From Agarivorans litoreus (GTDB taxonomy: Bacteria; Pseudomonadota; Gammaproteobacteria; Enterobacterales; Celerinatantimonadaceae): a stretch of DNA of 64,000 nt. Where the stretch lies: assembly GCF_019649015.1 (NCBI RefSeq), contig NZ_BLPI01000001.1, forward strand, positions 248,001 through 312,000. The letters are read 5' to 3'. Under the pieces are notes generated by a model. The model searched no databases, was not told the DNA's origin, and saw only the letters and a program-made list of their open reading frames with translations. Below are positions 1 through 64,000 of the stretch, one piece after another. The translations under genes were made by a program, and so were the position numbers. Within the stretch, counting starts at the first letter, position 1; every line of letters begins with the position of its first letter.

Positions 1-573
1 CAGGCACAAATTAAAGAAACCAAACGATTAAAAAAGATATTAATGCCAGCGCTTGTTGGGATACTTGCTGTAGTGGTGGTAGTTCTAGCCAATGGCTGGT
101 ATCAGTCTAACCAGCAATTAAACAAAGTAAGCAAACGGCTGACTACAACCATTAATAACAGCAATAAACCTGTAAAACCCACAATGCCTGCGCTAAACCA
201 AGAAAATTTAGCCAAAACATGGGAGCTAAAACATAAACTACGTTTAAGCAGTGCTCGCCAACAATACCTTGAGTCAGATTTGGATATGAGTTTGTCGCTT
301 ATTCGTGCCTTGCTCAATCAGCATTCCGCCAAAGCGCTCAACCAAGTACAGCAGCAGTTTTTGTTACAGCAGCATATACAAATACCCCCCGTAATTGATA
401 ACAAAGCGGTCATTGATGAAAGTGCAACTTATAAAAGTTCTAACGCAGAAAAATCGACTAAAGCTCAACAAACGGAAGTGCAACAAATAGAAGAGATCAA
501 TTTAGACGGGGAACCGAGAGCAGTGCTTTTAGATAGTCTCGATGTTAGCGCTGCAAACGCAACAACTAATTAG
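1..573 (+). CDS. hypothetical membrane-anchored protein (5' end outside window)
   Basis: The reading frame is open from the first base of the window, so this is the C-terminal 190 residues of a longer protein. An ATG at 43 exists, but the codons before it read in frame as a basic, charged stretch (QAQIKETKRLKK) that would sit just before a membrane helix. What can be seen is one transmembrane segment (ALVGILAVVVVVLANGW), then a Gln/Asn-rich helical region that may be coiled coil, then a low-complexity acidic tail. A single-span protein with a large extracytoplasmic part is likely. There is weak resemblance to HemX-like proteins (a helix, then Leu-rich repeats with ESDLDMSLSLIRALL), but the context does not support hemX and I do not assign a function. 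Its 3' end overlaps the convergent small gene at 566-742 by 8 bp. Confidence 0.6.
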   Translation, partial: QAQIKETKRLKKILMPALVGILAVVVVVLANGWYQSNQQLNKVSKRLTTTINNSNKPVKPTMPALNQENLAKTWELKHKLRLSSARQQYLESDLDMSLSLIRALLNQHSAKALNQVQQQFLLQQHIQIPPVIDNKAVIDESATYKSSNAEKSTKAQQTEVQQIEEINLDGEPRAVLLDSLDVSAANATTN

Positions 574-742
574 ATAAGAAAGCCTTTAACTCACGTTTTG
601 CCTGTTCGTTTTGTTCTTTAATAGCGGCAATTTGGTCTAGCAGGCGAGTCTTTTTATCACCACAAGGTAGCTTGGCACACAGCTCATCTAAGCGTGCTAA
701 AGGGTCTAATAGTTTGTCGAAATGCTGGTTAATTTGTTCCAT
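566..742 (-). CDS. small hypothetical helical protein (58 aa)
   Basis: This is a 58-residue protein starting MEQINQHFDKLL and ending in a Lys/Arg-rich helix. It has two Cys (CAKLPCG) and a strongly heptad-like Leu/Ile pattern, so a short coiled coil is plausible. I chose the ATG at 742 over the upstream one at 769 because a GGGATAG sequence stands about 8 bases before it, while the upstream ATG has no ribosome binding site. It converges with the preceding gene (8-bp overlap of 3' ends) and is divergent from miaE. I do not recognise the family. Coding status rests on composition and the ribosome binding site only. Confidence 0.5.
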   Translation of the reverse strand: MEQINQHFDKLLDPLARLDELCAKLPCGDKKTRLLDQIAAIKEQNEQAKRELKAFLSN

Positions 743-852
743 TTTCACTATCCCAGTTAAAACCGCCATTAAGTGTACTGATCAAGTACTTGAAAACAAG
801 ACTCCAAATGGGTGAAACTTCATTAACTTGAAGTAAATACACTAATTATCCA

Positions 853-1791
853 ATGCCTTACTCTGCGCTGCTCGAACCAATTAACAATTTTTTATACTGC
901 TCTACACCTAAGCAATGGCTGGCTATGGCTAAAGAGCCGATAAACTTAAAGGTTTTATTGATCGATCATGCAAATGCAGAGTGGAAAGCGGCCGCCACCG
1001 CAAGCAAACTGATGCTTAAGTATGCCGGTGCTAATCAGCCATTGATTCAACAAGAAATAAAAGCATTGCTAGCTCCCTATGAGTTCATTATTTTTCGGGC
1101 GGGTCGCTGGTCTGTTCAGGTTTTTATTGATTGGTTTTTTCCCTTAGGTTTAGACAAAGCCAATAACGAGCAACTAAAAGCAGCCCTTACAACCTTGGCT
1201 TTAATGCAGCGATGCAAGTTTGACCAACAGCTATTGTCACAGCTGCATGAACTAGTAGGCAGTCCTAGCCATCACTGTACACACAGAGCATCAACATTAA
1301 GTGCTAAAGCAGAAACGAGATCAGAGGGGCAACTATCAGACTTTCAAATAGCATTAATTGAAAAAATGCGGCTGCTAATTAAAGAGGAACTACATCACTT
1401 TGAACAGGTTTTCTCTATCATGCGTCAGTTTAACATTCACTACCAAAACCTCCCTGCAGGTAGCTATGCCAAGGGCCTAATGTCGCAAGTTCGTCACTAT
1501 GAACCACAAGCCCTAGCCGACAAACTTATTGTTGGTGCTTATATCGAAGCACGCTCCTGTGAGCGTTTCGCTATGCTAGCGCCACTTTTACCCGAGGCCA
1601 TCGGTCAGTTCTATATATCATTATTGCGTTCAGAAGCCCGCCACTATCAAGACTATTTGAGCTTGGCCAATATGGTCATCGATGAACAAGAGCTCCAACA
1701 AAGAGTCAAAAAAATTGGCCAGCAAGAAGCACAGCTAATTTATCAGCAAGATAAGATGTTTCGTTTTCACAGTGGAATACCCTTGAGCTAG
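853..1791 (+). CDS. miaE: tRNA-(ms2io6A37) hydroxylase MiaE
   Basis: MiaE is a non-haem di-iron monooxygenase that hydroxylates the isopentenyl side chain of 2-methylthio-N6-isopentenyl-adenosine at position 37 of tRNAs reading UNN codons. The protein has a ferritin-like helical bundle. Visible ligand motifs are LIDHANAEWKAA (residues 36-47), EELHHFE (178-184, the ExxH pair), IEARSCERF (E232) and SEARHYQDY (E261, H264). The spacing between the two ExxH motifs is as expected for MiaE. At 312 residues it is at the long end of the family, with extra sequence around residues 50-160. It stands alone between small genes, and miaE is commonly monocistronic. Motif match is strong; substrate is from family knowledge. 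Confidence 0.92.
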   Translation: MPYSALLEPINNFLYCSTPKQWLAMAKEPINLKVLLIDHANAEWKAAATASKLMLKYAGANQPLIQQEIKALLAPYEFIIFRAGRWSVQVFIDWFFPLGLDKANNEQLKAALTTLALMQRCKFDQQLLSQLHELVGSPSHHCTHRASTLSAKAETRSEGQLSDFQIALIEKMRLLIKEELHHFEQVFSIMRQFNIHYQNLPAGSYAKGLMSQVRHYEPQALADKLIVGAYIEARSCERFAMLAPLLPEAIGQFYISLLRSEARHYQDYLSLANMVIDEQELQQRVKKIGQQEAQLIYQQDKMFRFHSGIPLS

Positions 1792-1876
1792 TATAATTAA
1801 TCTAGAGTCAATTGATCACCCAAGCTGTAAACCACGTATTTACTAGCGACGTCAATCAAATTGGATAAGGTGACTT

Positions 1877-2449
1877 ATGCGCTTACCCTTGTTTCCATTA
1901 GAGCTTTTTGTTTTGCCTGGAGGCCTAAATAAACTACGCATTTTTGAACCGCGTTATTTACGCTTGGTCTCTATAGCCAGCGAAGAAGCCAAAGGTTTTG
2001 TATTATGCCAACCTCTAGCAGAAGGCCAAACAGACTTTAAAATAGGCGTTCATTGCCAAATTGAAGATTTTGAGCAGCTAGATGACGGCATGCTAGGCAT
2101 CACTATTCGCGGCATTAAGCGCGTAGACTTAAGCGATGTTAGCCAAGCCGACGATAAGCTTTATAGCGCTTTTGCTCAAGCTAAACCCAATTGGCAACTT
2201 GAAAAGCCTCCCGCAGTTGAAGATGACTTAAGTGAAAAACTACAACAGGTACTAACGCAGCATGAGCTCTACGAGCAACATCCAGATTTTTTCGCTTATG
2301 ATGATGAATATTGGGTAGTCTCACGTTGGTTGGAGCTATTACCTTTCTCCAGTAAAGCAAAAAACCAAATTCTTTTTGAAGATGATTTCTCAACCTTAGA
2401 TAACCTGGTCCATCAATTAGTATCAGAAATAACAATAGGCCATAGGTAG
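1877..2449 (+). CDS. Lon N-terminal-domain (substrate-binding domain) protein
   Basis: This 190-residue protein consists of a stand-alone Lon substrate-binding domain. It opens with LPLFPLELFVLPGGLNKLRIFEPRYLRLV, the typical LON domain start, followed by the conserved region with FVLC...G..C.I and ITIRGIKRV. No AAA+ or protease domain follows, so it is not Lon itself. Such single-domain proteins are widespread in gammaproteobacteria and their role is not firmly established; an adaptor or peptide-binding role is an inference. The start is supported by an AAGGTGA sequence a few bases upstream. It follows miaE by 85 bp in the same direction and may share its transcript. Confidence 0.85.
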   Translation: MRLPLFPLELFVLPGGLNKLRIFEPRYLRLVSIASEEAKGFVLCQPLAEGQTDFKIGVHCQIEDFEQLDDGMLGITIRGIKRVDLSDVSQADDKLYSAFAQAKPNWQLEKPPAVEDDLSEKLQQVLTQHELYEQHPDFFAYDDEYWVVSRWLELLPFSSKAKNQILFEDDFSTLDNLVHQLVSEITIGHR

Positions 2450-2745
2450 CTGAAATTAAAAGTGATTGTAAGTTAATCGCTTAGCCTTAAGGTACCTATA
2501 ACAATCAGCATTAAAAACTTATATTTAACTCAAAAATGTCATATTTATCGTAATTTGCGAACTTTTACACAGTCTTGTAATCAAAAGTGCTTTAATATGA
2601 TTAGGTCATGGATGATGAGAAGAAGTAATGGCTTCGCATTGGACATAGAATCCAATATGCTATTGCCCTAATAACCTCGGAACGATAAATATCTAGTAGT
2701 TAGACAGTAAGAGATCTGCGACCCTTTCTGTCTTAAAGGTGATTC
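2450..2745. other. intergenic region, short hairpin only
   Basis: There is no supported gene here. Around 2634-2660 there is an imperfect hairpin (CATTGGA ... TCCAATATG) preceded by an AT-rich stretch. No oligo-U tract follows it, so I do not call a terminator. The last 45 bases carry the leader of the small gene starting at 2746. Confidence 0.4.
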
Positions 2746-2973
2746 ATGAGATATAAAGCAAAAATAAGCGCAGCAATTACACAAGCACTACCGCTAGTCC
2801 AATCTGCCACCGCCGATGAAGCCGTACTTTGGAACATCGAAAAAGAGCGTGACATGCTCTGCATGGAGTTCACTTCAAATATGAGCTTCGAAAGTTTAGA
2901 GGCTGGATTTAAACAAGCCGCAGAGAAACTAGGCATTACCTGCCCTATTAGTATCTTAAAACTGCGTCGCTAG
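2746..2973 (+). CDS. small hypothetical protein (75 aa)
   Basis: This is a 75-residue protein starting MRYKAKISAAITQALPLV, preceded by AAAGGTGATTC as ribosome binding site. It has an alpha/beta look: helix, then a beta-like stretch (MLCMEFTSN), then a helix with KQAAEKLG and a C-terminal strand ISILKLRR. Two Cys are present, but no metal motif. No signal peptide or membrane segment is seen. I do not recognise the family. It sits in a run of small same-strand genes before the convergent terminator at 3353-3384. Confidence 0.6.
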   Translation: MRYKAKISAAITQALPLVQSATADEAVLWNIEKERDMLCMEFTSNMSFESLEAGFKQAAEKLGITCPISILKLRR

Positions 2974-3087
2974 TTTATAAGACAGTGGGGGCGGATCTCC
3001 TCCCCCAACTCTTTCCATTAATTTTTAGTCTTAGTCATCTTCTCGTTAGTTTGTTGCGTATCTAATATACAAACTAAGGAGGCTGAT

Positions 3088-3333
3088 ATGGATTTGATTA
3101 TTAATTCTCATGAAGGTGACATCTACCTAGTTAACGAGCAACAACATAGTTCTCAACGGATACTCTGCGATAGCAATCATCACCCTCTCAGGTTCTCCAG
3201 CATTTCTAGCATTAAACAACACTACCAAGACCAAGCCATCGATAATGTTTGGCTAGTTCAGCACTCGGCCTACGATGAAATGTGCGGCTTACAAAACACC
3301 AACCAGCCAATGAAAATGCAATTAAGATGGTAG
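3088..3333 (+). CDS. DUF6482-like small protein (81 aa)
   Basis: An 81-residue protein with the layout of the small DUF6482-type proteins of gammaproteobacteria: an N-terminal strand pair with GDIYLV, a central PLRFSSISSIKQH, and a C-terminal LVQHSAYDEMCGL. The match to a YDEM(I/C)G-type ending is the basis for the call. The function of that family is unknown. Translation is well supported by AAGGAGG seven bases upstream of the ATG. The gene ends in front of a strong bidirectional terminator shared with msrA. Confidence 0.65.
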   Translation: MDLIINSHEGDIYLVNEQQHSSQRILCDSNHHPLRFSSISSIKQHYQDQAIDNVWLVQHSAYDEMCGLQNTNQPMKMQLRW

Positions 3334-3352
3334 CTAGCGATTATCAACAGAG

Positions 3353-3384
3353 TAAAAAAAAGCAGCCATTAGGCTGCTTTTTAC
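3353..3384. terminator. bidirectional Rho-independent terminator
   Basis: An A-tract, then the 7-bp stem AGCAGCC / GGCTGCT with a 4-base loop, then a T-tract. It can stop transcription of the small gene ending at 3333 (plus) and of msrA ending at 3385 (minus). Confidence 0.88.
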
Positions 3385-4023
3385 TTAGTCTTGAAGCCAA
3401 GGCGGTAAACATACCCCTAAGCCACCTAAACCACAGTATCCATTGGGATTCTTGTGTAGATACTGCTGATGGTAAAGCTCTGCATAATAGAAGGTATCAA
3501 AACTAACTATCTCAGTGCTAATAGCATGAGCTAAGCCTTCACCTTGCAGGGCTTTTTGATAAGCCTGCTGAGCTTGCTTAGCTAACTCTAGCTGTTTACT
3601 GCTGGTGGCAAATATCATCGAGCGATACTGAGTTCCAATATCCCCACCTTGGCGCATGCCCTGAGTAGGATCGTGCTGTTCGAAAAAGCAGGTCAATAAC
3701 TGTTGATAGCTAATCACACTTGGGTCGTAAATGACTTTAACAACCTCAGTATGCCCAGTTAAGCCAGTGCACACTTCATCGTAATTTGGGTTAGGTGTAA
3801 AACCACCGGCATAACCTACTGCCGTTGTAAATACACCTTGTTGTTGCCAAAACAGTCGCTCAGCGCCCCAGAAACAACCTAATCCAAAGTAGGCAGTTTC
3901 CTGATCAGCGCTAGCTTGCTCTAAGTAATTGCTACCGTTTACTGCATGAATTCCGTCTAACTCAATTGCTTCCAAGCGCCCTGGTAAGGCATCAGCTTGG
4001 CTAACCAAAGTCGTTTTGCTCAT
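3385..4023 (-). CDS. msrA: peptide methionine-(S)-S-oxide reductase MsrA
   Basis: MsrA reduces the S-epimer of methionine sulfoxide in proteins and free methionine, using thioredoxin. The catalytic motif GCFWG lies at residues 49-53 with nucleophile C50. It is followed by family blocks [23 protein letters not shown] and [11 protein letters not shown]. The C-terminal [15 protein letters not shown] segment carries the resolving cysteines. At 212 residues it matches the long E. coli-type MsrA, including the N-terminal extension. It lies downstream of glnS on the same strand with a 44-bp gap and ends at the shared terminator. Confidence 0.96.
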
Positions 4024-4067
4024 CGATACAACTCCATCTCTATTGGCAAACGTTTAATTAATGGCAC

Positions 4068-5732
4068 CTAGCCACCAATTTTAGCCCAAGTATCACGCAA
4101 ACCTACGGTACGGTTAAACACTAAAGCTTCCGGGCTTGAATCTACGCTGTCGGCACAAAAATAACCTTGGCGTTCAAACTGGTAAGCATGTTCGGCTTCT
4201 GCGTTAACTAAGCTTGGTTCAACAAAGCCTTGTTTAACTACCAATGACTCAGGGTTAAGCACGGCGGTGAAATCTTCTTCAGCAGCTGGGTTAGCAACGG
4301 TAAACAAACGGTCGTACAAACGGATTTCCGCAGGCTTGGCATGTTCAGCAGACACCCAATGTATAACGCCTTTTGGTTTACGTCCATCTTCAGGGTTTTT
4401 ACCTAAGGTGGTATCGTCATAAGTACAATAAACGGTAGTAACATTACCGTTTTCGTCTTTATCACAGCGCTCGGCTTTAATCATGTAAGCATTACGTAAA
4501 CGTACTTCTTTGCCGATTACTAAGCGCTTGAACTTCTTGTTAGCTTCTTCACGGAAGTCTTCAGCTTCAATGTACAGTTCACGACTAAACGGCACTATTC
4601 GCTCGCCCATATCTTCGCTAGGGTGATTAGGCGCAGATAGCTGTTCTACCTTATCTTCAGGGTAATTTTCGATTATTACTTTAATTGGATCTAACACTGC
4701 CATTGCACGAGGTGCATTAGCATTTAAATCGTCACGTATACACGCTTCCAACATTGGCATTTCTACCATGTTTTCCATTTTGGTCACGCCAATGCGCTTA
4801 CAAAACTCAACGATCGAAGCAGCGGTATAACCCCGACGACGTAAACCAGCGATAGTTAACATGCGTGGATCGTTCCAACCGTTTACATGGCCATCGCTAA
4901 CTAAAGTATTTAGCTTACGTTTAGACATTACCGTGTATTCGAGGTTTAAGCGTGAAAACTCGTACTGATGCGGTACTGTCTCAATGGTAATATTCTCCAG
5001 TACCCAATCGTATAAACGACGGTTATCTTGGAATTCTAAAGTACATAAAGAGTGAGTAATGCCCTCAATCGCATCCGAGATACAATGGGTAAAATCGTAC
5101 ATTGGGTAAATGCACCATTTATCCCCAGTTTGGTGGTGGTGGGCAAAACGAATCCGATAAATCACCGGGTCACGCATACACATGAACGAAGAGCTCATGT
5201 CGATTTTGGCACGTAACGAACACTCGCCTTCTTTAAACTCACCCGCGCGCATTTTTCTAAACAAGGCCAAGTTTTCTTCAACAGGAGTATCACGGTAAGG
5301 GCTGTTTTTGCCAGGTTGACTTAAGGTGCCACGGTACTCACGCGCTTCGTCGGCATTTAAGAAACAAACAAAGGCTAAACCTTTTTGAATCAACTCTTCA
5401 GCATAAGCGTATAACTGATCAAAATAGTTTGATGAGTAACATACCTCACCATCCCAATCAAAACCAAGCCACTTAACATCTTGCTGAATTGAGTTAACGT
5501 AGTCGATATCTTCTTTTTCGGGATTGGTATCATCGAAGCGCAAGTTACATGCGCCCTGGTAGTCTTGAGCAATACCAAAATTCAAACAAATCGACTTAGC
5601 ATGGCCGATGTGTAAATAACCATTTGGCTCCGGTGGGAAACGTGTATGCACTGTGTCATGCTTTCCGGATTTAAGATCTTCATCAATGATGTGACGAATG
5701 AAATTGCTAGGGCGATTTTCCGCCTCACTCAT
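4068..5732 (-). CDS. glnS: glutaminyl-tRNA synthetase
   Basis: GlnS charges tRNA-Gln with glutamine (class I synthetase, cytoplasmic). The class I signature [15 protein letters not shown] is near residue 32 and the KMSKS-loop variant VMSKRKL near residue 268. The GlnS-type anticodon-binding beta barrels fill the C-terminal half (for example [28 protein letters not shown]). At 554 residues it equals E. coli GlnS in length. The protein has full-length N and C termini. The gene is followed by msrA. Confidence 0.97.
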
Positions 5733-6071
5733 ACCAGCCTACCTATAAATAATGAAACGCTAATTAAAGCCGTATAATCCCTGATTCTTAGCCTTAGTAC
5801 AAGCAACCATCGAACAAGCGATGAAAAGATCGCCTTATGCATCTGTTCCGCCTCCCCGCCTTGCCATTAAACAGCTTAGCTTGATTAACTTTTTTAGTTC
5901 TTCTTTTGACTAAACTCAACCAGCGCCTTACTGCAACTTCTACCGATAAGACAGGAATCAAAGTCATTCCCACCCAACTTTCTTAGTTATGGTTTTGTTA
6001 AGGAAATGGCGAATCTGTAGTCATGGTTTATAGTGATTAATGGTTACTGTTGATAATAAAGGAAATATGTC
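5733..6071. other. intergenic region between glnS and a lipoprotein gene
   Basis: A 339-bp divergent intergenic stretch that should carry the glnS promoter (minus) and the promoter of the lipoprotein gene (plus). I see no convincing sigma70 pair, hairpin, repeat or RNA gene. The last 10 bases hold the ribosome binding site (AAAGGAAAT) of the plus-strand gene. Confidence 0.4.
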
Positions 6072-6473
6072 ATGCGTCTACTTAGTGTTGCTTTTAGTAT
6101 CCTGCTATTGGTTGCTTGCTCTAGCCAGCCCACCTGGGATGGTATGTCAGAATCTGAAATTGCGTCTTGGAAAGAAATCGGAGTAAATGTTGAACAAGTA
6201 CAAACTTATGTACGAGCAGGCATGAGCCAACCACAAGTTAAAGAATTTATAGACCAAAACTTTAGTGACCCAAACCAAATTACCGCTTGGGCCCAAGCCT
6301 TCACCGCTGTTGACGCCCGAGGTTGGATAGATTCAGGTTTTGATCTTTCTTCAGCCACTGCATGGGCCGCTAAAAAGTTCACTCACCAAGAAGCGAGTGC
6401 TTGGACATCCGCTGATTTTGATTTAGATGGCGCAGTAGAAAACCGCAACAAGGGCTTAACCCCAGTAAAATAA
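6072..6473 (+). CDS. predicted outer-membrane or periplasmic lipoprotein
   Basis: This 133-residue protein begins with a lipoprotein signal: MRLLSVAFSILLLVAC, with the lipobox LVAC ending at C16. After cleavage comes Ser-Ser-Gln, so sorting to the outer membrane is expected (no Asp at +2). The mature part consists of short Trp-containing helical units (SWKEIG, AWAQAF, GWIDSGF, AWAAKKF, AWTSADF), which suggests tandem repeats of about 20-25 residues built around a conserved Trp. I do not recognise a characterised family. It converges with the FAH-family gene, with only 19 bp between stop codons. Confidence 0.8.
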   Translation: MRLLSVAFSILLLVACSSQPTWDGMSESEIASWKEIGVNVEQVQTYVRAGMSQPQVKEFIDQNFSDPNQITAWAQAFTAVDARGWIDSGFDLSSATAWAAKKFTHQEASAWTSADFDLDGAVENRNKGLTPVK

Positions 6474-6492
6474 CACCATATAACCTAGGTGT

Positions 6493-7302
6493 TTACTCTA
6501 TTTGAGTAGACACCTTGCCTAGGCCTTCGATGCTCACTTCTACTTGGTCGCCACTTTTTAGTGCTTTAGTTCTTCCCGGTGTACCAGTAAAGATCACATC
6601 ATAGGCTTGTAAGCTTACATATTGGCTAATGTAACTAACAATATCCTCTACAGAGTGAATCATGTTGGCAGACGACTCTTGTTGAACGATATCGCCGTTT
6701 AGCTTAGTGGTCACAGTGAACTGGTTTTCAGCTGTAGTTTGAGTTATCCAAGGTGAAATCGGAGCAAAACCATCGGCACCTTTAGCCCGCCACCATTGCA
6801 AATCTCGACCTTGCCAAGAGCGCTCGGTGAGATCATTCCCTACGGTGTAACCAAATATGCAATCTCTAGCATTTTGCTTAGATACCTTTGAACAACTTTG
6901 ACCAATCACAACCACCAGATCTCCCTCAAAATGCACATTTCGCGCATCCTTTGGGAGCTGCAAAGGTCCACCAATACTGAGAGAACTATATGACTTGTAA
7001 AAAATCTCTGGTTTGCTGGCACCTGCTTCTCCAGCATGGCTGCGATAGTTTAAACCCACTGCAAATACTGTGGCCGGTTTTATCGGCATTAAGTACTTGG
7101 CTGATGCCACAGTTGATGTTTGACCATTAACTTGGCCTTTATCTAAAGGTGAAGCATTTAAGTGAAGTAGCTTATCACCATCGCGTTTAACCCAAGTTTT
7201 TACCCCTTGATAGTCAATTAACGCAAACTGGTTAGTTTGCTCAGCAATAGCTGGGCTTGAGAGAAGTAAAAGCGCGAAGCCTGTCAATAATATGTAATTC
7301 AC
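6493..7302 (-). CDS. FAH-family hydrolase with a signal peptide
   Basis: The catalytic domain is of the fumarylacetoacetate hydrolase family: GLNYRSHAGEAG, KPEIFYKSYSS, the metal motif HFEGDLVVVIGQ, GYTVGNDLTERSWQ and RAKGADGFAPISPWI. The E-x-E metal pair is E-G-D here, a conservative change. What is odd is the N-terminus: MNYILLTGFALLLLSSPAIAEQ is a clean Sec signal peptide with an AIA cleavage site, so the enzyme is predicted to be periplasmic, whereas relatives are cytosolic. Usual substrates of the family are beta-diketones and hydroxymuconate-type acids; the true substrate here cannot be read from the sequence. The length, 269, fits a single FAH domain. It is downstream of norR on the same strand, but a functional link is not evident. 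Confidence 0.82.
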   Translation of the reverse strand: MNYILLTGFALLLLSSPAIAEQTNQFALIDYQGVKTWVKRDGDKLLHLNASPLDKGQVNGQTSTVASAKYLMPIKPATVFAVGLNYRSHAGEAGASKPEIFYKSYSSLSIGGPLQLPKDARNVHFEGDLVVVIGQSCSKVSKQNARDCIFGYTVGNDLTERSWQGRDLQWWRAKGADGFAPISPWITQTTAENQFTVTTKLNGDIVQQESSANMIHSVEDIVSYISQYVSLQAYDVIFTGTPGRTKALKSGDQVEVSIEGLGKVSTQIE

Positions 7303-7357
7303 AGTTCTTACTTGATGTATTGTTTCTCAGCAACTACGTGCACCAGCAAACTATAGT

Positions 7358-8932
7358 TTAGTGTTTAACCACTTTGTTGACACTTAAACCCAAACGTTTT
7401 GCCAAGCGGCTTAGATTAGCTCTATCAACCCCTAGCTCTTTAGCCGCTGCCGACCAGCTTCCTTGGTGTTTTTCTAAGCTCGCTGCTACCAAGCTTTTTT
7501 GATAAGCGTCTGTTGCTTGGCGTAAATTAAAGCCGGCAGCAATACTTGTTGGTGCAGTCGATTGATACGAGGAAGCTTTTACAATATCTGCTGATTTAAG
7601 CTCACCGCAATCGGCAACGCTAATTCGTACAATAGCTTTAGCACTTTGGTGAGCTCGCGCTTTTAGCGCTGCGCGGCTAATTAGATGCTCTAATTCCCGA
7701 ACATTGCCAGGCCAATCGTAGGCATTTAGATAAGCCACCAAATCACTTTGTAGTTTTATTTGTGGAATCCCCAATTTGCGTTTAACCAGCTCCACAAAAA
7801 AGCCCGCTAATAATTGAACATCCCCCACTCTCTCTCTTAAAGGTGGAACCAACACAGGGTAGACCGATAAGCGATGATACAAATCGGCGCGAAACCGCCC
7901 TTGCTCAACTTCCTTAGCTAAATCGCGGTTCGTGGCGGCAATCACCCGTACATCTACTTTTTGAATTTTGTCTTGGCCAAGCGCCTGCACCTCTTGGTTT
8001 TGCAATACTCGCAATAGCTTACTTTGGGCAGCCAAAGGCAACTCACCTATTTCGTCGAGAAAAATAGTGCCGCCATCAGCAATGCTAAATTTACCAGCCC
8101 GGTTTTTATCGGCGCCAGTAAAGGCGCCTTTAACATGGCCAAAGAGTTCACTTTCAATCAAATTGTCAGGTAAGGCCGCACAGTTCACATGCACTATTGG
8201 CGCTTTGTAACGAGACGATTGAAGGTGCAAAGACCGCGCAACTAGCTCCTTACCTACACCGGTTTCCCCTTGGATCAATATAGTAAAATCAGATGGTGCC
8301 ACCAAGGCAATTTCTTGTTTGAGGCGTTTCATCACTGAGCTTTCACCTACAATTTCATCACTGTTGTGGTGCCAAGCTGCTTGATTTAGCTCTTCCAATA
8401 CTTGTTGCGAATGATGAGCTTGCTGTTCCAGTAGGTCTAAGGTTAAGCCTGTATTAAGGCTAGCTGCGGCCATGGCGGAGATTACTTCAAGTGTTCTATT
8501 GGGAATGTCATCAAACACTTCAGGCGTAAAGCTATCTAAGGTAAGCACGCCAATTAAGCTTTGATCAAAATACAAGGGTAAACCCATACAGGCATGAACA
8601 GGCAAATCACCTTCTCGGTCGATCAACAAGCCATCATAGGGATCGGGTAACTCACAGGTAGCCGGAAAACGCACCGGCATGCTGGAAGCACAAATTTGTT
8701 GAAAGCGCGGATGTTCCGACAGGTAAAAGCGCCTACCTAGAGTATCTCGGCTAAGCCCTTGCAGCGTAAGAGGAGTAAGTTGCTCACCTCTTACTGCAAG
8801 CAAAGCCACTGCATCACAAGCAATGGTTTTTCGTACTGTATCTAGTAACCGGTCGAAGCGATCTTTACTACTAAGATTTTGCGCTAAGTCTAAAGCTAAC
8901 TCGATTAAGGCTTTTGAAGATATATCTGACAT
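7358..8932 (-). CDS. norR: nitric oxide-responsive sigma54 activator NorR
   Basis: NorR senses nitric oxide through a mononuclear iron centre in its N-terminal GAF domain and activates sigma54 promoters of NO-detoxification genes. Domains seen: GAF at about residues 20-160, with the NorR-typical blocks LGRRFYLSEHPRF, ELPDPYDG and HACMGLPL that hold candidate iron ligands (Asp, Cys); AAA+ at about 190-420, with Walker A GETGVGKE and the sigma54-contact loop GAFTGA; and a Fis-type helix-turn-helix at the C-terminus (GSWSAAAKELGVDRANLSRLAKRLG). Length 524 compares with about 504 in E. coli. It is divergent from a small membrane protein gene and nnrS, with two NorR operators in between. A NO reductase (norVW) or Hmp gene is not adjacent. 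Confidence 0.94.
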   Translation of the reverse strand: MSDISSKALIELALDLAQNLSSKDRFDRLLDTVRKTIACDAVALLAVRGEQLTPLTLQGLSRDTLGRRFYLSEHPRFQQICASSMPVRFPATCELPDPYDGLLIDREGDLPVHACMGLPLYFDQSLIGVLTLDSFTPEVFDDIPNRTLEVISAMAAASLNTGLTLDLLEQQAHHSQQVLEELNQAAWHHNSDEIVGESSVMKRLKQEIALVAPSDFTILIQGETGVGKELVARSLHLQSSRYKAPIVHVNCAALPDNLIESELFGHVKGAFTGADKNRAGKFSIADGGTIFLDEIGELPLAAQSKLLRVLQNQEVQALGQDKIQKVDVRVIAATNRDLAKEVEQGRFRADLYHRLSVYPVLVPPLRERVGDVQLLAGFFVELVKRKLGIPQIKLQSDLVAYLNAYDWPGNVRELEHLISRAALKARAHQSAKAIVRISVADCGELKSADIVKASSYQSTAPTSIAAGFNLRQATDAYQKSLVAASLEKHQGSWSAAAKELGVDRANLSRLAKRLGLSVNKVVKH

Positions 8933-8959
8933 TACAACTCCTCATTTATACCCATAGTA

Positions 8960-8970
8960 GTCAAAATGAC
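8960..8970. promoter_or_regulatory. NorR operator 1
   Basis: Perfect dyad GTCA-AAA-TGAC, matching the known NorR core GT-N7-AC (GTCA-N3-TGAC). It lies 28 bp upstream of norR and 80 bp before the -24 element of the divergent sigma54 promoter. Confidence 0.8.
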
Positions 8971-8985
8971 TAATAATATCCACGA

Positions 8986-8996
8986 GTCAATATGAC
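8986..8996. promoter_or_regulatory. NorR operator 2
   Basis: A second perfect dyad, GTCA-ATA-TGAC, 26 bp centre to centre from operator 1. E. coli norV has three such enhancer sites; I see only two here, with no third copy close by. Confidence 0.8.
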
Positions 8997-9047
8997 ACAA
9001 ACAACTCAAGAGTAACCGAATTTACAGGTCTTAGCGGCTTTAAATAG

Positions 9048-9066
9048 TTGGTATGAAGATTGCGAA
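9048..9066 (+). promoter_or_regulatory. sigma54 (-24/-12) promoter for the nnrS unit
   Basis: TTGG-TATGAAGAT-TTGC places GG at 9050-9051 and GC at 9062-9063 with exactly 10 bases between, the hallmark of sigma54 promoters. It lies 54 bp downstream of NorR operator 2 and points towards the small membrane gene and nnrS. Transcription should start near 9075, only about 25 bp before the MITE-like element. Confidence 0.75.
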
Positions 9067-9100
9067 GTACTTATGTGAGCGAGAAATGAATATCAAATAG

Positions 9101-9368
9101 CTAGGGTCTGTTGATCTTTGGTGTTGAATTTTTGTTCGAGATAAGCGGGCTTTAATCGCGGCGAGCACTTAGAAGCCTAGTGGGCTAAGCAAGAAGGGCT
9201 TAACAAAGAGTAAAGTTCGCTTATCCGAACCCTTCGGGCAGCATTTCTTAGCCATTTATTCAGCGTTAGCGAGTGATTATTAAGCCCACTTAACTGCACA
9301 CTCACTGCCTTGCCTAAATGGCTAATAAATGGCTGCAAAAGCCATCAGCAAAGATCAACAGACCCTAG
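9101..9368. mobile_element. 268-bp MITE-like element with perfect 20-bp terminal inverted repeats
   Basis: The left end 9101-9120 (CTAGGGTCTGTTGATCTTTG) is the exact reverse complement of the right end 9349-9368. The element is non-coding. It contains further internal inverted segments such as GCCATTTATT near 9251 against AATAAATGGC near 9324, so the transcript could fold back. No clear long target duplication is seen; both outer ends are CTAG next to TA-rich DNA. A frame crossing the right end (from 9329) is not a real gene. The element sits between the sigma54 promoter at 9048 and the gene starting at 9384, so it is transcribed as part of their leader. Confidence 0.85.
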
Positions 9369-9383
9369 TATCAGGAGAACTCC

Positions 9384-9653
9384 ATGAAACACTTTCCTTT
9401 ATTCGTAGATTCAAACAAACCAAGTGCTTTTCGCCAATACATGCGTTGCATAGTGGGTGGAAACTGGTTAATGCTAGTCTCACTGCTTGTGATCATTTCA
9501 TCCATTATCATTTCCTACCCCTTAGCACAGGCTTTTTCTATTCCAATGCAAATTACTGCACACATATCTACCATTGTATTTGCTGGCGTATTAAAAGTGG
9601 GTTACGTGTTACGCTGCGTAGGATTTAACGAACTCGGTCAAGAGGTTATATAG
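9384..9653 (+). CDS. small integral membrane protein upstream of nnrS
   Basis: An 89-residue protein with two predicted transmembrane helices (NWLMLVSLLVIISSIIISYPLAQAF and ITAHISTIVFAGVLKVGYVL). An AGGAGAA sequence lies six bases before the ATG. Its stop codon TAG overlaps the GTG start of nnrS by one base, so the two are translationally coupled. Similar small two-helix proteins are often found next to nnrS or NO-reductase genes, where they are thought to be part of the NO response, but no biochemical role is known. It is placed under the NorR/sigma54 promoter at 9048. Confidence 0.8.
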   Translation: MKHFPLFVDSNKPSAFRQYMRCIVGGNWLMLVSLLVIISSIIISYPLAQAFSIPMQITAHISTIVFAGVLKVGYVLRCVGFNELGQEVI

Positions 9654-10852
9654 TGATTAAAATTGCTGAGCCAGATACAAAAGATACTGCACAACATTGG
9701 CATCAACACCCAATCTTCGAATTAGCCTTTCGCCCTTTCTTCTTGCTAGCAGCCTTTAGCTCGGCACTTAGCTTGGCGCTTTGGATAATGCTGTTAAACG
9801 GACACAACTTGATTGGCTTTAGCGGCTTAAGTCCACAGGTTTGGCACGCCCATGAAATGCTAGTTGGCTTTGGCACCACCGTCGCTGTTGGTTTCATCTT
9901 AACCGCAGTACAAACTTGGACTGGTCAACCAAGCATTAAAGGAAAAGCGCTGGCGGGCTTGGTGCTATTATGGTGTTTTGCTCGCATAGCCTTTTATATA
10001 AACACCGCTGAGAGCGCAATACTCGCAAGTGTATTACAAGGTTTGTGGTGGCTCGCCGTGGTAGTGATTTATAGCAAGTTGGTGTTTGCCGCGCAAAACC
10101 GCCGTAACTACATTTTTATCGCTCTATTGTCGGTCATGGGTTTGATAAACCTGGCGATTTTAGCCTGTGACTTGCTCGCCAATACTGCCCTAGCACTACA
10201 TTTAACTCGAGCCATGGTGTTGTTATTTACCATTATGATGGCCTTGGTGGGTGGCCGAGTAATCCCTTTCTTTACTGTTCGCGGCGCCCAAACCGCAGCC
10301 ATAGAGTGTCCGGTGTGGATCAACCGCTTAGTAGGTCCATTAGCAATTGCAACCACTGCGGCTTTTATTGCTAGCTATTTTGTAAATACCTATCAACTTG
10401 TACCACTAAGTTTAATGTTACTTGGGCTGTTTCACTTATTACGCTTAGCTTACTGGCGCAGTATTAACACCCTAAAAGTACCGCTGTTATGGTCGCTACA
10501 CATATCGTATTTGCTTATGGCCTTGGGTTTAATTGCTCTTGGCGCGAGCTATTACCTAACTCCACTAAGCTTTAGCAATGCGCTGCATATCATTACCATT
10601 GGAGCCATTGGTTTGATGATTTTTGCCATGATGAGCCGTGTATCGCTTGGCCATACCGGCAGAACATTGATCATCAAGCCGATTATTAGCATTGCGTTTA
10701 TCCTCTTAGTAGCGGCTACTTTAATACGCACTTTTTTACCCCTTGCTGATGCTTTGTTAGCTTGGAATTTAAGTGCTGGACTTTGGATAATCACGAGTTT
10801 GATTTTCTTAACGGTATATTTGCCAATATTGTCTTCTAAACGCCAAAGCTAA
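9653..10852 (+). CDS. nnrS: NnrS family haem/copper membrane protein
   Basis: NnrS proteins are polytopic inner-membrane haem- and copper-containing proteins that help cells survive nitric oxide by an incompletely known mechanism. The N-terminus HPIFELAFRPFFLLAAFSSALSLALW and the block VWHAHEMLVGFGTTVAVGFILTAVQTWTG are diagnostic, followed by GGRVIPFFTVRG and a C-terminal GHTGR motif. About twelve hydrophobic segments are seen in 399 residues. The His residues in HAHE and GHTGR are candidate haem ligands. It starts with GTG at 9653, overlapping the previous stop. Control by NorR is inferred from the two operators and the sigma54 promoter upstream. Confidence 0.93.
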   Translation: MIKIAEPDTKDTAQHWHQHPIFELAFRPFFLLAAFSSALSLALWIMLLNGHNLIGFSGLSPQVWHAHEMLVGFGTTVAVGFILTAVQTWTGQPSIKGKALAGLVLLWCFARIAFYINTAESAILASVLQGLWWLAVVVIYSKLVFAAQNRRNYIFIALLSVMGLINLAILACDLLANTALALHLTRAMVLLFTIMMALVGGRVIPFFTVRGAQTAAIECPVWINRLVGPLAIATTAAFIASYFVNTYQLVPLSLMLLGLFHLLRLAYWRSINTLKVPLLWSLHISYLLMALGLIALGASYYLTPLSFSNALHIITIGAIGLMIFAMMSRVSLGHTGRTLIIKPIISIAFILLVAATLIRTFLPLADALLAWNLSAGLWIITSLIFLTVYLPILSSKRQS

Positions 10853-10937
10853 ACATTTTACGGCAAGCTCTAGACGCCCTTAGGCTATTCTGCGATATTG
10901 CAGCAATGTTTAAGGGCTTCTTTACAAGGATTTCCCC

Positions 10938-11555
10938 ATGTTGCTCAGTGTATGGCTCACCTTTGTAGCCGCTTGTATTGTATTTAGTATTTCACCGGGA
11001 GCTGGCACCGTAGCCACTATTAGCCATTCATTAAGTGGTGGTTTTAAACAGGCATGTAAAAACATAGCTGGCTTACAACTAGCTCTTGTCACTCATCTAA
11101 TTATTGTGTCTATTGGTTTAGGCGCATTGTTAGCGTCTTCGGCGATAGCGTTCACCGCAGTAAAGTATCTAGGCGCAGCCTACCTCCTTTATTTGGGCAT
11201 TAGTAAATTCTTTGAGAAATCAGTGGCACTAACTGGAAAAGAAGTGGCAATTAGAACCAGTTCACAGCTTATTAAACAAGGGTTTATCGTTAACTTAATG
11301 AACCCAAAATCAATTATTTTTCTTGCTGCATTTTTACCGCAGTTTGTTAATCCAACCCAAGATATGACCGGCCAGTACCTGCTTTTAGGTGTAACAGTGG
11401 TAATGATTGATTGCGCCGTGATGTTTAGCTATGCCACCTTAGCTTCGGCGGTAAAACCATGGCTAGGAAAGGCGAAGTTTGTAGCCTTGCAAAATCGTGT
11501 ATTCGGCTCGCTGTTTGTAATGATGGGCATTGCCTTAGCTAAGGTAGAGCGATAA
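10938..11555 (+). CDS. LysE/RhtB family amino-acid exporter
   Basis: A 205-residue inner-membrane protein with six hydrophobic segments. The N-terminal SISPGAGTVATISHSLSGGFKQACKNIAGLQLAL corresponds to the LysE/RhtB signature (PGP..., G...G...G), and NPKSIIFLAAFLPQFVNP is the conserved second block. Members export lysine, homoserine, threonine or similar amino acids; the specific substrate cannot be set from the sequence. It stands alone, with an AAGGA ribosome binding site upstream. Confidence 0.88.
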   Translation: MLLSVWLTFVAACIVFSISPGAGTVATISHSLSGGFKQACKNIAGLQLALVTHLIIVSIGLGALLASSAIAFTAVKYLGAAYLLYLGISKFFEKSVALTGKEVAIRTSSQLIKQGFIVNLMNPKSIIFLAAFLPQFVNPTQDMTGQYLLLGVTVVMIDCAVMFSYATLASAVKPWLGKAKFVALQNRVFGSLFVMMGIALAKVER

Positions 11556-11653
11556 ACCAGCAAAACATTAAACAGCAGTTTTCTTCAAATTAGTTTCATC
11601 TTTTTATCTATTTATTCGTCTTATGGTTAAACAACCATAAGAGCGAGATAGAA

Positions 11654-11770
11654 ATGATTAACATTGTTAGCTTTAAAATATGCCCGTGTGTATAGCGTGT
11701 AATTGCGGCGCTAGAAGCCAAAGGCATTGCTTACCAAATCCATTACATCAGTTTAAGATACTGTAAACGC
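11654..11770 (+). pseudogene. remnant of a glutathione S-transferase N-terminal domain
   Basis: Reading from the ATG at 11654 gives MINIVSFKICPCV, a TAG stop, then RVIAALEAKGIAYQIHYISLR. Across the stop this resembles the thioredoxin-fold start of GST/SspA-like proteins (SFKICPFVQRV..LLEAKGI.Y...YISL), where the stop replaces a Gln codon (CAG to TAG). After about 35 codons the similarity ends and the frame closes at about 11770, directly before the CreA-like gene. It is a decayed, 3'-truncated copy. The CPCV motif retains the first Cys of the active-site region. Confidence 0.65.
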
Positions 11771-11792
11771 TAAAAATTAGGAAAGTGATTTT

Positions 11793-12263
11793 ATGAACAA
11801 AATCCTTAGCATTTTATTCGTCAGCAGCTTTTTAGTTGCTTGTGATAATAATGAAGTCGCCGATGTATCTTTAGGCTTACTTACCACCAAAGACATTAAA
11901 ATCAGCGTATTAAAGGATCCTTTAATAGATGGAGTGACCTGCCACATCGCTAATGTAGAAGCCGATCTAGACTTTGCAGACCCCAGCGATATGTCTATAT
12001 CCTGTCGCCAAACTGGCGAAATCACCCCAGCCATGCTAGCCAATATCGATATGTCTAAATCAGGTGAGGTTGTTTTTAAAAAGTCTAAAAGCATACTCTT
12101 TAAGTCTTTAAAGATTAGACGTATCTTCGACGCCGAATCTCAAACCCTGATGTATTTATCTTATTCAACCAAAGAAACATCAGGCAGTTACAAACATAGC
12201 TTGTCTACTGTGCCGCTATGGGGAACAAAAGCTTACTCGATACCAGTAGCTACTATCCAATAA
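11793..12263 (+). CDS. creA: CreA-family protein, predicted lipoprotein
   Basis: A 156-residue protein with signal MNKILSILFVSSFLVAC, where lipobox LVAC ends at C17. The mature region follows the CreA family pattern: KISVLKDPLIDGVTCHI, the Asp/Pro-rich ADPSDMSISCRQTGEI, KSKSILFKSLKIRRIFDAESQTLMYLSYSTK and a C-terminal LSTVPLW. Two Cys (in VTCHI and ISCRQ) could form a disulphide. CreA is a periplasmic protein of unknown function named for linkage to creBCD in E. coli; no creBCD is present here. E. coli CreA has a plain signal peptide; the lipobox here suggests anchoring. Confidence 0.8.
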   Translation: MNKILSILFVSSFLVACDNNEVADVSLGLLTTKDIKISVLKDPLIDGVTCHIANVEADLDFADPSDMSISCRQTGEITPAMLANIDMSKSGEVVFKKSKSILFKSLKIRRIFDAESQTLMYLSYSTKETSGSYKHSLSTVPLWGTKAYSIPVATIQ

Positions 12264-12285
12264 TTGACGACATTTACCTTAGACA

Positions 12286-12315
12286 TAAAAAAGGCCCTCT
12301 AGTTAGAGGGCCAAA
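12286..12315 (-). terminator. Rho-independent terminator of nagE
   Basis: 8-bp stem GGCCCTCT / AGAGGGCC with a 4-base loop. The T-tract lies on the minus-strand side (AAAAAA at 12287-12292 on plus), so it terminates nagE transcription running leftward. Confidence 0.85.
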
Positions 12316-12344
12316 TACCACTATCAACAGTTAAGTTCTTATCA

Positions 12345-13787
12345 TTATTTCGCCGCTAACAGTTTAAGCTCGTGAGCAACAAATTCTACGTGTGGGCCAA
12401 TAACCACTTGTACTGCTGTTTTACTAGGGACGATAACGCCAGGTACATGCTTTTTAAGTTCATTTACATTTACCTGGTCACTGTTTTTCACTTCTAAGCG
12501 AAGACGCGTTGCGCAGTTATCAACTAATACTACGTTATCGGTACCACCCAACATTGTCAGAACTAAACCTGCCGTCTCACTATGTGAACCGCCTACACTT
12601 AAGCTAGCTTCTTCTTCAGAGGCATCTTCACGACCCGGCGTTTTAAGGTTCATTTTGATGATCATTGTTTTGAAAACGAAGTAGTAAACAGCGAAGAATA
12701 CTAAGCCTTGTGGAATCAGCATGTACCAGTTGGTAGCAAGTGGATTACGTGATGACAACACCATATCAACCAAACCTGCACTAAAGCCAAAGCCAGCCAT
12801 CCATTGCATTGACGCTGCAATAAATACTGAGATACCTGTTAGTATCGCATGTACTACGTATAGCACCGGTGCTACAAACATAAAGGCAAACTCTAGTGGT
12901 TCTGTCACACCAGTAAAGAACGAAGCTGTAGCTGCCGCAATCATAATAGATGCAACTTTTGTTTTATTTTCTGCTTTAGCAGTGTGGTAGATCGCGAGTG
13001 CGGCACCAGGTAATCCAAACATCATAATCGGGAAGAAGCCAGCCATGTAACGCCCTGTTTCTCCTGGAACAGCATCTGATGCAACGCTCAAGAATTTACC
13101 TAAGTCGTTAATGCCTGCCATATCGAACCAGAACACAGCATTTAGTGCATGATGAAGGCCAATAGGAATTAGTAAACGGTTAAAGAAGCCATAAATACCC
13201 GCGCCTACCGAGCCCATACCGGTAATGCTCTCACCAAAAGTAACTAAGCCACCAAAAATTAACGGCCAAAGGTACATTAATACAAAGGCCACCACGATAC
13301 CGGCTACTGAGGTAAGAATAGGAACTAAACGCTTACCGCTAAAGAACGACAACGCTTTATGCAATTCAACTTGATAGAAGCGGTTATACAACTCGGCAGC
13401 CATAATACCGCTAATAATACCAACAAATTGGTTTTCAATTTTGGAAAATGCCAAGGTGCTTGAATCATTTAAAGTCACCAAGCCAATTTGCTCTACAGCC
13501 CCCGGAGAAAGCAAGGTGGTAATTACCATATAACCAACAAAACCAGCCAAAGCTGCAGCACCGTCTTTGTCACGAGACATGCCATAAGCAATACCAATAG
13601 CAAACAACACCGACATATTGTCGATGATGGCAGCACCCGATTTAATTAAAAATGCAGCTAAGGCGCTATTGCCCCCCCAGCCATTTGGGTCAATCCAATA
13701 ACCGATTCCCATTAAAATGGCTGCTGCAGGTAGCACAGCAACGGGCACCATTAAGGCTCGACCAATTTTTTGTAAATAGCTAAACAT
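12345..13787 (-). CDS. nagE: N-acetylglucosamine-specific PTS permease, EIICB
   Basis: NagE imports GlcNAc and phosphorylates it to GlcNAc-6-phosphate. The EIIC domain (about residues 1-385, some ten membrane segments) begins MFSYLQKIGRALMVPVAVLPAAAILMGIGYWID, typical of the GlcNAc/glucose PTS. The EIIB domain (about 405-480) has the phospho-cysteine in VDNCATRLRLEV. The EIIA domain found at the end of E. coli NagE is absent, so EIIA must be supplied by another protein such as Crr; this two-domain form is common in marine gammaproteobacteria. It is divergent from nagBAC and shares the operator region 13903-14038. Confidence 0.93.
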   Translation of the reverse strand: MFSYLQKIGRALMVPVAVLPAAAILMGIGYWIDPNGWGGNSALAAFLIKSGAAIIDNMSVLFAIGIAYGMSRDKDGAAALAGFVGYMVITTLLSPGAVEQIGLVTLNDSSTLAFSKIENQFVGIISGIMAAELYNRFYQVELHKALSFFSGKRLVPILTSVAGIVVAFVLMYLWPLIFGGLVTFGESITGMGSVGAGIYGFFNRLLIPIGLHHALNAVFWFDMAGINDLGKFLSVASDAVPGETGRYMAGFFPIMMFGLPGAALAIYHTAKAENKTKVASIMIAAATASFFTGVTEPLEFAFMFVAPVLYVVHAILTGISVFIAASMQWMAGFGFSAGLVDMVLSSRNPLATNWYMLIPQGLVFFAVYYFVFKTMIIKMNLKTPGREDASEEEASLSVGGSHSETAGLVLTMLGGTDNVVLVDNCATRLRLEVKNSDQVNVNELKKHVPGVIVPSKTAVQVVIGPHVEFVAHELKLLAAK

Positions 13788-13902
13788 AGTATCCCTCGTT
13801 ATGGTTGTTAGTAACCAAATTCTATTTTCCAGTAGCGATTGCCTGTTCGAGCTTGGATGAAATCATTAAACATTTTACCAATTAATGCTTCCTCCCAAGA
13901 AC

Positions 13903-13923
13903 TTAATTCGCAGTGTAAATAAT
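13903..13923. promoter_or_regulatory. NagC-type operator, site 1
   Basis: TTAATTC-GCAGTGT-AAATAAT is an AT-rich dyad of the NagC/Mlc type (TTATTTC-N7-GAAATAA). It shares TTAATTCGCA with site 2 in inverted orientation. It lies about 116 bp upstream of the nagE start. Confidence 0.6.
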
Positions 13924-14017
13924 AAAAAATACATCGCAAATGAAGCGCTGTAAAAATGTGACGTAGGCACATTCAATACAAGCCAAACACGCTTTTAATC
14001 ACAATTTTTAGAATACT

Positions 14018-14038
14018 TATTTCTCTATGCGAATTAAA
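14018..14038. promoter_or_regulatory. NagC-type operator, site 2
   Basis: TTATTTC-TCTATGC-GAATTAA is a near-perfect 7-bp dyad around a 7-bp spacer, 34 bp upstream of nagB. It is 115 bp centre to centre from site 1, close to 11 helical turns, an arrangement that would suit looping by NagC as known for nagE-nagB in E. coli. Confidence 0.7.
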
Positions 14039-14071
14039 TTGCTAAGCTAAGCCTAAAATTACTGGAGAACG

Positions 14072-14872
14072 ATGATGAGATTAATACCATTACTTGACAA
14101 AAGCCAAGTAGGACGTTGGTCTGCACTTTATATCGCAGAGAAAATTAAGTCTTACAAACCCACTGCGGAACGCCCATTTGTATTGGGGTGCCCTACAGGT
14201 GGAACGCCGCTAGCTACCTATCAACACTTAATTGAGCTACATAAGCAAGGTGAACTAAGTTTTGAGCACGTTGTAACGTTTAATATGGATGAATATGTTG
14301 GGATCCCTAGTGACCATCCGGAAAGCTACTACAGCTTTATGCACAACAACTTTTTCTCGCACATAGACATTCCTGTAGAGAACATTAATTTGCTCGACGG
14401 TAACGCCGAAGATCTAGAAGCAGAGTGCGCTAGATACGAAGCCAAAATTAAACAATACGGCAAAATTAATTTGTTTATGGGTGGTGTAGGCGTAGATGGC
14501 CACATCGCTTTCAACGAACCGGCGTCATCGCTAGCTTCAAGAACGCGGATAAAAACCCTTACCGAAGACACTCGCATGGTTAACTCGCGCTTCTTCGATA
14601 GCCTAGAACAAGTGCCAAAACTAGCCCTTACTGTAGGCGTGGGCACCCTGCTCGATTCTGAAGAAATTCTCATATTGGTGACTGGACACAATAAAGCCCA
14701 AGCATTAGAGGCTGCAGTTGAAGGCAGCGTTAATCACCTTTGGACTATCTCTGCACTGCAACTTCACCCTAAAGCGATGATAGTCTGTGACCAGCCTTCC
14801 ACCATGGAATTAAAAGTAAAAACAGTACGCTACTTCCATGAACTGGAAGCTGAAAACATCAAAAATATTTAG
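14072..14872 (+). CDS. nagB: glucosamine-6-phosphate deaminase
   Basis: NagB converts glucosamine-6-phosphate to fructose-6-phosphate and ammonia, the step that feeds GlcNAc into glycolysis. Family motifs are [15 protein letters not shown] (sugar-phosphate loop), NMDEYVGI (catalytic Asp region), LLDGNA, and [23 protein letters not shown] with the catalytic His. Length 266 equals E. coli NagB. It starts with ATG behind a GGAGAA ribosome binding site and is first in nagBAC, 10 bp before nagA. Confidence 0.97.
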
Positions 14873-14881
14873 GATAAGATA

Positions 14882-16018
14882 ATGATGTACGCCTTAACCA
14901 ATGCATTAGTATTTGATGGTTGTGAATTACTTAACGGCTATTCGGTGCTTGTTGAAAACAACACCATCAACTCTGTTGTGCCAAACCAGCAAGTATCACC
15001 ACAAATAAACAGCATAGACTTAAATGGCTCGGTACTCTGCCCAGGGTTTATCGATTTACAACTAAATGGCTGTGGCAGTGTGATGCTTAATGGCGACTTC
15101 TCTAGCACCAACTTAGAGCACATGCATCAAACTAATTTAGTAAGTGGTACTACTAACTTCATGCCCACCCTTATCACCACCAACGATGAGGAAATGGAGC
15201 AAGCAGTTTCGATATCACGAGAACATAGCCAAGCCCACGGCTCTGCTAACTTAGGGCTTCACCTAGAAGGCCCCTACCTGAGTGTAGATAAAAAAGGTAT
15301 TCATAGTGAAAAGCTAATCCGCCAGCTCAACCAACAACGTTTACGCTTTTTGCTAGATAACCACGACGCAGTTAAAAAGGTTACCTTAGCGCCAGAGCAT
15401 GTTGAGCTATCAAGTATAGCAGCACTAAAAGAAGCAGGCATATTGGTGTCGTTAGGCCATACTAATGCGAACTACCAGCAAGCAAGCGATGCAATAAATG
15501 CTGGAGCAGGTTTTGCCACTCACCTATTTAACGCCATGAGCCCAATGACCGGTCGCGAACCAGGCGTATTAGGCGCTATTTTCGACCACAATTTATATGC
15601 TGGCATCATTGTAGATGGTCACCATGTATCTAGTGCTAATGTGCGTATCGCTAAACGCTTATTGCGCCACAAACTGTGTTTAGTTACAGATGCCACGGCA
15701 GCCGCGGGCGCTAACATAAGCAGCTTTGACTTTGTTGGACGCAAGATCACAGTTCAAGATGGGATTTGCTTTGGCGATGATGGTACACTCGGCGGTTCTG
15801 CTTTAACCATGATTGAAGCAGTAAAAAACTGCGTACAATCAGTAGGTTTATCTCTTCGAGACAGTTTAAGAATGGCTTCTTTGTACCCAGCAACCGCAAT
15901 TAACAGGGATCAAGACTTAGGCAGAATCAAGGCAGGTTACGCCGCAAACTTAACCGCATTTGATCAAGACTTTAATGTCACCCTTGCAATTAGCGATGGC
16001 CAATTGACTCAGTTTTAA
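14882..16018 (+). CDS. nagA: N-acetylglucosamine-6-phosphate deacetylase
   Basis: NagA removes the acetyl group from GlcNAc-6-phosphate, giving the NagB substrate. Amidohydrolase fold landmarks are PGFIDLQLNGCG, HLEGPYL (Glu metal ligand), LGHTNANYQQA (His), ATHLFNAMSPM (His) and VTDATAA with the catalytic Asp. Length 378 is normal. It lies between nagB (10-bp gap) and nagC (8-bp gap). The first two codons are both ATG; either could start. Confidence 0.96.
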   Translation: MMYALTNALVFDGCELLNGYSVLVENNTINSVVPNQQVSPQINSIDLNGSVLCPGFIDLQLNGCGSVMLNGDFSSTNLEHMHQTNLVSGTTNFMPTLITTNDEEMEQAVSISREHSQAHGSANLGLHLEGPYLSVDKKGIHSEKLIRQLNQQRLRFLLDNHDAVKKVTLAPEHVELSSIAALKEAGILVSLGHTNANYQQASDAINAGAGFATHLFNAMSPMTGREPGVLGAIFDHNLYAGIIVDGHHVSSANVRIAKRLLRHKLCLVTDATAAAGANISSFDFVGRKITVQDGICFGDDGTLGGSALTMIEAVKNCVQSVGLSLRDSLRMASLYPATAINRDQDLGRIKAGYAANLTAFDQDFNVTLAISDGQLTQF

Positions 16019-16026
16019 TCAAAAAA

Positions 16027-17244
16027 ATGAATGATAAATTAATCGTAAATGTAGATAAAGTTAAGCAAGTAAATACCGCAGCTGTATACGGCATGATTGA
16101 CCAACAAGGGCCAATCTCGCGGGTAAAAATTGCTGAACAAAGCCAGCTCGCCCCCGCCAGTGTGACTAAAATCACCCGCCAACTGCTGGCAACTGGCTTA
16201 ATTAAAGAAGTTGCCCAACAGGCCTCAACCGGCGGGCGTCGCGCGATTTCCTTAATGGCAGAGCAAGGCTGTTATTACTTTGTCTCGGTGCGATTGGGTC
16301 GTGGAGCTTTAGATATCTCGCTATTTGACTTAAGCGGTGTATCTCATGCCCACGATAAGCTTCCGGTAAACGAGCTTGAGCAAGATCCATTAAGCACAGA
16401 GTTACTAGACAAAATCGCCGATTTTATTTCACAACATGTTAGCGAACAAAAACAACTTATTGCCGTAGCAGTAACCTTGTCTGGCTTAGTTAATCCAGGC
16501 GAAGGCATTGTAGTTTATACCCCACACTACCAACTACGTGATTGTCCACTGGGTGAAATGATAGAAAGCCGTTTCGGTTTACCCGCTTATATCGGTAACG
16601 ATACGCGCGCGATGGCGCTAGCAGAACATTATTTTGGTGCGACTAAAGATTGCTTAGATTCAATTTTGATTACTGTGCATAACGGCACCAGTGCCGGCAT
16701 CATTGTTAATGGCCAAGTATTTATGAGCCAGCATCGAGATGTTGGCGAAATCGGTCATATACAAGTCGACCCATTAGGTAAAAAATGCCAGTGCGGTAAT
16801 GTAGGGTGCCTCGAGACTATCGTCTCTAACTCCGCTATTGTAGCTCGTTTGCAAGAGCTAATTGAGCAAGGTAGTCCAAGTATGCTTGAAGCCGGCTTCA
16901 CTATTGAAGATGTTTGTTTTGCGGCTAAACAAGGCGACATGTTGTGCCGCCAAGTACTGCAACGCGCTGCTACAGTATTAGGAAGCAGCATTGCCATTAC
17001 TATTAATTTATTTCATCCCCAAAAAATTGTCTTAGCGGGTGAAATAATGAACGCTGAAGAAATTTTATTACCCACCATTCAGCAGTGCATTCAACATCAA
17101 GCCTTAAGCTCTTTTACTGATGACTTGCCTGTAAAGGCAGCACACTTTCAAAACAACCCGACCATTGGTGGCCTAGCACTAGTGAAGCGTGCTCTACTCG
17201 ATGGCAGCTTATTAATCCACCTAATCAATCAAAAGCCAGAATAA
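16027..17244 (+). CDS. nagC: ROK-family repressor NagC
   Basis: NagC is the GlcNAc-6-phosphate-responsive repressor of the nag genes. The N-terminal winged helix-turn-helix covers about residues 15-75 (GPISRVKIAEQSQLAPASVTKITRQLLATGLI), and the ROK domain follows. The ROK zinc motif GHIQVDPLGKKCQCGNVGCLE is present with its His and Cys ligands. Length 405 matches E. coli NagC (406). It is the last gene of nagBAC, so it is autoregulated through the sites upstream of nagB. Confidence 0.94.
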   Translation: MNDKLIVNVDKVKQVNTAAVYGMIDQQGPISRVKIAEQSQLAPASVTKITRQLLATGLIKEVAQQASTGGRRAISLMAEQGCYYFVSVRLGRGALDISLFDLSGVSHAHDKLPVNELEQDPLSTELLDKIADFISQHVSEQKQLIAVAVTLSGLVNPGEGIVVYTPHYQLRDCPLGEMIESRFGLPAYIGNDTRAMALAEHYFGATKDCLDSILITVHNGTSAGIIVNGQVFMSQHRDVGEIGHIQVDPLGKKCQCGNVGCLETIVSNSAIVARLQELIEQGSPSMLEAGFTIEDVCFAAKQGDMLCRQVLQRAATVLGSSIAITINLFHPQKIVLAGEIMNAEEILLPTIQQCIQHQALSSFTDDLPVKAAHFQNNPTIGGLALVKRALLDGSLLIHLINQKPE

Positions 17245-17323
17245 GCAGTTCTATATAAGCCATCCATTAATTAGGATGAGTGAGCACAAAACGCGGTAAA
17301 GCATAGGAATAATTGATATTTTT

Positions 17324-18901
17324 ATGCTTTACTTTAGAGGTTTATTCACAAGGACTTGGTTAATGCAGATCTTCACTCACCGAGCTATTGTAATCAGTAG
17401 TGGCCTCATAGCCTGTTCGTTAATGGCGTACATTGCATTAATGCTACTTTCTGCCGAAATCACTGAAAACCAACGACGCTACGCAAATGATACTCTCAAC
17501 CTCACACAATCGGTAATTCACGATTCGCTTCACGCTCTTGATGATTTGGCAAACCTTGATATCCAAGATTGCAGCCAATCGGCACTAACTAAAATGCGCC
17601 AAACAGTTTTTCTAAGTCACTTCATTCGTGATGTTGGCTACGTAAAAGATAACAAGCTGCATTGCACTACAACAGGCGGCTTGCTAAAAGAACCAATCAA
17701 ATTAGAGCCTCCCACATTCACTACTAGTTTAGGGTTTGATGTTTGGCTCAATCAGCAACTAGTTATATTCGACAACATGCATTCTGGGGTGGTTATCCGT
17801 AAAGGTGATTTTAATGTTGTGATAGACAACAGTACCTTTGCAAAACTTGAATATGGCGAAAACCAATGGGAGATAGTGTCCAATACAAATAACAACGTTA
17901 CCCACCTATCCGGCACTCTGGGGGTTTTCAATCACAGCGAATTAATCAGTTATGAAGAAATCACCGACGACTACCACTACTTTCACAACTGCAGCGAAAA
18001 CTATAATTTTTGTATTGCACTAAGCATGTATAACTACACCTTAATTAAAAACAAAACAGGTTTTTTGATTTTCTCTATTTTATTAAGTCTAGCCTTTGGT
18101 GTAATTGCTAGTATATGTTCAGAAAGTTTATTCAAGCGACACAACAGTATCAACGCTCGCTTACGCAGGGGCATTCGAAAAGGCTACTTTTACTACCAAA
18201 TTCAGCCTTTGGTAGACTTAAAAACCAAACGTATTATTGGTGGCGAAGTACTCGCGCGTTTCAAAGATCCCTTAGGTGAGCTATACCCCGACCAATTTAT
18301 CTCAGAAATCCGCGCCTTAAAACTGACCTGGCCCTTCACCCTAATGATCATAAAAAATGCTCTTAATGACTTACAGTCAAGCGGAGCCATACAAAGTGAC
18401 TGCAAAATAAGTTTTAATATTTTTCCTAACGATGTTGAAAATAACAATATCGAAGAACTTGGCAGGCTAGATGAAGTAGTAAACTTTTCAGGAAACATCA
18501 CCTTAGAAATTACCGAAGACTTGCAGCTAGACAGTCTAATAGCAAACCAGAATATTAACGCGGCAATTCAACAAGGTTTTGAAGTTGCTATCGACGATTT
18601 TGGTACCGGCTACTCAAATTTGGCCCAGCTTAAAAGCTTTCGCTGCCAGTACTTGAAAATTGATAAAAGCTTTGTGTTTGACTTAGAGGCTGGCTCGATT
18701 CGCTCTTCCTTAGTGCCTCACATGGTTGATATTGCCCATAAATCCAATTTAAGGGTCATTGCTGAAGGCATAGAAAATTCCCTGCAAAGCAAGGTGTTAG
18801 AAGAGTTAGGTGTTGAATATGGCCAAGGCTGGATGTTTGGAAAACCAATGCCCTTAGCGCTTTTTGTTAAAGCTTACCAACACACAAACAACAGTGAATG
18901 A
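17324..18901 (+). CDS. CSS-motif EAL-domain c-di-GMP phosphodiesterase
   Basis: The protein has an N-terminal transmembrane helix (about residues 20-45), a periplasmic sensor region with the cysteine motif CSQ (a variant of CSS), a second helix (FLIFSILLSLAFGVIASICSE) and a C-terminal EAL domain. Catalytic positions are intact: EVLARF (for EALLR), NIFPND (Asn), ITED (Glu), DDFGTGYSNL, LKIDKSF (Lys), AEGIEN (Glu) and GQGWMFGKPM (Gln). Active hydrolysis of cyclic di-GMP is therefore expected. In this family the periplasmic Cys respond to redox state, as shown for E. coli PdeB/PdeC-type enzymes. No GGDEF domain is present. It follows nagC by 79 bp, but a regulatory link is not shown. Confidence 0.9.
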   Translation: MLYFRGLFTRTWLMQIFTHRAIVISSGLIACSLMAYIALMLLSAEITENQRRYANDTLNLTQSVIHDSLHALDDLANLDIQDCSQSALTKMRQTVFLSHFIRDVGYVKDNKLHCTTTGGLLKEPIKLEPPTFTTSLGFDVWLNQQLVIFDNMHSGVVIRKGDFNVVIDNSTFAKLEYGENQWEIVSNTNNNVTHLSGTLGVFNHSELISYEEITDDYHYFHNCSENYNFCIALSMYNYTLIKNKTGFLIFSILLSLAFGVIASICSESLFKRHNSINARLRRGIRKGYFYYQIQPLVDLKTKRIIGGEVLARFKDPLGELYPDQFISEIRALKLTWPFTLMIIKNALNDLQSSGAIQSDCKISFNIFPNDVENNNIEELGRLDEVVNFSGNITLEITEDLQLDSLIANQNINAAIQQGFEVAIDDFGTGYSNLAQLKSFRCQYLKIDKSFVFDLEAGSIRSSLVPHMVDIAHKSNLRVIAEGIENSLQSKVLEELGVEYGQGWMFGKPMPLALFVKAYQHTNNSE

Positions 18902-18955
18902 GTTTTAGCTTGTCAAACAACTTAAGCTTTAAGCGAGCTTTTACTTATCGATTAC

Positions 18956-18983
18956 AAAAAAGGACAGCTTGTTGCTGTCCTTA
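18956..18983 (-). terminator. Rho-independent terminator of feoABC
   Basis: 7-bp stem GGACAGC / GCTGTCC with a 5-base loop and a T6 tract on the minus-strand side, just after the feoC stop. Confidence 0.82.
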
Positions 18984-19001
18984 TGCATTTCTGGAGCCCC
19001 C

Positions 19002-19244
19002 TTAGCAGGTCACACCAATGTTGTTGTCATTTTGCCAAAATAGCTGCCACTGTTCTTCACTGGCGCTACAACCACAACCTTTGTTGCAAGAGCCTAACTT
19101 AACCACCCGCAGTTTATGGCGTTTTACCCAGGGTTGCAGCATGGCCAGCGCGGCATCATCGCTCAGCGAAAAATGCTTAGCCACTTGGTTTAACAACACC
19201 CCCGGATTTTCTTCAATATAGGCTTTAAGCGCTTGTAGTATCAT
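19002..19244 (-). CDS. feoC: FeoC-like small protein
   Basis: An 80-residue winged-helix protein encoded last in feoABC. The N-terminal ILQALKAYIEENPGVLLNQVAKHFSLSDDAALAMLQPWVKRHKLRVVKL is a FeoC-like winged helix. The wing carries SCNKGCGCS, a cysteine cluster similar in position to the Fe-S-binding Cys of gammaproteobacterial FeoC. The role of FeoC is thought to be stabilising or regulating FeoB. The start overlaps the feoB 3' end by 20 bp, so the two are probably translationally coupled. Confidence 0.85.
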   Translation of the reverse strand: MILQALKAYIEENPGVLLNQVAKHFSLSDDAALAMLQPWVKRHKLRVVKLGSCNKGCGCSASEEQWQLFWQNDNNIGVTC

Positions 19245-21483
19245 AATATTCAGCCTTTTGGCGCTTTAAGAACAGTACCCAAACGCTTAAAACAATAACC
19301 ATTGCCAATAATAATACGCTGGCTGAAAATGGTGCCTGCTGCCAGGTTGCTGCTTGGTAATAAATAGTTGCGGTGCAATAAGCCAACAAAGTAGACCATA
19401 CGCCAATCAACCTTGCCCATTTTAGCCCCAGCTCCTTAACCAAAGCGCCCATTGCTGCTGCACAAGGCATGTATAACAAAATAAACAACATAAACGATAC
19501 TGCCGATGCTTGGCTAAAGTGTTGCGACAACTGTGACATAGTGCCTACATCTACTTCGTTAATTTCTGCTGCGCTGGTTAAATCATCAGCTTCTTCAATG
19601 GCAATGCCTAGCGGGTCGCCATAATTAAGGTCGTTAAAGTTATCGACAATGCTTTGACCGGCTTCTTGGAAACGGCCTAAGTAAGTCCATGCTTCAGCCT
19701 CTTCTTCAGGATCAGCATATAGGCTATTTAAGGTGCCAATTACCGCTTCTTTAGCAAACAGGCCGGTTACAATTCCTACAGTTGCTGGCCAGTTATCTTG
19801 CTCAATACCCATGGGGCCAAATACCGGCGTAACAAACTGACTTGCGCGAGCTAATATGGAGTGTTCTTGACCTTCAGCATCCAACTCACCACCGGTACCA
19901 ATGTGGTTAAGAACACTTAATATTGCTACCACTAAAACAATGGTTTTACCGGCGCCAACAATAAAGCCTCGCACTTTTTGCCAAGTCAGCAGCAATACCC
20001 CAAATACCGTTGGGAATTGGTAATCTGGTAGCTCTAGTACTGAGTCTTGAGCGGTGCCAGGAAGCAGTGTGAACTTGAGCAGTAAACCGGTAATAATCGC
20101 GGCGATAATGCCCACAATATAAAGAGCAAACACCATGTTCTGCCCTTGCTCCGGGAAAAACGCTGCAACAAACAAAGCATATACAGGTAAACGTGCGCCA
20201 CAAGACATAAACGGGCTCATTGCTGAGGTAAGCACCCGTTCTCGGTGTTTTTCTAATACCCGAGTTGCCATGATGGCCGGTACGGTACAACCAAAGCCCA
20301 TTAGCATTGGCACAAATGCTTTACCGGGTAAGCCGATAACTTGCATAGCTCGGTCAACAACAAACGCAGCACGCGCTAAGTAACCAGAGCTTTCTAACAA
20401 AGCTAAAAACAGGTACAAACAAGCAATTACCGGAATAAAGGTTGCTACGGTTTGTATGCCTACCCCTACTCCACTGGCCAATACAATGCTCGCCCATTCT
20501 GGCGCACCAATACTAGCTAACAGTTCGCTCACCCCATCAACAAAAATAGTACCCGCTGTAATATCGAAAAAATCGATAAACACCGCGCCACCGTTAATGG
20601 CAAACATGAACATTAGGTACATAACACCTAAAAAGGCCGGAATACCGACCCAACGGTTAAGCAATACTTTGTCCAGTAGCGCGGAATAATCGCGGCTTAG
20701 CTGGCCTTTTTTACTGATACAGCTTTGGGTAAGTTGGTAGATAAAGCTATAGCGGCTGTCAGCGAGCTCCAAGTCAACGTCTGTTGTTGAGAATTGGCCC
20801 AGCGCTTGACTGAATTCTAACTGTAAATCAGGCTCTAGTTGCTCCATTAACCAAGGGTCCTGCTCAATCAAGCGCAGAACTTGGCCTTTATTTAAGTCAA
20901 GCTTTTGCTGCCACTCGCAGCTAAAGGCTTCAATTTGTTGGGTGTATTGTAAGCTTAAAGTCGGAGCTTTCTGGGCTTGTTCCATTAGCTTAGGCAAGTT
21001 GCGCTTAAAATCATTCACCTGCTTTTTAGAGGTGGCCGACAAGCACACTACAGGCAAATTAAACTGCTCGCTAAATTGCTTCACCTTAATATTAAGTAGC
21101 TTAGCTTTAGCTGTGTCCATTTTATTTAGAACCAACACCACTGGTAAGCCAAGCTCTTTAAGCTGAATGCTTAAATATAGGCTTCGCTCCACTGCGCTGG
21201 CATCAATTACATTAATGACTAGGTCGAGTGGCTCAGACTGCAAAAACTCGCAAGCAATCCGCTCATCTAGTGAGCTTTTATCAAGCTGCGGATCAATGTT
21301 GTACACACCAGGCAAGTCTACGACTTCTGCTTGCCAGTCGGCTTGGCGGATCCAGCCAGACTTTTTGTCTACGGTTATCCCGCTAAAGTTGCCTACTTTT
21401 TGTTTACTGCCGGTTAAAGCGTTAAACAAGGTACTTTTACCGCTATTAGGGTTACCTACGGTGGCTATCATATGTTTGTTCAT
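19225..21483 (-). CDS. feoB: ferrous iron transporter FeoB
   Basis: FeoB is the inner-membrane Fe(II) permease with a fused N-terminal G protein. G-domain motifs: GNPNSGKST (G1, residues 10-18), a Thr-containing switch with SGITV, DLPGVY (G3), NKMD (G4) and SATSKK (G5). The membrane part has the Gate motifs LPVYALFVAAFF and PCAAAMGALVKELG. Length 752 is normal for gammaproteobacteria. The start ATG overlaps the feoA stop by 4 bp. Confidence 0.96.
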   Translation of the reverse strand: MNKHMIATVGNPNSGKSTLFNALTGSKQKVGNFSGITVDKKSGWIRQADWQAEVVDLPGVYNIDPQLDKSSLDERIACEFLQSEPLDLVINVIDASAVERSLYLSIQLKELGLPVVLVLNKMDTAKAKLLNIKVKQFSEQFNLPVVCLSATSKKQVNDFKRNLPKLMEQAQKAPTLSLQYTQQIEAFSCEWQQKLDLNKGQVLRLIEQDPWLMEQLEPDLQLEFSQALGQFSTTDVDLELADSRYSFIYQLTQSCISKKGQLSRDYSALLDKVLLNRWVGIPAFLGVMYLMFMFAINGGAVFIDFFDITAGTIFVDGVSELLASIGAPEWASIVLASGVGVGIQTVATFIPVIACLYLFLALLESSGYLARAAFVVDRAMQVIGLPGKAFVPMLMGFGCTVPAIMATRVLEKHRERVLTSAMSPFMSCGARLPVYALFVAAFFPEQGQNMVFALYIVGIIAAIITGLLLKFTLLPGTAQDSVLELPDYQFPTVFGVLLLTWQKVRGFIVGAGKTIVLVVAILSVLNHIGTGGELDAEGQEHSILARASQFVTPVFGPMGIEQDNWPATVGIVTGLFAKEAVIGTLNSLYADPEEEAEAWTYLGRFQEAGQSIVDNFNDLNYGDPLGIAIEEADDLTSAAEINEVDVGTMSQLSQHFSQASAVSFMLFILLYMPCAAAMGALVKELGLKWARLIGVWSTLLAYCTATIYYQAATWQQAPFSASVLLLAMVIVLSVWVLFLKRQKAEYYDTTSA

Positions 21484-21707
21484 AGACTATCCACCTCAAT
21501 CGCTTTTGCTTGGCCATTACTTAGCGCAAGGTTGATTCCAGGTGCTGAAACTTGGATAGGGTCCCCAAGTGGAGCGCGCCTTACAATGGTTAAGGTCGTA
21601 TTGGGTAAAATACCCAACGACATAAGCTTCTTGCGCATTGCTCGCGGTAAACCATTTAAGCTCAATATTTGAGCCTTTTGACCAGTGGCTATTTCATCCA
21701 ATGACAT
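21480..21707 (-). CDS. feoA: FeoA, SH3-like cytoplasmic protein
   Basis: A 75-residue SH3-like protein that acts with FeoB in ferrous iron uptake. The blocks KAQILSLNGLPRAMRKKLMSLGILPNTTLTIVRRAPLGDPIQVS are the FeoA family pattern. GGAGG lies five bases before the ATG. It is first in feoABC, downstream of Fur-like and FNR-like sites. Confidence 0.95.
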   Translation of the reverse strand: MSLDEIATGQKAQILSLNGLPRAMRKKLMSLGILPNTTLTIVRRAPLGDPIQVSAPGINLALSNGQAKAIEVDSL

Positions 21708-21732
21708 GGAACCTCCATACCTAAGTCTAAAT

Positions 21733-21751
21733 AATAATGATTTTCATTTGA
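21733..21751. promoter_or_regulatory. Fur box upstream of feoA
   Basis: AATAATGATTTTCATTTGA matches the 19-bp Fur consensus (GATAATGATAATCATTATC) at 13 positions by eye, centred 35 bp before feoA. This would give iron repression of feoABC. Confidence 0.65.
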
Positions 21752-21783
21752 TTTTATTGTGCGACACACATCACTATTCCGTG

Positions 21784-21797
21784 TTGATCTAAATCAA
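21784..21797. promoter_or_regulatory. FNR box upstream of feoA
   Basis: TTGAT-CTAA-ATCAA is a perfect FNR consensus dyad (TTGAT-N4-ATCAA), centred about 84 bp before the feoA start. Anaerobic activation of feo by FNR is known in E. coli. The site is also 112 bp upstream of yciH, so an effect on that gene cannot be excluded. Confidence 0.72.
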
Positions 21798-21908
21798 ACG
21801 CTTATAGATAGCTTGGTATTTTTGTGAGAAATATTTAGCGCTATTTTTTGAAACCTCCTGAACAAATACGCTACCATCAGCACAACTTACGTATAAGGTA
21901 GATTGAAG

Positions 21909-22241
21909 ATGTCATTCAAAGACCAACTTTCGCAACTGGTTTACTCAACAGACCAGGGCCGCATTGAGCCAGAGCAACAAGCTGAACAAGTACCTGATAC
22001 AGACGGTACTATTAAACTGCGTAGAGAAACGAAAGGCAGAAAAGGTAAAGGGGTTACCTGTTTAGCTGGATTTGGTTTACCTGAAGCTGAGCTAAAAGCC
22101 TTATGTAAAGAAATGAAAAAACACTGCGGCGTAGGTGGCAGCGTTAAAGATTACGTTATCGAAATCCAAGGTGACCAGCGCGACAAGCTAGAGGTTTGGC
22201 TTAAGCAGAAAGATTACAAAACTAAACGCATAGGTGGTTAA
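21909..22241 (+). CDS. yciH: SUI1/eIF1-like protein YciH
   Basis: A 110-residue protein of the SUI1 (eIF1) family. The core is IKLRRETKGRKGKGVTCLAGFGLPEAELKALCKEMKKHCGVGGSVKDYVIEIQGDQRDKLEVWLKQKDYKTKRIGG. In E. coli YciH has been linked to translation initiation fidelity and to general stress. I use the ATG at 21909 with AAGGTA eight bases upstream; an in-frame TTG two codons earlier is less likely. Confidence 0.93.
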   Translation: MSFKDQLSQLVYSTDQGRIEPEQQAEQVPDTDGTIKLRRETKGRKGKGVTCLAGFGLPEAELKALCKEMKKHCGVGGSVKDYVIEIQGDQRDKLEVWLKQKDYKTKRIGG

Positions 22242-22274
22242 ACCATTGCCTTTGGTAGGGCTTTTAGGTATATT

Positions 22275-22452
22275 CTTCGCGCTTTTGGGGAGTAGCTGCC
22301 CATATCAATAAGGTATGGGGCATTTATCAACATACTTAGTGCTCATCACTATGGTAAATGCAGCCAACACTGGCCTAGCAAGACCAAATGCACATTAACG
22401 CTATTTAGAGGTGAGCAGCGTTATGTGCATTGGTTTATCTGCTCGCCTCTTA
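22275..22452 (+). ncRNA. yybP-ykoY family Mn2+ riboswitch
   Basis: The leader of the downstream Mn-exporter gene carries the invariant GGGGAGTAG of the yybP-ykoY aptamer at 22287-22295. A second conserved block TCAACATACTTAG is near 22327-22339, and CAGCC ... GGCCTAGCAAGACC closes the aptamer near 22385. Downstream lies an expression platform with two competing helices. One pairs 22383-22402 with 22417-22434 (bulged, ending in AACGCT / AGCGTT). The other pairs GAGGTGAGCA (22408-22417) with TGCTCGCCTC (22440-22449), just ahead of the ribosome binding site. Mn2+ binding is known for this class; the switch mechanism here is inferred. Confidence 0.85.
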
Positions 22453-22464
22453 TTAAGAGATCCA

Positions 22465-23019
22465 ATGGAAGCTTTATTCACTTCAATTACTGCCGTAGCC
22501 ATTGCCGAAATAGGCGATAAAACTCAACTGCTTGCTCTGCTGCTCGCCTGTAAATTTAGAAAACCAATTCCGATTATTGCTGGCATTATTATCGCTACGC
22601 TACTTAACCATGCCGTCGCAGCATGGTTTGGCGCACAAATTCAACAATGGTTTAGCCCTGAGCTGTTGCGTTGGCTAGTAGGCTTGTCTTTTATTGCCAT
22701 GGCCATTTGGGTATTAGTTCCAGACAAAATAGATGAAGACGATAACAAACTACTCAAATACGGCCCGTTTTTGGCCTCGCTCATCTTATTTTTTATTGCC
22801 GAAATCGGCGACAAAACCCAGGTTGCGACCGTGATTTTAGCGGCCAAGTATGACTCGATGTTTATGGTGATTACCGGCACTACCATCGGAATGTGTTTAG
22901 CCAACGTGCCTGTAGTGCTGCTGGGTAAACTTGGCGTAGAGAAATTGCCTATGACTCTCATTCATCGTGTTACTGCTATTTTGTTTTTGGTGCTGGGCGT
23001 TACTACATTGGTGTTCTAG
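22465..23019 (+). CDS. mneA: GDT1/TMEM165 (UPF0016) family Mn2+ exporter
   Basis: A 184-residue inner-membrane protein with six helices in two inverted repeats. Each repeat carries the signature E-x-G-D-K-T-Q (AEIGDKTQLLAL near residue 13 and AEIGDKTQVATV near 116). Family members export manganese; in Vibrio the homologue is MneA. I chose the ATG at 22465, since upstream in-frame starts (from 22411) lie within the riboswitch. The riboswitch upstream independently supports a manganese role. Confidence 0.88.
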   Translation: MEALFTSITAVAIAEIGDKTQLLALLLACKFRKPIPIIAGIIIATLLNHAVAAWFGAQIQQWFSPELLRWLVGLSFIAMAIWVLVPDKIDEDDNKLLKYGPFLASLILFFIAEIGDKTQVATVILAAKYDSMFMVITGTTIGMCLANVPVVLLGKLGVEKLPMTLIHRVTAILFLVLGVTTLVF

Positions 23020-23083
23020 TAAGGCTTTTGCTGCGCTCTGGTTGTGTTAAACTCAGCCGCAAATTGTTAGCAAGGTTGTAATA

Positions 23084-23443
23084 ATGAAAATAGTTCGTTG
23101 GATTTTAGGCCGCATTATATTGTTACTTAACGCAGTATTTTCCCCTAAGGGCGTAATAAGAAGTGCAGAACAGCAAGCGATAGTTGATCAAAAAACCCAA
23201 GGTTTACACCTTTATCAGCTGCCAGCTTGCCCGTTTTGCGTAAAAGTACGTCGCTCGATGAAACGTAATGGTATAAACATCGGTTTACGGGATATTAAGG
23301 CGCAGCCAGAGTATCTTGAAGAATTGATTGCCTACGGGGGCTCAAGAAAAGTACCTTGTTTACGCATTGAAAATGGCGACCAAGTAGAATGGCTTTACGA
23401 GTCTAACGACATCATTAACTACCTAGAAGCCAAAGTGGCTTAA
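23084..23443 (+). CDS. membrane-tethered glutaredoxin-like protein
   Basis: A 119-residue protein with an N-terminal hydrophobic segment (IVRWILGRIILLLNAVF), then a glutaredoxin/GST N-terminal fold: LHLYQLPACPFCVKVRRSMKRNGI with the dithiol active site CPFC, then KVPCLRIENG (cis-Pro) and WLYESNDIINYLEAK. This resembles a glutaredoxin tethered to the inner membrane with its active site probably facing the cytoplasm. The partner is unknown. It ends at a strong hairpin terminator shared with fadR. Confidence 0.88.
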   Translation: MKIVRWILGRIILLLNAVFSPKGVIRSAEQQAIVDQKTQGLHLYQLPACPFCVKVRRSMKRNGINIGLRDIKAQPEYLEELIAYGGSRKVPCLRIENGDQVEWLYESNDIINYLEAKVA

Positions 23444-23446
23444 AAC

Positions 23447-23477
23447 ACAAAAGCTCCGCATTGCGGAGCTTTTTACT
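23447..23477. terminator. bidirectional Rho-independent terminator
   Basis: 10-bp stem AAAGCTCCGC / GCGGAGCTTT with a short loop, followed by TTTTT on plus and AAAA/TTTT on minus. It separates the glutaredoxin-like gene from the convergent fadR. Confidence 0.87.
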
Positions 23478-23492
23478 ATTAGCAACTCAAAC

Positions 23493-24209
23493 TTAGTCTG
23501 CTTCCATAATATCACTTGGCATGGTTTCACGCAGGCGCTTCCATACTTCACTTGTGGCAATACCGTAACTACGCACTACCTGCAGCGCTTTATCGTGCTC
23601 ACCACTGTCGGCTAAAGCTATCAACTCCTGATAGAAGTTGTCCACCAAGATTCTGGCTTGAGGATCATCAAAATAATACTTACCAACACTTCTATACATG
23701 CCCCTAAAGCCATTTAAGATAAGCGCGTATAATGGGTTGCCAGACGCAAAAGATAAACCGTGTAACACTTGGTAGTCAAATTCAGCGTAAGCTTCGCCAG
23801 TTTGTTCAAGTTGTTTGTATTGCTCAATAAGTTGGCGACTTTTCTCTGGGTTGTTTTTTAGGGCGCCACGAATAAAAATCACACTAATGTTGGTTCTTGC
23901 CGACAGCAGCTGTTCAAACAACTCTGGCACACCATCGGTATCTAAACGGGCCAAGGTTTCTAAAATATTAAGCCCTGCGGTTTCCCAAAAGTTGTTCACT
24001 TTGGTGGGCTTGCCGTGTTGAATCGTTAACCATCCATCCCGCGCCAATCGCTGAAGCACTTCGCGCAAAGTGGTTCGAGTAACACCTATTAACTCAGATA
24101 ATTCTCTTTCGGCAGGTAAAATTGTGCCTGGAGCAAAACGGTTATTCCAGATAGATTCAATGATGTATTGTTCTGCGAATCCCGCTGGACTTTTTGCTTT
24201 AATTACCAT
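23493..24209 (-). CDS. fadR: fatty acid metabolism regulator FadR
   Basis: FadR is the acyl-CoA-responsive GntR-family regulator of fatty-acid degradation and synthesis genes. The N-terminal winged HTH is [70 protein letters not shown], the exact FadR pattern, and an all-helical acyl-CoA-binding domain follows. Length 238 matches E. coli (239). It is divergent from nhaB, as in enterobacteria and vibrios. Confidence 0.95.
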
Positions 24210-24455
24210 TATTTACTCAGTCTATTTTCGTTTTTATTGCAAGGATAATAACAAACCATTAACGAAAGCTAAAGCAAGTGGTTTGAGCTCAAACCTCCAA
24301 ATTTGAAAATCTCTTGACTATTTTTATCGACACTTGAATAAATTTGATATTTTCAGTTGTTCAACTACCAAAGCCGCGTGAGATCACATACAATCGCGCA
24401 CGAGTTTTCGTAGGGGAAACTCGACCTGCCATTTGAACAACAATGAGATTTCAGG

Positions 24456-26027
24456 ATGAATACTAGTCTTTCTAGTGCTTTTGCTAAGAATTTTCTTGGC
24501 AATGCACCTTTGTGGTATAAAAAAGCCATTGTTTTATTTCTAATCATTAACCCCATCGTTTTCTATATCAACCCGTTTGCGGCAGGTTGGTTACTAGTTA
24601 TCGAATTTATTTTTACTCTTGCGATGGCCTTAAAATGTTACCCGCTTCAGCCGGGCGGCTTGCTTGCCATAGAAGCAGTAGCAATAGGCATGACATCCTC
24701 TGAAACCGTTAAACATGAATTAGTTGCCAACTTCGAAGTTGTGCTGCTGTTGATCTTCATGGTGGCTGGCATTTTCTTCATGAAACAACTGTTGCTGTTT
24801 GTTTTCACCAAGATGCTTATCAAAATTAAAGACAAAGCCATTTTGTCTTTAGCCTTTTGTGCAGCCGGCGCCTTTTTATCAGCATTCTTAGATGCCTTAA
24901 CCGTAATAGCAGTAGTCATTAGCGTAGCGATTGGCTTCTACAGCATTTACCACAAAGTGGCATCTGGCAAAGATTTCCACCAAAAACATGACCACACTGG
25001 CGATGACTTAAGCAGTGATGACTTAGAAGGCTTTCGCGCATTCTTACGTAGCTTAATGATGCATGCAGGTGTAGGTACCGCTTTAGGTGGCGTATGTACC
25101 ATGGTAGGTGAACCGCAAAACCTGATCATTGCAGACCAGTCTAGCTGGCAGTTCTTCGAGTTCTTCCTGAGAATGGCACCGGTATCTCTGCCTGTTTTAG
25201 TATGTGGTTTAATTACTTGTGTGGCCTTAGAGAAAGTTGGCAAGTTTGGTTACGGTAGCAAGTTACCAGCAAACGTTCGCCAAATTCTTACCGACTACGA
25301 TAAACACGAAGATCAAAAGCGGACCAACCGTGACCGTGCAAAACTGATTGTTCAAGCAGTTATTGCTGTATGGTTAATTATTGGTCTTGCATTGCACTTA
25401 GCCGCTGTTGGCTTAATTGGTTTATCAGTGATTATTCTTGCTACTTCATTTACTGGCATTACTGAAGAGCATCAGCTAGGTAAAGCCTTTGAAGAGGCCC
25501 TGCCATTTACAGCCCTATTAGCGGTGTTCTTCTCTATTGTTGCGGTAATTATTGACTTAGAGCTATTTAAACCAGTGATTCACTGGGTATTGTCGATTGA
25601 AAACGAAGGCCAGCTAGTTGCTTTCTATATAGCAAACGGCTTGCTATCGATGGTCAGTGACAATGTGTTTGTGGGCACGGTTTACATTAACGAAGTAAAA
25701 GCAGCTTGGTTAGAAGGACAAATCACCCGAGATCAGTTCGACATGTTAGCGGTAGCAATTAACACCGGTACTAACCTACCTTCGGTTGCCACGCCAAACG
25801 GTCAAGCGGCCTTCCTATTCTTACTAACATCGTCGTTAGCGCCATTGTTACGCTTATCATACGGCCGCATGGTTTGGATGGCGTTGCCTTACACTATTGT
25901 GCTCGCCGGTATTGGTTTATTATGTGTGGAATACGCACTTATTCCTGCTACCCAATACTTCTACGATATGGGTTGGATCAGCCATCACGTTGCAGGAGCA
26001 GCATCGGCGGTTTCTGCTGGACATTAA
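24456..26027 (+). CDS. nhaB: Na+/H+ antiporter NhaB
   Basis: NhaB expels Na+ in exchange for H+ across the inner membrane. The 523-residue protein has about a dozen membrane segments and the conserved blocks [63 protein letters not shown] and [44 protein letters not shown]. The context fadR/nhaB-dsbB is the conserved gammaproteobacterial order. It ends before a hairpin terminator. Confidence 0.96.
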
Positions 26028-26035
26028 AAATAAAA

Positions 26036-26062
26036 ACGGCGATGCTTGCATCGCCTTTTTTT
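26036..26062 (+). terminator. Rho-independent terminator after nhaB
   Basis: Perfect 8-bp stem GGCGATGC / GCATCGCC with a TT loop and T7. It lies between nhaB and dsbB, with only 16 bp to the dsbB start, so dsbB depends on read-through or another promoter. Confidence 0.87.
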
Positions 26063-26078
26063 ATCGGAGTTTCTGATT

Positions 26079-26612
26079 ATGCTCAACTTTTTAAGCAGCA
26101 TGCCGTACCAACGTAAACCTTGGTTTCTGCTTTTTATTGGTAGCTTGTCACTAGAATTGTGTGCCTTATTCTTCCAACACGTAATGAAGCTCGACCCTTG
26201 TGTTATGTGTATTTATGAGCGTGTAGCCATGTTTGGTTTAATGTTCGCGGGCCTCATTGGATGGATAGCCCCTCAAAACCTGATTATTCGCTTAACAGCA
26301 TTTGGAATGTGGATAGTAAGCGCAGCTTGGGGCTTGCAGCTGGCTATTACTCACACCGATTATCAAATGAATCCTAACCCATTCGCGACTTGTGACTTCT
26401 TCGCCAACTTTCCAGAATGGGCGCCATTAGATAAGTGGGTACCTTGGTTATTTAACCCAACAGGCTTCTGTGACAAGATTTCGTGGATGTTCTTAGGTTG
26501 GTCTATGCCACAATGGCTAATCTTGATATTTGCTGTATTTTTAACTGCCGGTATTACGTTCTTTGGCCTACAATGGCGCAAAAAACAAGCTAGAAATTTA
26601 AAGCCATCCTAA
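26079..26612 (+). CDS. dsbB: disulphide bond formation protein DsbB
   Basis: DsbB is the four-helix inner-membrane quinone reductase that re-oxidises periplasmic DsbA. The essential cysteine pairs are C41/C44 (CVMC) and C105/C131, essentially as in E. coli. I use the ATG at 26079 with GGAG about ten bases before it; the upstream in-frame start at 26046 lies inside the terminator. The protein is 177 residues. Confidence 0.94.
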   Translation: MLNFLSSMPYQRKPWFLLFIGSLSLELCALFFQHVMKLDPCVMCIYERVAMFGLMFAGLIGWIAPQNLIIRLTAFGMWIVSAAWGLQLAITHTDYQMNPNPFATCDFFANFPEWAPLDKWVPWLFNPTGFCDKISWMFLGWSMPQWLILIFAVFLTAGITFFGLQWRKKQARNLKPS

Positions 26613-26827
26613 TAAGTACTGCAGGACAAACAGCAATCAGTTGACCGCTCACACAGCTCAAAAACAATCGGGGACCTATTTTTTAGGTTTCCGTTTTTCA
26701 ACCTCTAAAAATACCAATCACAACTTCCATTTTCAGAAGGAAGTATTAACCAAAGCCCTAACAGCGCTTTAAACGTCAGCCGAAGAGATACACGGATGCC
26801 ATTTAAATCATAATTTCACAGAGATAA

Positions 26828-27535
26828 TTAGCGTTTATTTTTCACTAAAGCACCAATAACTTGTGGGGTTTGAGCATAAACACGTTTGCTTTGAGCAAGC
26901 AATAACTCCGCGGTGGCTACTGCATCCACTAGCGCGTTGTGCCCTGGGTAATCAGGCAAACCATAGCGTTTACGTACTGAAGCTAAACGATAATCTCCGG
27001 TTTTTTGACGATTTGCATTCGCTAGTAAAGACTTCTCGATGCTTAAGGTATCAATCCATAATACTGGGAAATGACTATCTTGATAACGCTGCTGCAAATA
27101 CGCTTCTATAAACTGTTGCTCCACGCAGCGACCGTGAACCAATAAAACTTTGTTGCGCATAGCTTTAAATAGCTTATCCATTGCCGCATCTAGGCTAATG
27201 CCCTGCTCTAACATCTCTGGCACTATTTGATTAATAACAGCGGTTTCGGCTTTTACCTGGGTGCCGCTATTTACGAAATAATGCTCTGCATCCTGCATGT
27301 TGATCCGCAAGTTTTTCATTGGCACAAAACCAATGCTTAAGATTTGATCTGTGCTGGGGTCTAAACCGGTTGTTTCTATATCAAAGGCTAAAAACTCTAG
27401 GTCTTTTATTAGCTCACTTTCTTTAGGTAATTCAGACTTTAGTAGCTCAACGAGCTGCTTTGGCAACTGTGTAGAAGCTAAAGCCTTACTGCGCTGTTTA
27501 GTCAGCTTTGCTATGGGTTTAAAACGCTTAAACAT
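26828..27535 (-). CDS. DEDDh-family 3'-5' exonuclease
   Basis: A 235-residue protein with a single DnaQ-like exonuclease domain. The acidic motifs are FDIETTG (Exo I), a central Asp in the LLVHGRCVEQQFIEAYL region, and HNALVDAVATAELL (Exo III, H..D). It resembles PolC/DnaQ-type stand-alone nucleases with a basic N-terminal extension. It lies 8 bp downstream of the DUF294/CBS gene, and this pair is found together in many gammaproteobacteria, so a signalling or repair role linked to that partner is possible but not known. Confidence 0.87.
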   Translation of the reverse strand: MFKRFKPIAKLTKQRSKALASTQLPKQLVELLKSELPKESELIKDLEFLAFDIETTGLDPSTDQILSIGFVPMKNLRINMQDAEHYFVNSGTQVKAETAVINQIVPEMLEQGISLDAAMDKLFKAMRNKVLLVHGRCVEQQFIEAYLQQRYQDSHFPVLWIDTLSIEKSLLANANRQKTGDYRLASVRKRYGLPDYPGHNALVDAVATAELLLAQSKRVYAQTPQVIGALVKNKR

Positions 27536-27543
27536 AGCTAAAA

Positions 27544-29409
27544 CTACTTCTCACTAAAACGCAACTTGGCTGCATCTTGCAGATTACCAATAATTCTAAA
27601 GGCATCTTTTAGGTGTTCACGCTCAAAGTTACCAAAACTTTTAGGTGCGATGTAGTTGTTGGGCTGTTGCCCCTCTTTTAAGGCTTTTAACTGATGACGA
27701 AAGCGTAACTGGGTAATAAAGCGGTAAGCACCCAATACATCTTTAAGGGCATCATCACTTAAAATATGTTGCTTGGCTGCTTGGTTAAAGCGTTGCTCGG
27801 TGCCAGTGTCATCGCAGTTTACTGCCAAGCCATAAATTCGGCCTAAATCGACAATAAGTAACAAAGCGTACTTTTTAATATCGAGCATTTCGCTGTGTTC
27901 GCCGCCTTTTTCTAGCACCAAATTATTGAAGATACCCAGTGGCGGGTTAACCGAAACGGAGTCTGTCACTAAGGAATTTAAAAAGGTTTTATTGTTATTT
28001 AGCAAACTGTACAAATACTGCTGCAATTGCTCAGACAAGCTACTATCACCATGAATACAACGCACTTCCATAAATACCGTGGCGTTAAGTAACATGCTGT
28101 ATTCTGGATTAGAGACCCACTTACGGTAATACTCTTTCCACACATTAATTGGCTGGCACCACTTAGGCGTAGCGGCCATAAATTTGCCGCTACACAATGG
28201 GTAACCACAGCTAGCCATCGCATTACACACGTACATGGCTAAGTGGGTAAAGTAGATTTTGTCTGATTTACTCGCGCCTTCTGGCAAAATAATTGCGCTG
28301 TCTTGATCTGAGAGCATGTGCACTTCGTTACGGGCATGCGAGCCTGCCACCACCCAAGTATACGAACAAGGCGGCTTGCCAAGCTTTTGCTCAGCCATTT
28401 GAATAAGTCGGCGATTGTAAGCATCCATAATCATCGCCATTACGCGGCCGATTACTTCCACCCTTACTTTGCCTTCCACTAAAGCTTCAAAAATAGCTTG
28501 TCGCTCGGGAGTGAGCTTAGCTAGACCTTCAATGCTTTCGGTGTATTTGATCTTTTCAATAAGAAAAATCGCTTGTACCCGATGCTTTTGCACTAGGTGC
28601 GAGGTTGTAAGTAAGCCAAGTACCTGATTGTTTTCAACTACCGGTAAACTGCGAATACTGTGCTCCATCATTAACGAAGCAGCAGTAAGAATAAGGTCGT
28701 TAGGTTTGGTGGTAATGGCAGGTGTTGTCATCACCTCGCTGATAGGACAGCTTATGTCGTAGCCCTCTGCAATTACTCGCTTGGTCATATCTCGGTCGGT
28801 AATTAAGCCACTAATCACCCCATTTTGTTTGATTACAGCGGTTGATGAACGGCATTGCTCGCGCATTTCTTTAGCCACCGCTTGAATAGACATGTCACCA
28901 GTAACAACTGCCACGGTACCGCTAGCAACTTCAGAGACTTTTTTGAAAAACAAACCTTTTTCATTGTCTGACCACACCACATTAAGCGCCGACTGCAAGC
29001 GCACTCGCGCTTTAGAGGCAAAGCTATCCGCATATTCTGGATGCTCTTCTAGTAACTGAGTGAGTTGGCTATGTGGCACCATGTATAACAAGGTGTTTTC
29101 TATCGCCGTAGCACTGTATCCGTCTAATGCATCTTTAAGTGGCGCTAAAAAAGTAAAACCAAATAAATCTTCCTCACCTAACTTTGAGCGTAAAACTCCA
29201 TTGGGTTTACGCTGCTCCATTGCGCCAGTGCGAATAATGTATAGAAAACACTCTTGCTTCTCGCTGCCAAAGTTGATTTTTTCGCCACGCGCTAAATAGG
29301 TAATTTGCACCGACTCCCCTATTTGACGCTGCAATTTAGGTGGCAACAAATTAAAAGGATAAATTTGCGAGAGGAACTCAATAATGTTTGGCAGTAGGGT
29401 TTGCGGCAT
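27544..29409 (-). CDS. cNMP-binding/CBS/DUF294 nucleotidyltransferase-like protein
   Basis: A 621-residue cytoplasmic protein with four parts: a cyclic-nucleotide-binding-type N-terminal domain (about 15-135), a CBS pair (about 165-285, including GLITDRDMTKRVIAEG and LGLLTTSHLV), a DUF294 nucleotidyltransferase-like domain with the GS...DQD motif GSHARNEVHMLSDQDSAII (about 345-365), and a DUF294_C helical domain. The GlnD-like catalytic pattern is intact. The substrate of these proteins is not established. In the same unit as the exonuclease at 26828. Confidence 0.88.
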   Translation of the reverse strand: MPQTLLPNIIEFLSQIYPFNLLPPKLQRQIGESVQITYLARGEKINFGSEKQECFLYIIRTGAMEQRKPNGVLRSKLGEEDLFGFTFLAPLKDALDGYSATAIENTLLYMVPHSQLTQLLEEHPEYADSFASKARVRLQSALNVVWSDNEKGLFFKKVSEVASGTVAVVTGDMSIQAVAKEMREQCRSSTAVIKQNGVISGLITDRDMTKRVIAEGYDISCPISEVMTTPAITTKPNDLILTAASLMMEHSIRSLPVVENNQVLGLLTTSHLVQKHRVQAIFLIEKIKYTESIEGLAKLTPERQAIFEALVEGKVRVEVIGRVMAMIMDAYNRRLIQMAEQKLGKPPCSYTWVVAGSHARNEVHMLSDQDSAIILPEGASKSDKIYFTHLAMYVCNAMASCGYPLCSGKFMAATPKWCQPINVWKEYYRKWVSNPEYSMLLNATVFMEVRCIHGDSSLSEQLQQYLYSLLNNNKTFLNSLVTDSVSVNPPLGIFNNLVLEKGGEHSEMLDIKKYALLLIVDLGRIYGLAVNCDDTGTEQRFNQAAKQHILSDDALKDVLGAYRFITQLRFRHQLKALKEGQQPNNYIAPKSFGNFEREHLKDAFRIIGNLQDAAKLRFSEK

Positions 29410-29523
29410 GGTGACAACCTATAATCAGCAATAGTAGTATTATATTGCTATTTTGCAGAAATACTATGAGCTAACTTCAATATGTCGAGATATTAACCGC
29501 TTATAACTCACGGCCTAGAGCAA

Positions 29524-29922
29524 CTATAGCTGAGATATTGCCAGCCTCACCAAGTCCTTTATCTTTTCTAGATCTTGCGAATCACTAAATGCTAGCTCTA
29601 TCCATGCAGATCCTGCACTGCGCTTGGGATGAACAAGCGAGCGAGCCGGCCGTACCAAACCCAACTTAGTAATGGTGTTTTTGCCTAGCTTTAGATCAAG
29701 TTCATCAGATTGATGAAAATGAGCAAACTCACATTCTTTATAGCGAAAACCATAAAAGCCGCCTTTGTCATTTGGCCAAAACACGCTACTCACACCTTGT
29801 TGAGCTTCTAACCAATGGTGCAACTGTTGTTTTAAGCTTGATTGCTCCTCGATAAGCTCCCCTCCTTCTACCAGTAAAACCAAAAGACTTAGCGATTTGC
29901 CTGCTCGTGCTTTAACAGCCAA
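29524..29922 (-). CDS. DUF5519 (luciferase-like domain) protein
   Basis: A 132-residue protein whose C-terminal half (FAHFHQSDELDLKLGKNTITKLGLVRPARSLVHPKRSAGSAWIELAF) fits the small DUF5519 'luciferase family' domain, with an H-x-H and an H-P motif. Despite the name, light production is not implied; the function is unknown. It overlaps the ada 3' end by 34 bp in another frame on the same strand, so it is expected to be co-transcribed with ada. No other Met start is available. Confidence 0.7.
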   Translation of the reverse strand: MAVKARAGKSLSLLVLLVEGGELIEEQSSLKQQLHHWLEAQQGVSSVFWPNDKGGFYGFRYKECEFAHFHQSDELDLKLGKNTITKLGLVRPARSLVHPKRSAGSAWIELAFSDSQDLEKIKDLVRLAISQL

Positions 29923-30929
29923 TCTTTGCGGTGAATTCCCCCACCATAACCGGTTAATTGACCGTTAGCGCCAACTACCCGATGACAAGGAATAATGATA
30001 CTAATACGATTTTGCCCATTCGCCGATGCCACAGCTCGCACGGCATTAGGAACTTGTAGATACTCCGCTTGTTGGCCGTAACTGCGCGTTTCGGCGTAAG
30101 GAATGTCCATTAAGCCTTGCCAAACTTTTTGTCTAAACTCGGTGCTTGGGGTGTCTAGCGCCACGTCAAACTGTTTGCGGCTTCCCTCAAAATACTCTGC
30201 AATTTCCTGTTGAACTTGGTCTAAGTGCGGATTATCTCCTGGCAAAATCACCGCTTTTAATCGCTTGGTAAGATCGGCAAACTCAGTTTCTAGCATGCGT
30301 CTATCGGTAAACTCCAATAAACAAAGCCCTTTATCAGTGGCACAGGCATACATTGGCCCAATGGGCGTGGTGAAACGAACAATGTTGATAACTGCTTGGT
30401 TTTGTTCACTAGGCGCTCCGCCAAATACTTTTTTATAGCTGTCGTTAAAGCCACTTAGCGATTCATAACCGCTATCAAAGGCGCTATTGCTTACACTATC
30501 CCCTTGTTGAATTTGGCTAAAAGCTGAGTTAATCCGCAACATCCGCTGGTAAGCGTGAAAGGTAATGCCATGATGTTTCTTAAACCAACGGCGCACTTGC
30601 GCGGGTTCTAAACCTCGCTCACGCAAGTCACCATCTTGAATTCGCGTGAAGTTGTCTTGCTGAAGGTCGTCCAATAACTGCTTAATACCTGAAGGTGCAG
30701 CATCCAGCGGCTGCATCGGTTTACACACCTTGCATGCGCGATAACCGTGCTGTAATGCTTGTTGCACGGTGTCGTAGAAAACCACATTGTCAATTTTAGG
30801 TTTACGGGCCCTGCAGCTAGGCCGACAAAAAATGCCGGTGGTTTTAACCGCGGTATAAAAAACGCCTTCATACTGAGCATCTCTGCGACTCATAGCTTGA
30901 TACTTTTGCTGAAAACTTAGTGCTTTCAT
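29889..30929 (-). CDS. ada: bifunctional Ada: alkyl-DNA methyltransferase and regulator
   Basis: Ada repairs O6-methylguanine and methyl-phosphotriesters and activates the adaptive response when methylated. The N-terminal zinc site is C35, C39, C66, C69 (FCRPSC...CKVC), with C35 as the phosphotriester acceptor. An AraC-type HTH lies at about 95-180 (RRWFKKHHGITFHAYQRMLRI). The C-terminal methyltransferase carries the active-site IIPCHRVVG near residue 313 and the arginine-finger block ANGQNR. Length 346 compares with 354 in E. coli. A 34-bp overlap couples it to the DUF5519 gene. Confidence 0.93.
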   Translation of the reverse strand: MKALSFQQKYQAMSRRDAQYEGVFYTAVKTTGIFCRPSCRARKPKIDNVVFYDTVQQALQHGYRACKVCKPMQPLDAAPSGIKQLLDDLQQDNFTRIQDGDLRERGLEPAQVRRWFKKHHGITFHAYQRMLRINSAFSQIQQGDSVSNSAFDSGYESLSGFNDSYKKVFGGAPSEQNQAVINIVRFTTPIGPMYACATDKGLCLLEFTDRRMLETEFADLTKRLKAVILPGDNPHLDQVQQEIAEYFEGSRKQFDVALDTPSTEFRQKVWQGLMDIPYAETRSYGQQAEYLQVPNAVRAVASANGQNRISIIIPCHRVVGANGQLTGYGGGIHRKDWLLKHEQANR

Positions 30930-31073
30930 AAACTTTTCACTACATAGAACAGACTTGGAACTACATTAGCAAGTTTGCTGAGCAGCGCTACCGAAAACTG
31001 AACAAGTATTTTTAACTAAAGTATAGGGCTAGCTTCACGTGGTGAAAACTAACCCTAAACACTGGCAAGATAA

Positions 31074-31988
31074 CTAGGCTAGATGCTGCTCAAAAAATGC
31101 AATAGTTCTGTTCCACGCCAGTTCTGCATTCTCTTCATCATAGCGGCCAGTAGAGTCATTATGGAAACCATGGTTAGCTTTTGAGTACATGTGCATTTCA
31201 AAATCAACCTTATTGGCCAATAGGTCTTGCTCATACTCTGGCCACGTTGCGTTAACCCGCTTATCAAGTTCTGCTAATTGAATTTGTAATGGTGCTTTGA
31301 TGTTGGCTCTAAGCTCTTTGGCCGCCGGCGTTCCATAAAATGGCACTCCAGCGTCAAGCTCGCTACCCATTCGCGCTGCAAGCATATTTACTACATAACC
31401 TCCAAAGCAAAAACCCACTGCGCCAAGTTTACCGTTGCTTGCATCATGTTTTTTTAGAAACTGAGCAGCAGCTAAAAAGTCCTGTTCAATTTTACCGCGG
31501 TCTAATGACTTTTGCATGCTTCGCCCTTCATCATCATTCCCTGGGTATCCGCCTAAGCTGTATAAGGCGTCCGGGGCAAAGGCTATAAAACCTTGTTTAG
31601 CTAAACGCCTTGCTACGTCTTTCACATAAGGATTAAGCCCTCGGTTTTCGTGAATAACCAATACTACGGGTGCTTTGCCCTGTAAATTTGCGGGCATAAC
31701 AAGATACCCTCTACCCTCACCGTAACCCTGGGGGGAAGCAAAAGTTGCGAAGCTTGCTTTAATATCAGGATCGTTAAACGACACTTGTTCAGCCAGCGCG
31801 TAATTAGGAAGTAAAGCCGACGATAACACCGCCATTGAAAACCCAACTGCCGCCAGTTTAGACAAACGAGCTAAAAACGTTCGGCGATCAATAAGTCCGT
31901 GTGCATATTCGTCATACCAATCAAATGCTTCTTGAGGAATAGAATAGCTTTGTTGAGTTGCTAGCACTTCAGTTTTAGATGAATCCAT
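31074..31988 (-). CDS. dienelactone hydrolase family protein, YghX-like, predicted export
   Basis: An alpha/beta hydrolase with nucleophile cysteine in GFCFGGYV, a conserved VLVIHENRGLNPY and a His near the C-terminus (ANHGFHND), the dienelactone hydrolase triad. The N-terminus has YDEYAHGLIDRRTFLARLSKLAAVGFSMAVLSSALLPNYALA, in which DRRTFL resembles a Tat signal (RRxFL) preceded by an unusually long N-terminal region, as in E. coli YghX. Substrate unknown. Length 304. It stands alone between ada and the alginate lyase. Confidence 0.85.
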   Translation of the reverse strand: MDSSKTEVLATQQSYSIPQEAFDWYDEYAHGLIDRRTFLARLSKLAAVGFSMAVLSSALLPNYALAEQVSFNDPDIKASFATFASPQGYGEGRGYLVMPANLQGKAPVVLVIHENRGLNPYVKDVARRLAKQGFIAFAPDALYSLGGYPGNDDEGRSMQKSLDRGKIEQDFLAAAQFLKKHDASNGKLGAVGFCFGGYVVNMLAARMGSELDAGVPFYGTPAAKELRANIKAPLQIQLAELDKRVNATWPEYEQDLLANKVDFEMHMYSKANHGFHNDSTGRYDEENAELAWNRTIAFFEQHLA

Positions 31989-32351
31989 AGTTAGCTTCCT
32001 TACCTTTACCTTAATGTATGACCTTAGACCAAATAGATGTTCTTGGTATCACTTGGCTATATTTTTATTCCTTGAGCAATTAAATTGACTACGCGACAAA
32101 CCACTTAGTCACATGAGGCTTGCAGGTTCAGTCTATACCAACGGCATAATACCAATTTAAGATCAGCACTATTTTTAATGCCCCTAAACAAGCTAATCAC
32201 TTTGCACTAATCCACATTTAATAGCTTAAAATCCGGCCTAATCCAGTTTGATGTCTCAAATAATTAACGCGCTAATTGACCTTCTTTTTTTGAGAAGCAT
32301 CATAAATATATTGTAGTACAATAATTCAATAAACAAGCTATAGGTAAGCGA
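31989..32351. other. intergenic region upstream of the alginate lyase
   Basis: This 363-bp divergent region has no gene. It contains the dyad at 32309-32323 close to the lyase start. Near 32147 there is AATACCAATTT, similar to the end of the MITE-like repeat at 35070, but no matching second end, so I treat it as chance or a decayed end. I see no other structure. Confidence 0.4.
32309..32323. promoter_or_regulatory. 15-bp dyad operator, GntR type, upstream of alginate lyase
   Basis: TATTGTA-G-TACAATA is a perfect 7+1+7 dyad ending 28 bp before the lyase ATG. Its TTGT/ACAA core is typical of GntR/FCD family sites. A regulator of alginate use would be a natural binder, but none is encoded nearby. 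Confidence 0.6.
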
Positions 32352-33281
32352 ATGAAAATAAAAACTCTTGTTGTTATGATGCTAGGCGCGCTAAGCACCA
32401 GCCTATCTGCGGCCACGACTACGCCAGCAGAAGTATTAGATCTATCTTGTTGGAAAGTAACTTTACCAGTGTCTTTGGACAATGGTGACCGCCCTACCGA
32501 GTTTAGCGAGAAAGAGATTGCTAAAGGCGCAATGCATGAAGATTACTTTTACGTAAACGAAGCAAAAGACGGTGTGGTTTTTCGCTCACCGATTCAAGGT
32601 ATTAAAACCTCTAAAAATACCAAGTATGTTCGCTCGGAACTTCGTGAAATGATGCGCTGTGGTGATACTAGCCATAAAACAAAAGGCGTTAATGGCAACA
32701 ACTGGGTATTTAGTCATAACGAGTCAGCTGAGTCATTAAAAAATGCGGCGGGTATAGATGGTAACTTAAAAGCCACCTTATCTGTCGATCACGTCACCTC
32801 TACCGGTGAAATTTGGCAACAAGGTCGAGTCATTATTGGTCAAATTCATGCCCCAGATGATGAACCCGTTAAAATCTACTACCGCAAACTTCCTAACCAT
32901 GAAACCGGTTCGGTATGGATTAGTCATGAGCCAAATGGTGGAGACGACATCATTTTTCCGATGATTGGTCCAACTAAGCCAAATTACTGGAAGCAAAAAG
33001 ATAAAGATATTCCAAAGGCATACAATGATGGTATCGCCTTAGGTGAAAAATTCTCCTACGAGATTGATATTAATGGCTCTGACATGACGGTAACCATAAG
33101 CCGCGAAGGTAAGGCTGATGTTGTACAAAAGGTTGATATGCAGAACTCAGGCTACGGCTTGAAAGATCAGTGGATGTATTTTAAAGCTGGTGTTTATAAC
33201 CAAAACCGCTCTGGCAACCCAGAGGACTATGTTCAAGCAACCTTCTACAGCTTAGATGTAAGCCACGGCTCTGCTAAGTAG
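32352..33281 (+). CDS. secreted alginate lyase, PL7 family
   Basis: This enzyme cleaves alginate by beta-elimination, releasing unsaturated oligouronates. It has a Sec signal peptide (MKIKTLVVMMLGALSTSLSA) and a single PL7 jelly-roll domain. The three PL7 signature blocks are RSELRE (94-99), QIH (164-166) and YFKAGVYNQ (276-284), containing the catalytic His, Tyr, Arg and Gln. QIH rather than QVH tends to go with activity on polyguluronate or mixed blocks, so that preference is inferred. Length 309 with no carbohydrate-binding module. No other alginolytic genes lie in this window. Confidence 0.94.
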   Translation: MKIKTLVVMMLGALSTSLSAATTTPAEVLDLSCWKVTLPVSLDNGDRPTEFSEKEIAKGAMHEDYFYVNEAKDGVVFRSPIQGIKTSKNTKYVRSELREMMRCGDTSHKTKGVNGNNWVFSHNESAESLKNAAGIDGNLKATLSVDHVTSTGEIWQQGRVIIGQIHAPDDEPVKIYYRKLPNHETGSVWISHEPNGGDDIIFPMIGPTKPNYWKQKDKDIPKAYNDGIALGEKFSYEIDINGSDMTVTISREGKADVVQKVDMQNSGYGLKDQWMYFKAGVYNQNRSGNPEDYVQATFYSLDVSHGSAK

Positions 33282-33298
33282 TTCCGAGCGAACCAAAA

Positions 33299-33337
33299 CT
33301 AAAAACGCGTTGAAGCTTGTTTCAACGCGTTTTTATT
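33299..33337 (+). terminator. Rho-independent terminator after alginate lyase
   Basis: Long stem AACGCGTTGAA / TTCAACGCGTT around GCTTGT, flanked by A5 and T5. Confidence 0.88.
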
Positions 33338-33501
33338 TCCCCTCTGCCCCACTTTTTGTAATTAAAAACGTTTACCAACGTTAAAGTGGAATCAACCGGC
33401 ATCACCCAAGAGCCAAATGGCACTAGCTCCAGCAATAGAGCACGTAAGCATCAGATTGATAAGTGAAAATAAAGAATTAAAATACAGTAACTTAGGCTAA
33501 A

Positions 33502-34017
33502 TCAAAGCCGATAATCATAATGGTATGTTTGAGTATTAGCATCACGACTTGCTTGCAAAACAAAACCCAATTTAAGCAATAAGCGCTGGGATACTTGATT
33601 CTCAACATTAACTCCCGCGACTAAACAGCAGTATGCTGTATGTTGTTTCGCCCATTTTATAAAGCCACTTAACAACTCACTGGCAAAGCCTTGTCGCCAG
33701 TATGCCTCACCCAATAAATAGCCTATATGAACAGTGCTTTTTCTTTGCTCATGTACAAACAAAAAACCGATGGGGAGCGCTTGGTCATTAATCGAAACGG
33801 CAAAAAGCTGGCTTTCTGAACACAGCGTGTTTAACCACTGCAAAGCATCTTTTTCATTATTTATGTGCTGGAAATGCGGCGGTAAAGCCTCTACCACTGC
33901 CGGCCTTAGCAGTTCTACAATACGCAATAAAAAGCCAAAGTCTTGCTTGGATACATCCTCACAAAAAACCTTGCCTACCTGTAAACGTTCAGTGGAAAAG
34001 CTCGTTTCAGAATACAT
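33502..34017 (-). CDS. GNAT family N-acetyltransferase
   Basis: A 171-residue GNAT protein of the RimJ/RimL-like type. The acetyl-CoA-binding region is GYLLGEAYWRQGFASELLSGFIKWA, in which R/QGFASE corresponds to the Q/RxxGxG/A motif A loop, followed by the family's GVNVENQVSQRLLLKLGF. The start is at an ATG with no strong ribosome binding site. The substrate is not predictable. It is a stand-alone gene, convergent with the lyase. Confidence 0.8.
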   Translation of the reverse strand: MYSETSFSTERLQVGKVFCEDVSKQDFGFLLRIVELLRPAVVEALPPHFQHINNEKDALQWLNTLCSESQLFAVSINDQALPIGFLFVHEQRKSTVHIGYLLGEAYWRQGFASELLSGFIKWAKQHTAYCCLVAGVNVENQVSQRLLLKLGFVLQASRDANTQTYHYDYRL

Positions 34018-34151
34018 TCACTCTCTCATTCACCTATCTATAATTGATGCCAAGTAATGCTTAGCGAACAGCACATTGCACAAATGTAACGGAAACCACT
34101 AGCAAAGGCGACTACACTAGCAGGTAGACGCTATAGGGAGAGCCAAACGGA

Positions 34152-35006
34152 ATGAAGAGTTTATCTGCCGCTCTGGTGTTACTTGCTGCTTGCTGCACCG
34201 CACAAGCCCAATACAACCCCTGGGAACAGGCCACCAGCACCTATCAAGCCCCAGCTGCTGCAATTGGTAGCTACGCCAACGGCTGCCTAGCCGGAGCAAA
34301 AGCACTTCCCTTAGCTGGCGAAGGCTATCAAGTTATTCGCGCCCAACGTCATCGCTTTTATGGCCACCCAAGCCTTATCGCATTTATTCGTGATTACGCC
34401 AAACAACTGCGCAGCCAAGGCATTAACAATATTTTGATAGCAGACATGTCGATGCCAAGAGGAGGCCAATTCAACTATGGGCATAGTAGCCACCAAATTG
34501 GCTTAGACGTGGACATTTGGTTACGACTAGAAGATGATTTACTGGTAACCAAACAACTAGCCAGCCCTTATGCGGTAAGTGTGGTAGACAAGAAAAATTT
34601 GGTGATCAATAAAAACACTTGGAAAAATGAGCATAAAACCATGCTAAAAGTCGCAGCTCAAGACCAGCGGGTTGCGCGTATTTTTATTAACCCAATTATT
34701 AAACAACAACTGTGTGATGAACGCGAAGCCACTGATGACTGGTTACAAAAAGTACGGCCTTGGTGGGGCCATAGCTCCCATATGCATGTACGTTTAGCTT
34801 GCCCAGCGGGTGATACACTATGTAAGAACCAAAAACCAATAGCAAAAGGTCATGGCTGTGACGAGTTAAGCTGGTGGAAAGAACGGCTTGCCAAAACACC
34901 TAGTTTTAGTAAACCGCATAAACCTAAACCTTTAAAAGTAAAACCGCTACCTTGCGAGCCCTTGGTTAAAACTTTGCAGGCAAGCCAACACCTTTTCCTA
35001 CATTAG
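34152..35006 (+). CDS. mepA: penicillin-insensitive murein endopeptidase MepA
   Basis: MepA is a periplasmic zinc endopeptidase that cleaves peptidoglycan cross-links. Signal peptide MKSLSAALVLLAACCTAQA is present. Metal and catalytic motifs are HSSHQIGLDVDIW and WWGHSSHMHVRL, the two H-containing blocks of the family, with SMPRGGQFNYG. Length 284 is close to E. coli MepA (274). The Lys/Pro-rich tail is probably disordered. Confidence 0.93.
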   Translation: MKSLSAALVLLAACCTAQAQYNPWEQATSTYQAPAAAIGSYANGCLAGAKALPLAGEGYQVIRAQRHRFYGHPSLIAFIRDYAKQLRSQGINNILIADMSMPRGGQFNYGHSSHQIGLDVDIWLRLEDDLLVTKQLASPYAVSVVDKKNLVINKNTWKNEHKTMLKVAAQDQRVARIFINPIIKQQLCDEREATDDWLQKVRPWWGHSSHMHVRLACPAGDTLCKNQKPIAKGHGCDELSWWKERLAKTPSFSKPHKPKPLKVKPLPCEPLVKTLQASQHLFLH

Positions 35007-35069
35007 ACAACTTTAATCCCTACTCTAGCGGGGATTTAGTTATACTTCGTGCAGTTTTTCGATACTGTA

Positions 35070-35229
35070 ATACCAATCACACTAAATAATGACCAGAAAT
35101 AGCGCAGAAACAATATTCGAGAATAAGGCGGAATTTTTCGAAAATAGTTATTCTACAATCAAAAATTCAAAGGTAGTTATCGAGTATTTTAACTAGAAAA
35201 AATGAACAGTTATTTAGTGGGATTGGTAT
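35070..35229. mobile_element. 160-bp MITE-like repeat with 20-bp inverted ends
   Basis: The left end 35070-35089 (ATACCAATCACACTAAATAA) and the right end 35210-35229 (TTATTTAGTGGGATTGGTAT) are inverted repeats with one mismatch. The interior is non-coding and AT-rich. Repeats ending in AATACCAATC/GATTGGTAT are common in marine gammaproteobacteria (established knowledge, not checked here). It ends 8 bp upstream of the rsuA start. Confidence 0.8.
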
Positions 35230-35237
35230 GAAAATTT

Positions 35238-35924
35238 ATGCGACTAGACAAGTTTATTTGCAAAAGCACTAGGCTTGATCTTGCTCAGGCAAGATTAGTC
35301 ATTAGCCATCAGCAGGTACTCGTTAACCAGAAAACGATTACAGATGCGGCGATGCAGGTGCACGAGAACAATCAAATAGAATTATTAGGTGAACGCTTAT
35401 TTGCCCGCCCCTCTCAGTATTTTATGATCCACAAACCAGCTGGGTGTATTTGCTCTAATAAAGACGAAGCTTATCCGTCGGTTTTTAGTGCCGTTGGGCT
35501 AAACCAAAATGAGCAGCTGCATATTGCCGGACGCTTAGACGTCAATACCACTGGTTTAGTATTAGCTACCGATGACGGCAGGTGGTCATTTTCTATAACT
35601 CGCCCTGAGCAACACTGCCCTAAGGTTTATCAAGTAACACTTGCTAAACCCATTACCAGCAAAGCCATTAAACAACTCGAAAAAGGCATCGTTCTTCAAG
35701 GAGAAGCTAAAGCCACACTACCAGCTGTTGTTAAAGCTTTAAGCTCCACCAAAGTTGAACTAAGTATTTGCGAAGGCAAGTTTCATCAAGTAAAACGAAT
35801 GTTTGCTGCCACCGGCAACCGCGTTAAGGCACTGCACCGACAACAAATTGCCGACATTGTATTGGACATTGCACCGAGACAATGGCGAGCACTAAACCAA
35901 CAAGAAATCGATTACTTCTCTTAA
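35238..35924 (+). CDS. rsuA: 16S rRNA pseudouridine-516 synthase RsuA
   Basis: RsuA forms pseudouridine at position 516 of 16S rRNA. An S4-like RNA-binding domain is at about 1-60 (MRLDKFICKSTRLDLAQARLVI) and the catalytic domain follows. The active-site loop AGRLDVNTTGLVLATDDG contains the essential Asp, and the C-terminal GKFHQVKRMFAATGNRV block is typical. Length 228. It matches RsuA better than RluB/E/F by the short C-terminus. The start codon lies right after the MITE-like repeat and there is no clear Shine-Dalgarno sequence. Confidence 0.9.
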   Translation: MRLDKFICKSTRLDLAQARLVISHQQVLVNQKTITDAAMQVHENNQIELLGERLFARPSQYFMIHKPAGCICSNKDEAYPSVFSAVGLNQNEQLHIAGRLDVNTTGLVLATDDGRWSFSITRPEQHCPKVYQVTLAKPITSKAIKQLEKGIVLQGEAKATLPAVVKALSSTKVELSICEGKFHQVKRMFAATGNRVKALHRQQIADIVLDIAPRQWRALNQQEIDYFS

Positions 35925-36416
35925 AAAGTTTTAAGCATGCAATCACCAGCAATTCTCGATGAAAAGACACTTAAGACAATAAGTGCCTTTGAATAACCAC
36001 TTTTGACTTTTTACTAAGCAAGGTAAACCAACAACTAAGGCAATAGCGCTAACCGGCGCTACTAGGCTAGTTAACGAGCGCCAAGCAAAGCTATCGGCCA
36101 CTAAGAACCTCGCCACTGGCATAAACAGCGGCTAAGCCTTTAACTAAGCGCAGTTTGTTTTAACGGAGCCATTGTGAATTTTAGGGTAAACACAAAGAAG
36201 TAAGTTACTGGAGTAACTCGGTGACAAGAGGTAACAATGCTTCGAGTTGGCAAGTAAAGGAGATGAACTAATAATTAGAAAGAAAACTAGGAAGTTTTCT
36301 AAGCTATTCTCTGTCTAGATAGATAGTTAGGAATTAGCTACGCATATAGATAGACACCGTAAAGCTAAATTATGCTAAACAAATACTAGTTAAATTCAGA
36401 AGGAAAAAGTTTGAGA
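35925..36416. other. intergenic region between rsuA and ffs
   Basis: There is no supported gene or RNA here. A short hairpin AGAAAAC ... GTTTTCT lies near 36281-36300 and there is a short ATAG-rich stretch near 36318-36350. Nothing else is distinctive. The right end carries the ffs terminator hairpin. Confidence 0.4.
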
Positions 36417-36446
36417 AATCTTATTACATTAGCGGCTTATAAGATT
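36417..36446 (-). terminator. weak hairpin at the 3' end of ffs
   Basis: On the minus strand an 8-bp stem AATCTTAT / ATAAGATT with a 13-base loop directly follows ffs. The T-tract after it is interrupted, so its strength as a terminator is uncertain. Confidence 0.4.
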
Positions 36447-36560
36447 GGGTGGCAACCCTACCAGCCACATCCCGGCACTCGAGTCGTCTGCTGCGGTTGC
36501 TCCCTTCCGGGCCTGGCCGAGTTCACAGAGTATCAATGCGGGAGGACCAATAGGGCCACC
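36447..36560 (-). ncRNA. ffs: 4.5S signal recognition particle RNA
   Basis: Read on the minus strand, 36560-36447 gives GGTGGCCCTATTGGTCCTCC at the 5' end and GTAGGGTTGCCACCC at the 3' end, which pair to form the closing helix. The centre has the conserved Ffh-binding domain GGCCAGGCCCGGAAGGGAGCAACCGCAGCAG (split here: GGCCAGGCCCGGAA then GGGAGCAACCGCAGCAG), with the tetraloop GGAA. The length, 114 nt, equals mature E. coli 4.5S RNA, and the ends align by eye with E. coli ffs. The RNA pairs with Ffh for co-translational targeting to the membrane. The DUF547 frame continues antisense through this gene but is not coding there. Confidence 0.95.
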
Positions 36561-36611
36561 ATAGATGAGCTTCCGAAGAAGCGAGGCTATTCTCGCTTAA
36601 GCCTTGTTGTT

Positions 36612-37403
36612 TTGCAAACGCTAAAAGCGCTTTTTAACCCTGCAAAGCGTTTGTTTGCTCAAGTTTTAATCCTTCTTAGTTTAATATCTTCGCCACTGGC
36701 CTTAGCAGAAGCTTTTGATCACGCGAAGTGGGATGGATTGCTAAAAGAATTCGTACATTGGCCAGTGGCTAATCAAGAAAGTCGCGTAGACTACGCCAAC
36801 TTTGATCAACAAGAGTTACAGGCTTACTTAGACAAACTGGCGAGCATTAGCCAAAGCGAATTTGATGCTTGGTCTGAGAACGAGCAACTGGCGTTTCTGA
36901 TTAATGCCTACAACGCTTACACCGTGCAGTACATTCTTAGCGCCTACCCTAACATTACTTCTATTCGCGATTTAGGTAACTTGTTTCAGTCACCCTGGAA
37001 GAAAAAACGCTTTATGCTGTTTGGCGAGAAAGTCAGCCTTGATCATATCGAACACGATCTAATTCGCCCAGGTTACAATAATCCACACATTCATGCCGCA
37101 GTAGTATGTGCTGCTATTAGCTGCCCTCCGCTGCAGAGCGTGGCATTTACTGGTGATGCCGTTGAGCAACAACTCACCCAAGCGTTTAGAGAGTTTTTAC
37201 ATAGCAATAAAAACTATTATGACGCAGACAAAAAGCGCTTATACCTATCGTCTATTTTTAAATGGTATAAAGGCGATTTTGAGGGTGGCCTTAATAGCTA
37301 CTTAAGCCAGTATGCGGCAGATTTACGCATTAGCCCGGAGCAAGTAAAACAAGCGAAAATTTCTTATCTAGATTACGATTGGTCGTTAAACGACTATCGC
37401 TAA
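36612..37403 (+). CDS. DUF547 domain protein, predicted periplasmic
   Basis: The frame is open from 36411, but the first 50 codons run antisense through ffs, so the real start must be later. From a TTG at 36612 the protein is about 263 residues, with basic NPAKR then a hydrophobic signal peptide LFAQVLILLSLISSPLALAEAF. A TTG at 36651 is also possible. No ribosome binding site decides between them. The mature region is a DUF547 domain: FDHAKWDGLLKEFV, NEQLAFLINAYNAYTVQYIL, FQSPWKKKRFMLFGEKVSLDHIEHDLIR and HAAVVCAAISCPPLQSVAF. Function unknown. Confidence 0.85.
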   Translation: MQTLKALFNPAKRLFAQVLILLSLISSPLALAEAFDHAKWDGLLKEFVHWPVANQESRVDYANFDQQELQAYLDKLASISQSEFDAWSENEQLAFLINAYNAYTVQYILSAYPNITSIRDLGNLFQSPWKKKRFMLFGEKVSLDHIEHDLIRPGYNNPHIHAAVVCAAISCPPLQSVAFTGDAVEQQLTQAFREFLHSNKNYYDADKKRLYLSSIFKWYKGDFEGGLNSYLSQYAADLRISPEQVKQAKISYLDYDWSLNDYR

Positions 37404-37424
37404 TAACAGGGTATATTGCAGATA

Positions 37425-37455
37425 CAAAAAAGCCCGCTATTGCGGGCTTTTTTAA
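37425..37455. terminator. bidirectional Rho-independent terminator
   Basis: Stem AAAAAAGCCCGC / GCGGGCTTTTTT with loop TATT. It serves the DUF547 gene (plus) and pfkA (minus). Confidence 0.9.
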
Positions 37456-37468
37456 CAGTGCTAAGTGC

Positions 37469-38434
37469 TTAGAACAAGCATTTAGATAAGTCGTACAACT
37501 CTTCGTTGAATGGACGTTTCATGTTTTCAATACAATCGATGATGTCGTGATGAACCATCTTGTTGTTTTGAATACCGATACAACGTCCACCTTCGCCTTC
37601 TAGCAGTAGGTCTACGGCGTATGCACCCATGCGGCTAGCCATTACGCGGTCACGACCTGTTGGCGTGCCACCACGTTGAATGTGGCCAAGAATGGTTGCA
37701 CGAGTTTCGCGACCAGTGGCCATTTCGATACCAGCAGCTAACTCATTCACGTTAGTGATATGCTCGGTAATCGCAACAATAGCGTGTTTCTTACCTTTTT
37801 TCTGACCATCTTTAAGGCTGTTTAATAGCTCTTCACGATCAAAACCCTTTTCTGGGATAATCACGTACTCTGCACCACCGGCGATGCTAGCTTGCATGGC
37901 TAAGTCGCCACAGTAGCGCCCCATAATTTCGATAACAGAAATGCGGTTGTGTGAAGAAGAGGTATCACGAATACGGTCAATCGCGTCAATCACTACGTTT
38001 AGTGCAGTATCGAAACCGATGGTGTAATCAGTACCTGCAATATCGTTGTCGATAGTGCCTGGTAAACCAATACATGGGAAACCCATTTCAGTTAGCTTTT
38101 TAGCGCCCATGTAAGAACCGTCACCGCCCACTACTACAAGCGCTTCGATGCCGTGTTTCTTCATGTTCTCTACTGCTACTTCACGGGTAGCAAGTTCTTT
38201 AAATTCTGGGAATCGAGCTGAGCCCAAGAACGTACCACCACGGTTGATAACATCAGAAACGCTGTAGCGATCCAACTTCTTAATGTTGTCTTCGTATAAG
38301 CCCATGTAACCGTCGTATACACCGTATACTTCAATATCTTTAGATAACGCACTACGCACAACTGCACGTACCGCAGCATTCATACCAGGAGCGTCGCCGC
38401 CACTTGTTAAAACACCAATTTTCTTAACCATCAT
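37469..38434 (-). CDS. pfkA: ATP-dependent 6-phosphofructokinase
   Basis: PfkA phosphorylates fructose-6-phosphate to fructose-1,6-bisphosphate, the committed step of glycolysis. Motifs: [21 protein letters not shown] (nucleotide and phosphate loop), [41 protein letters not shown] (catalytic TIDND) and [11 protein letters not shown]. Length 321 matches E. coli PfkA (320). It ends at the bidirectional terminator and has an empty 458-bp region upstream that should contain its promoter. Confidence 0.97.
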
Positions 38435-38892
38435 TCCCTCACAAAGCTGAACTGACCAAAACTTACGTAATAATTCAACAATTCCTTCGTGCCTGCCTTT
38501 TAATGCTTTTTTGCTTTTATTGGCTTAACTTGGCTGCACGAAACAACAAATATTCTTTAAACAGCACTAGAATCGGCGACTTCACAATTCCAATCCACTG
38601 TTTTTATGAGCGCGCATTTTGCCACGCAAAGGGTAAAAGTTTTATGACCCTAATCAGATAACGCCCACATTTTGAAACAAATTTTCATCCTTGTCCAAGT
38701 ATAATCACAAGGCTTGCCCCCGATTATAGAAGGAATTTGGCTTTCTGCTTATTTTGAGCAATTAAGCGGCAAACGGGCTCAAAACACAAAGTAAACACTT
38801 CACCTTTCTTTCACATTTGTGTAACATTGCGCCCTCAAACTTGTGTCGACCATAAGGTCATAAGTTTGATCATCGTATATATAGGGAATCCC
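38435..38892. other. intergenic region between pfkA and a 50-aa gene
   Basis: A 458-bp divergent region with no gene that I can support. It must contain the pfkA promoter. The last part has AT-rich sequence and TATATA shortly before the start of the small plus-strand gene. No hairpin or repeat stands out. Confidence 0.4.
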
Positions 38893-39045
38893 ATGAAGAC
38901 TGATCTTCAATATGCTATCGAACGAAACGTAGCGACCAATCGCCGCGCTGTAGAGAACTACAACTTACTACGCCAGCAAGAGCAAAACCTTGCAACCGAA
39001 GCACTAGAGTTAGCATTAGACCGCGAAAGCTTAGGCAATAACTAA
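38893..39045 (+). CDS. small hypothetical protein (50 aa)
   Basis: A 50-residue acidic, helical protein starting MKTDLQYAIERNVATNRRAVENYNLLRQQEQNLATEALELALDRESLGNN. The ATG at 38893 follows AGGGAATCCC, which gives a Shine-Dalgarno-like AGGGA. A longer frame from 38827 has an unlikely leader. The alternating charge and lack of hydrophobic stretches suggest a soluble single helix. It converges with the tubulin-like gene and the two share the terminator at 39064. Function unknown. Confidence 0.6.
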   Translation: MKTDLQYAIERNVATNRRAVENYNLLRQQEQNLATEALELALDRESLGNN

Positions 39046-39061
39046 TTTGCTTGGTGTATAC

Positions 39062-39091
39062 ATAAAAAAGGGGCTAAAGCCCCTTTTTTAG
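39062..39091. terminator. bidirectional Rho-independent terminator
   Basis: Stem AAAAAAGGGGCT / AGCCCCTTTTTT with loop AA. Used by the 50-aa gene (plus) and by the tubulin-like gene ending at 39095 (minus). Confidence 0.88.
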
Positions 39092-39094
39092 TGT

Positions 39095-41182
39095 TTATTT
39101 GGATTCGGCCACAGGCTCTATCGAGTGTAATCCTGGCGATAAATGAATAACTCCGCCGGCATCATTATCCAAAGATAGAATGTTGGTTTTGCTAATGCGG
39201 TGTCGATAAATTTCACGCAAATATTTAATCGCATTTTCCACATTCTTAAAGTCCAAACGAATATCGTTAATCGATACAAACTTATCAGCTTCACCAATTA
39301 ACTCTCGATATTTCTTTTCATACATTGGCTTAATAGCATACCAATTGGTATCTAAGATCTTGGCTGGGTTTTCAAACTCCCATAAGAACTCTTGTAACTC
39401 TTCTGGCTTAAACTCATCTTGGGTAATAAAGCGCAGTATTGCTTGGTCGATATCATCGTTATAACGGTACTCTTCTTTCGCAAAACAACGCTTAATATAA
39501 GCCACGACTAAGGTTAAGAAGTCGTCACTTAGGCAAGGGCTTTTTGCAACTAATGTTGTTAGAGAAAGGTTTGCAGAAGCACCGATAACAAGCGCATAAC
39601 GTTTAAGCGTAGTGTTAGGGAAAAGTTTGTTGATATGAACTTTAAGCTTATTTAAATCCATAAACGAGAGCTTGTAGTCTTTTGGCAAAGAAATTATCGA
39701 GATTACCGACGAACAATGCTTGAAAAAGTGCAATTCATTTAGCTCTTCTGCATTATATTGACTGTCTTGGTACCTCTTCAGTGACTGTTTATAACGCTGC
39801 GACTCGATAGGTAAAATGCTAATACCTTCAATAGCTTGAGTATCACGATTAAAGTGAGGCAAATCAATGGAACGGAAAAATAGCTCATCAATGTCTACAT
39901 CATCATTTACCGATTTATTTACCACGCTCTCTGCATAGGCAACCGCAACAGGCCCCGCCATACTCATGAACAAATCATTAGCATCTAGGCGTACGGTTTC
40001 CGAGATATCAATACCTGCACGGCGGAAATAATTTTCGTCGTAATCTGTGGTTACTGCCTGAGCTGTTAAGATATTAAATATTTGTTGGGAGATATACTGG
40101 TTAGCATATTTCTCCATAGTATTTACATCTATATCTTTGCCATTATCGCTCTCTTCTTGCTCTACATAACGCATGATGTCATTAGAAATTAACATCATAG
40201 AATTCCAAGGGCGGATCCGCTTCATTACATCTTCTGGTGTATCGTTACTTTCACGCTCTACGTTATACGAGAAATCCCACTCTTCAGAAAGGTACTTACA
40301 TAACAAACGACCGGCGTTGATATGTAGTGCTTCAGACACCTCGATACTGCTACCCGAGATATTAGGCAGGATACAAATGCCCGAAGTGAAGATGGGTTCA
40401 AAAACAAAAGAATCGCGTTTATCGGGTTGATTAGATGGCGACACTTGATAATCAAAGGTTTTACTTAAGTAAGAAAACTGCTGCGCCAGACCAAACTCAG
40501 AAGCCATGCCAGAACCAGTACCACCACCGGCACTAAAAATGTAGAAGTAGAGGCGCGATTGGTTAGCTTTAATGCCACAGGAGTCAACCAAGTAAGAGTG
40601 AATGTGGCGCCAATCTTCATTTCTAAAGCTAGCAGTTTCTTTATTTAAAATAATCTTAGCTAAGTACTGGCCTAAGATTGGCGCGTTACCTGCGCCTCCG
40701 GCGTGTACTTCGGATAAGTCCATCAACTGGAGCTTCTTATATTCATCTAGAAACTTTTGGCGACCGGCTTGTGAGGAGTACTTAATACGTCCTGCAATAT
40801 CTTTGTCTAAATCACCCACCAATACCACGGGTTCAATCAAAAATACTGGGTTATCACCATTTCCACTATCTAGTGGCAAATGATTTTTAATCCAACGCAT
40901 GGGTTTAAATTCACGTTCCTGAGCGAGTTGGTCTTGATACTCTAACTCGTTAAGGTAGTGATTACGGGAGTTGTATACCAAAGTGGCTACATCAAGTGCA
41001 ATATTTGACCCGCAACGGCCAAGACCTATTAAGCAAACAGATGGGAAGCTTTGTTCTAATAAGTCTTTTTCTTCTGATAGATTAGGAAAGATATTCTGTC
41101 TAACTTTATCGAGGTTACCTAGGATTTTCTCTAGGCTACTTTCGGTGTAATACAAATGTTCTATAGGAAGAGAATCCTTCAT
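39095..41182 (-). CDS. stand-alone tubulin/FtsZ-superfamily protein
   Basis: This 695-residue protein has the nucleotide-binding hallmarks of the tubulin/FtsZ superfamily. The first loop is CLIGLGRCGSNIALDVATL (GLGRCGSN, residues 53-60). The block GDLDKD is at 123-128 and HAGGAGNAP at 160-168. The tubulin signature SAGGGTGSGMASEFG is at 217-231, with GGGTGSG. It is clearly not the cell-division FtsZ: it is about 300 residues longer, its N-terminus is divergent, and the remaining motifs are not those of FtsZ. Beyond about residue 330 there is a large region I cannot assign (YRYNDDIDQAILRFITQDEFKPEELQEFLWEFENP). It may belong to the FtsZ-like families described from genome surveys, but I cannot check this. 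It has no operon partner. Start ATG with AAGGATG before it. GTP binding and polymer formation are inferences. Confidence 0.78.
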   Translation of the reverse strand: MKDSLPIEHLYYTESSLEKILGNLDKVRQNIFPNLSEEKDLLEQSFPSVCLIGLGRCGSNIALDVATLVYNSRNHYLNELEYQDQLAQEREFKPMRWIKNHLPLDSGNGDNPVFLIEPVVLVGDLDKDIAGRIKYSSQAGRQKFLDEYKKLQLMDLSEVHAGGAGNAPILGQYLAKIILNKETASFRNEDWRHIHSYLVDSCGIKANQSRLYFYIFSAGGGTGSGMASEFGLAQQFSYLSKTFDYQVSPSNQPDKRDSFVFEPIFTSGICILPNISGSSIEVSEALHINAGRLLCKYLSEEWDFSYNVERESNDTPEDVMKRIRPWNSMMLISNDIMRYVEQEESDNGKDIDVNTMEKYANQYISQQIFNILTAQAVTTDYDENYFRRAGIDISETVRLDANDLFMSMAGPVAVAYAESVVNKSVNDDVDIDELFFRSIDLPHFNRDTQAIEGISILPIESQRYKQSLKRYQDSQYNAEELNELHFFKHCSSVISIISLPKDYKLSFMDLNKLKVHINKLFPNTTLKRYALVIGASANLSLTTLVAKSPCLSDDFLTLVVAYIKRCFAKEEYRYNDDIDQAILRFITQDEFKPEELQEFLWEFENPAKILDTNWYAIKPMYEKKYRELIGEADKFVSINDIRLDFKNVENAIKYLREIYRHRISKTNILSLDNDAGGVIHLSPGLHSIEPVAESK

Positions 41183-41208
41183 AGTTCATCCTTGTTGTTA
41201 GTCTAGTA

Positions 41209-41214
41209 ATTATA
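41209..41214 (-). promoter_or_regulatory. candidate -10 box for the tubulin-like gene
   Basis: A perfect TATAAT lies on the minus strand 27 bp before the tubulin-like start. The matching -35 region is poor (ACAAGG at a spacing of 18). Further upstream, at 41272-41295, is a dyad GCTATCAC-N8-GTGATAGC that could be an operator. Confidence 0.4.
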
Positions 41215-41271
41215 TTATTTTTATCTCTTCATCCTTGTTCATTCGCGCCTTAAAAGCAAGTTATTCAGCCC

Positions 41272-41295
41272 GCTATCACTAGTTAATGTGATAGC
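41272..41295. promoter_or_regulatory. inverted repeat upstream of the tubulin-like gene
   Basis: Perfect 8-bp arms GCTATCAC / GTGATAGC around TAGTTAAT, 90 bp upstream of the tubulin-like ATG and 80 bp left of the IS4 element. It could be an operator for an unknown regulator. Confidence 0.45.
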
Positions 41296-41464
41296 AGCAA
41301 GTCGCGTAAAATTCTTTGCAGGGTAAACACTAATGAGCTAGTAAGAATCGAGCAATAAAAAAGGCGCCCTGAGGCTAATGCCGATCAGTTAAGACAGAAC
41401 CATTGACGATCTTTCTAGGTATAGCAAAATCCGATGTTATTAATGGCATCGGATTTTTTCGTTT

Positions 41465-42775
41465 ATGGACGTCTCACAAGCACTCAACATCATCAATGAC
41501 TGGAAGCCCAATCAAATTGAAACACTGGCTGATTTGTTACCCCTTGAGCTCATTAATGATGCCTATGCTTTGTCCGATACGGTTACGCTGAGAAAACGCA
41601 AGCTGTCGCTTGAGTCACTGGTCTGGTTGCTTGTTGGAATGGCGCTTTATAATGACAAATCGATAGCCAATATCGTGAATCAGCTCGATATTGTTGACCG
41701 TGAAGGTAAGCCTTTCGTTGCGCCAAGTGCACTCACGCAACGGCGTAAACAGCTAGGCGAACAAGCGATACACGATGTCTTTCAACTCATGTCAAAGCGC
41801 TGGTGCCAACAAGCCAACTTCGCTCACTGGAATGGTTTAACGCTACTCGGTGTTGATGGTGTCACTTGGCGTACTGATGATTCTAAAGAGAACAGCGATG
41901 CATTTTCTCGACCTAAAGGCACACAATACCCACAAGTGCGCATGGTGTGTCAGATGGAGTTAAGCACACATCTCATCACCGCCAGTGCTTTCGACGACTA
42001 CAACGTCAACGAAATGGTGTTAGCCGAAAAGCTGATTAAAGATACGCCAGACCATAGCCTAACGATGTTCGACCGTGGCTTTTATTCGATGGGGTTACTA
42101 CATGCTTGGCAGAGTGCAGGTACAGAGCGCCACTGGCTTCTGCCATTAAAGAAAAACACTCAATATACCGTGCAGAGAAGCTTTGGGCGTAACGATAAAC
42201 TTGTCACCCTTACTAGTAATCCTAGAGCGCGTAAGTTATGGCCAGAACTATCCGAAACGATGACAGCTCGTCTCGTGACCCGCAAAATCAATGGCAAGAC
42301 ATTTGAGGTACTCACTTCTATGATTGACCCGATGCGCTTTCCCGCAGCAGATATTGGTTCATTGTATGGACACCGTTGGGAAATCGAACTGGGATACCGA
42401 GAGCAAAAACAGTTTATGTTGGGAAGGCGTTTGACACTCAGAAGCCGTAAACCGGAGCTGGTGCGCCAAGAGTTATGGGGCATTTTGCTGAGCTATAATT
42501 TGATACGGTATCAAATGGTTGAAATGTGCTTTGTGTTGAAAGGGAGCTACTTGCCTTACCAGCTGAGTTTCAATGGCGCGTTAGCGCATGTCATGAGGTT
42601 ATTGGTAGGACTGCCTTATTCCAGCCCAGGGGCAATTCCTCGGCAGCTCAAGCATTTTTATGGGATGGCAGAAAGCCTCATTCTTCCGCCAAGGCGAGAA
42701 CGAACCTTTCCAAGGTGCGTTAAGCCCAGACCGCAGCGATACGCTAGAAACAAAAATGCCGTTCACCTTAAGTGA
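41465..42775 (+). CDS. IS4 family transposase
   Basis: A 436-residue DDE transposase close to E. coli IS4 transposase along its length. DDE motifs are [10 protein letters not shown] (Asp), [10 protein letters not shown] (Asp) and [14 protein letters not shown] (Glu, with the YREK-type signature of IS4). The frame is intact. Other family blocks are [61 protein letters not shown] and [26 protein letters not shown]. The stop lies within the right inverted repeat. Confidence 0.95.
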
Positions 42776-42783
42776 ACGGCATT
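42755..42783 (-). terminator. hairpin at the IS4 right end, acts against leftward transcription
   Basis: Perfect 12-bp inverted repeat AATGCCGTTCAC / GTGAACGGCATT around a 5-base loop. Read on the minus strand it is followed by TTTTTG, giving a Rho-independent-like terminator that would act on suc transcription entering the element. It may replace the disrupted suc terminator. Confidence 0.55.
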
Positions 42784-42803
42784 GGCGCCCTGAGGCGCCT
42801 TAT
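42784..42803 (-). terminator. suc operon terminator hairpin, split by IS4
   Basis: GGCGCC-CTGA-GGCGCC is followed on plus by TTATTG. Before the IS insertion it would have been preceded on the plus strand by AAAAAA (now at 41357-41362), that is a T6 tract on the minus strand. The hairpin remains beside sucD, but its T-tract is now 1.4 kb away, across the IS4 element. Confidence 0.7.
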
Positions 42804-42819
42804 TGCATTGAGTCTAAAA

Positions 42820-43692
42820 TTACCAACCGGTAACTTCACGCAATGCTTTACCAATATCGGCAAGACTACGTACTGTTTTGACTCCGGCATCTTCTAAAGC
42901 AGCAAACTTGTCTGCAGCAGTACCTTTACCACCAGCGATAATGGCACCAGCGTGCCCCATGCGCTTACCCGGAGGAGCAGTAACACCTGCAATATAAGAA
43001 ACAACTGGTTTGGTTACATTTGCTTTAATGTAAGCTGCTGCTTCTTCTTCCGCACTACCACCAATCTCACCAATCATTACGATTGCTTCAGTTTTTGGAT
43101 CATTTTGGAACATTTCCAAAATGTCGATGAAGTTAGAGCCAGGAATTGGGTCACCGCCAATACCAACACAGCTAGACTGACCAAAACCTTCGTCGGTAGT
43201 TTGCTTAACGGCTTCGTAAGTAAGTGTGCCTGAACGAGATACAATACCAACTTTACCAGCTTTATGAATGTGACCTGGCATAATACCAATCTTACATTCA
43301 TCTGGGGTAATCACACCCGGACAGTTAGGGCCAATCATACGTGCGCCAGCTTCATCTAACTTAACTTTAACTTCTAACATATCCAAAGTTGGAATGCCTT
43401 CGGTAATAGTGATGATAATTTTAATGCCAGCTGAGATTGCTTCTAAAATAGCGTCTTTACAGAAAGGAGCTGGTACGTAAATTACCGTAGCATCTGCGCC
43501 AGTTGCCTCGACGGCTTCTCTTACTGTGTTAAATACAGGTAGACCTAAGTGAGTTTGACCACCTTTACCTGGTGATACACCACCTACCATTTGCGTGCCG
43601 TATTCAATAGCTTGCTCTGAGTGGAATGTACCTTGGCCGCCAGTGAAACCTTGACAGATCACTTTAGTGTTTTTGTCGATTAAGATGCTCAT
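42820..43692 (-). CDS. sucD: succinyl-CoA synthetase alpha subunit
   Basis: SucD is the alpha subunit of succinyl-CoA ligase, which carries the phosphohistidine (H246-type, seen as MGHAGAII). CoA-binding motif [19 protein letters not shown] and [20 protein letters not shown] are present. Length 290 matches E. coli (289). It follows sucC with a one-base overlap and is last in sdhCDAB-sucABCD; its terminator is disrupted by IS4. Confidence 0.96.
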
Positions 43693-44858
43693 TATTTGGC
43701 CTCCGCTGCTTTAACTACTTGCTCTGCAGCGTCTGTTAAGCTGGTAGCTGCAATAATGTTAAGGCCTGACTCAGCCAAACGTTGAGTACCTAGTTCAGCG
43801 TTGTTACCTTCTAGGCGAACAACAACTGGTACACTTACACCAACCTCTTCTACTGCGCCAATAATCCCATCGGCAATTAAGTCACAACGTACAATACCGC
43901 CAAAAATATTTACCAAAACGGCTTTTACTTTGTCGTCTGACAAAATGATTTTAAATGCTTCGGTAACACGTTCTTTAGTTGCGCCGCCGCCTACATCTAA
44001 AAAGTTAGCAGGAGAGCCACCATGCAATTGCACGATATCCATGGTCCCCATTGCTAAGCCAGCGCCGTTCACCATACAACCAATGCTACCATCTAGCGCT
44101 ACGTAGTTAAGCTCCCATTGGGCAGCGTGAGCTTCGCGCTCGTCTTCTTGCGAAGGATCATGCATTTCTCGTAATCTAGGTTGGCGGTATAGAGCATTAG
44201 AATCAATGTTAATTTTGCCGTCTAGACAAACTAGGTCACCACTACCGGTAACAACTAACGGGTTAATTTCTAAAAGCGCCAAATCAAGATCGGTAAACAT
44301 TTCTGCAAGACCAACAAAGATTTTAGTGAATTGACGAATTTGAGCACCTTCTAAGCCCAGTTTAAATGCTAGTTCACGCGCTTGGTATGGCTGAGGCCCT
44401 ACTAGCGGGTCAATAGCCATTTGGTGGATCAGCTCCGGCGTTTCTTCGGCAACTTTTTCAATCTCCATGCCGCCTTCAGTTGATGCCATAAATACAACGC
44501 GACGACTTGCACGATCAACAACCGCACCAAGGTAAAGTTCGTTAGCGATATCAGAGGCTTCTTCTACTAAAATTTTTGATACTGGTTGACCATTAGCATC
44601 AGTTTGATACGTGACTAAGTTTTTGCCTAACCATTGTTGAGCAAATGCCTTAATTTCTTCTTTATCAGACGTTACTTTTACGCCGCCGGCTTTACCGCGT
44701 CCACCCGCGTGAACCTGAGTTTTTACTACCCATGTAGAGCCAGGGATTTTGACAGCTGCTTCGGCCGCTTCATGTGGGGTATCACAGGCGTAACCTTCTG
44801 GCACTGGCAAACCATAGTCGGCAAATAATTGCTTGGCCTGATATTCATGCAAATTCAT
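43692..44858 (-). CDS. sucC: succinyl-CoA synthetase beta subunit
   Basis: The beta subunit supplies the ATP-grasp domain and the succinate-binding site. Visible blocks are [41 protein letters not shown] (nucleotide loop), [10 protein letters not shown] and [17 protein letters not shown]. Length 388 equals E. coli SucC. It follows sucB after a 92-bp gap holding hairpins. Confidence 0.97.
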
Positions 44859-44950
44859 GATGTTCTATCCATAGTGTTAGGGGATACATTAGAGGTGCTG
44901 AACACCTTTCCGAATAAGGGCCTGAAAGCCAGGCCCAATACAAATTTTTA
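44859..44950 (-). promoter_or_regulatory. sucB-sucC intergenic stem-loops
   Basis: The strongest stem is GGGCCTG-GCTTT-CAGGCCC on the minus strand (about 44919-44937), followed by TTATTC, which is a poor T-tract. A second stem is GGTG-TTCA-GCACC (about 44895-44907). They could attenuate transcription or protect the 3' end of sucAB mRNA. Confidence 0.5.
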
Positions 44951-46138
44951 TTATACGTCGAGCAATAAGCGTGTTGGGTCTTCGAGTAACTCTTTAATGG
45001 TTACTAAGAAACCAACAGACTCTTTTCCATCTACCAAACGGTGGTCGTAAGACAACGCTAAGTACATCATCGGTAGAATTTCTACCTGACCGTTCACTGC
45101 CATAGGCCGATCTTGAATTTTGTGCATGCCCAAAATAGCACTTTGTGGAGGGTTAATAATTGGCGTAGACATTAATGAGCCAAATACTCCACCGTTAGTA
45201 ATTGTAAAGTTACCACCGGTTAATTCATCAACGGTTAACTTACCATCACGACCTTTAATAGCCAGTTCACGAATCCCTTTTTCTATATCTGCAACGCTTA
45301 GCAAATCACAGTCACGCAGCACAGGCGTTACTAAGCCGCGCGGTGTTGATACAGCGATGCTTACGTCAAAGTAATTGTGGTAAACAATTTCATCACCGTC
45401 GATAGACGCGTTAACTTCCGGGAAGCGTTTTAACGCTTCAACAACTGCTTTTACGTAAAAAGACATAAAGCCTAAACGAATATCATGACGCTTTTCAAAT
45501 ACGTCTTGATATTGCTTACGCAAAGTCATAATTGGCTTCATGTTAACTTCATTAAAGGTTGTTAACATTGCAGTGGTATTTTTAGCTTCCAACAAACGCT
45601 CAGCAACACGTTTGCGTAAACGTGTCATAGCTACACGTTTTTCGCTACGCGAAGATAGCGGCGCTTGTGGTGCAGTCGCTTCGACTTTGGCTTCTTTGGC
45701 GGCCGCCGCAGGTTTAGCAATATGTGCTTCTACATCTTCTTTAGTTATACGACCATTTGGGCCAGAGCCTTTAATTGCAGACGCGTCAATACCCTTCTCT
45801 GCCACTAAACGACGTACAGAAGGCGATAACTCTTCACCGCTATCAGCTTTATCGTTGCCGGCGTCAGCAGCTTTAGTACTTACTTCTTCGCCAGCAACTG
45901 CGCCTGCTTTCATCTTACCGATAACTTGCTGAGCAAGTACCGTTTCACCTTCTGCTTCAACAATCTCTTCAAGTACACCAGCTTCCAATGCGGGTACTTC
46001 AAGTACAACTTTATCTGTTTCGATATCAACGATTACTTCATCACGCTCTACTGCGTCACCAGGCTGCTTGTGCCAAGTGGCAATTGTTGCATCAGCTACT
46101 GATTCAGGTAGGTCTGGCACTTTAATTTCAATGCTCAT
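44951..46138 (-). CDS. sucB: 2-oxoglutarate dehydrogenase E2, dihydrolipoyl succinyltransferase
   Basis: SucB forms the core of the 2-oxoglutarate dehydrogenase complex. Domains: lipoyl domain (about 1-80, lipoyl-Lys in [11 protein letters not shown]), Ala/Lys-rich linker, peripheral subunit-binding domain ([32 protein letters not shown], about 105-140), and catalytic domain with the C-terminal active site [12 protein letters not shown]. Length 395 is slightly shorter than E. coli's 405. Confidence 0.97.
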
Positions 46139-46159
46139 TAAGGCTTCCTTTATTCTTTA

Positions 46160-48961
46160 TTATTCAACTGTCAACGCATCAGTAACTAGAGCGCGTTGTT
46201 GTTTTAAGTGAAGAGACATATACCCAACCGCAGGAGACGCAGATGCAGGTCGACCAGCATAACGTAATTCAGCTCCGGCAGGGATTACAGATTTAAAGTG
46301 ATGCTGGCTACTATACCAGGCACCTTGGTTAAGCGGTTCTTCCTGACACCAAACAAATCTTTCTACATGTTGATATTGTTCAAAAATTTGTTTCACGTCT
46401 TGGTCGGGGAACGGATACAACTGCTCAATACGTACCAAAGCAACATCAGTTTGTTGATTTTTGCGGCGTTGCTCAAGCAAGTCGTAATATACTTTACCTG
46501 AACACATTACTACTTGGCGAACCTGAGCTGGGTCGATATCGTCCAATTCACCAATAGCATTTTGGAACTGGCCTTCTGCTAACTCTTCTAAGCTAGACAC
46601 CGCTAGAGGATGACGAAGTAAAGACTTAGGCGACATTACAACTAACGGACGACGCATAGGACGAACCTGTTGGCGACGCAACATATGGTAAACCTGCGCG
46701 GGCGTAGACGGTACACACACCTGCATGTTGTGTTCTGCACACAATTGCAAATAACGCTCTAAACGCGCCGATGAGTGCTCTGGGCCTTGGCCTTCGTAAC
46801 CATGCGGCAGCAACATCACAAGACCGCACATACGGCCCCATTTCTGCTCACCAGATGATAAGAATTGATCGATAACCACTTGCGCACCATTCGCAAAGTC
46901 ACCAAACTGCGCTTCCCATATAACCAAAGTAGAAGGCTCTGCAGTTGTATAACCATATTCAAACGCTAGCACCGCTTCTTCAGATAATACTGAATCAAAT
47001 AACGCTAAATGCCCTTGCCCTTCAGAGAGGTTTTTTAATGGTACATAGGTTGAAGCATCGATTTGGTTATGCAATACCGCATGGCGATGAAAAAATGTTC
47101 CACGGCCAGAGTCTTGCCCGGTAATTCGAATATTATGTTTTTCATCAAGTAAACTTGCATAAGCTAAGTTTTCAGCGAAACCCCAATCCAGTGGTTTTTC
47201 GCCCAAAGCCATTAAGCGACGATCATCGTTAATTTTCTTAACGCGGGGATGCAGCTTATGGTCTTCTGGCAGCTTAGTCAGCCTTTCGCCAAGATCTTGA
47301 ATTACTTTAACAGGTAATGAAGAATCGTACTCCATATCCCATTCGTGACCGAGGTATGGTCGCCAATCAACACTGTGTTCAGTCATTGGGCGCCATTCTT
47401 CAACAACACAGTCACCATTGTCTAATTGGTCACGGTAGCCATTAACTAAGGCGGTTGCCTCAGAACTATCTAATTGACCACGTTCTACTAACACATCTGC
47501 GTAAAATTTTCGTGGTGTTGGGTGCTTCTTGATTTTTTGATACATCAAAGGTTGAGTTGCGTTTGGCTCATCAGCCTCGTTGTGACCATGGCGGCGGTAA
47601 CACACCAAATCAATCACCACGTCACGCTTAAAAGTATTGCGGTAGTCCAGTGCCATACGGCTAACAAAAGCAACCGCTTCTGGATCGTCTCCATTTACGT
47701 GGAATATTGGCGCCTGCACCATTTTTGCAATATCGGTACAGTATTGCGTTGAACGAGTATCGCGAGGATTAGAGGTAGTGAAACCAACTTGGTTATTCAC
47801 CACAATACGCACTGTGCCACCGACTTTAAAGCCACGAGCTTGTGACATATTAAAGGTTTCTTGCACCACACCTTGACCAGCAATAGCTGAATCACCATGG
47901 ATGGTAATCGGTAAGCAGTTTTCACCTGCTCGGCGATCTTGACGAGCACGGACGGAGCCCATCACTACCGGGTTTACAATTTCCAAGTGTGAAGGGTTGA
48001 AAGCCAAGGACATATGCACATTGCCACCTGGAGTAGCAAAATCTGAACTAAAGCCTTGGTGGTACTTAACGTCACCGGTACCCCACGTATCGTCGTGTTT
48101 ACCAGCAAACTCATCAAATAATTCAGAAGGATTTTTACCCAACACGTTTACTAGCACGTTCAAGCGACCGCGGTGCGCCATGCCTATTACAACTTCTTTG
48201 GTACCTTGAATACCAGCAGAGCGAATAATCTCTTTAAGCATCACTAGCAGGCTATCACCACCTTCCAGCGAGAATCGTTTTGCGCCTGGGAATTTAGCAC
48301 CTAGGTATTTTTCTAAACCCTCTGCTGCTGTTAGGCTTTTAAGAAAGCGAATTCGGTCTTCTTGTGTAAAGTCGCCCTGCCCTTCTACTGACTCTAAACG
48401 GCTTTGAATCCAGCGTTTTTCATCAGTATCGGTAATATGCATATACTCTGCACCGATAGAACCACAGTAAGTTTTTAGCAAAGACTTATGTATATCTTTA
48501 AGAGCCATGGTTTCTTTACCAATGGCGTAGGATCCTACGTTAAACGTTTCTTCAAAGTCTGCGCTATCTAGAGCATGAAACTCTGGAGACAGGTCGGCTA
48601 CGCGTTCTTGTTGCCATAAACCTAAAGGATCCAGTTGCGCATGCTGATGCCCACGGAAGCGATACGCATTAATTAACTGCAGAACTTTAACCTGTTTGGC
48701 TCCGTGTTGAGGATCTTCAACTGGAGAGCTAAACCGAGAAGTATCTTTCGCTAAGCGGCGAAAGTAATCACGAATTGGAGTGTGAGGGGTGTCTTCAGAT
48801 ATGCCGTCTACAGCAGGAAGTTCCGCGAACACTTCCTGCCATTGTTCTGATACAGAAGAAGGATCTTCTAAATATGCCTCATAGAGGTCTTCCACATAAG
48901 TCGAATTAGCACCAGCTAAATGCGAAGACTCTAGCCAGGCCTTCATTACGCCATTTTGCAT
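46160..48961 (-). CDS. sucA: 2-oxoglutarate dehydrogenase E1
   Basis: SucA is the thiamine-diphosphate-dependent decarboxylase of the 2-oxoglutarate complex. The N-terminus MQNGVMKAWLESSHLAGANSTYVEDLYEAYL aligns with E. coli MQNSALKAWLDSSYLSGANQSWIEQLYEDFL. Other blocks are GMAHRGRLNVLVNV, HGDSAIAGQGVVQETFNMS (ThDP site) and DLVCYRRHGHNEADEP. Length 933 equals E. coli. It follows a terminator-like hairpin after sdhB. Confidence 0.97.
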   Translation of the reverse strand: MQNGVMKAWLESSHLAGANSTYVEDLYEAYLEDPSSVSEQWQEVFAELPAVDGISEDTPHTPIRDYFRRLAKDTSRFSSPVEDPQHGAKQVKVLQLINAYRFRGHQHAQLDPLGLWQQERVADLSPEFHALDSADFEETFNVGSYAIGKETMALKDIHKSLLKTYCGSIGAEYMHITDTDEKRWIQSRLESVEGQGDFTQEDRIRFLKSLTAAEGLEKYLGAKFPGAKRFSLEGGDSLLVMLKEIIRSAGIQGTKEVVIGMAHRGRLNVLVNVLGKNPSELFDEFAGKHDDTWGTGDVKYHQGFSSDFATPGGNVHMSLAFNPSHLEIVNPVVMGSVRARQDRRAGENCLPITIHGDSAIAGQGVVQETFNMSQARGFKVGGTVRIVVNNQVGFTTSNPRDTRSTQYCTDIAKMVQAPIFHVNGDDPEAVAFVSRMALDYRNTFKRDVVIDLVCYRRHGHNEADEPNATQPLMYQKIKKHPTPRKFYADVLVERGQLDSSEATALVNGYRDQLDNGDCVVEEWRPMTEHSVDWRPYLGHEWDMEYDSSLPVKVIQDLGERLTKLPEDHKLHPRVKKINDDRRLMALGEKPLDWGFAENLAYASLLDEKHNIRITGQDSGRGTFFHRHAVLHNQIDASTYVPLKNLSEGQGHLALFDSVLSEEAVLAFEYGYTTAEPSTLVIWEAQFGDFANGAQVVIDQFLSSGEQKWGRMCGLVMLLPHGYEGQGPEHSSARLERYLQLCAEHNMQVCVPSTPAQVYHMLRRQQVRPMRRPLVVMSPKSLLRHPLAVSSLEELAEGQFQNAIGELDDIDPAQVRQVVMCSGKVYYDLLEQRRKNQQTDVALVRIEQLYPFPDQDVKQIFEQYQHVERFVWCQEEPLNQGAWYSSQHHFKSVIPAGAELRYAGRPASASPAVGYMSLHLKQQRALVTDALTVE

Positions 48962-49013
48962 TTAAACGCTATCCCTTTATTTTCTACGTCACTGTATGAC
49001 TTTTTAGGGTTTT

Positions 49014-49053
49014 ATAAAAAAATAGCCATCCTACCGAAGTAAAATGGCTATTT
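49014..49053 (-). terminator. terminator-like hairpin between sdhB and sucA
   Basis: On the minus strand: 10-bp stem AAATAGCCAT / ATGGCTATTT with a 14-base loop containing CTTCGG, followed by TTTTA. This would at least partly separate sdhCDAB from sucABCD. Confidence 0.7.
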
Positions 49054-49085
49054 AGAACCAGCTAATTATAAAAATTAACTTTTTG

Positions 49086-49799
49086 CTAAACAGCCCGTTT
49101 TATCAGCATCGACTTAATGTGGCCGATAGCTTTTGTCGGGTTCAATCCTTTAGGACAAACACTTACACAATTCATAATGCCATGACAGCGGAATACGCTA
49201 AAGGCATCGTCTAGTTCTGCAAGACGTTCATCAGTAGCCGTATCTCGGCTATCTGCCAACCAACGATATGCTGCCAATAGACCAGCAGGGCCAACAAATT
49301 TTTCTGGATTCCACCAGAAAGAAGGACAAGACGTTGAACAACATGCACATAAGATACACTCGTACATGCCGTCTAACTTTTCGCGTTCTTCTGGGCTCTG
49401 CAAGTTTTCACGAGCAGGCGGAATTTGTTCATCATTGATTAAGAATGGCTTAATTCGCGCATAGTTATCGTAAAACTGCCCCATATCAACCACTAGGTCA
49501 CGTACAACAGGCAAACCAGGTAGTGGGCGAATCACAATGTCACCTTTACCTAACAAGTCTGACAGAGGCGTAATACAGGCTAAGCCGTTTTTACCATTCA
49601 TGTTAATGCCGTCTGAACCACAAACACCTTCACGACATGAGCGCCTAAAAGCTATGCTAGGGTCTTGTTCTTTAAGCAAAATCAATGCGTCTAGTACCAT
49701 CATATCAGAGCCCTCAGGGACCTCAAGCTGATATGACTTCATATTTGGCTTAGTATCAGTATCCGGGTTATAGCGGTACAAAGAAAAATTAACGTTCAT
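49086..49799 (-). CDS. sdhB: succinate dehydrogenase iron-sulphur subunit
   Basis: SdhB carries the 2Fe-2S, 4Fe-4S and 3Fe-4S clusters that pass electrons from SdhA to the quinone. Cluster ligands are seen in CREGVCGSDGINMNGKNGLAC, CILCACCSTSCPSFWW and CHGIMNCVSVCPKGLNP. I place the start at MNVNFSLYRYNPD (49799), with AAGGAGG upstream, in place of a longer frame. Length 237 is very close to E. coli's 238. It overlaps nothing and is 10 bp after sdhA. Confidence 0.96.
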   Translation of the reverse strand: MNVNFSLYRYNPDTDTKPNMKSYQLEVPEGSDMMVLDALILLKEQDPSIAFRRSCREGVCGSDGINMNGKNGLACITPLSDLLGKGDIVIRPLPGLPVVRDLVVDMGQFYDNYARIKPFLINDEQIPPARENLQSPEEREKLDGMYECILCACCSTSCPSFWWNPEKFVGPAGLLAAYRWLADSRDTATDERLAELDDAFSVFRCHGIMNCVSVCPKGLNPTKAIGHIKSMLIKRAV

Positions 49800-49809
49800 T
49801 ACCGCCTCC

Positions 49810-51579
49810 TTAATATGTGCGAACTTTAGGTTCGAAAGCTTCACGTAGGTTTGGTGACATATTCACCTCACGACGCCCCATTGTCTCGCTAGCTGGATCA
49901 AACAGTGAATGGCACAGCCATTGTGCATCATCACGATCTGGGTAATCGAAGCGACTATGCGCGCCGCGACTTTCAGTGCGGAAGTTTGCAGCATGGGCTG
50001 TGGCAATTGCAGTTGCCATTAAGTTGTCTAATTCTAAGCACTCTACACGCTGAGTATTAAAGTCTTTTGACTTATCATCCAAACGAGCATTAGCTAAACG
50101 CTTGCGAATTACCTGCAGCTCTTCTAGGCCTTTAGCCATAGACTCGCCCTCGCGGAACACCGAGAAGTTAAGCTGCATACATTGCTGGAGGTCTTTACGA
50201 ATTTGAACTGGATCTTCACCGTCTGAAGTCGAGTTTTCCCAACGATTATAACGCGCCATGGCAGCATCTAATTCTGCTTCTGTAGCATCTGCCATATTGA
50301 TATCTTCGTTTAGGTATTCACCTAAGAATTTACCGGCAGCTCGACCAAACACAACTAAATCAAGTAGTGAGTTACCGCCTAAGCGGTTGGCGCCGTGTAC
50401 CGATACACAAGCAATCTCACCCACAGCAAATAAGCCGTTAATGATTTCGTCTTCGCCTTTCTCATTTTGGGTAATAGCTTGGCCGTTTACATTACAAGGC
50501 ACACCACCCATTTGGTAGTGACACGTTGGAATAACGGGGATTGGTTCTTTAACAGGATCAACGTGCGCAAATGTCCGAGACAGTTCACAAATACCCGGTA
50601 AACGGCTCTCTAGAACTTCTTCGCCTAAATGGTCCATTTTAAGTTTGATGTGTGGGCCCCAAGGTCCATCACATCCACGGCCTTCGCGAATTTCAGTCAT
50701 CATTGAGCGCGCAACAACATCACGGCCTGCCAAGTCTTTAGCATTTGGAGCATAGCGCTCCATAAAGCGCTCGCCGTCCTTATTTAATAAGTAACCACCT
50801 TCGCCACGACAGCCTTCGGTCACTAGTACGCCGGCACCAGCAATACCGGTTGGGTGGAACTGCCACATTTCCATATCTTGGATTGGTACGCCAGCACGCA
50901 ACGCCATGCCCACGCCATCACCGGTATTAATGTGTGCGTTGGTGGTTGAAGCAAAAATACGCCCTGCTCCACCAGTAGCTAATACGGTTGCTTTAGCTTT
51001 AAAGTAAACCACTTCGCCACTGTCGATGTCCATTGCAGTACACCCTACAACATCACCATCAGCATTTTTTACTAAATCTAAGGCATACCACTCAGAGAAT
51101 ATAGTGGTCTTCTTTTTAACGTTTTGCTGATACAGCGTATGTAGCAATGCATGGCCGGTACGGTCTGCAGCAGCGGCGGTACGAGCAGCTTGCTCACCAC
51201 CAAACTCTTTAGACTGTCCACCAAAAGGGCGTTGATAGATTGAGCCGTTATCAAAACGAGAAAATGGTAGACCCATTTTTTCAAGTTCGATAATAACTTC
51301 AGGACCTACATTACACATGTATTCAATGGCATCTTGGTCACCAATGTAGTCTGACCCTTTAACGGTATCGTACATGTGCCACTGCCAATTATCTTTGTGT
51401 GAATTACCTAACGCAACCGTAATACCACCCTGAGCAGATACAGTGTGAGAACGGGTCGGAAATACTTTTGAAATTAGAGCGCAAGATTTGCCCTCTTCAG
51501 AAATCTGTAAAGCAGCACGCATTCCCGCGCCGCCAGCACCGATAACAACGGCGTCAAACTCTCGAATAGAAATTGCCAC
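49810..51579 (-). CDS. sdhA: succinate dehydrogenase flavoprotein subunit
   Basis: SdhA oxidises succinate to fumarate at a covalent FAD. Motifs are [22 protein letters not shown] (FAD fold), [10 protein letters not shown] with the flavinylated His, HPTGIAG and GGVPCN. The start is GTG at 51579 ([12 protein letters not shown]), aligned with E. coli MKLPVREFDAVV, with a GGGGGT Shine-Dalgarno sequence; upstream in-frame codons read as unlike the family. Length 589 versus 588 in E. coli. The GTG start is five bases after the sdhD stop. Confidence 0.95.
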
Positions 51580-51584
51580 TCGAC

Positions 51585-51926
51585 TTACCCCCAAATAACA
51601 AACAGCCCGGTCGCTACGTAGATTAGCGCCAGAACTGTTAAAGAAAACTGTAAACCAACACGCAATGCCGTGCACTTCACATAGTCAGTTAACACTTGCC
51701 ATAAACCAATCCAGGCATGGATCAGCATCGATAAAAGTGCAAGTAAGGTGAATACTTTGGTTGGAAGCCAAGCAAAAAATCCACTCCAAGACTGATATGT
51801 CACATCGTTAAATGCGAAGAAGCCAAGTAAGTAGATTGTATACAGGGTTAAAATAATGGCGGTTGCGCGAATGAGCAAAAAGTCATGTACGCCGCTACGG
51901 CCAAAAGTTGCAGCATTAGTTACCAT
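51585..51926 (-). CDS. sdhD: succinate dehydrogenase membrane anchor subunit
   Basis: SdhD is one of two small membrane subunits that bind haem b and ubiquinone. The 113-residue protein has three hydrophobic segments, with the conserved [30 protein letters not shown] and a central [17 protein letters not shown] (His haem ligand and quinone Tyr region). It overlaps sdhC by 7 bp and ends five bases before sdhA. Confidence 0.92.
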
Positions 51927-52297
51927 ACGATTACTCCCATTAGTACCGCCAGTACAGCAGTGATAATGAACGAGATTCTAGCGCTAGATGATGCACTATC
52001 TAGCTCTTCCCAATAGCCCATGTCCATGATCAAGTGGCGTATTCCACCAACAATGTGATACATCAACGCGCTAAGACTTGCCCAGATGATTAACTTCACG
52101 AAGAAGTTATCCATTATGGATTGCACATTCGCAAAACCTTCTGCTGATTGAAGGGATTCAGCAAGTAGGCCTAACAAAATAGCCAAGGCGAAGAAAGTAA
52201 TCACACCGGAAACACGATGCAAGATGGACGCAATTGCGGTAATGGGAAATCTGATGGTTTGTAGGTCGAGGTTTACTGGTCTTTGTTTTATTTTCAC
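51920..52297 (-). CDS. sdhC: succinate dehydrogenase cytochrome b556 subunit
   Basis: SdhC is a three-helix membrane subunit of complex II. Conserved features are [28 protein letters not shown] and a C-terminal [20 protein letters not shown] with the haem-ligating His. Length 125 is close to E. coli SdhC (129). It is the first gene of the sdhCDAB-sucABCD run, divergent from gltA. Confidence 0.93.
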
Positions 52298-52698
52298 GAT
52301 TCTCTGCCCACTCAGGTCCTTGAGTATTATTATGGTTATAAAGTGAGGCTCTGGACAGAGCAGCGAGTTGCGATAATGTTAATTTTGTGAACTTAAGGCC
52401 TAAATTAAGACTAAAGTATAAAAACTAACATTTATATTGCGCAAAAAATGCTCGGACTAGCGCCATACTTCGGGCAAAGTATAACGCCCACATTATACAA
52501 ATACAATTAACATTTCCTTCATTTAGCTAATTTAGCGCAACGAAACAGCCAACTTAATTCGAAAATTTAACATAAACGCTATAAGTCACTATATTTCACA
52601 ACCAACGCCAATTGACATTTGACCTTGTTCTAGGTGAGAATGTGCTGCGCTTTGTATCCAAAAAACAATACAATTAGAACAAGCAAGGGAGACATGCT
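52298..52698. other. divergent promoter region sdhC/gltA
   Basis: A 401-bp region with no gene. Close to sdhC, around 52377-52397, there is GTTAATTTTGTGAAC, which is ArcA-box-like but weak. Towards gltA there is a sigma70-type candidate at 52612-52641. No RNA or repeat is seen. Confidence 0.45.
52612..52641 (+). promoter_or_regulatory. candidate sigma70 promoter of gltA
   Basis: A perfect -35 TTGACA (52612-52617) and GAGAAT as -10 after 18 bases, about 60 bp before the gltA start. The -10 match is 4 of 6. Confidence 0.45.
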
Positions 52699-53970
52699 AT
52701 GGCTGACAATAAAGCCACCCTAACGCTGCCAGGCCAAGAGGCGTACGAGATGCCGATTATGTCTGGTACAGCAGGACATGACGTAATTGATGTTCGTACA
52801 CTAGGTAAAAAAGGGTATTTCACTTTTGACCCAGGTTTCTTAGCGACAGCTTCATGTGAATCAAAAATCACTTATATCGATGGTGAGCAAGGTATATTGT
52901 TACACCGGGGTTACTCAATCGAGGACCTAGCAAAACATGCTGATTACCTTGAAGTTTGTTACATTCTTTTGTTCGGCGAGCGACCAAACGTTGAACAATA
53001 TGAGAACTTCAAAACCACTGTAACTCGCCATACAATGGTGCACGAACAACTAATCCATTTTTTCCAAGGCTTCCGTCGTGACTCGCACCCTATGGCCATC
53101 ATGGTAGGTGTGGTAGGCGCATTGTCTGCGTTCTACCACGACTCGATGGATATTACCAATGAGCGTCACCGTGAAATTGCGGCTTATCGCTTAATTTCTA
53201 AGATGCCTACTTTAGCCGCAATGAGCTACAAGTATTCTGCAGGCCAACCGTTTGTATACCCTCGCAACGATTTAAGCTATGCAGCAAACTTCTTAAATAT
53301 GATGTTCTCAGTACCTACTGAAGAATATAAGGTTAGCCCTGTTGTTGAACGTGCAATGGACCGTATCTTTACATTGCATGCTGACCACGAACAAAATGCC
53401 TCTACCTCAACAGTACGTTTAGCGGGTTCTTCTGGTGCTAACCCATTTGCATGTATTGCTGCTGGTATTGCATGTTTGTGGGGGCCTGCTCATGGTGGTG
53501 CCAACGAAGCATGCCTAACAATGTTAGAAGAAATTGGCTCAGTAGATCGTATTCCAGAATTTATTGAACGCGCTAAAGACAAAAACGACCCATTCCGCTT
53601 AATGGGCTTTGGTCACCGCGTTTACAAAAACTACGACCCTCGCGCTACAGTAATGCGTGAAAGCTGTCATGAAGTGCTCAACGAATTAAACATCGATGAC
53701 CCACTACTAGACGTAGCAATGGAATTAGAACGCATCGCGCTTTCTGACCCTTATTTCAAAGAGAAAAAACTATTCCCGAATGTAGATTTCTACTCAGGTA
53801 TTGTTCTTAAGGCAATTGGTATTCCAGTAAGCATGTTTACTGTAATCTTTGCTCTATCTCGTACAGTTGGCTGGATAGCTCACTGGAAAGAAATGATGGA
53901 AGAAGAGACCCAACGTATCGGTCGTCCACGTCAATTATACACCGGCGAACCGCACCGTCCGTTCAAGTAA
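52699..53970 (+). CDS. gltA: citrate synthase (type II)
   Basis: GltA condenses oxaloacetate and acetyl-CoA. Family blocks are the N-terminal beta domain ([28 protein letters not shown]), [73 protein letters not shown] (active-site His) and [14 protein letters not shown] (catalytic His and Arg). The length, 423, and the N-terminal domain indicate a hexameric NADH-regulated type II enzyme. A strong terminator follows. Confidence 0.97.
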
Positions 53971-53988
53971 ATCGCCTTACTTAGCGCC

Positions 53989-54024
53989 ATAAAAAAACCG
54001 AAGCACTTGCTTCGGTTTTTTATT
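53989..54024. terminator. bidirectional Rho-independent terminator
   Basis: AAAAAAACCGAAGC-ACTT-GCTTCGGTTTTTTA. It stops gltA (plus) and the envelope gene cluster (minus). Confidence 0.9.
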
Positions 54025-54041
54025 AATTTTTAAGCTATCTG

Positions 54042-54518
54042 CTAAGCAGGCTTATTGCCAAATTGATAACTACCATTGGCAAGGAATTGGGCGACTTCAG
54101 TGCGCTTTTTAGCGACTAACAACGCTCCATCATCCATGAACAAAAAGTTTTTCCAGCAACGTTTAAATACCGACCAAGTGGTTTCAATAACGTTTCGTTG
54201 ATCATTGCAATAATAAACCACTGTATTGTCTTGCCAGTTTAAGTGGGTCAACAGCTCCTCAGGTAACGCAAGTTGCTCGCTATCCCATACCGCTTCCCAG
54301 TTACCCTGCCCTGTCCAAGTTTCTAGATTAAAGGCCCAATCGCCCTTACGAAAAAAATCTGGATGATCGACTTGTTTACTCACAAGGTCTTTCCATAACA
54401 GGTTCGCTCGAGGCTCGGTCATAGGTTTAATTGCAGCGCTGTCTTCACTGCTTATGGGGAGATCTGCCCGTCTAAAGATCCAAGCTTTTTTGTGCTCACT
54501 TAAGGGAATGTAATTCAT
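54042..54518 (-). CDS. DUF2947 family protein
   Basis: A 158-residue soluble protein beginning MNYIPLSEHKKAWIFRRADLPIS. It is rich in Trp (AWIF, LLWKDL, WAFNLETWTGQGNWEAVW, TTWSVFKRCWKNF), which fits the DUF2947 family of Vibrio and relatives; function unknown. I use the ATG at 54518 with AGAGAAG before it; an in-frame ATG at 54548 overlaps the kdsB end and has no ribosome binding site. It is the last gene of comEC-msbA-lpxK-ycaR-kdsB. Confidence 0.75.
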   Translation of the reverse strand: MNYIPLSEHKKAWIFRRADLPISSEDSAAIKPMTEPRANLLWKDLVSKQVDHPDFFRKGDWAFNLETWTGQGNWEAVWDSEQLALPEELLTHLNWQDNTVVYYCNDQRNVIETTWSVFKRCWKNFLFMDDGALLVAKKRTEVAQFLANGSYQFGNKPA

Positions 54519-54544
54519 ATCTTCTCTATAACGATTTGGCGTAC

Positions 54545-55279
54545 TCACGCAAATAAAGCACGAACTTTTTCTAAGTCTTCTGGCGTATCTACACCATGAG
54601 CAGGCGTTTCAATTGCTCTTGCCATTTTTATTTTATAACCATGCCAAAGAACACGTAATTGCTCTAATTTTTCCATCTTTTCAATGGGAGACGGACTAAG
54701 TTGCAAATACTCACCAATAAAATGCGCGCGATAGGCATATATGCCTATATGCCTTGAATACAGCTCACATTGCCAATCTCCATCTCGCTCGTGGGGTACT
54801 GCAGAGCGGCTGAAATACAAGGCGTGGTCATCTTTATCGCACACAACTTTCACAACGTTAGGGTCATGAATGTCTGTATCCTCATGAATAGGCACAGACA
54901 AACTTGCCATTTTTACTTCAGGCGCATCTTCGAGTAAGCCAGCTACTTGAGAAATAACTGCAGGTGGGATCAATGGCTCATCACCTTGAACGTTAACCAC
55001 AATAGTATCGTTTGAGAATGCCAACTTTTCACACACTTCAGCTAAGCGTTCGGTGCCCGATTCGTGTGAAGCGGAGGTGAGCACAACTTCAGCACCAAAA
55101 CCATCTGCAACATCCACAATACGCTGATCATCAGTTGCAATAACTACACGTTCAGCGCCTGATTTACAGGCCTGCTGATAAACTCTTTCAATCATCGTTT
55201 TACCCGCAATATCTTGCAGTGGCTTAGCCGGTAAACGGGTAGACTGATAACGTGCTGGAATAACCACTACAAATTTCAT
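54545..55279 (-). CDS. kdsB: CMP-KDO synthetase (3-deoxy-manno-octulosonate cytidylyltransferase)
   Basis: KdsB activates KDO with CTP for incorporation into lipopolysaccharide. Motifs: [45 protein letters not shown] and [12 protein letters not shown], and [22 protein letters not shown]. Length 244 is close to E. coli (248). It overlaps ycaR by 4 bp. Confidence 0.96.
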
Positions 55280-55464
55280 TGCGGTAACTCGTTGGCTGAC
55301 ATTTCTCTGGCTTCATTGACTAAAAGAACCGGAATAGCATCTTTAATGGGATAGGCTAAACGGTCAAACTTACACACTAACTCGTTATTAGGTTTGTCGT
55401 AATGCAGCTTGCCTTTACACAATGGACAAGCAACAATTTCTAATAAATTATGTTCAACTGACAT
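55276..55464 (-). CDS. ycaR: Trm112/UPF0434-like small protein YcaR
   Basis: A 62-residue protein beginning [20 protein letters not shown] with a CPLC pair and [22 protein letters not shown], the UPF0434 (YcaR) family. YcaR is encoded between lpxK and kdsB in many gammaproteobacteria, as here. Precise role unknown. A longer frame from 55578 overlaps lpxK and I reject it; the ATG at 55464 overlaps the lpxK end by 11 bp. Confidence 0.92.
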
Positions 55465-56434
55465 GAATTTTTTCCTGTAACAATGAGAAGAATTGCTGAT
55501 AAAACGAATCAGGCAGCACGCTATCCACGGGTAAATAATACCACTCATCACCGGCTGTATGACGATATTTAATCGCATCCTTTTCTGTCATGATTATACG
55601 TTTCTCAAGCAGCTCTTTATGCTGTTCTTCACTAAGGAGCTGGTGATCATCTAAGCTGACTTGCTTATTACAATCAAAGCCTAAGGTAGCAAGTGAATCA
55701 AAAAAGCGCAGAGGATTGCCAATCCCGGCAATAGCCGCGTCAAACTTAGTAACATCCTTCACTCGTTGCTGATCGCTTACACGGCGCAAACCACTGGCTC
55801 GTAACTGCAATAAATAACTATTGGCATTAAACAGCGGCTCCCCATTACTCACAATCAAATCGACCGCTGATAACCTAGAGGCTGTTTCACGTAAAGGACC
55901 CGCAGGTAAACACAAACCATTGCCTAAACCTCGCTGAGCATCAATGACCGCTATTTCTATATCGCGTTGCAAGGCATAGTGCTGCATTCCGTCATCGCAA
56001 ATAATCAGATCACTTCCCTGCTCAACAGCAGCTTTGCACGCTGCACTGCGTTTAGGATCTACGATCACTAGGCATTTTGTTCGCTGATAAATAAGTAAGG
56101 GCTCATCACCACACTCAGAAGACTGACTGGCCGCGCTGACAAGAAAAGGGTAATGAGGCGCTTTGCCACCGTAGCCACGACTAACAACCGCCGGCTTATA
56201 ACCGCGCTGCTTTGCGGCTTCAACCAGCGCTAATACAACGGGAGTTTTGCCATTTCCTCCCACACTGATGTTACCCACTATGGCAACCGGGATCGGCGGG
56301 CGATAACTATTAAACCAAGATAGCTTAAAGGCTAAACGGCGAGCGCTAGCAACTAAGTAAAATAAGCCGCTAAGCGGCAACAATAAAACAATTTTTATCC
56401 AATGTTGCTGCTTAGCTTGATACCAAAACTTCAC
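55454..56434 (-). CDS. lpxK: tetraacyldisaccharide 4'-kinase LpxK
   Basis: LpxK adds the 4'-phosphate to lipid A precursor at the inner membrane. Conserved features are the Walker A-like [61 protein letters not shown], and a single N-terminal membrane helix ([26 protein letters not shown]). Length 326 is normal. It lies 3 bp after msbA in the common msbA-lpxK order. Confidence 0.96.
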
Positions 56435-56437
56435 TGC

Positions 56438-58186
56438 TTACCTTTCACCAAATTGAATTTGATGTAGCTGGTAGTAGTCCCCCTGATTAGCCATTAACTC
56501 AGCATGACTGCCCTGCTCAACCACTACTCCTTCATCAAGAACAACAATCATGTCAGCGTTTTCAATGGTTGATAAGCGATGCGCAATCACAATGGCAGTT
56601 CTATCAGAACACACTCTGTCAATTGCTTGCTGAATTTTACGCTCAGATTCAGTATCAAGCGCCGAAGTAGCCTCATCTAAAATCAGAACTGGTGCATCTT
56701 TTAGTAAGGCACGCGCAATTGCAATGCGCTGACGTTGGCCGCCAGAAAGCATCACACCTTTCTCGCCAATTACAGTATCAAAGCCATCTTCAAACTTTTC
56801 TACGAAGCTGGTTACATTTGCCATTTCAGCCACTCGCTCAATCTCTTCACGGCTGGCATTCTCTTTGGCATAACCAATATTTTCGGCAATGGTACCGCTA
56901 AACAGGTGAACGGTTTGCGAAACTTGTGCGAATTGTTCACGTAAGTTTTTTAACTGGTAATCTTGAACAGGGATATCATCAAGCTTCACTTGCCCAGATT
57001 GCACTTCATAAAACTTTGGCAACAACCCAGCGATAGTTGACTTACCACTGCCAGAGCGCCCAACTAAGGCAACGGTTTGTCCTGCCTCTATACTTAGATT
57101 AATACCCTTAAGTACAATCTCATTTTTGGTGGGATACTTGAACTCAACATTCTCTAAGTTGATCTTACCTTTAGCACGATTGGTAACATAGGTACCGTTA
57201 TCAGTTTCTGTATCCATATCCATCACTGTAAATAAGCTAGTACAAGCAGCCATCGCTCTTTGTACATCGTTATTTAACTGGGTAATTACTCTTAATGGCT
57301 TTAGTAACATCATCATAGAAGTAACAATGATGGTGAAGGTACCAGGGCTAAGTTCTGCCACCAGCTCAGGTGATGATGCGGCAAACAATACAATCGACAA
57401 ACCAATGGATGCGATAAATTGTACTGCTGGGTTGGCAATAGCACTTACGGTAGCCATCTTCATTTGCTGGCGACGGATCATATTGCTAGCGCTATTAAAA
57501 CGCTCTTCTTCTTTAGGCTGCCCACCAAATGAAAGAATTTCTTTATGGCCATTAAGCATTTGCTCGCTGGTAGTGGTTACATTACCAACAGCATGCTGCA
57601 GATTTGTACTAATTTTTCTAAAACGACGACTTACATTGCTAATGGCATACCCCACTGGAGGACCTATCAAAAAGAAAATCAATGACAGTTGCCAGCTGTT
57701 ATAAAACATAAGGATTAGTAAACCAACGATGGTGGCTCCTTCCCGCACCAGGTTCACCAAACTGGCGGTAGCAGCCGTGCTAACCTGATTTGAATCATAA
57801 GTGATTTTTGAAATAAGTGTTCCTGTTGGATTTTTATCAAAAAAGGATACAGGCATTAGCATTAAATGATTGAATATCTGCCGTTGAATTTTCATCACCA
57901 AGTGACCTCCAACCCAAGACATACCATAACTGCTAGCAAAACCACAGATACCACGTAGCAATACAATACCTAATACGAAGATTGGCATATAAGTTAGTAT
58001 TTCAGGGTTTTTGCCTGACAGGCCTTCATCAATCAACGGCTTAATAGAGTATACAAAAAGTGTATCTACAGCACCGTAGCCTATCATGCCAATAATGGCG
58101 ATAATCAAACCAATTTTACGGTCTTTAACGTAGCTTAATAAACGGATAAAATTGGCTTTTGTGTTTGTAGCTGTATCTGGAATCAT
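56438..58186 (-). CDS. msbA: lipid A/phospholipid flippase MsbA (ABC exporter)
   Basis: MsbA flips core lipid A across the inner membrane. It has six N-terminal membrane helices followed by an ABC domain with Walker A GRSGSGKST, Q-loop QVSQTVHLFSG, signature LSGGQRQRIAIARAL, Walker B LILDEATSALDTESE and H-loop IAHRLSTIENAD. Length 582 equals E. coli MsbA. It is 56 bp after comEC. Confidence 0.96.
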   Translation of the reverse strand: MIPDTATNTKANFIRLLSYVKDRKIGLIIAIIGMIGYGAVDTLFVYSIKPLIDEGLSGKNPEILTYMPIFVLGIVLLRGICGFASSYGMSWVGGHLVMKIQRQIFNHLMLMPVSFFDKNPTGTLISKITYDSNQVSTAATASLVNLVREGATIVGLLILMFYNSWQLSLIFFLIGPPVGYAISNVSRRFRKISTNLQHAVGNVTTTSEQMLNGHKEILSFGGQPKEEERFNSASNMIRRQQMKMATVSAIANPAVQFIASIGLSIVLFAASSPELVAELSPGTFTIIVTSMMMLLKPLRVITQLNNDVQRAMAACTSLFTVMDMDTETDNGTYVTNRAKGKINLENVEFKYPTKNEIVLKGINLSIEAGQTVALVGRSGSGKSTIAGLLPKFYEVQSGQVKLDDIPVQDYQLKNLREQFAQVSQTVHLFSGTIAENIGYAKENASREEIERVAEMANVTSFVEKFEDGFDTVIGEKGVMLSGGQRQRIAIARALLKDAPVLILDEATSALDTESERKIQQAIDRVCSDRTAIVIAHRLSTIENADMIVVLDEGVVVEQGSHAELMANQGDYYQLHQIQFGER

Positions 58187-58242
58187 AAGAACAGAGTTAT
58201 TCCATCGGAAAAATTGCCTTAGTTTAGCGGTTTATAACCAAA

Positions 58243-60456
58243 TCACCAACTGATGATTTGTTGGTACCACGGACTAAACTTCAAATATCTATATGAATAA
58301 ACTTGGTATGAACGGTCATCAATTTCAAGTTTTATCGTCCCATCTCGTCCAGTTATATACTGCTCTGCCCCTGCATAGCGCTCAAGCACCGATGGATGCG
58401 GGAAACCAAATCGATTAAATGCGCCACTACTATGGATCACCACCTCTGGTTCTAGTGAGCGGATAAAACCCGTTGATGATGAGCTATTACTACCATGATG
58501 TGGACTTAGCATTATATTTACTTTTCGTAAGCCCACTTTTAGTAACTGCTGTTCAGTCAATTGCTCAATATCACCGGTTAACAATACGCTCGTGTTGCCA
58601 TCATTTAGCTTCAACACACAAGACCCATTATTCCCATAGCCAAGGTCAACCAAATAAAAATCTAACTCTAGCTTTCCCCAAGTCTTACTGCCATGGCAAT
58701 GTGCTCCCGGTAAACGCTCGTCCCTTCCATAATAGCGCTTGGCTAGCGGAAAGTTATGTTCTAGTATTTTACGTCCACCCGCATGGTCATTGTCCCCATG
58801 GCTGATGACTATGCTGTCAACACGCTGGACTCTTAATTCTCTAAGAAGAGGAATAATCACACTCTGAGCATAACTAAAACCACTGCGAAACTTGGGGCCT
58901 GTATCATAAATTAGCGCCTCTCCTTGGTGAGTAACGACCACCGCAAGCCCCTGCCCAACATCTAACACATAAACACCCCAGCTATCTCGCTCTTGGCTCA
59001 GACGAACACTACTGGGTAGCAATAACAGCAACAACAAAACCCAATGTAAGCGTTCATGGTAAAGCATAAGTAAAAGTGTGCATAAAGGGAGAGTTAATAA
59101 CAAGCCTATAGCGACTGATGAAGAGCTTAAACCCACTGACAAACTGCCATTCAGCCACTCAAGCGAGCTATAAAGATACGAGAATAGCCAATCAACAAAA
59201 TGCATCAAATAAGACGTAAATCGACTATCAACTCCGATAAACAAAATCAGTAATAACAAGGATGGCACAATCACCATACTAAATAACGGCACAGCAACTA
59301 GGTTAAGCATTAACGCGGAGCTAGGTACCAGTCCAAATAACAACACCTGTAGCGGCATCATCAGTAAACCAATCGCCAGCTGAATATATACAAGCATTAC
59401 CAGTTTGTTCTTTGGACCTAACCATAAGCAGACTAGCACTATAGCTACCGCTAGATAAGACAACCAAAAACCATTGTTATAAACGCTAAAGGGCCAAATA
59501 AGCAGGATCAGTAATGCACTAAACATTAGCCCCCAGACCACTCTCCTACGGTTCCCCAGCAAGATAAATAGCATCGAACAACCGTACATTAACAGCGCTC
59601 TCATCATCGATAACTGCCAATTCGCCAGCCAACAAAATGCCAAACAGCACACTAAACTAAAAATGATTGGCACTGCTTGATGATGGATCCGAAATATCAC
59701 ACTCAGCAATTTCGCTAATAGCCAAGACCAAAACGCGACTATTCCCAAATGCAATCCGGATAATACAAATAAATGACCTAAACCAGATTGTTGATATAGC
59801 TGCTTGTGTTGCTGCAAGAAAAGCCTTTTATCGCCGCTCATTAGCGCCAACATCTCGCCCGAATACTGATAACTTTGCAATAAATTGACTACATTTGTTA
59901 ACCAAGCTTCCCGATATGACGGTTTGTTTTCCAAAAGCTCATAACTAATCAGTTTGCCGCGTCCGATAATTGATTTAGCAACCAACCACCTCGCATAATT
60001 AAACCCTGCCGGATTAATACTGGCAAAGGCGGGTTTTAGCTTAACCTCCGCAGCAATTTCCTGACCGGCCTTAAGTGGCACAAAATCCGTTGTTGAACGA
60101 GAATGATAAAGCGTAATTTTTGGCTGCCACCACGCTATACTGGTATGGGTATCTAATTGATGTAGTTCTACAGTAATTTTTTGCCAGTATTGATTATTAT
60201 CAACTGCCAAGATCTCGCCAATTATGCTAGAGTTGGCCGTTTTTTGTTGGATATTAACAATCCATGACTGATAATAAAGCGCGTGGCTAGTCATCCAACA
60301 CACGCCAAATATGAAGCCAGCAGCCCAGAGCTTTCTTTTAACAAGTGAAGCTACAAGTGCAATCAAGCTAACATATAGGATTGGTAGGCTAAGTAAGTTA
60401 GGCCAGAATAGCGATGAAGTCATTGCTAGCAAACTTGCTAGTAAAAAGGCATTCAT
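58243..60456 (-). CDS. comEC: ComEC/Rec2 family DNA-uptake membrane protein
   Basis: ComEC forms the inner-membrane channel for single-stranded DNA in natural transformation. It has the DUF4131-type N-terminus, then the Competence domain with many helices (GLGHLFVLSGLHLGIVAFWSW and ALLMYGCSMLF), and a C-terminal metallo-beta-lactamase-like domain with VLDVGQGLAVVVTHQGEALIYDTGPKFRSGFSYAQSVIIPLLRELRVQRVDSIVISHGDNDHAGG and LLTGDIEQ. The HxDxDH motif (SHGDNDHAGG) is intact. Length 737. It heads comEC-msbA. Competence itself is not shown by this gene alone. Confidence 0.93.
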   Translation of the reverse strand: MNAFLLASLLAMTSSLFWPNLLSLPILYVSLIALVASLVKRKLWAAGFIFGVCWMTSHALYYQSWIVNIQQKTANSSIIGEILAVDNNQYWQKITVELHQLDTHTSIAWWQPKITLYHSRSTTDFVPLKAGQEIAAEVKLKPAFASINPAGFNYARWLVAKSIIGRGKLISYELLENKPSYREAWLTNVVNLLQSYQYSGEMLALMSGDKRLFLQQHKQLYQQSGLGHLFVLSGLHLGIVAFWSWLLAKLLSVIFRIHHQAVPIIFSLVCCLAFCWLANWQLSMMRALLMYGCSMLFILLGNRRRVVWGLMFSALLILLIWPFSVYNNGFWLSYLAVAIVLVCLWLGPKNKLVMLVYIQLAIGLLMMPLQVLLFGLVPSSALMLNLVAVPLFSMVIVPSLLLLILFIGVDSRFTSYLMHFVDWLFSYLYSSLEWLNGSLSVGLSSSSVAIGLLLTLPLCTLLLMLYHERLHWVLLLLLLLPSSVRLSQERDSWGVYVLDVGQGLAVVVTHQGEALIYDTGPKFRSGFSYAQSVIIPLLRELRVQRVDSIVISHGDNDHAGGRKILEHNFPLAKRYYGRDERLPGAHCHGSKTWGKLELDFYLVDLGYGNNGSCVLKLNDGNTSVLLTGDIEQLTEQQLLKVGLRKVNIMLSPHHGSNSSSSTGFIRSLEPEVVIHSSGAFNRFGFPHPSVLERYAGAEQYITGRDGTIKLEIDDRSYQVYSYRYLKFSPWYQQIISW

Positions 60457-60491
60457 GTGTCATAAGAAGTTTATTATCAATAACAAACTAT

Positions 60492-60995
60492 ATGCCAAAA
60501 AAAACGATACAACGATTTATTCCTAAAACTGAAGATCTAAAAGCAAACAAGCATCTAAAATTTTTTGGTGATTGGCTACATAATCCAAATTTATGGCACC
60601 TTAATCGGCGCTCAGCAGCGGGTGCGTTTGCCATAGGTTTATTTGTGGCTTTTATTCCGCTGCCATCGCAAATGATAATTGCGGCAGCTTTTGCCATTAT
60701 GTTTAAGGTAAATCTCCCTTTATCCGTCGCTTTAGTTTGGATTTCTAACCCCTTTACTATTCCAGCAATTTTCTATTTTTGCTATTTAGTAGGAACCGGT
60801 ATCTTGGGTCAACCTGTAGCCGATTACCATATAGAGCTGACCTGGCAAGGCCTAGAACATCTCATTGCCACTATTGGCCCTGCGTTTTTATTAGGCAGCT
60901 TAGTCTGTGGTATTGTTTTTTCGGTGTGTGGGTATTTTGCTATTAACGCATTGTGGCGTTATTCAGTTAGGCGTCGCTACCGTAAACGCCGCTAG
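60492..60995 (+). CDS. DUF2062 family membrane protein
   Basis: A 167-residue protein with a basic N-terminus and the DUF2062 pattern: NPNLWHLNRRSAAGAFAIGLFVAFIPLPSQMIIAAAFAIMFKVNLPLSVALVWISNPFTIPAIFYFCYLVGTGIL and a C-terminal pair of helices. The ATG at 60492 is chosen; an upstream in-frame start at 60414 lies inside comEC on the other strand. It is divergent from comEC with only 35 bp between the start codons. Function unknown. Confidence 0.88.
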   Translation: MPKKTIQRFIPKTEDLKANKHLKFFGDWLHNPNLWHLNRRSAAGAFAIGLFVAFIPLPSQMIIAAAFAIMFKVNLPLSVALVWISNPFTIPAIFYFCYLVGTGILGQPVADYHIELTWQGLEHLIATIGPAFLLGSLVCGIVFSVCGYFAINALWRYSVRRRYRKRR

Positions 60996-61003
60996 ATGTC
61001 CAA

Positions 61004-61036
61004 AACAAAAAAGGAGCCTTACAGCTCCTTTTTTGT
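61004..61036. terminator. bidirectional Rho-independent terminator
   Basis: AAAAAAGGAGC / GCTCCTTTTTT with a 6-base loop. It serves the DUF2062 gene (plus) and lolE (minus). Confidence 0.88.
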
Positions 61037-61044
61037 TGATGTGG

Positions 61045-62283
61045 TTAACCTAATTCTTGAGCTGGTTTAACTCGGGTAGCCTGCCAAGCTGGCCATATAG
61101 TCGCTAACATACTTAGTACCAGCGCTGCCACAACGACGGCTATAACATCTGTCCAAATAAGCTCAACGGGAAGGAAGTTGATAAAGTAAATATCAGCAGA
61201 AAGCAAACTATGCCCTATTAGAGCTTCAATCAACGCAACTAATTTGGGCAAACTCAAACTACCTAACACGCCTAACAATGCCCCCCACGCACAACCTAAC
61301 ACCCCGTTATATGAGCCGTATACGATAAAGCTCTTCAATAAGGTTTGGTCACTCGCACCCATGGTTTTTAAAATAGCAATATCACCACGCTTTTCGCTTA
61401 CCGCCAAAATCAAAGTGGATACGATATTGAAACTAGCTACTGCCACTATCAATAACATTATCGCGTACATAATGGTGCGAACTAACTGAATGTCTTGGTA
61501 GAGATAGCCATGTTGGCGGATCCAACTTTTAATATAAACCAGTTGTGGAAAGGTTTTCGCTACGGAACGCACCACTTGGTCTGCTTGTAAGGGATCTGCT
61601 ACCTTCAAGCTAATTCCAGAAACGCCGTCTTGCCAGGTCATCAGTTGCTGGGCAAATGCCAAATTAATAAAGGCCAGTTGATTATCCAGTTGTCCCCCAG
61701 CCTTCATCAAGCCCACAACCTTAACCCGAACCCGCTGTGGTGAACTTAAACGGTTTTGTTGATTAGCTTTAGGCAACAACAAAGTAACCTGCTCGCCTTC
61801 AGTTACATCAAGCAGTTTGGCGATACCCGAACCCAAAACAATTTGCGGCTGATTACTTGCCAAGGCTTGCCAAGCGCTATCCCCAACATATTGATGAAGG
61901 TTAGTTACATTCTTCTCTAAGTTTGGATCGATGCCCTTTAGCGACAAGGCTTTCATCTGTTTGCCTTTTTGCACCAGTGCGCTAAAGCTAACATACGGAG
62001 CTGTGCCCAGTACCTTGGTATGGTCCATGGCAGTAGTTAACAGCTGCAGATGAGCACTCAAGGGAGGGTTTACCGCCTCTAGTTCGCCATGGCTTACAAT
62101 CGCTAAAAAGCGCTCGCGCAACTCTCGCTCAAAGCCATTCATGACCGAAAGGCCAATGATCAAAACTGCTACACCCAACACAATGCCTAAAGTAGAAGAG
62201 GCTGAGATAAACGAGATAAATCCATTACTATGTTTGGCTCGGTGATAACGCAAGCCAATAAAAAATGACAAAGGCAAACGCAT
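61045..62283 (-). CDS. lolE: lipoprotein-releasing complex transmembrane subunit LolE
   Basis: LolE forms, with LolC and LolD, the inner-membrane ABC complex that passes outer-membrane lipoproteins to LolA. It starts MRLPLSFFIGLRYHRAKHSNGFISFISASSTLGIVLGVAVLIIGLSVMNGFERELRERFLAIVSHGELEAV, followed by a periplasmic domain and three C-terminal helices (IMYAIMLLIVAVASFNIVSTLILAVSEKRGDIAILKTMGASDQTLLKSFIVYG). Length 412 matches E. coli LolE (414). It starts 1 bp after lolD. Confidence 0.92.
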   Translation of the reverse strand: MRLPLSFFIGLRYHRAKHSNGFISFISASSTLGIVLGVAVLIIGLSVMNGFERELRERFLAIVSHGELEAVNPPLSAHLQLLTTAMDHTKVLGTAPYVSFSALVQKGKQMKALSLKGIDPNLEKNVTNLHQYVGDSAWQALASNQPQIVLGSGIAKLLDVTEGEQVTLLLPKANQQNRLSSPQRVRVKVVGLMKAGGQLDNQLAFINLAFAQQLMTWQDGVSGISLKVADPLQADQVVRSVAKTFPQLVYIKSWIRQHGYLYQDIQLVRTIMYAIMLLIVAVASFNIVSTLILAVSEKRGDIAILKTMGASDQTLLKSFIVYGSYNGVLGCAWGALLGVLGSLSLPKLVALIEALIGHSLLSADIYFINFLPVELIWTDVIAVVVAALVLSMLATIWPAWQATRVKPAQELG

Positions 62284-62284
62284 T

Positions 62285-62983
62285 CTATTCGCCCTTGCTC
62301 ACAAAGTTTCCATCTTGCATATATGCTTGGCGGGTAAACTTAGCAGCTAAAGCTAAATCATGAGTAACCACAACAAACGCTGTATTTAAATCTCGGTTTA
62401 GTTCCAAAATAAGTTGATAAATAGATTCTGTGCTTTGGCTATCTAAATTTCCGGTGGGCTCATCGGCTAGCACCAAGCTTGGCTCATTAACCAAGGCGCG
62501 AGCGATAGCCGTGCGCTGGCGTTCGCCTCCCGATAACTCGGATGGTCGGTGCTTTAAGCGATGGCCTAAACCAACTCTCTCCAATAAAGCTTGCGCTTTT
62601 TGCATAGCAGTCTTTTTTGCCATTCCCGCTATTAACAGGGGCATTGCAACATTCTCGATGGCCGAGAACTCACCTAACAAGTGGTGAAATTGATAGATAA
62701 AACCAAGTTTTTGGTTACGTAAGCCAGCTAATTGCTTGCTACTTAAACCGTCGATAGCTTTTCCATCGATACTTACCGTGCCCTTGTTTGCTTCATCTAG
62801 TCCACCAAGAATATGCAATAAGGTACTTTTACCAGAGCCCGAGCTACCTACAATGGCCACTGCTTCACCAGCATTCACTTCAAAATCAACGCCATGAAGC
62901 ACTTCAGTAGATTGATTGCCGTCTTGGTAAGTTTTATATATTTCTTTCGCCACTAATACGGGCTGAGCATTAATCTCATTCAT
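62285..62983 (-). CDS. lolD: lipoprotein-releasing ATPase LolD
   Basis: LolD is the ABC ATPase of the Lol complex. Motifs: [17 protein letters not shown] (Walker A), [15 protein letters not shown] (Q-loop), [15 protein letters not shown] (signature), [12 protein letters not shown] (Walker B) and VVTHDLALA (H-loop). I place the start at MNEINAQPV (62983), overlapping lolC by 8 bp; a longer frame to 63046 would run through lolC. Length 232 equals E. coli's LolD closely (233). Confidence 0.95.
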
Positions 62984-64000
62984 AACGAAGTGCCTCTGCA
63001 GGATGGATTTTGCTGGCGCGCCAAGCGGGATAAATCGTCGCGACAATGCTTAACAACATGGCTGCAAGGGTGATAAAGATAATTTGCTCACTGCGTTGCA
63101 ATACAGGTAACCCTGCACCACCAAAGTTGGCCGCAAAGTTAAGGCCAATAGCAGACATAACACTATTAATATTGGAACTTAACCACCAGCCACTTAAGGC
63201 TCCAACGGCAGCGCCAATGCATCCGCTCCAGGCACCTTGCATAACAAACACCATTACTACCTTATCGCGCGATAAACCTAGGGTTTGCAATATGGCCACA
63301 TCGCTGCGCTTTTCCCCTACCATCATCACCAAACTCGACAGTATGTTAAACGCAGCCACCGCAATAATTAGGCAAAACAGCATGCCCATCATGTTTTTTT
63401 CCATTTTAACTGCGGCAAATAACTCGCCGTAAAAGCGCCGCCAATCTTGAAACTCAACATTGTGCTGATTGAGGCTAGCGGCAATGTTTTCTATTTGGAA
63501 CGGATCATCAAGAAACACTCGCTGTTGGCTCACAGCGGAAAGCGGAGAGCGCAATAGGCGCGCGCTATCTTCTATATTGAGTAAAATAAATTGTTTGTCG
63601 ACTTCTGCGGCAAACTCAAATATTCCTGAAACAACAAAATTGCGCTGTGAAGGCATTTCTCCTAATGGGGTATATACCAATCTGTCGGTAGCCAGCAGCC
63701 TAATTGTGTCACCTAAGCGCACGCCCAGAGCGTTAGCCGTACCAATGCCTATTACTACGTTGTAACTGCCTACTTGCAAGCTATCTAGATCACCAATCAG
63801 CATTTTTTCACGCAGCAAAGCTGCATCTTGTTGTTGCTCGATATCGATACCCTGCATCATCGCGGCATGTAAGTTACTACTACTTTGTAGTACCACTTCA
63901 CTCAGCACCAATGGTGCGGTAGCTAACGAGGACAAGTTATTAGGCAAGGTTTGCTGGTTAGCAATAGTAAGATGAGGGACTAAATTGAGGATGCGTTGCT
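62976..64000 (-). CDS. lolC: lipoprotein-releasing complex transmembrane subunit LolC (partial, start outside window)
   Basis: The frame is open to the window end (codons before the TTG at 63947 read [18 protein letters not shown]), so the N-terminal part with the first membrane helix is missing. About 341 residues are visible: the periplasmic domain and the C-terminal FtsX-type helices ([69 protein letters not shown]). [11 protein letters not shown] corresponds to the region after the first helix of LolC. First gene of lolCDE. Confidence 0.9.

Follow-up and report, generated by a model that had tools for sequence, protein, structure and literature searches.

The window analysed here, a stretch of 64,000 nucleotides from an Agarivorans litoreus contig (NZ_BLPI01000001.1, positions 248,001 to 312,000), contains an intact gene of 695 codons at 39095-41182 on the minus strand; the coordinates given in a preliminary description of the sequence agree exactly with the list of open reading frames, and the coding sequence rests on that frame, which starts with ATG, and on orthologues. 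We call the gene ftsZl2, after the family to which its product appears to belong; the same genome also encodes a normal FtsZ of 383 amino acids. The terminator hairpin reported 3′ of ftsZl2 is present at 39063-39090, assigned to neither strand and common to ftsZl2 and a convergent small frame. That frame spans 50 codons (38893-39045, plus strand) and begins MKTDLQYAIERN; a Pfam scan of it returned no match. Two signals proposed for the 5′ side fared less well in an upstream alignment of the window with four same-genus relatives (L001, L082, L083 and L085). The perfect dyad is there in the window (41272-41295) but, by our reading of the alignment, absent from all four relatives, and the TATAAT box put forward as the gene's own found no backing there, that spelling occurring, on the same reading, in none of them; the region shows no excess of promoter-like sites over shuffled sequence (4 found, 7.0 on average after shuffling).

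Further upstream lies an IS4-family insertion sequence (41376-42783, plus strand; PF13006 and PF01609) that is not part of the ftsZl2 system. Flanked by a 13-bp target duplication (41363-41375 and 42784-42796), it sits between sucD and ftsZl2, occupying 41363-42796 with the duplication, and the terminator between these two genes was apparently the site of insertion. The upstream stretches of all four aligned same-genus relatives lack the insertion, and in L001 a sucD-like gene lies directly upstream of ftsZl2 with no such element between them.

Scanning of the GTDB species genomes turned up 562 stretches that encode relatives; the best 80 of these are 66-96% identical and include representatives of Agarivorans, Aliagarivorans, Marinomonas, Paraglaciecola, Arsukibacterium, Alkalimonas, Rheinheimera, Alishewanella, Pseudomonas, Marinobacter, Colwellia, Cellvibrio, Neiella, Thalassomonas and others. 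Full-length orthologues occur as a rule once per genome. Relatives share at least 63% identity over nearly the full length, about 63-76% outside the protein's own family, and the most divergent full-length members found (L165 and L166) retain 61-62% over the core. Genome sampling, which stayed within the protein's own phylum and whose counts include the own genome or the genome at the centre of each sample, found the gene in 14 of 60 relatives (with matches in 7/7 genomes of its own genus), in 28/295 genomes of the order (two of the 28 being broken copies), in 2/369 of the class (own genome included; single-sequence search) and in 9/398 of the phylum (profile search), these last all within the same class. 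Two other orders gave 1/3 and 12/244, and the family of one further genome (G999) 2/6. Presence is much denser in two genera that we take as kin of Pseudomonas and Marinomonas because the tree places rows from them within the respective clades: 130 of 199 species in the former (genus of G767; one copy is partial and another broken into two pieces), and 29 of 48 in the latter (genus of G778). Within its own genus the gene is broken in a sister species (G003, loci L094-L098), where the copy lacks codons 1-53 together with the stretch upstream, and about 975 bp of dissimilar DNA interrupts the frame near codon 306, followed by gaps; one sampled genome (G519) retains remnants only, and another, of the same family as A. 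litoreus (G007), gave no ftsZl2 match. Present in part of the sampled species and broken in one sister species, ftsZl2 is an accessory gene.

Clustering of flanking genes covered 80 loci, in 77 of which ftsZl2 fell in the main cluster. No partner gene conserved beyond a genus or a few related genera was found across the 80, in keeping with the stand-alone organisation noted from the window; the most widespread neighbour clusters reach 22/80 loci and are limited to a few related genera, while a common flanking set unites 15/23 Pseudomonas loci and, likewise, 11/12 Marinomonas loci. A search for small-frame partners gave clusters in at least three genera that were limited to the same related genera, and nothing wider. 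Among the neighbours, whose names in the relatives are our reading of their sequences, is an RNA pseudouridine synthase-like gene at most three genes from ftsZl2 in 22/80 loci (L016, L026, L038 and L080, for example). Its carriers are Rheinheimera, Arsukibacterium, Colwellia, Thalassomonas and two other gammaproteobacteria, and it lies on the ftsZl2 strand in 17 loci and on the other strand in 5, which looks like a shared place rather than an operon. We recognised no division gene among the shared neighbours, and no particular process is indicated by the neighbours or by any other finding of the analysis.

Selection on ftsZl2 is strongly purifying in the one pair that could be read (window copy against L083: dN 0.011, dS 1.06, dN/dS about 0.01), synonymous sites in the other pairs being at or near saturation. 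At least one move of the gene between lineages is also probable, as indicated by the tree, in which the copy of Paraglaciecola marina (L015:7995-10022) falls in with those of Marinomonas and well away from three others of its own genus, and by rejection of a tree of 28 rows that holds the four Paraglaciecola copies together (p-AU 2.6e-120, for a group chosen after the first tree had been seen). Searches for mobile relatives found no ftsZl2 match in a phage collection (50,697 records) or a plasmid collection (72,556 records) and no relative in pattern scans of IMG/VR, one of which returned 35 pattern-matching stretches, none related; PADLOC gave no match for the window protein.

What places the product in the tubulin/FtsZ superfamily, as the preliminary description had proposed, is a set of three nucleotide-binding loops that lie where they had first been located. 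A T1-like loop, GLGRCGSN (residues 53-60; 41003-41026, minus strand), aligns with FtsZ GVGGGGGN, and a T3-like loop, HAGGAGNAP (residues 160-168; 40679-40705, minus strand), with FtsZ GLGAGANP, each in 4/4 MAFFT modes; together with the T4 signature SAGGGTGSG (residues 217-225; 40508-40534, minus strand), which is invariant and anchors the hhalign comparison, they stand in order and in register with FtsZ in all four modes. All three are invariant or nearly so in the aligned relatives, the most distant pair having GFGRCGSN, and the relatives aligned carry GGGTG(S/T)G with T1 upstream. Both Pfam tubulin models, PF00091 (Tubulin) and PF13809 (Tubulin_2), are matched weakly, at E ≤ 1, by 64/64 members scanned, as they were by 32/32 in an earlier alignment (A1); the best E-values in the family are 8.8e-5 and 2e-4, respectively, and the window copy (0.066 and 0.0025) falls under the Pfam curated cut-offs, a comparison made for that copy only among the 64. 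None of ten other window proteins, used as a control, matches either model.

Profile comparison adds to this chiefly through T4. In hhalign against 17 proteobacterial FtsZ sequences, the whole protein, residues 40-300 and residues 200-345 each exceed 200/200 column shuffles, with an aligned core that consists of the T4 motif alone; reversed profiles do as well as forward profiles whenever T4 is part of the comparison, probably because GGGTG reads nearly identically backwards. Set against 990 background proteins, the family profile failed to place proteobacterial FtsZ ahead of unrelated proteins, and the reverse search fared no better (best ranks 35 and 53). Solved structures gave no match to the single sequence, and to the profile nothing but ribosomal L23, with E no better than 0.45. 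A match to DUF6562 (E 0.00076; 30/64 members) is short and falls under the cut-off for that model, and we set it aside. Taken with the published HHpred result for PFL_1302, the type of FtsZl2 (E 0.0033; PMC2875224), membership of the superfamily is well supported.

Elements beyond T1, T3 and T4 are unproven here. By eye, MMLISND (residues 329-335, with SND at 333-335) resembles FtsZ T6; RLDANDLFMSMAG (residues 398-410) resembles T7 and includes the candidate motif DAND (residues 400-403; 39974-39985, minus strand), comparable to FtsZ DFAD; and residues 492-547 resemble the FtsZ C-terminal domain. Both SND and DAND are invariant and stand where T6 and T7 are expected. Automated comparison was mixed to negative: T2 was placed elsewhere in 4/4 MAFFT modes, and T6 and T7 elsewhere or nowhere by our reading; one looser hhalign run of the C halves paired D400 with FtsZ D210 (pairwise E 0.036, probability 1.4) and, at the same probability, matched the FtsZ C-terminal domain to residues near 492-542. 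Shuffled profiles reached the observed score in 137/200 cases for H7-T7-H8, in 105/200 for the C-terminal domain and in 4/200 for the C half, whose best segment (residues 337-352 of the window protein) is not a T6/T7 pairing. Global alignment places FtsZ 264 at 498 and 296 at 534, in agreement with the C-terminal domain recognised by eye (3/60 shuffles scoring at or above), and does not reproduce the T6/T7 pairing. Two AlphaFold runs both gave poor models (pLDDT 39.7 and 43.2), best in each over a beta-alpha-beta-beta unit at about residues 492-547, and Foldseek with the second found no match at E 0.001.

The description of more than half of the protein as devoid of a recognisable domain is correct at Pfam cut-offs, but 283 invariant positions, counted across the window protein and 61 relatives with the two most distant (L165 and L166) left out, span residues 46-671. 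They extend into a highly conserved C-terminal module (residues 551-672; 39167-39532, minus strand) to which no Pfam match was assigned and which carries the near-invariant stretch DTNW.AIKPMYE.KYRE. A segment hydrophobic enough for a membrane helix was not found in the protein, the best 19-residue hydropathy mean being 1.29 where the usual threshold is about 1.6.

Our best guess is a cytosolic GTPase that forms filaments apart from the division ring. On balance we favour, with some confidence, the joint reading that FtsZl2 is a soluble GTPase of the tubulin/FtsZ superfamily, additional to the cell's own FtsZ, whose filaments would most likely have an accessory role in positioning or scaffolding, and not one in cytokinesis. 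What the analysis establishes is the gene itself and its relatives, T1, T3 and T4, purifying selection, the stand-alone organisation, the lack of a segment hydrophobic enough for a membrane helix, and absence or decay in some species. GTP would be held by the T1-T4 loops, and subunits would, by analogy with the superfamily, join head to tail as filaments, with an acidic residue in T7 of the adjoining subunit (D400 and D403 being the candidates) completing the GTPase site; the inserts and the C-terminal module (551-672) may serve lateral contacts or a partner encoded elsewhere.

The main rival, which we regard as a serious if rather unlikely alternative, is a tubulin relative that forms no polymer and acts, with GTP or GDP bound, as a scaffold or regulator, the inserts and C-terminal module having taken the place of the filament interface. 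It would account for the failure of automated comparison to recover T6, T7 and the C-terminal domain firmly, for a T1-T3 stretch that is long compared with that of FtsZ and for the lack of cytomotive partner genes nearby; but the invariant SND and DAND occupy the expected T6 and T7 places, one weak hhalign pairing recovers T7, and the alignment of Makarova and Koonin keeps the T6 and T7 elements (PMC2875224). An origin as a TubZ- or PhuZ-like segregation filament, as a virus-derived filament or as a defence gene, now chromosomal, is improbable: in its favour are the patchy distribution and a horizontal transfer that probably took place at least once, yet neither the phage and plasmid records nor the IMG/VR pattern scans hold a relative, PADLOC gave nothing for the window protein, the flanking genes are shared within genera (15/23 Pseudomonas and 11/12 Marinomonas loci) and no partner gene is conserved. 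We give marginally less credence still to an accessory role in division through co-assembly with FtsZ, an idea to which the common superfamily and the presence of both proteins in one genome lend themselves, but which sits poorly with a gene found in 2/369 genomes of the class sample (its own included), broken in a sister species and accompanied by no division gene that we could recognise among its shared neighbours. That the protein is no tubulin relative at all, its glycine-rich motifs being chance occurrences in a different nucleotide-binding fold, is very hard to credit, for although the profile matches are all sub-threshold and both AlphaFold models are poor, three loops stand in the right order, both tubulin models are found in 64/64 members and an independent HHpred result has been published for PFL_1302 (PMC2875224).

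A further and more tentative suggestion, which we hold at somewhat less than even odds, is that about two thirds of the species in the genus grouping with Pseudomonas (130/199) possess a second, accessory tubulin-type cytoskeleton, given an architecture unlike that of FtsZ, TubZ or tubulin by its C-terminal module, and that it organises a structure other than the division machinery. Here is a tubulin relative, about 63-76% identical along almost all of its length outside its own family and under strong selection, for which our open-access searches turned up no assigned function after 2010. Because ftsZl2 is present in Pseudomonas, a genus with good genetics, the role of a second tubulin-like protein in Gram-negative cells is directly testable.

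Comparison with described systems places the window protein within a published family. FtsZl2 was described by Makarova and Koonin in 2010, with PFL_1302 of Pseudomonas fluorescens Pf-5 as its type; according to that paper (PMC2875224) it is proteobacterial, has inserts between T1 and T4, retains T1, T4, T6, T7 and H7, and ends in a C-terminal region of about 300 residues, of mixed alpha/beta structure, with no coiled coil and no known relatives. The same paper reports it free of gene associations, gives no function and expects it to form filaments, and the legend to Figure 1 names Marinomonas and Chromobacterium beside P. fluorescens, by their position probably as FtsZl2 members (PMC2875224). 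A search of the open-access literature, with subscription papers mostly outside its reach, found no experimental or functional study of the family. The string 'ftszl2' in PMC7327170 denotes the FtsZ mutation L272E and not this family, and a 2023 survey put aside 'FtsZ-like' sequences bearing Tubulin_2 (PMC9871819). The proposal mentioned in the preliminary description, that divergent FtsZ-like families remodel membranes, rests in the 2010 paper on the genes around FtsZl1 and not on those around FtsZl2 (PMC2875224).

FtsZl1, with its Tubulin_2 domain (PF13809), resembles the window protein in being a large FtsZ-like protein, and its model gives a weak match over residues 162-341 (E 0.0069), but at 16.1 bits the match lies below the curated cut-off of 27. 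FtsZl1 also sits in operons alongside vWA, GTPase and OmpA genes and contains a coiled coil (PMC2875224), whereas ftsZl2 lacks widely shared partner genes; no vWA-operon arrangement appeared, there being no widely shared neighbour in the loci clustered and a vWA scan having covered ten window proteins. With FtsZ itself the protein shares the T1, T3 and T4 loops in order and, by eye, candidate T6 and T7 elements; it differs in length (695 amino acids against 383 for the cell's own FtsZ), in its patchy distribution beside a separate FtsZ in the genome and in the lack of a significant profile match for its family in ranking tests. Against FtsZl2, compared by published description, we found no difference: the window protein is likewise the product of a stand-alone proteobacterial gene, has GGGTGSG and extra sequence between T1 and T4, ends in a long C-terminal region without a known domain, coexists with FtsZ in its own genome and has relatives in Pseudomonas, a genus of the published family, and in Marinomonas, probably another. 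The window protein thus appears to belong to FtsZl2, an assignment made by description and not by comparison with the PFL_1302 sequence. The candidate uncharacterised system of the preliminary description, with its supposedly new C-terminal module, is not new as a kind, its taxonomic range, GGGTGSG motif, long C-terminal region and lack of associated neighbours all fitting FtsZl2; the Agarivorans copy is a new member of a known family.
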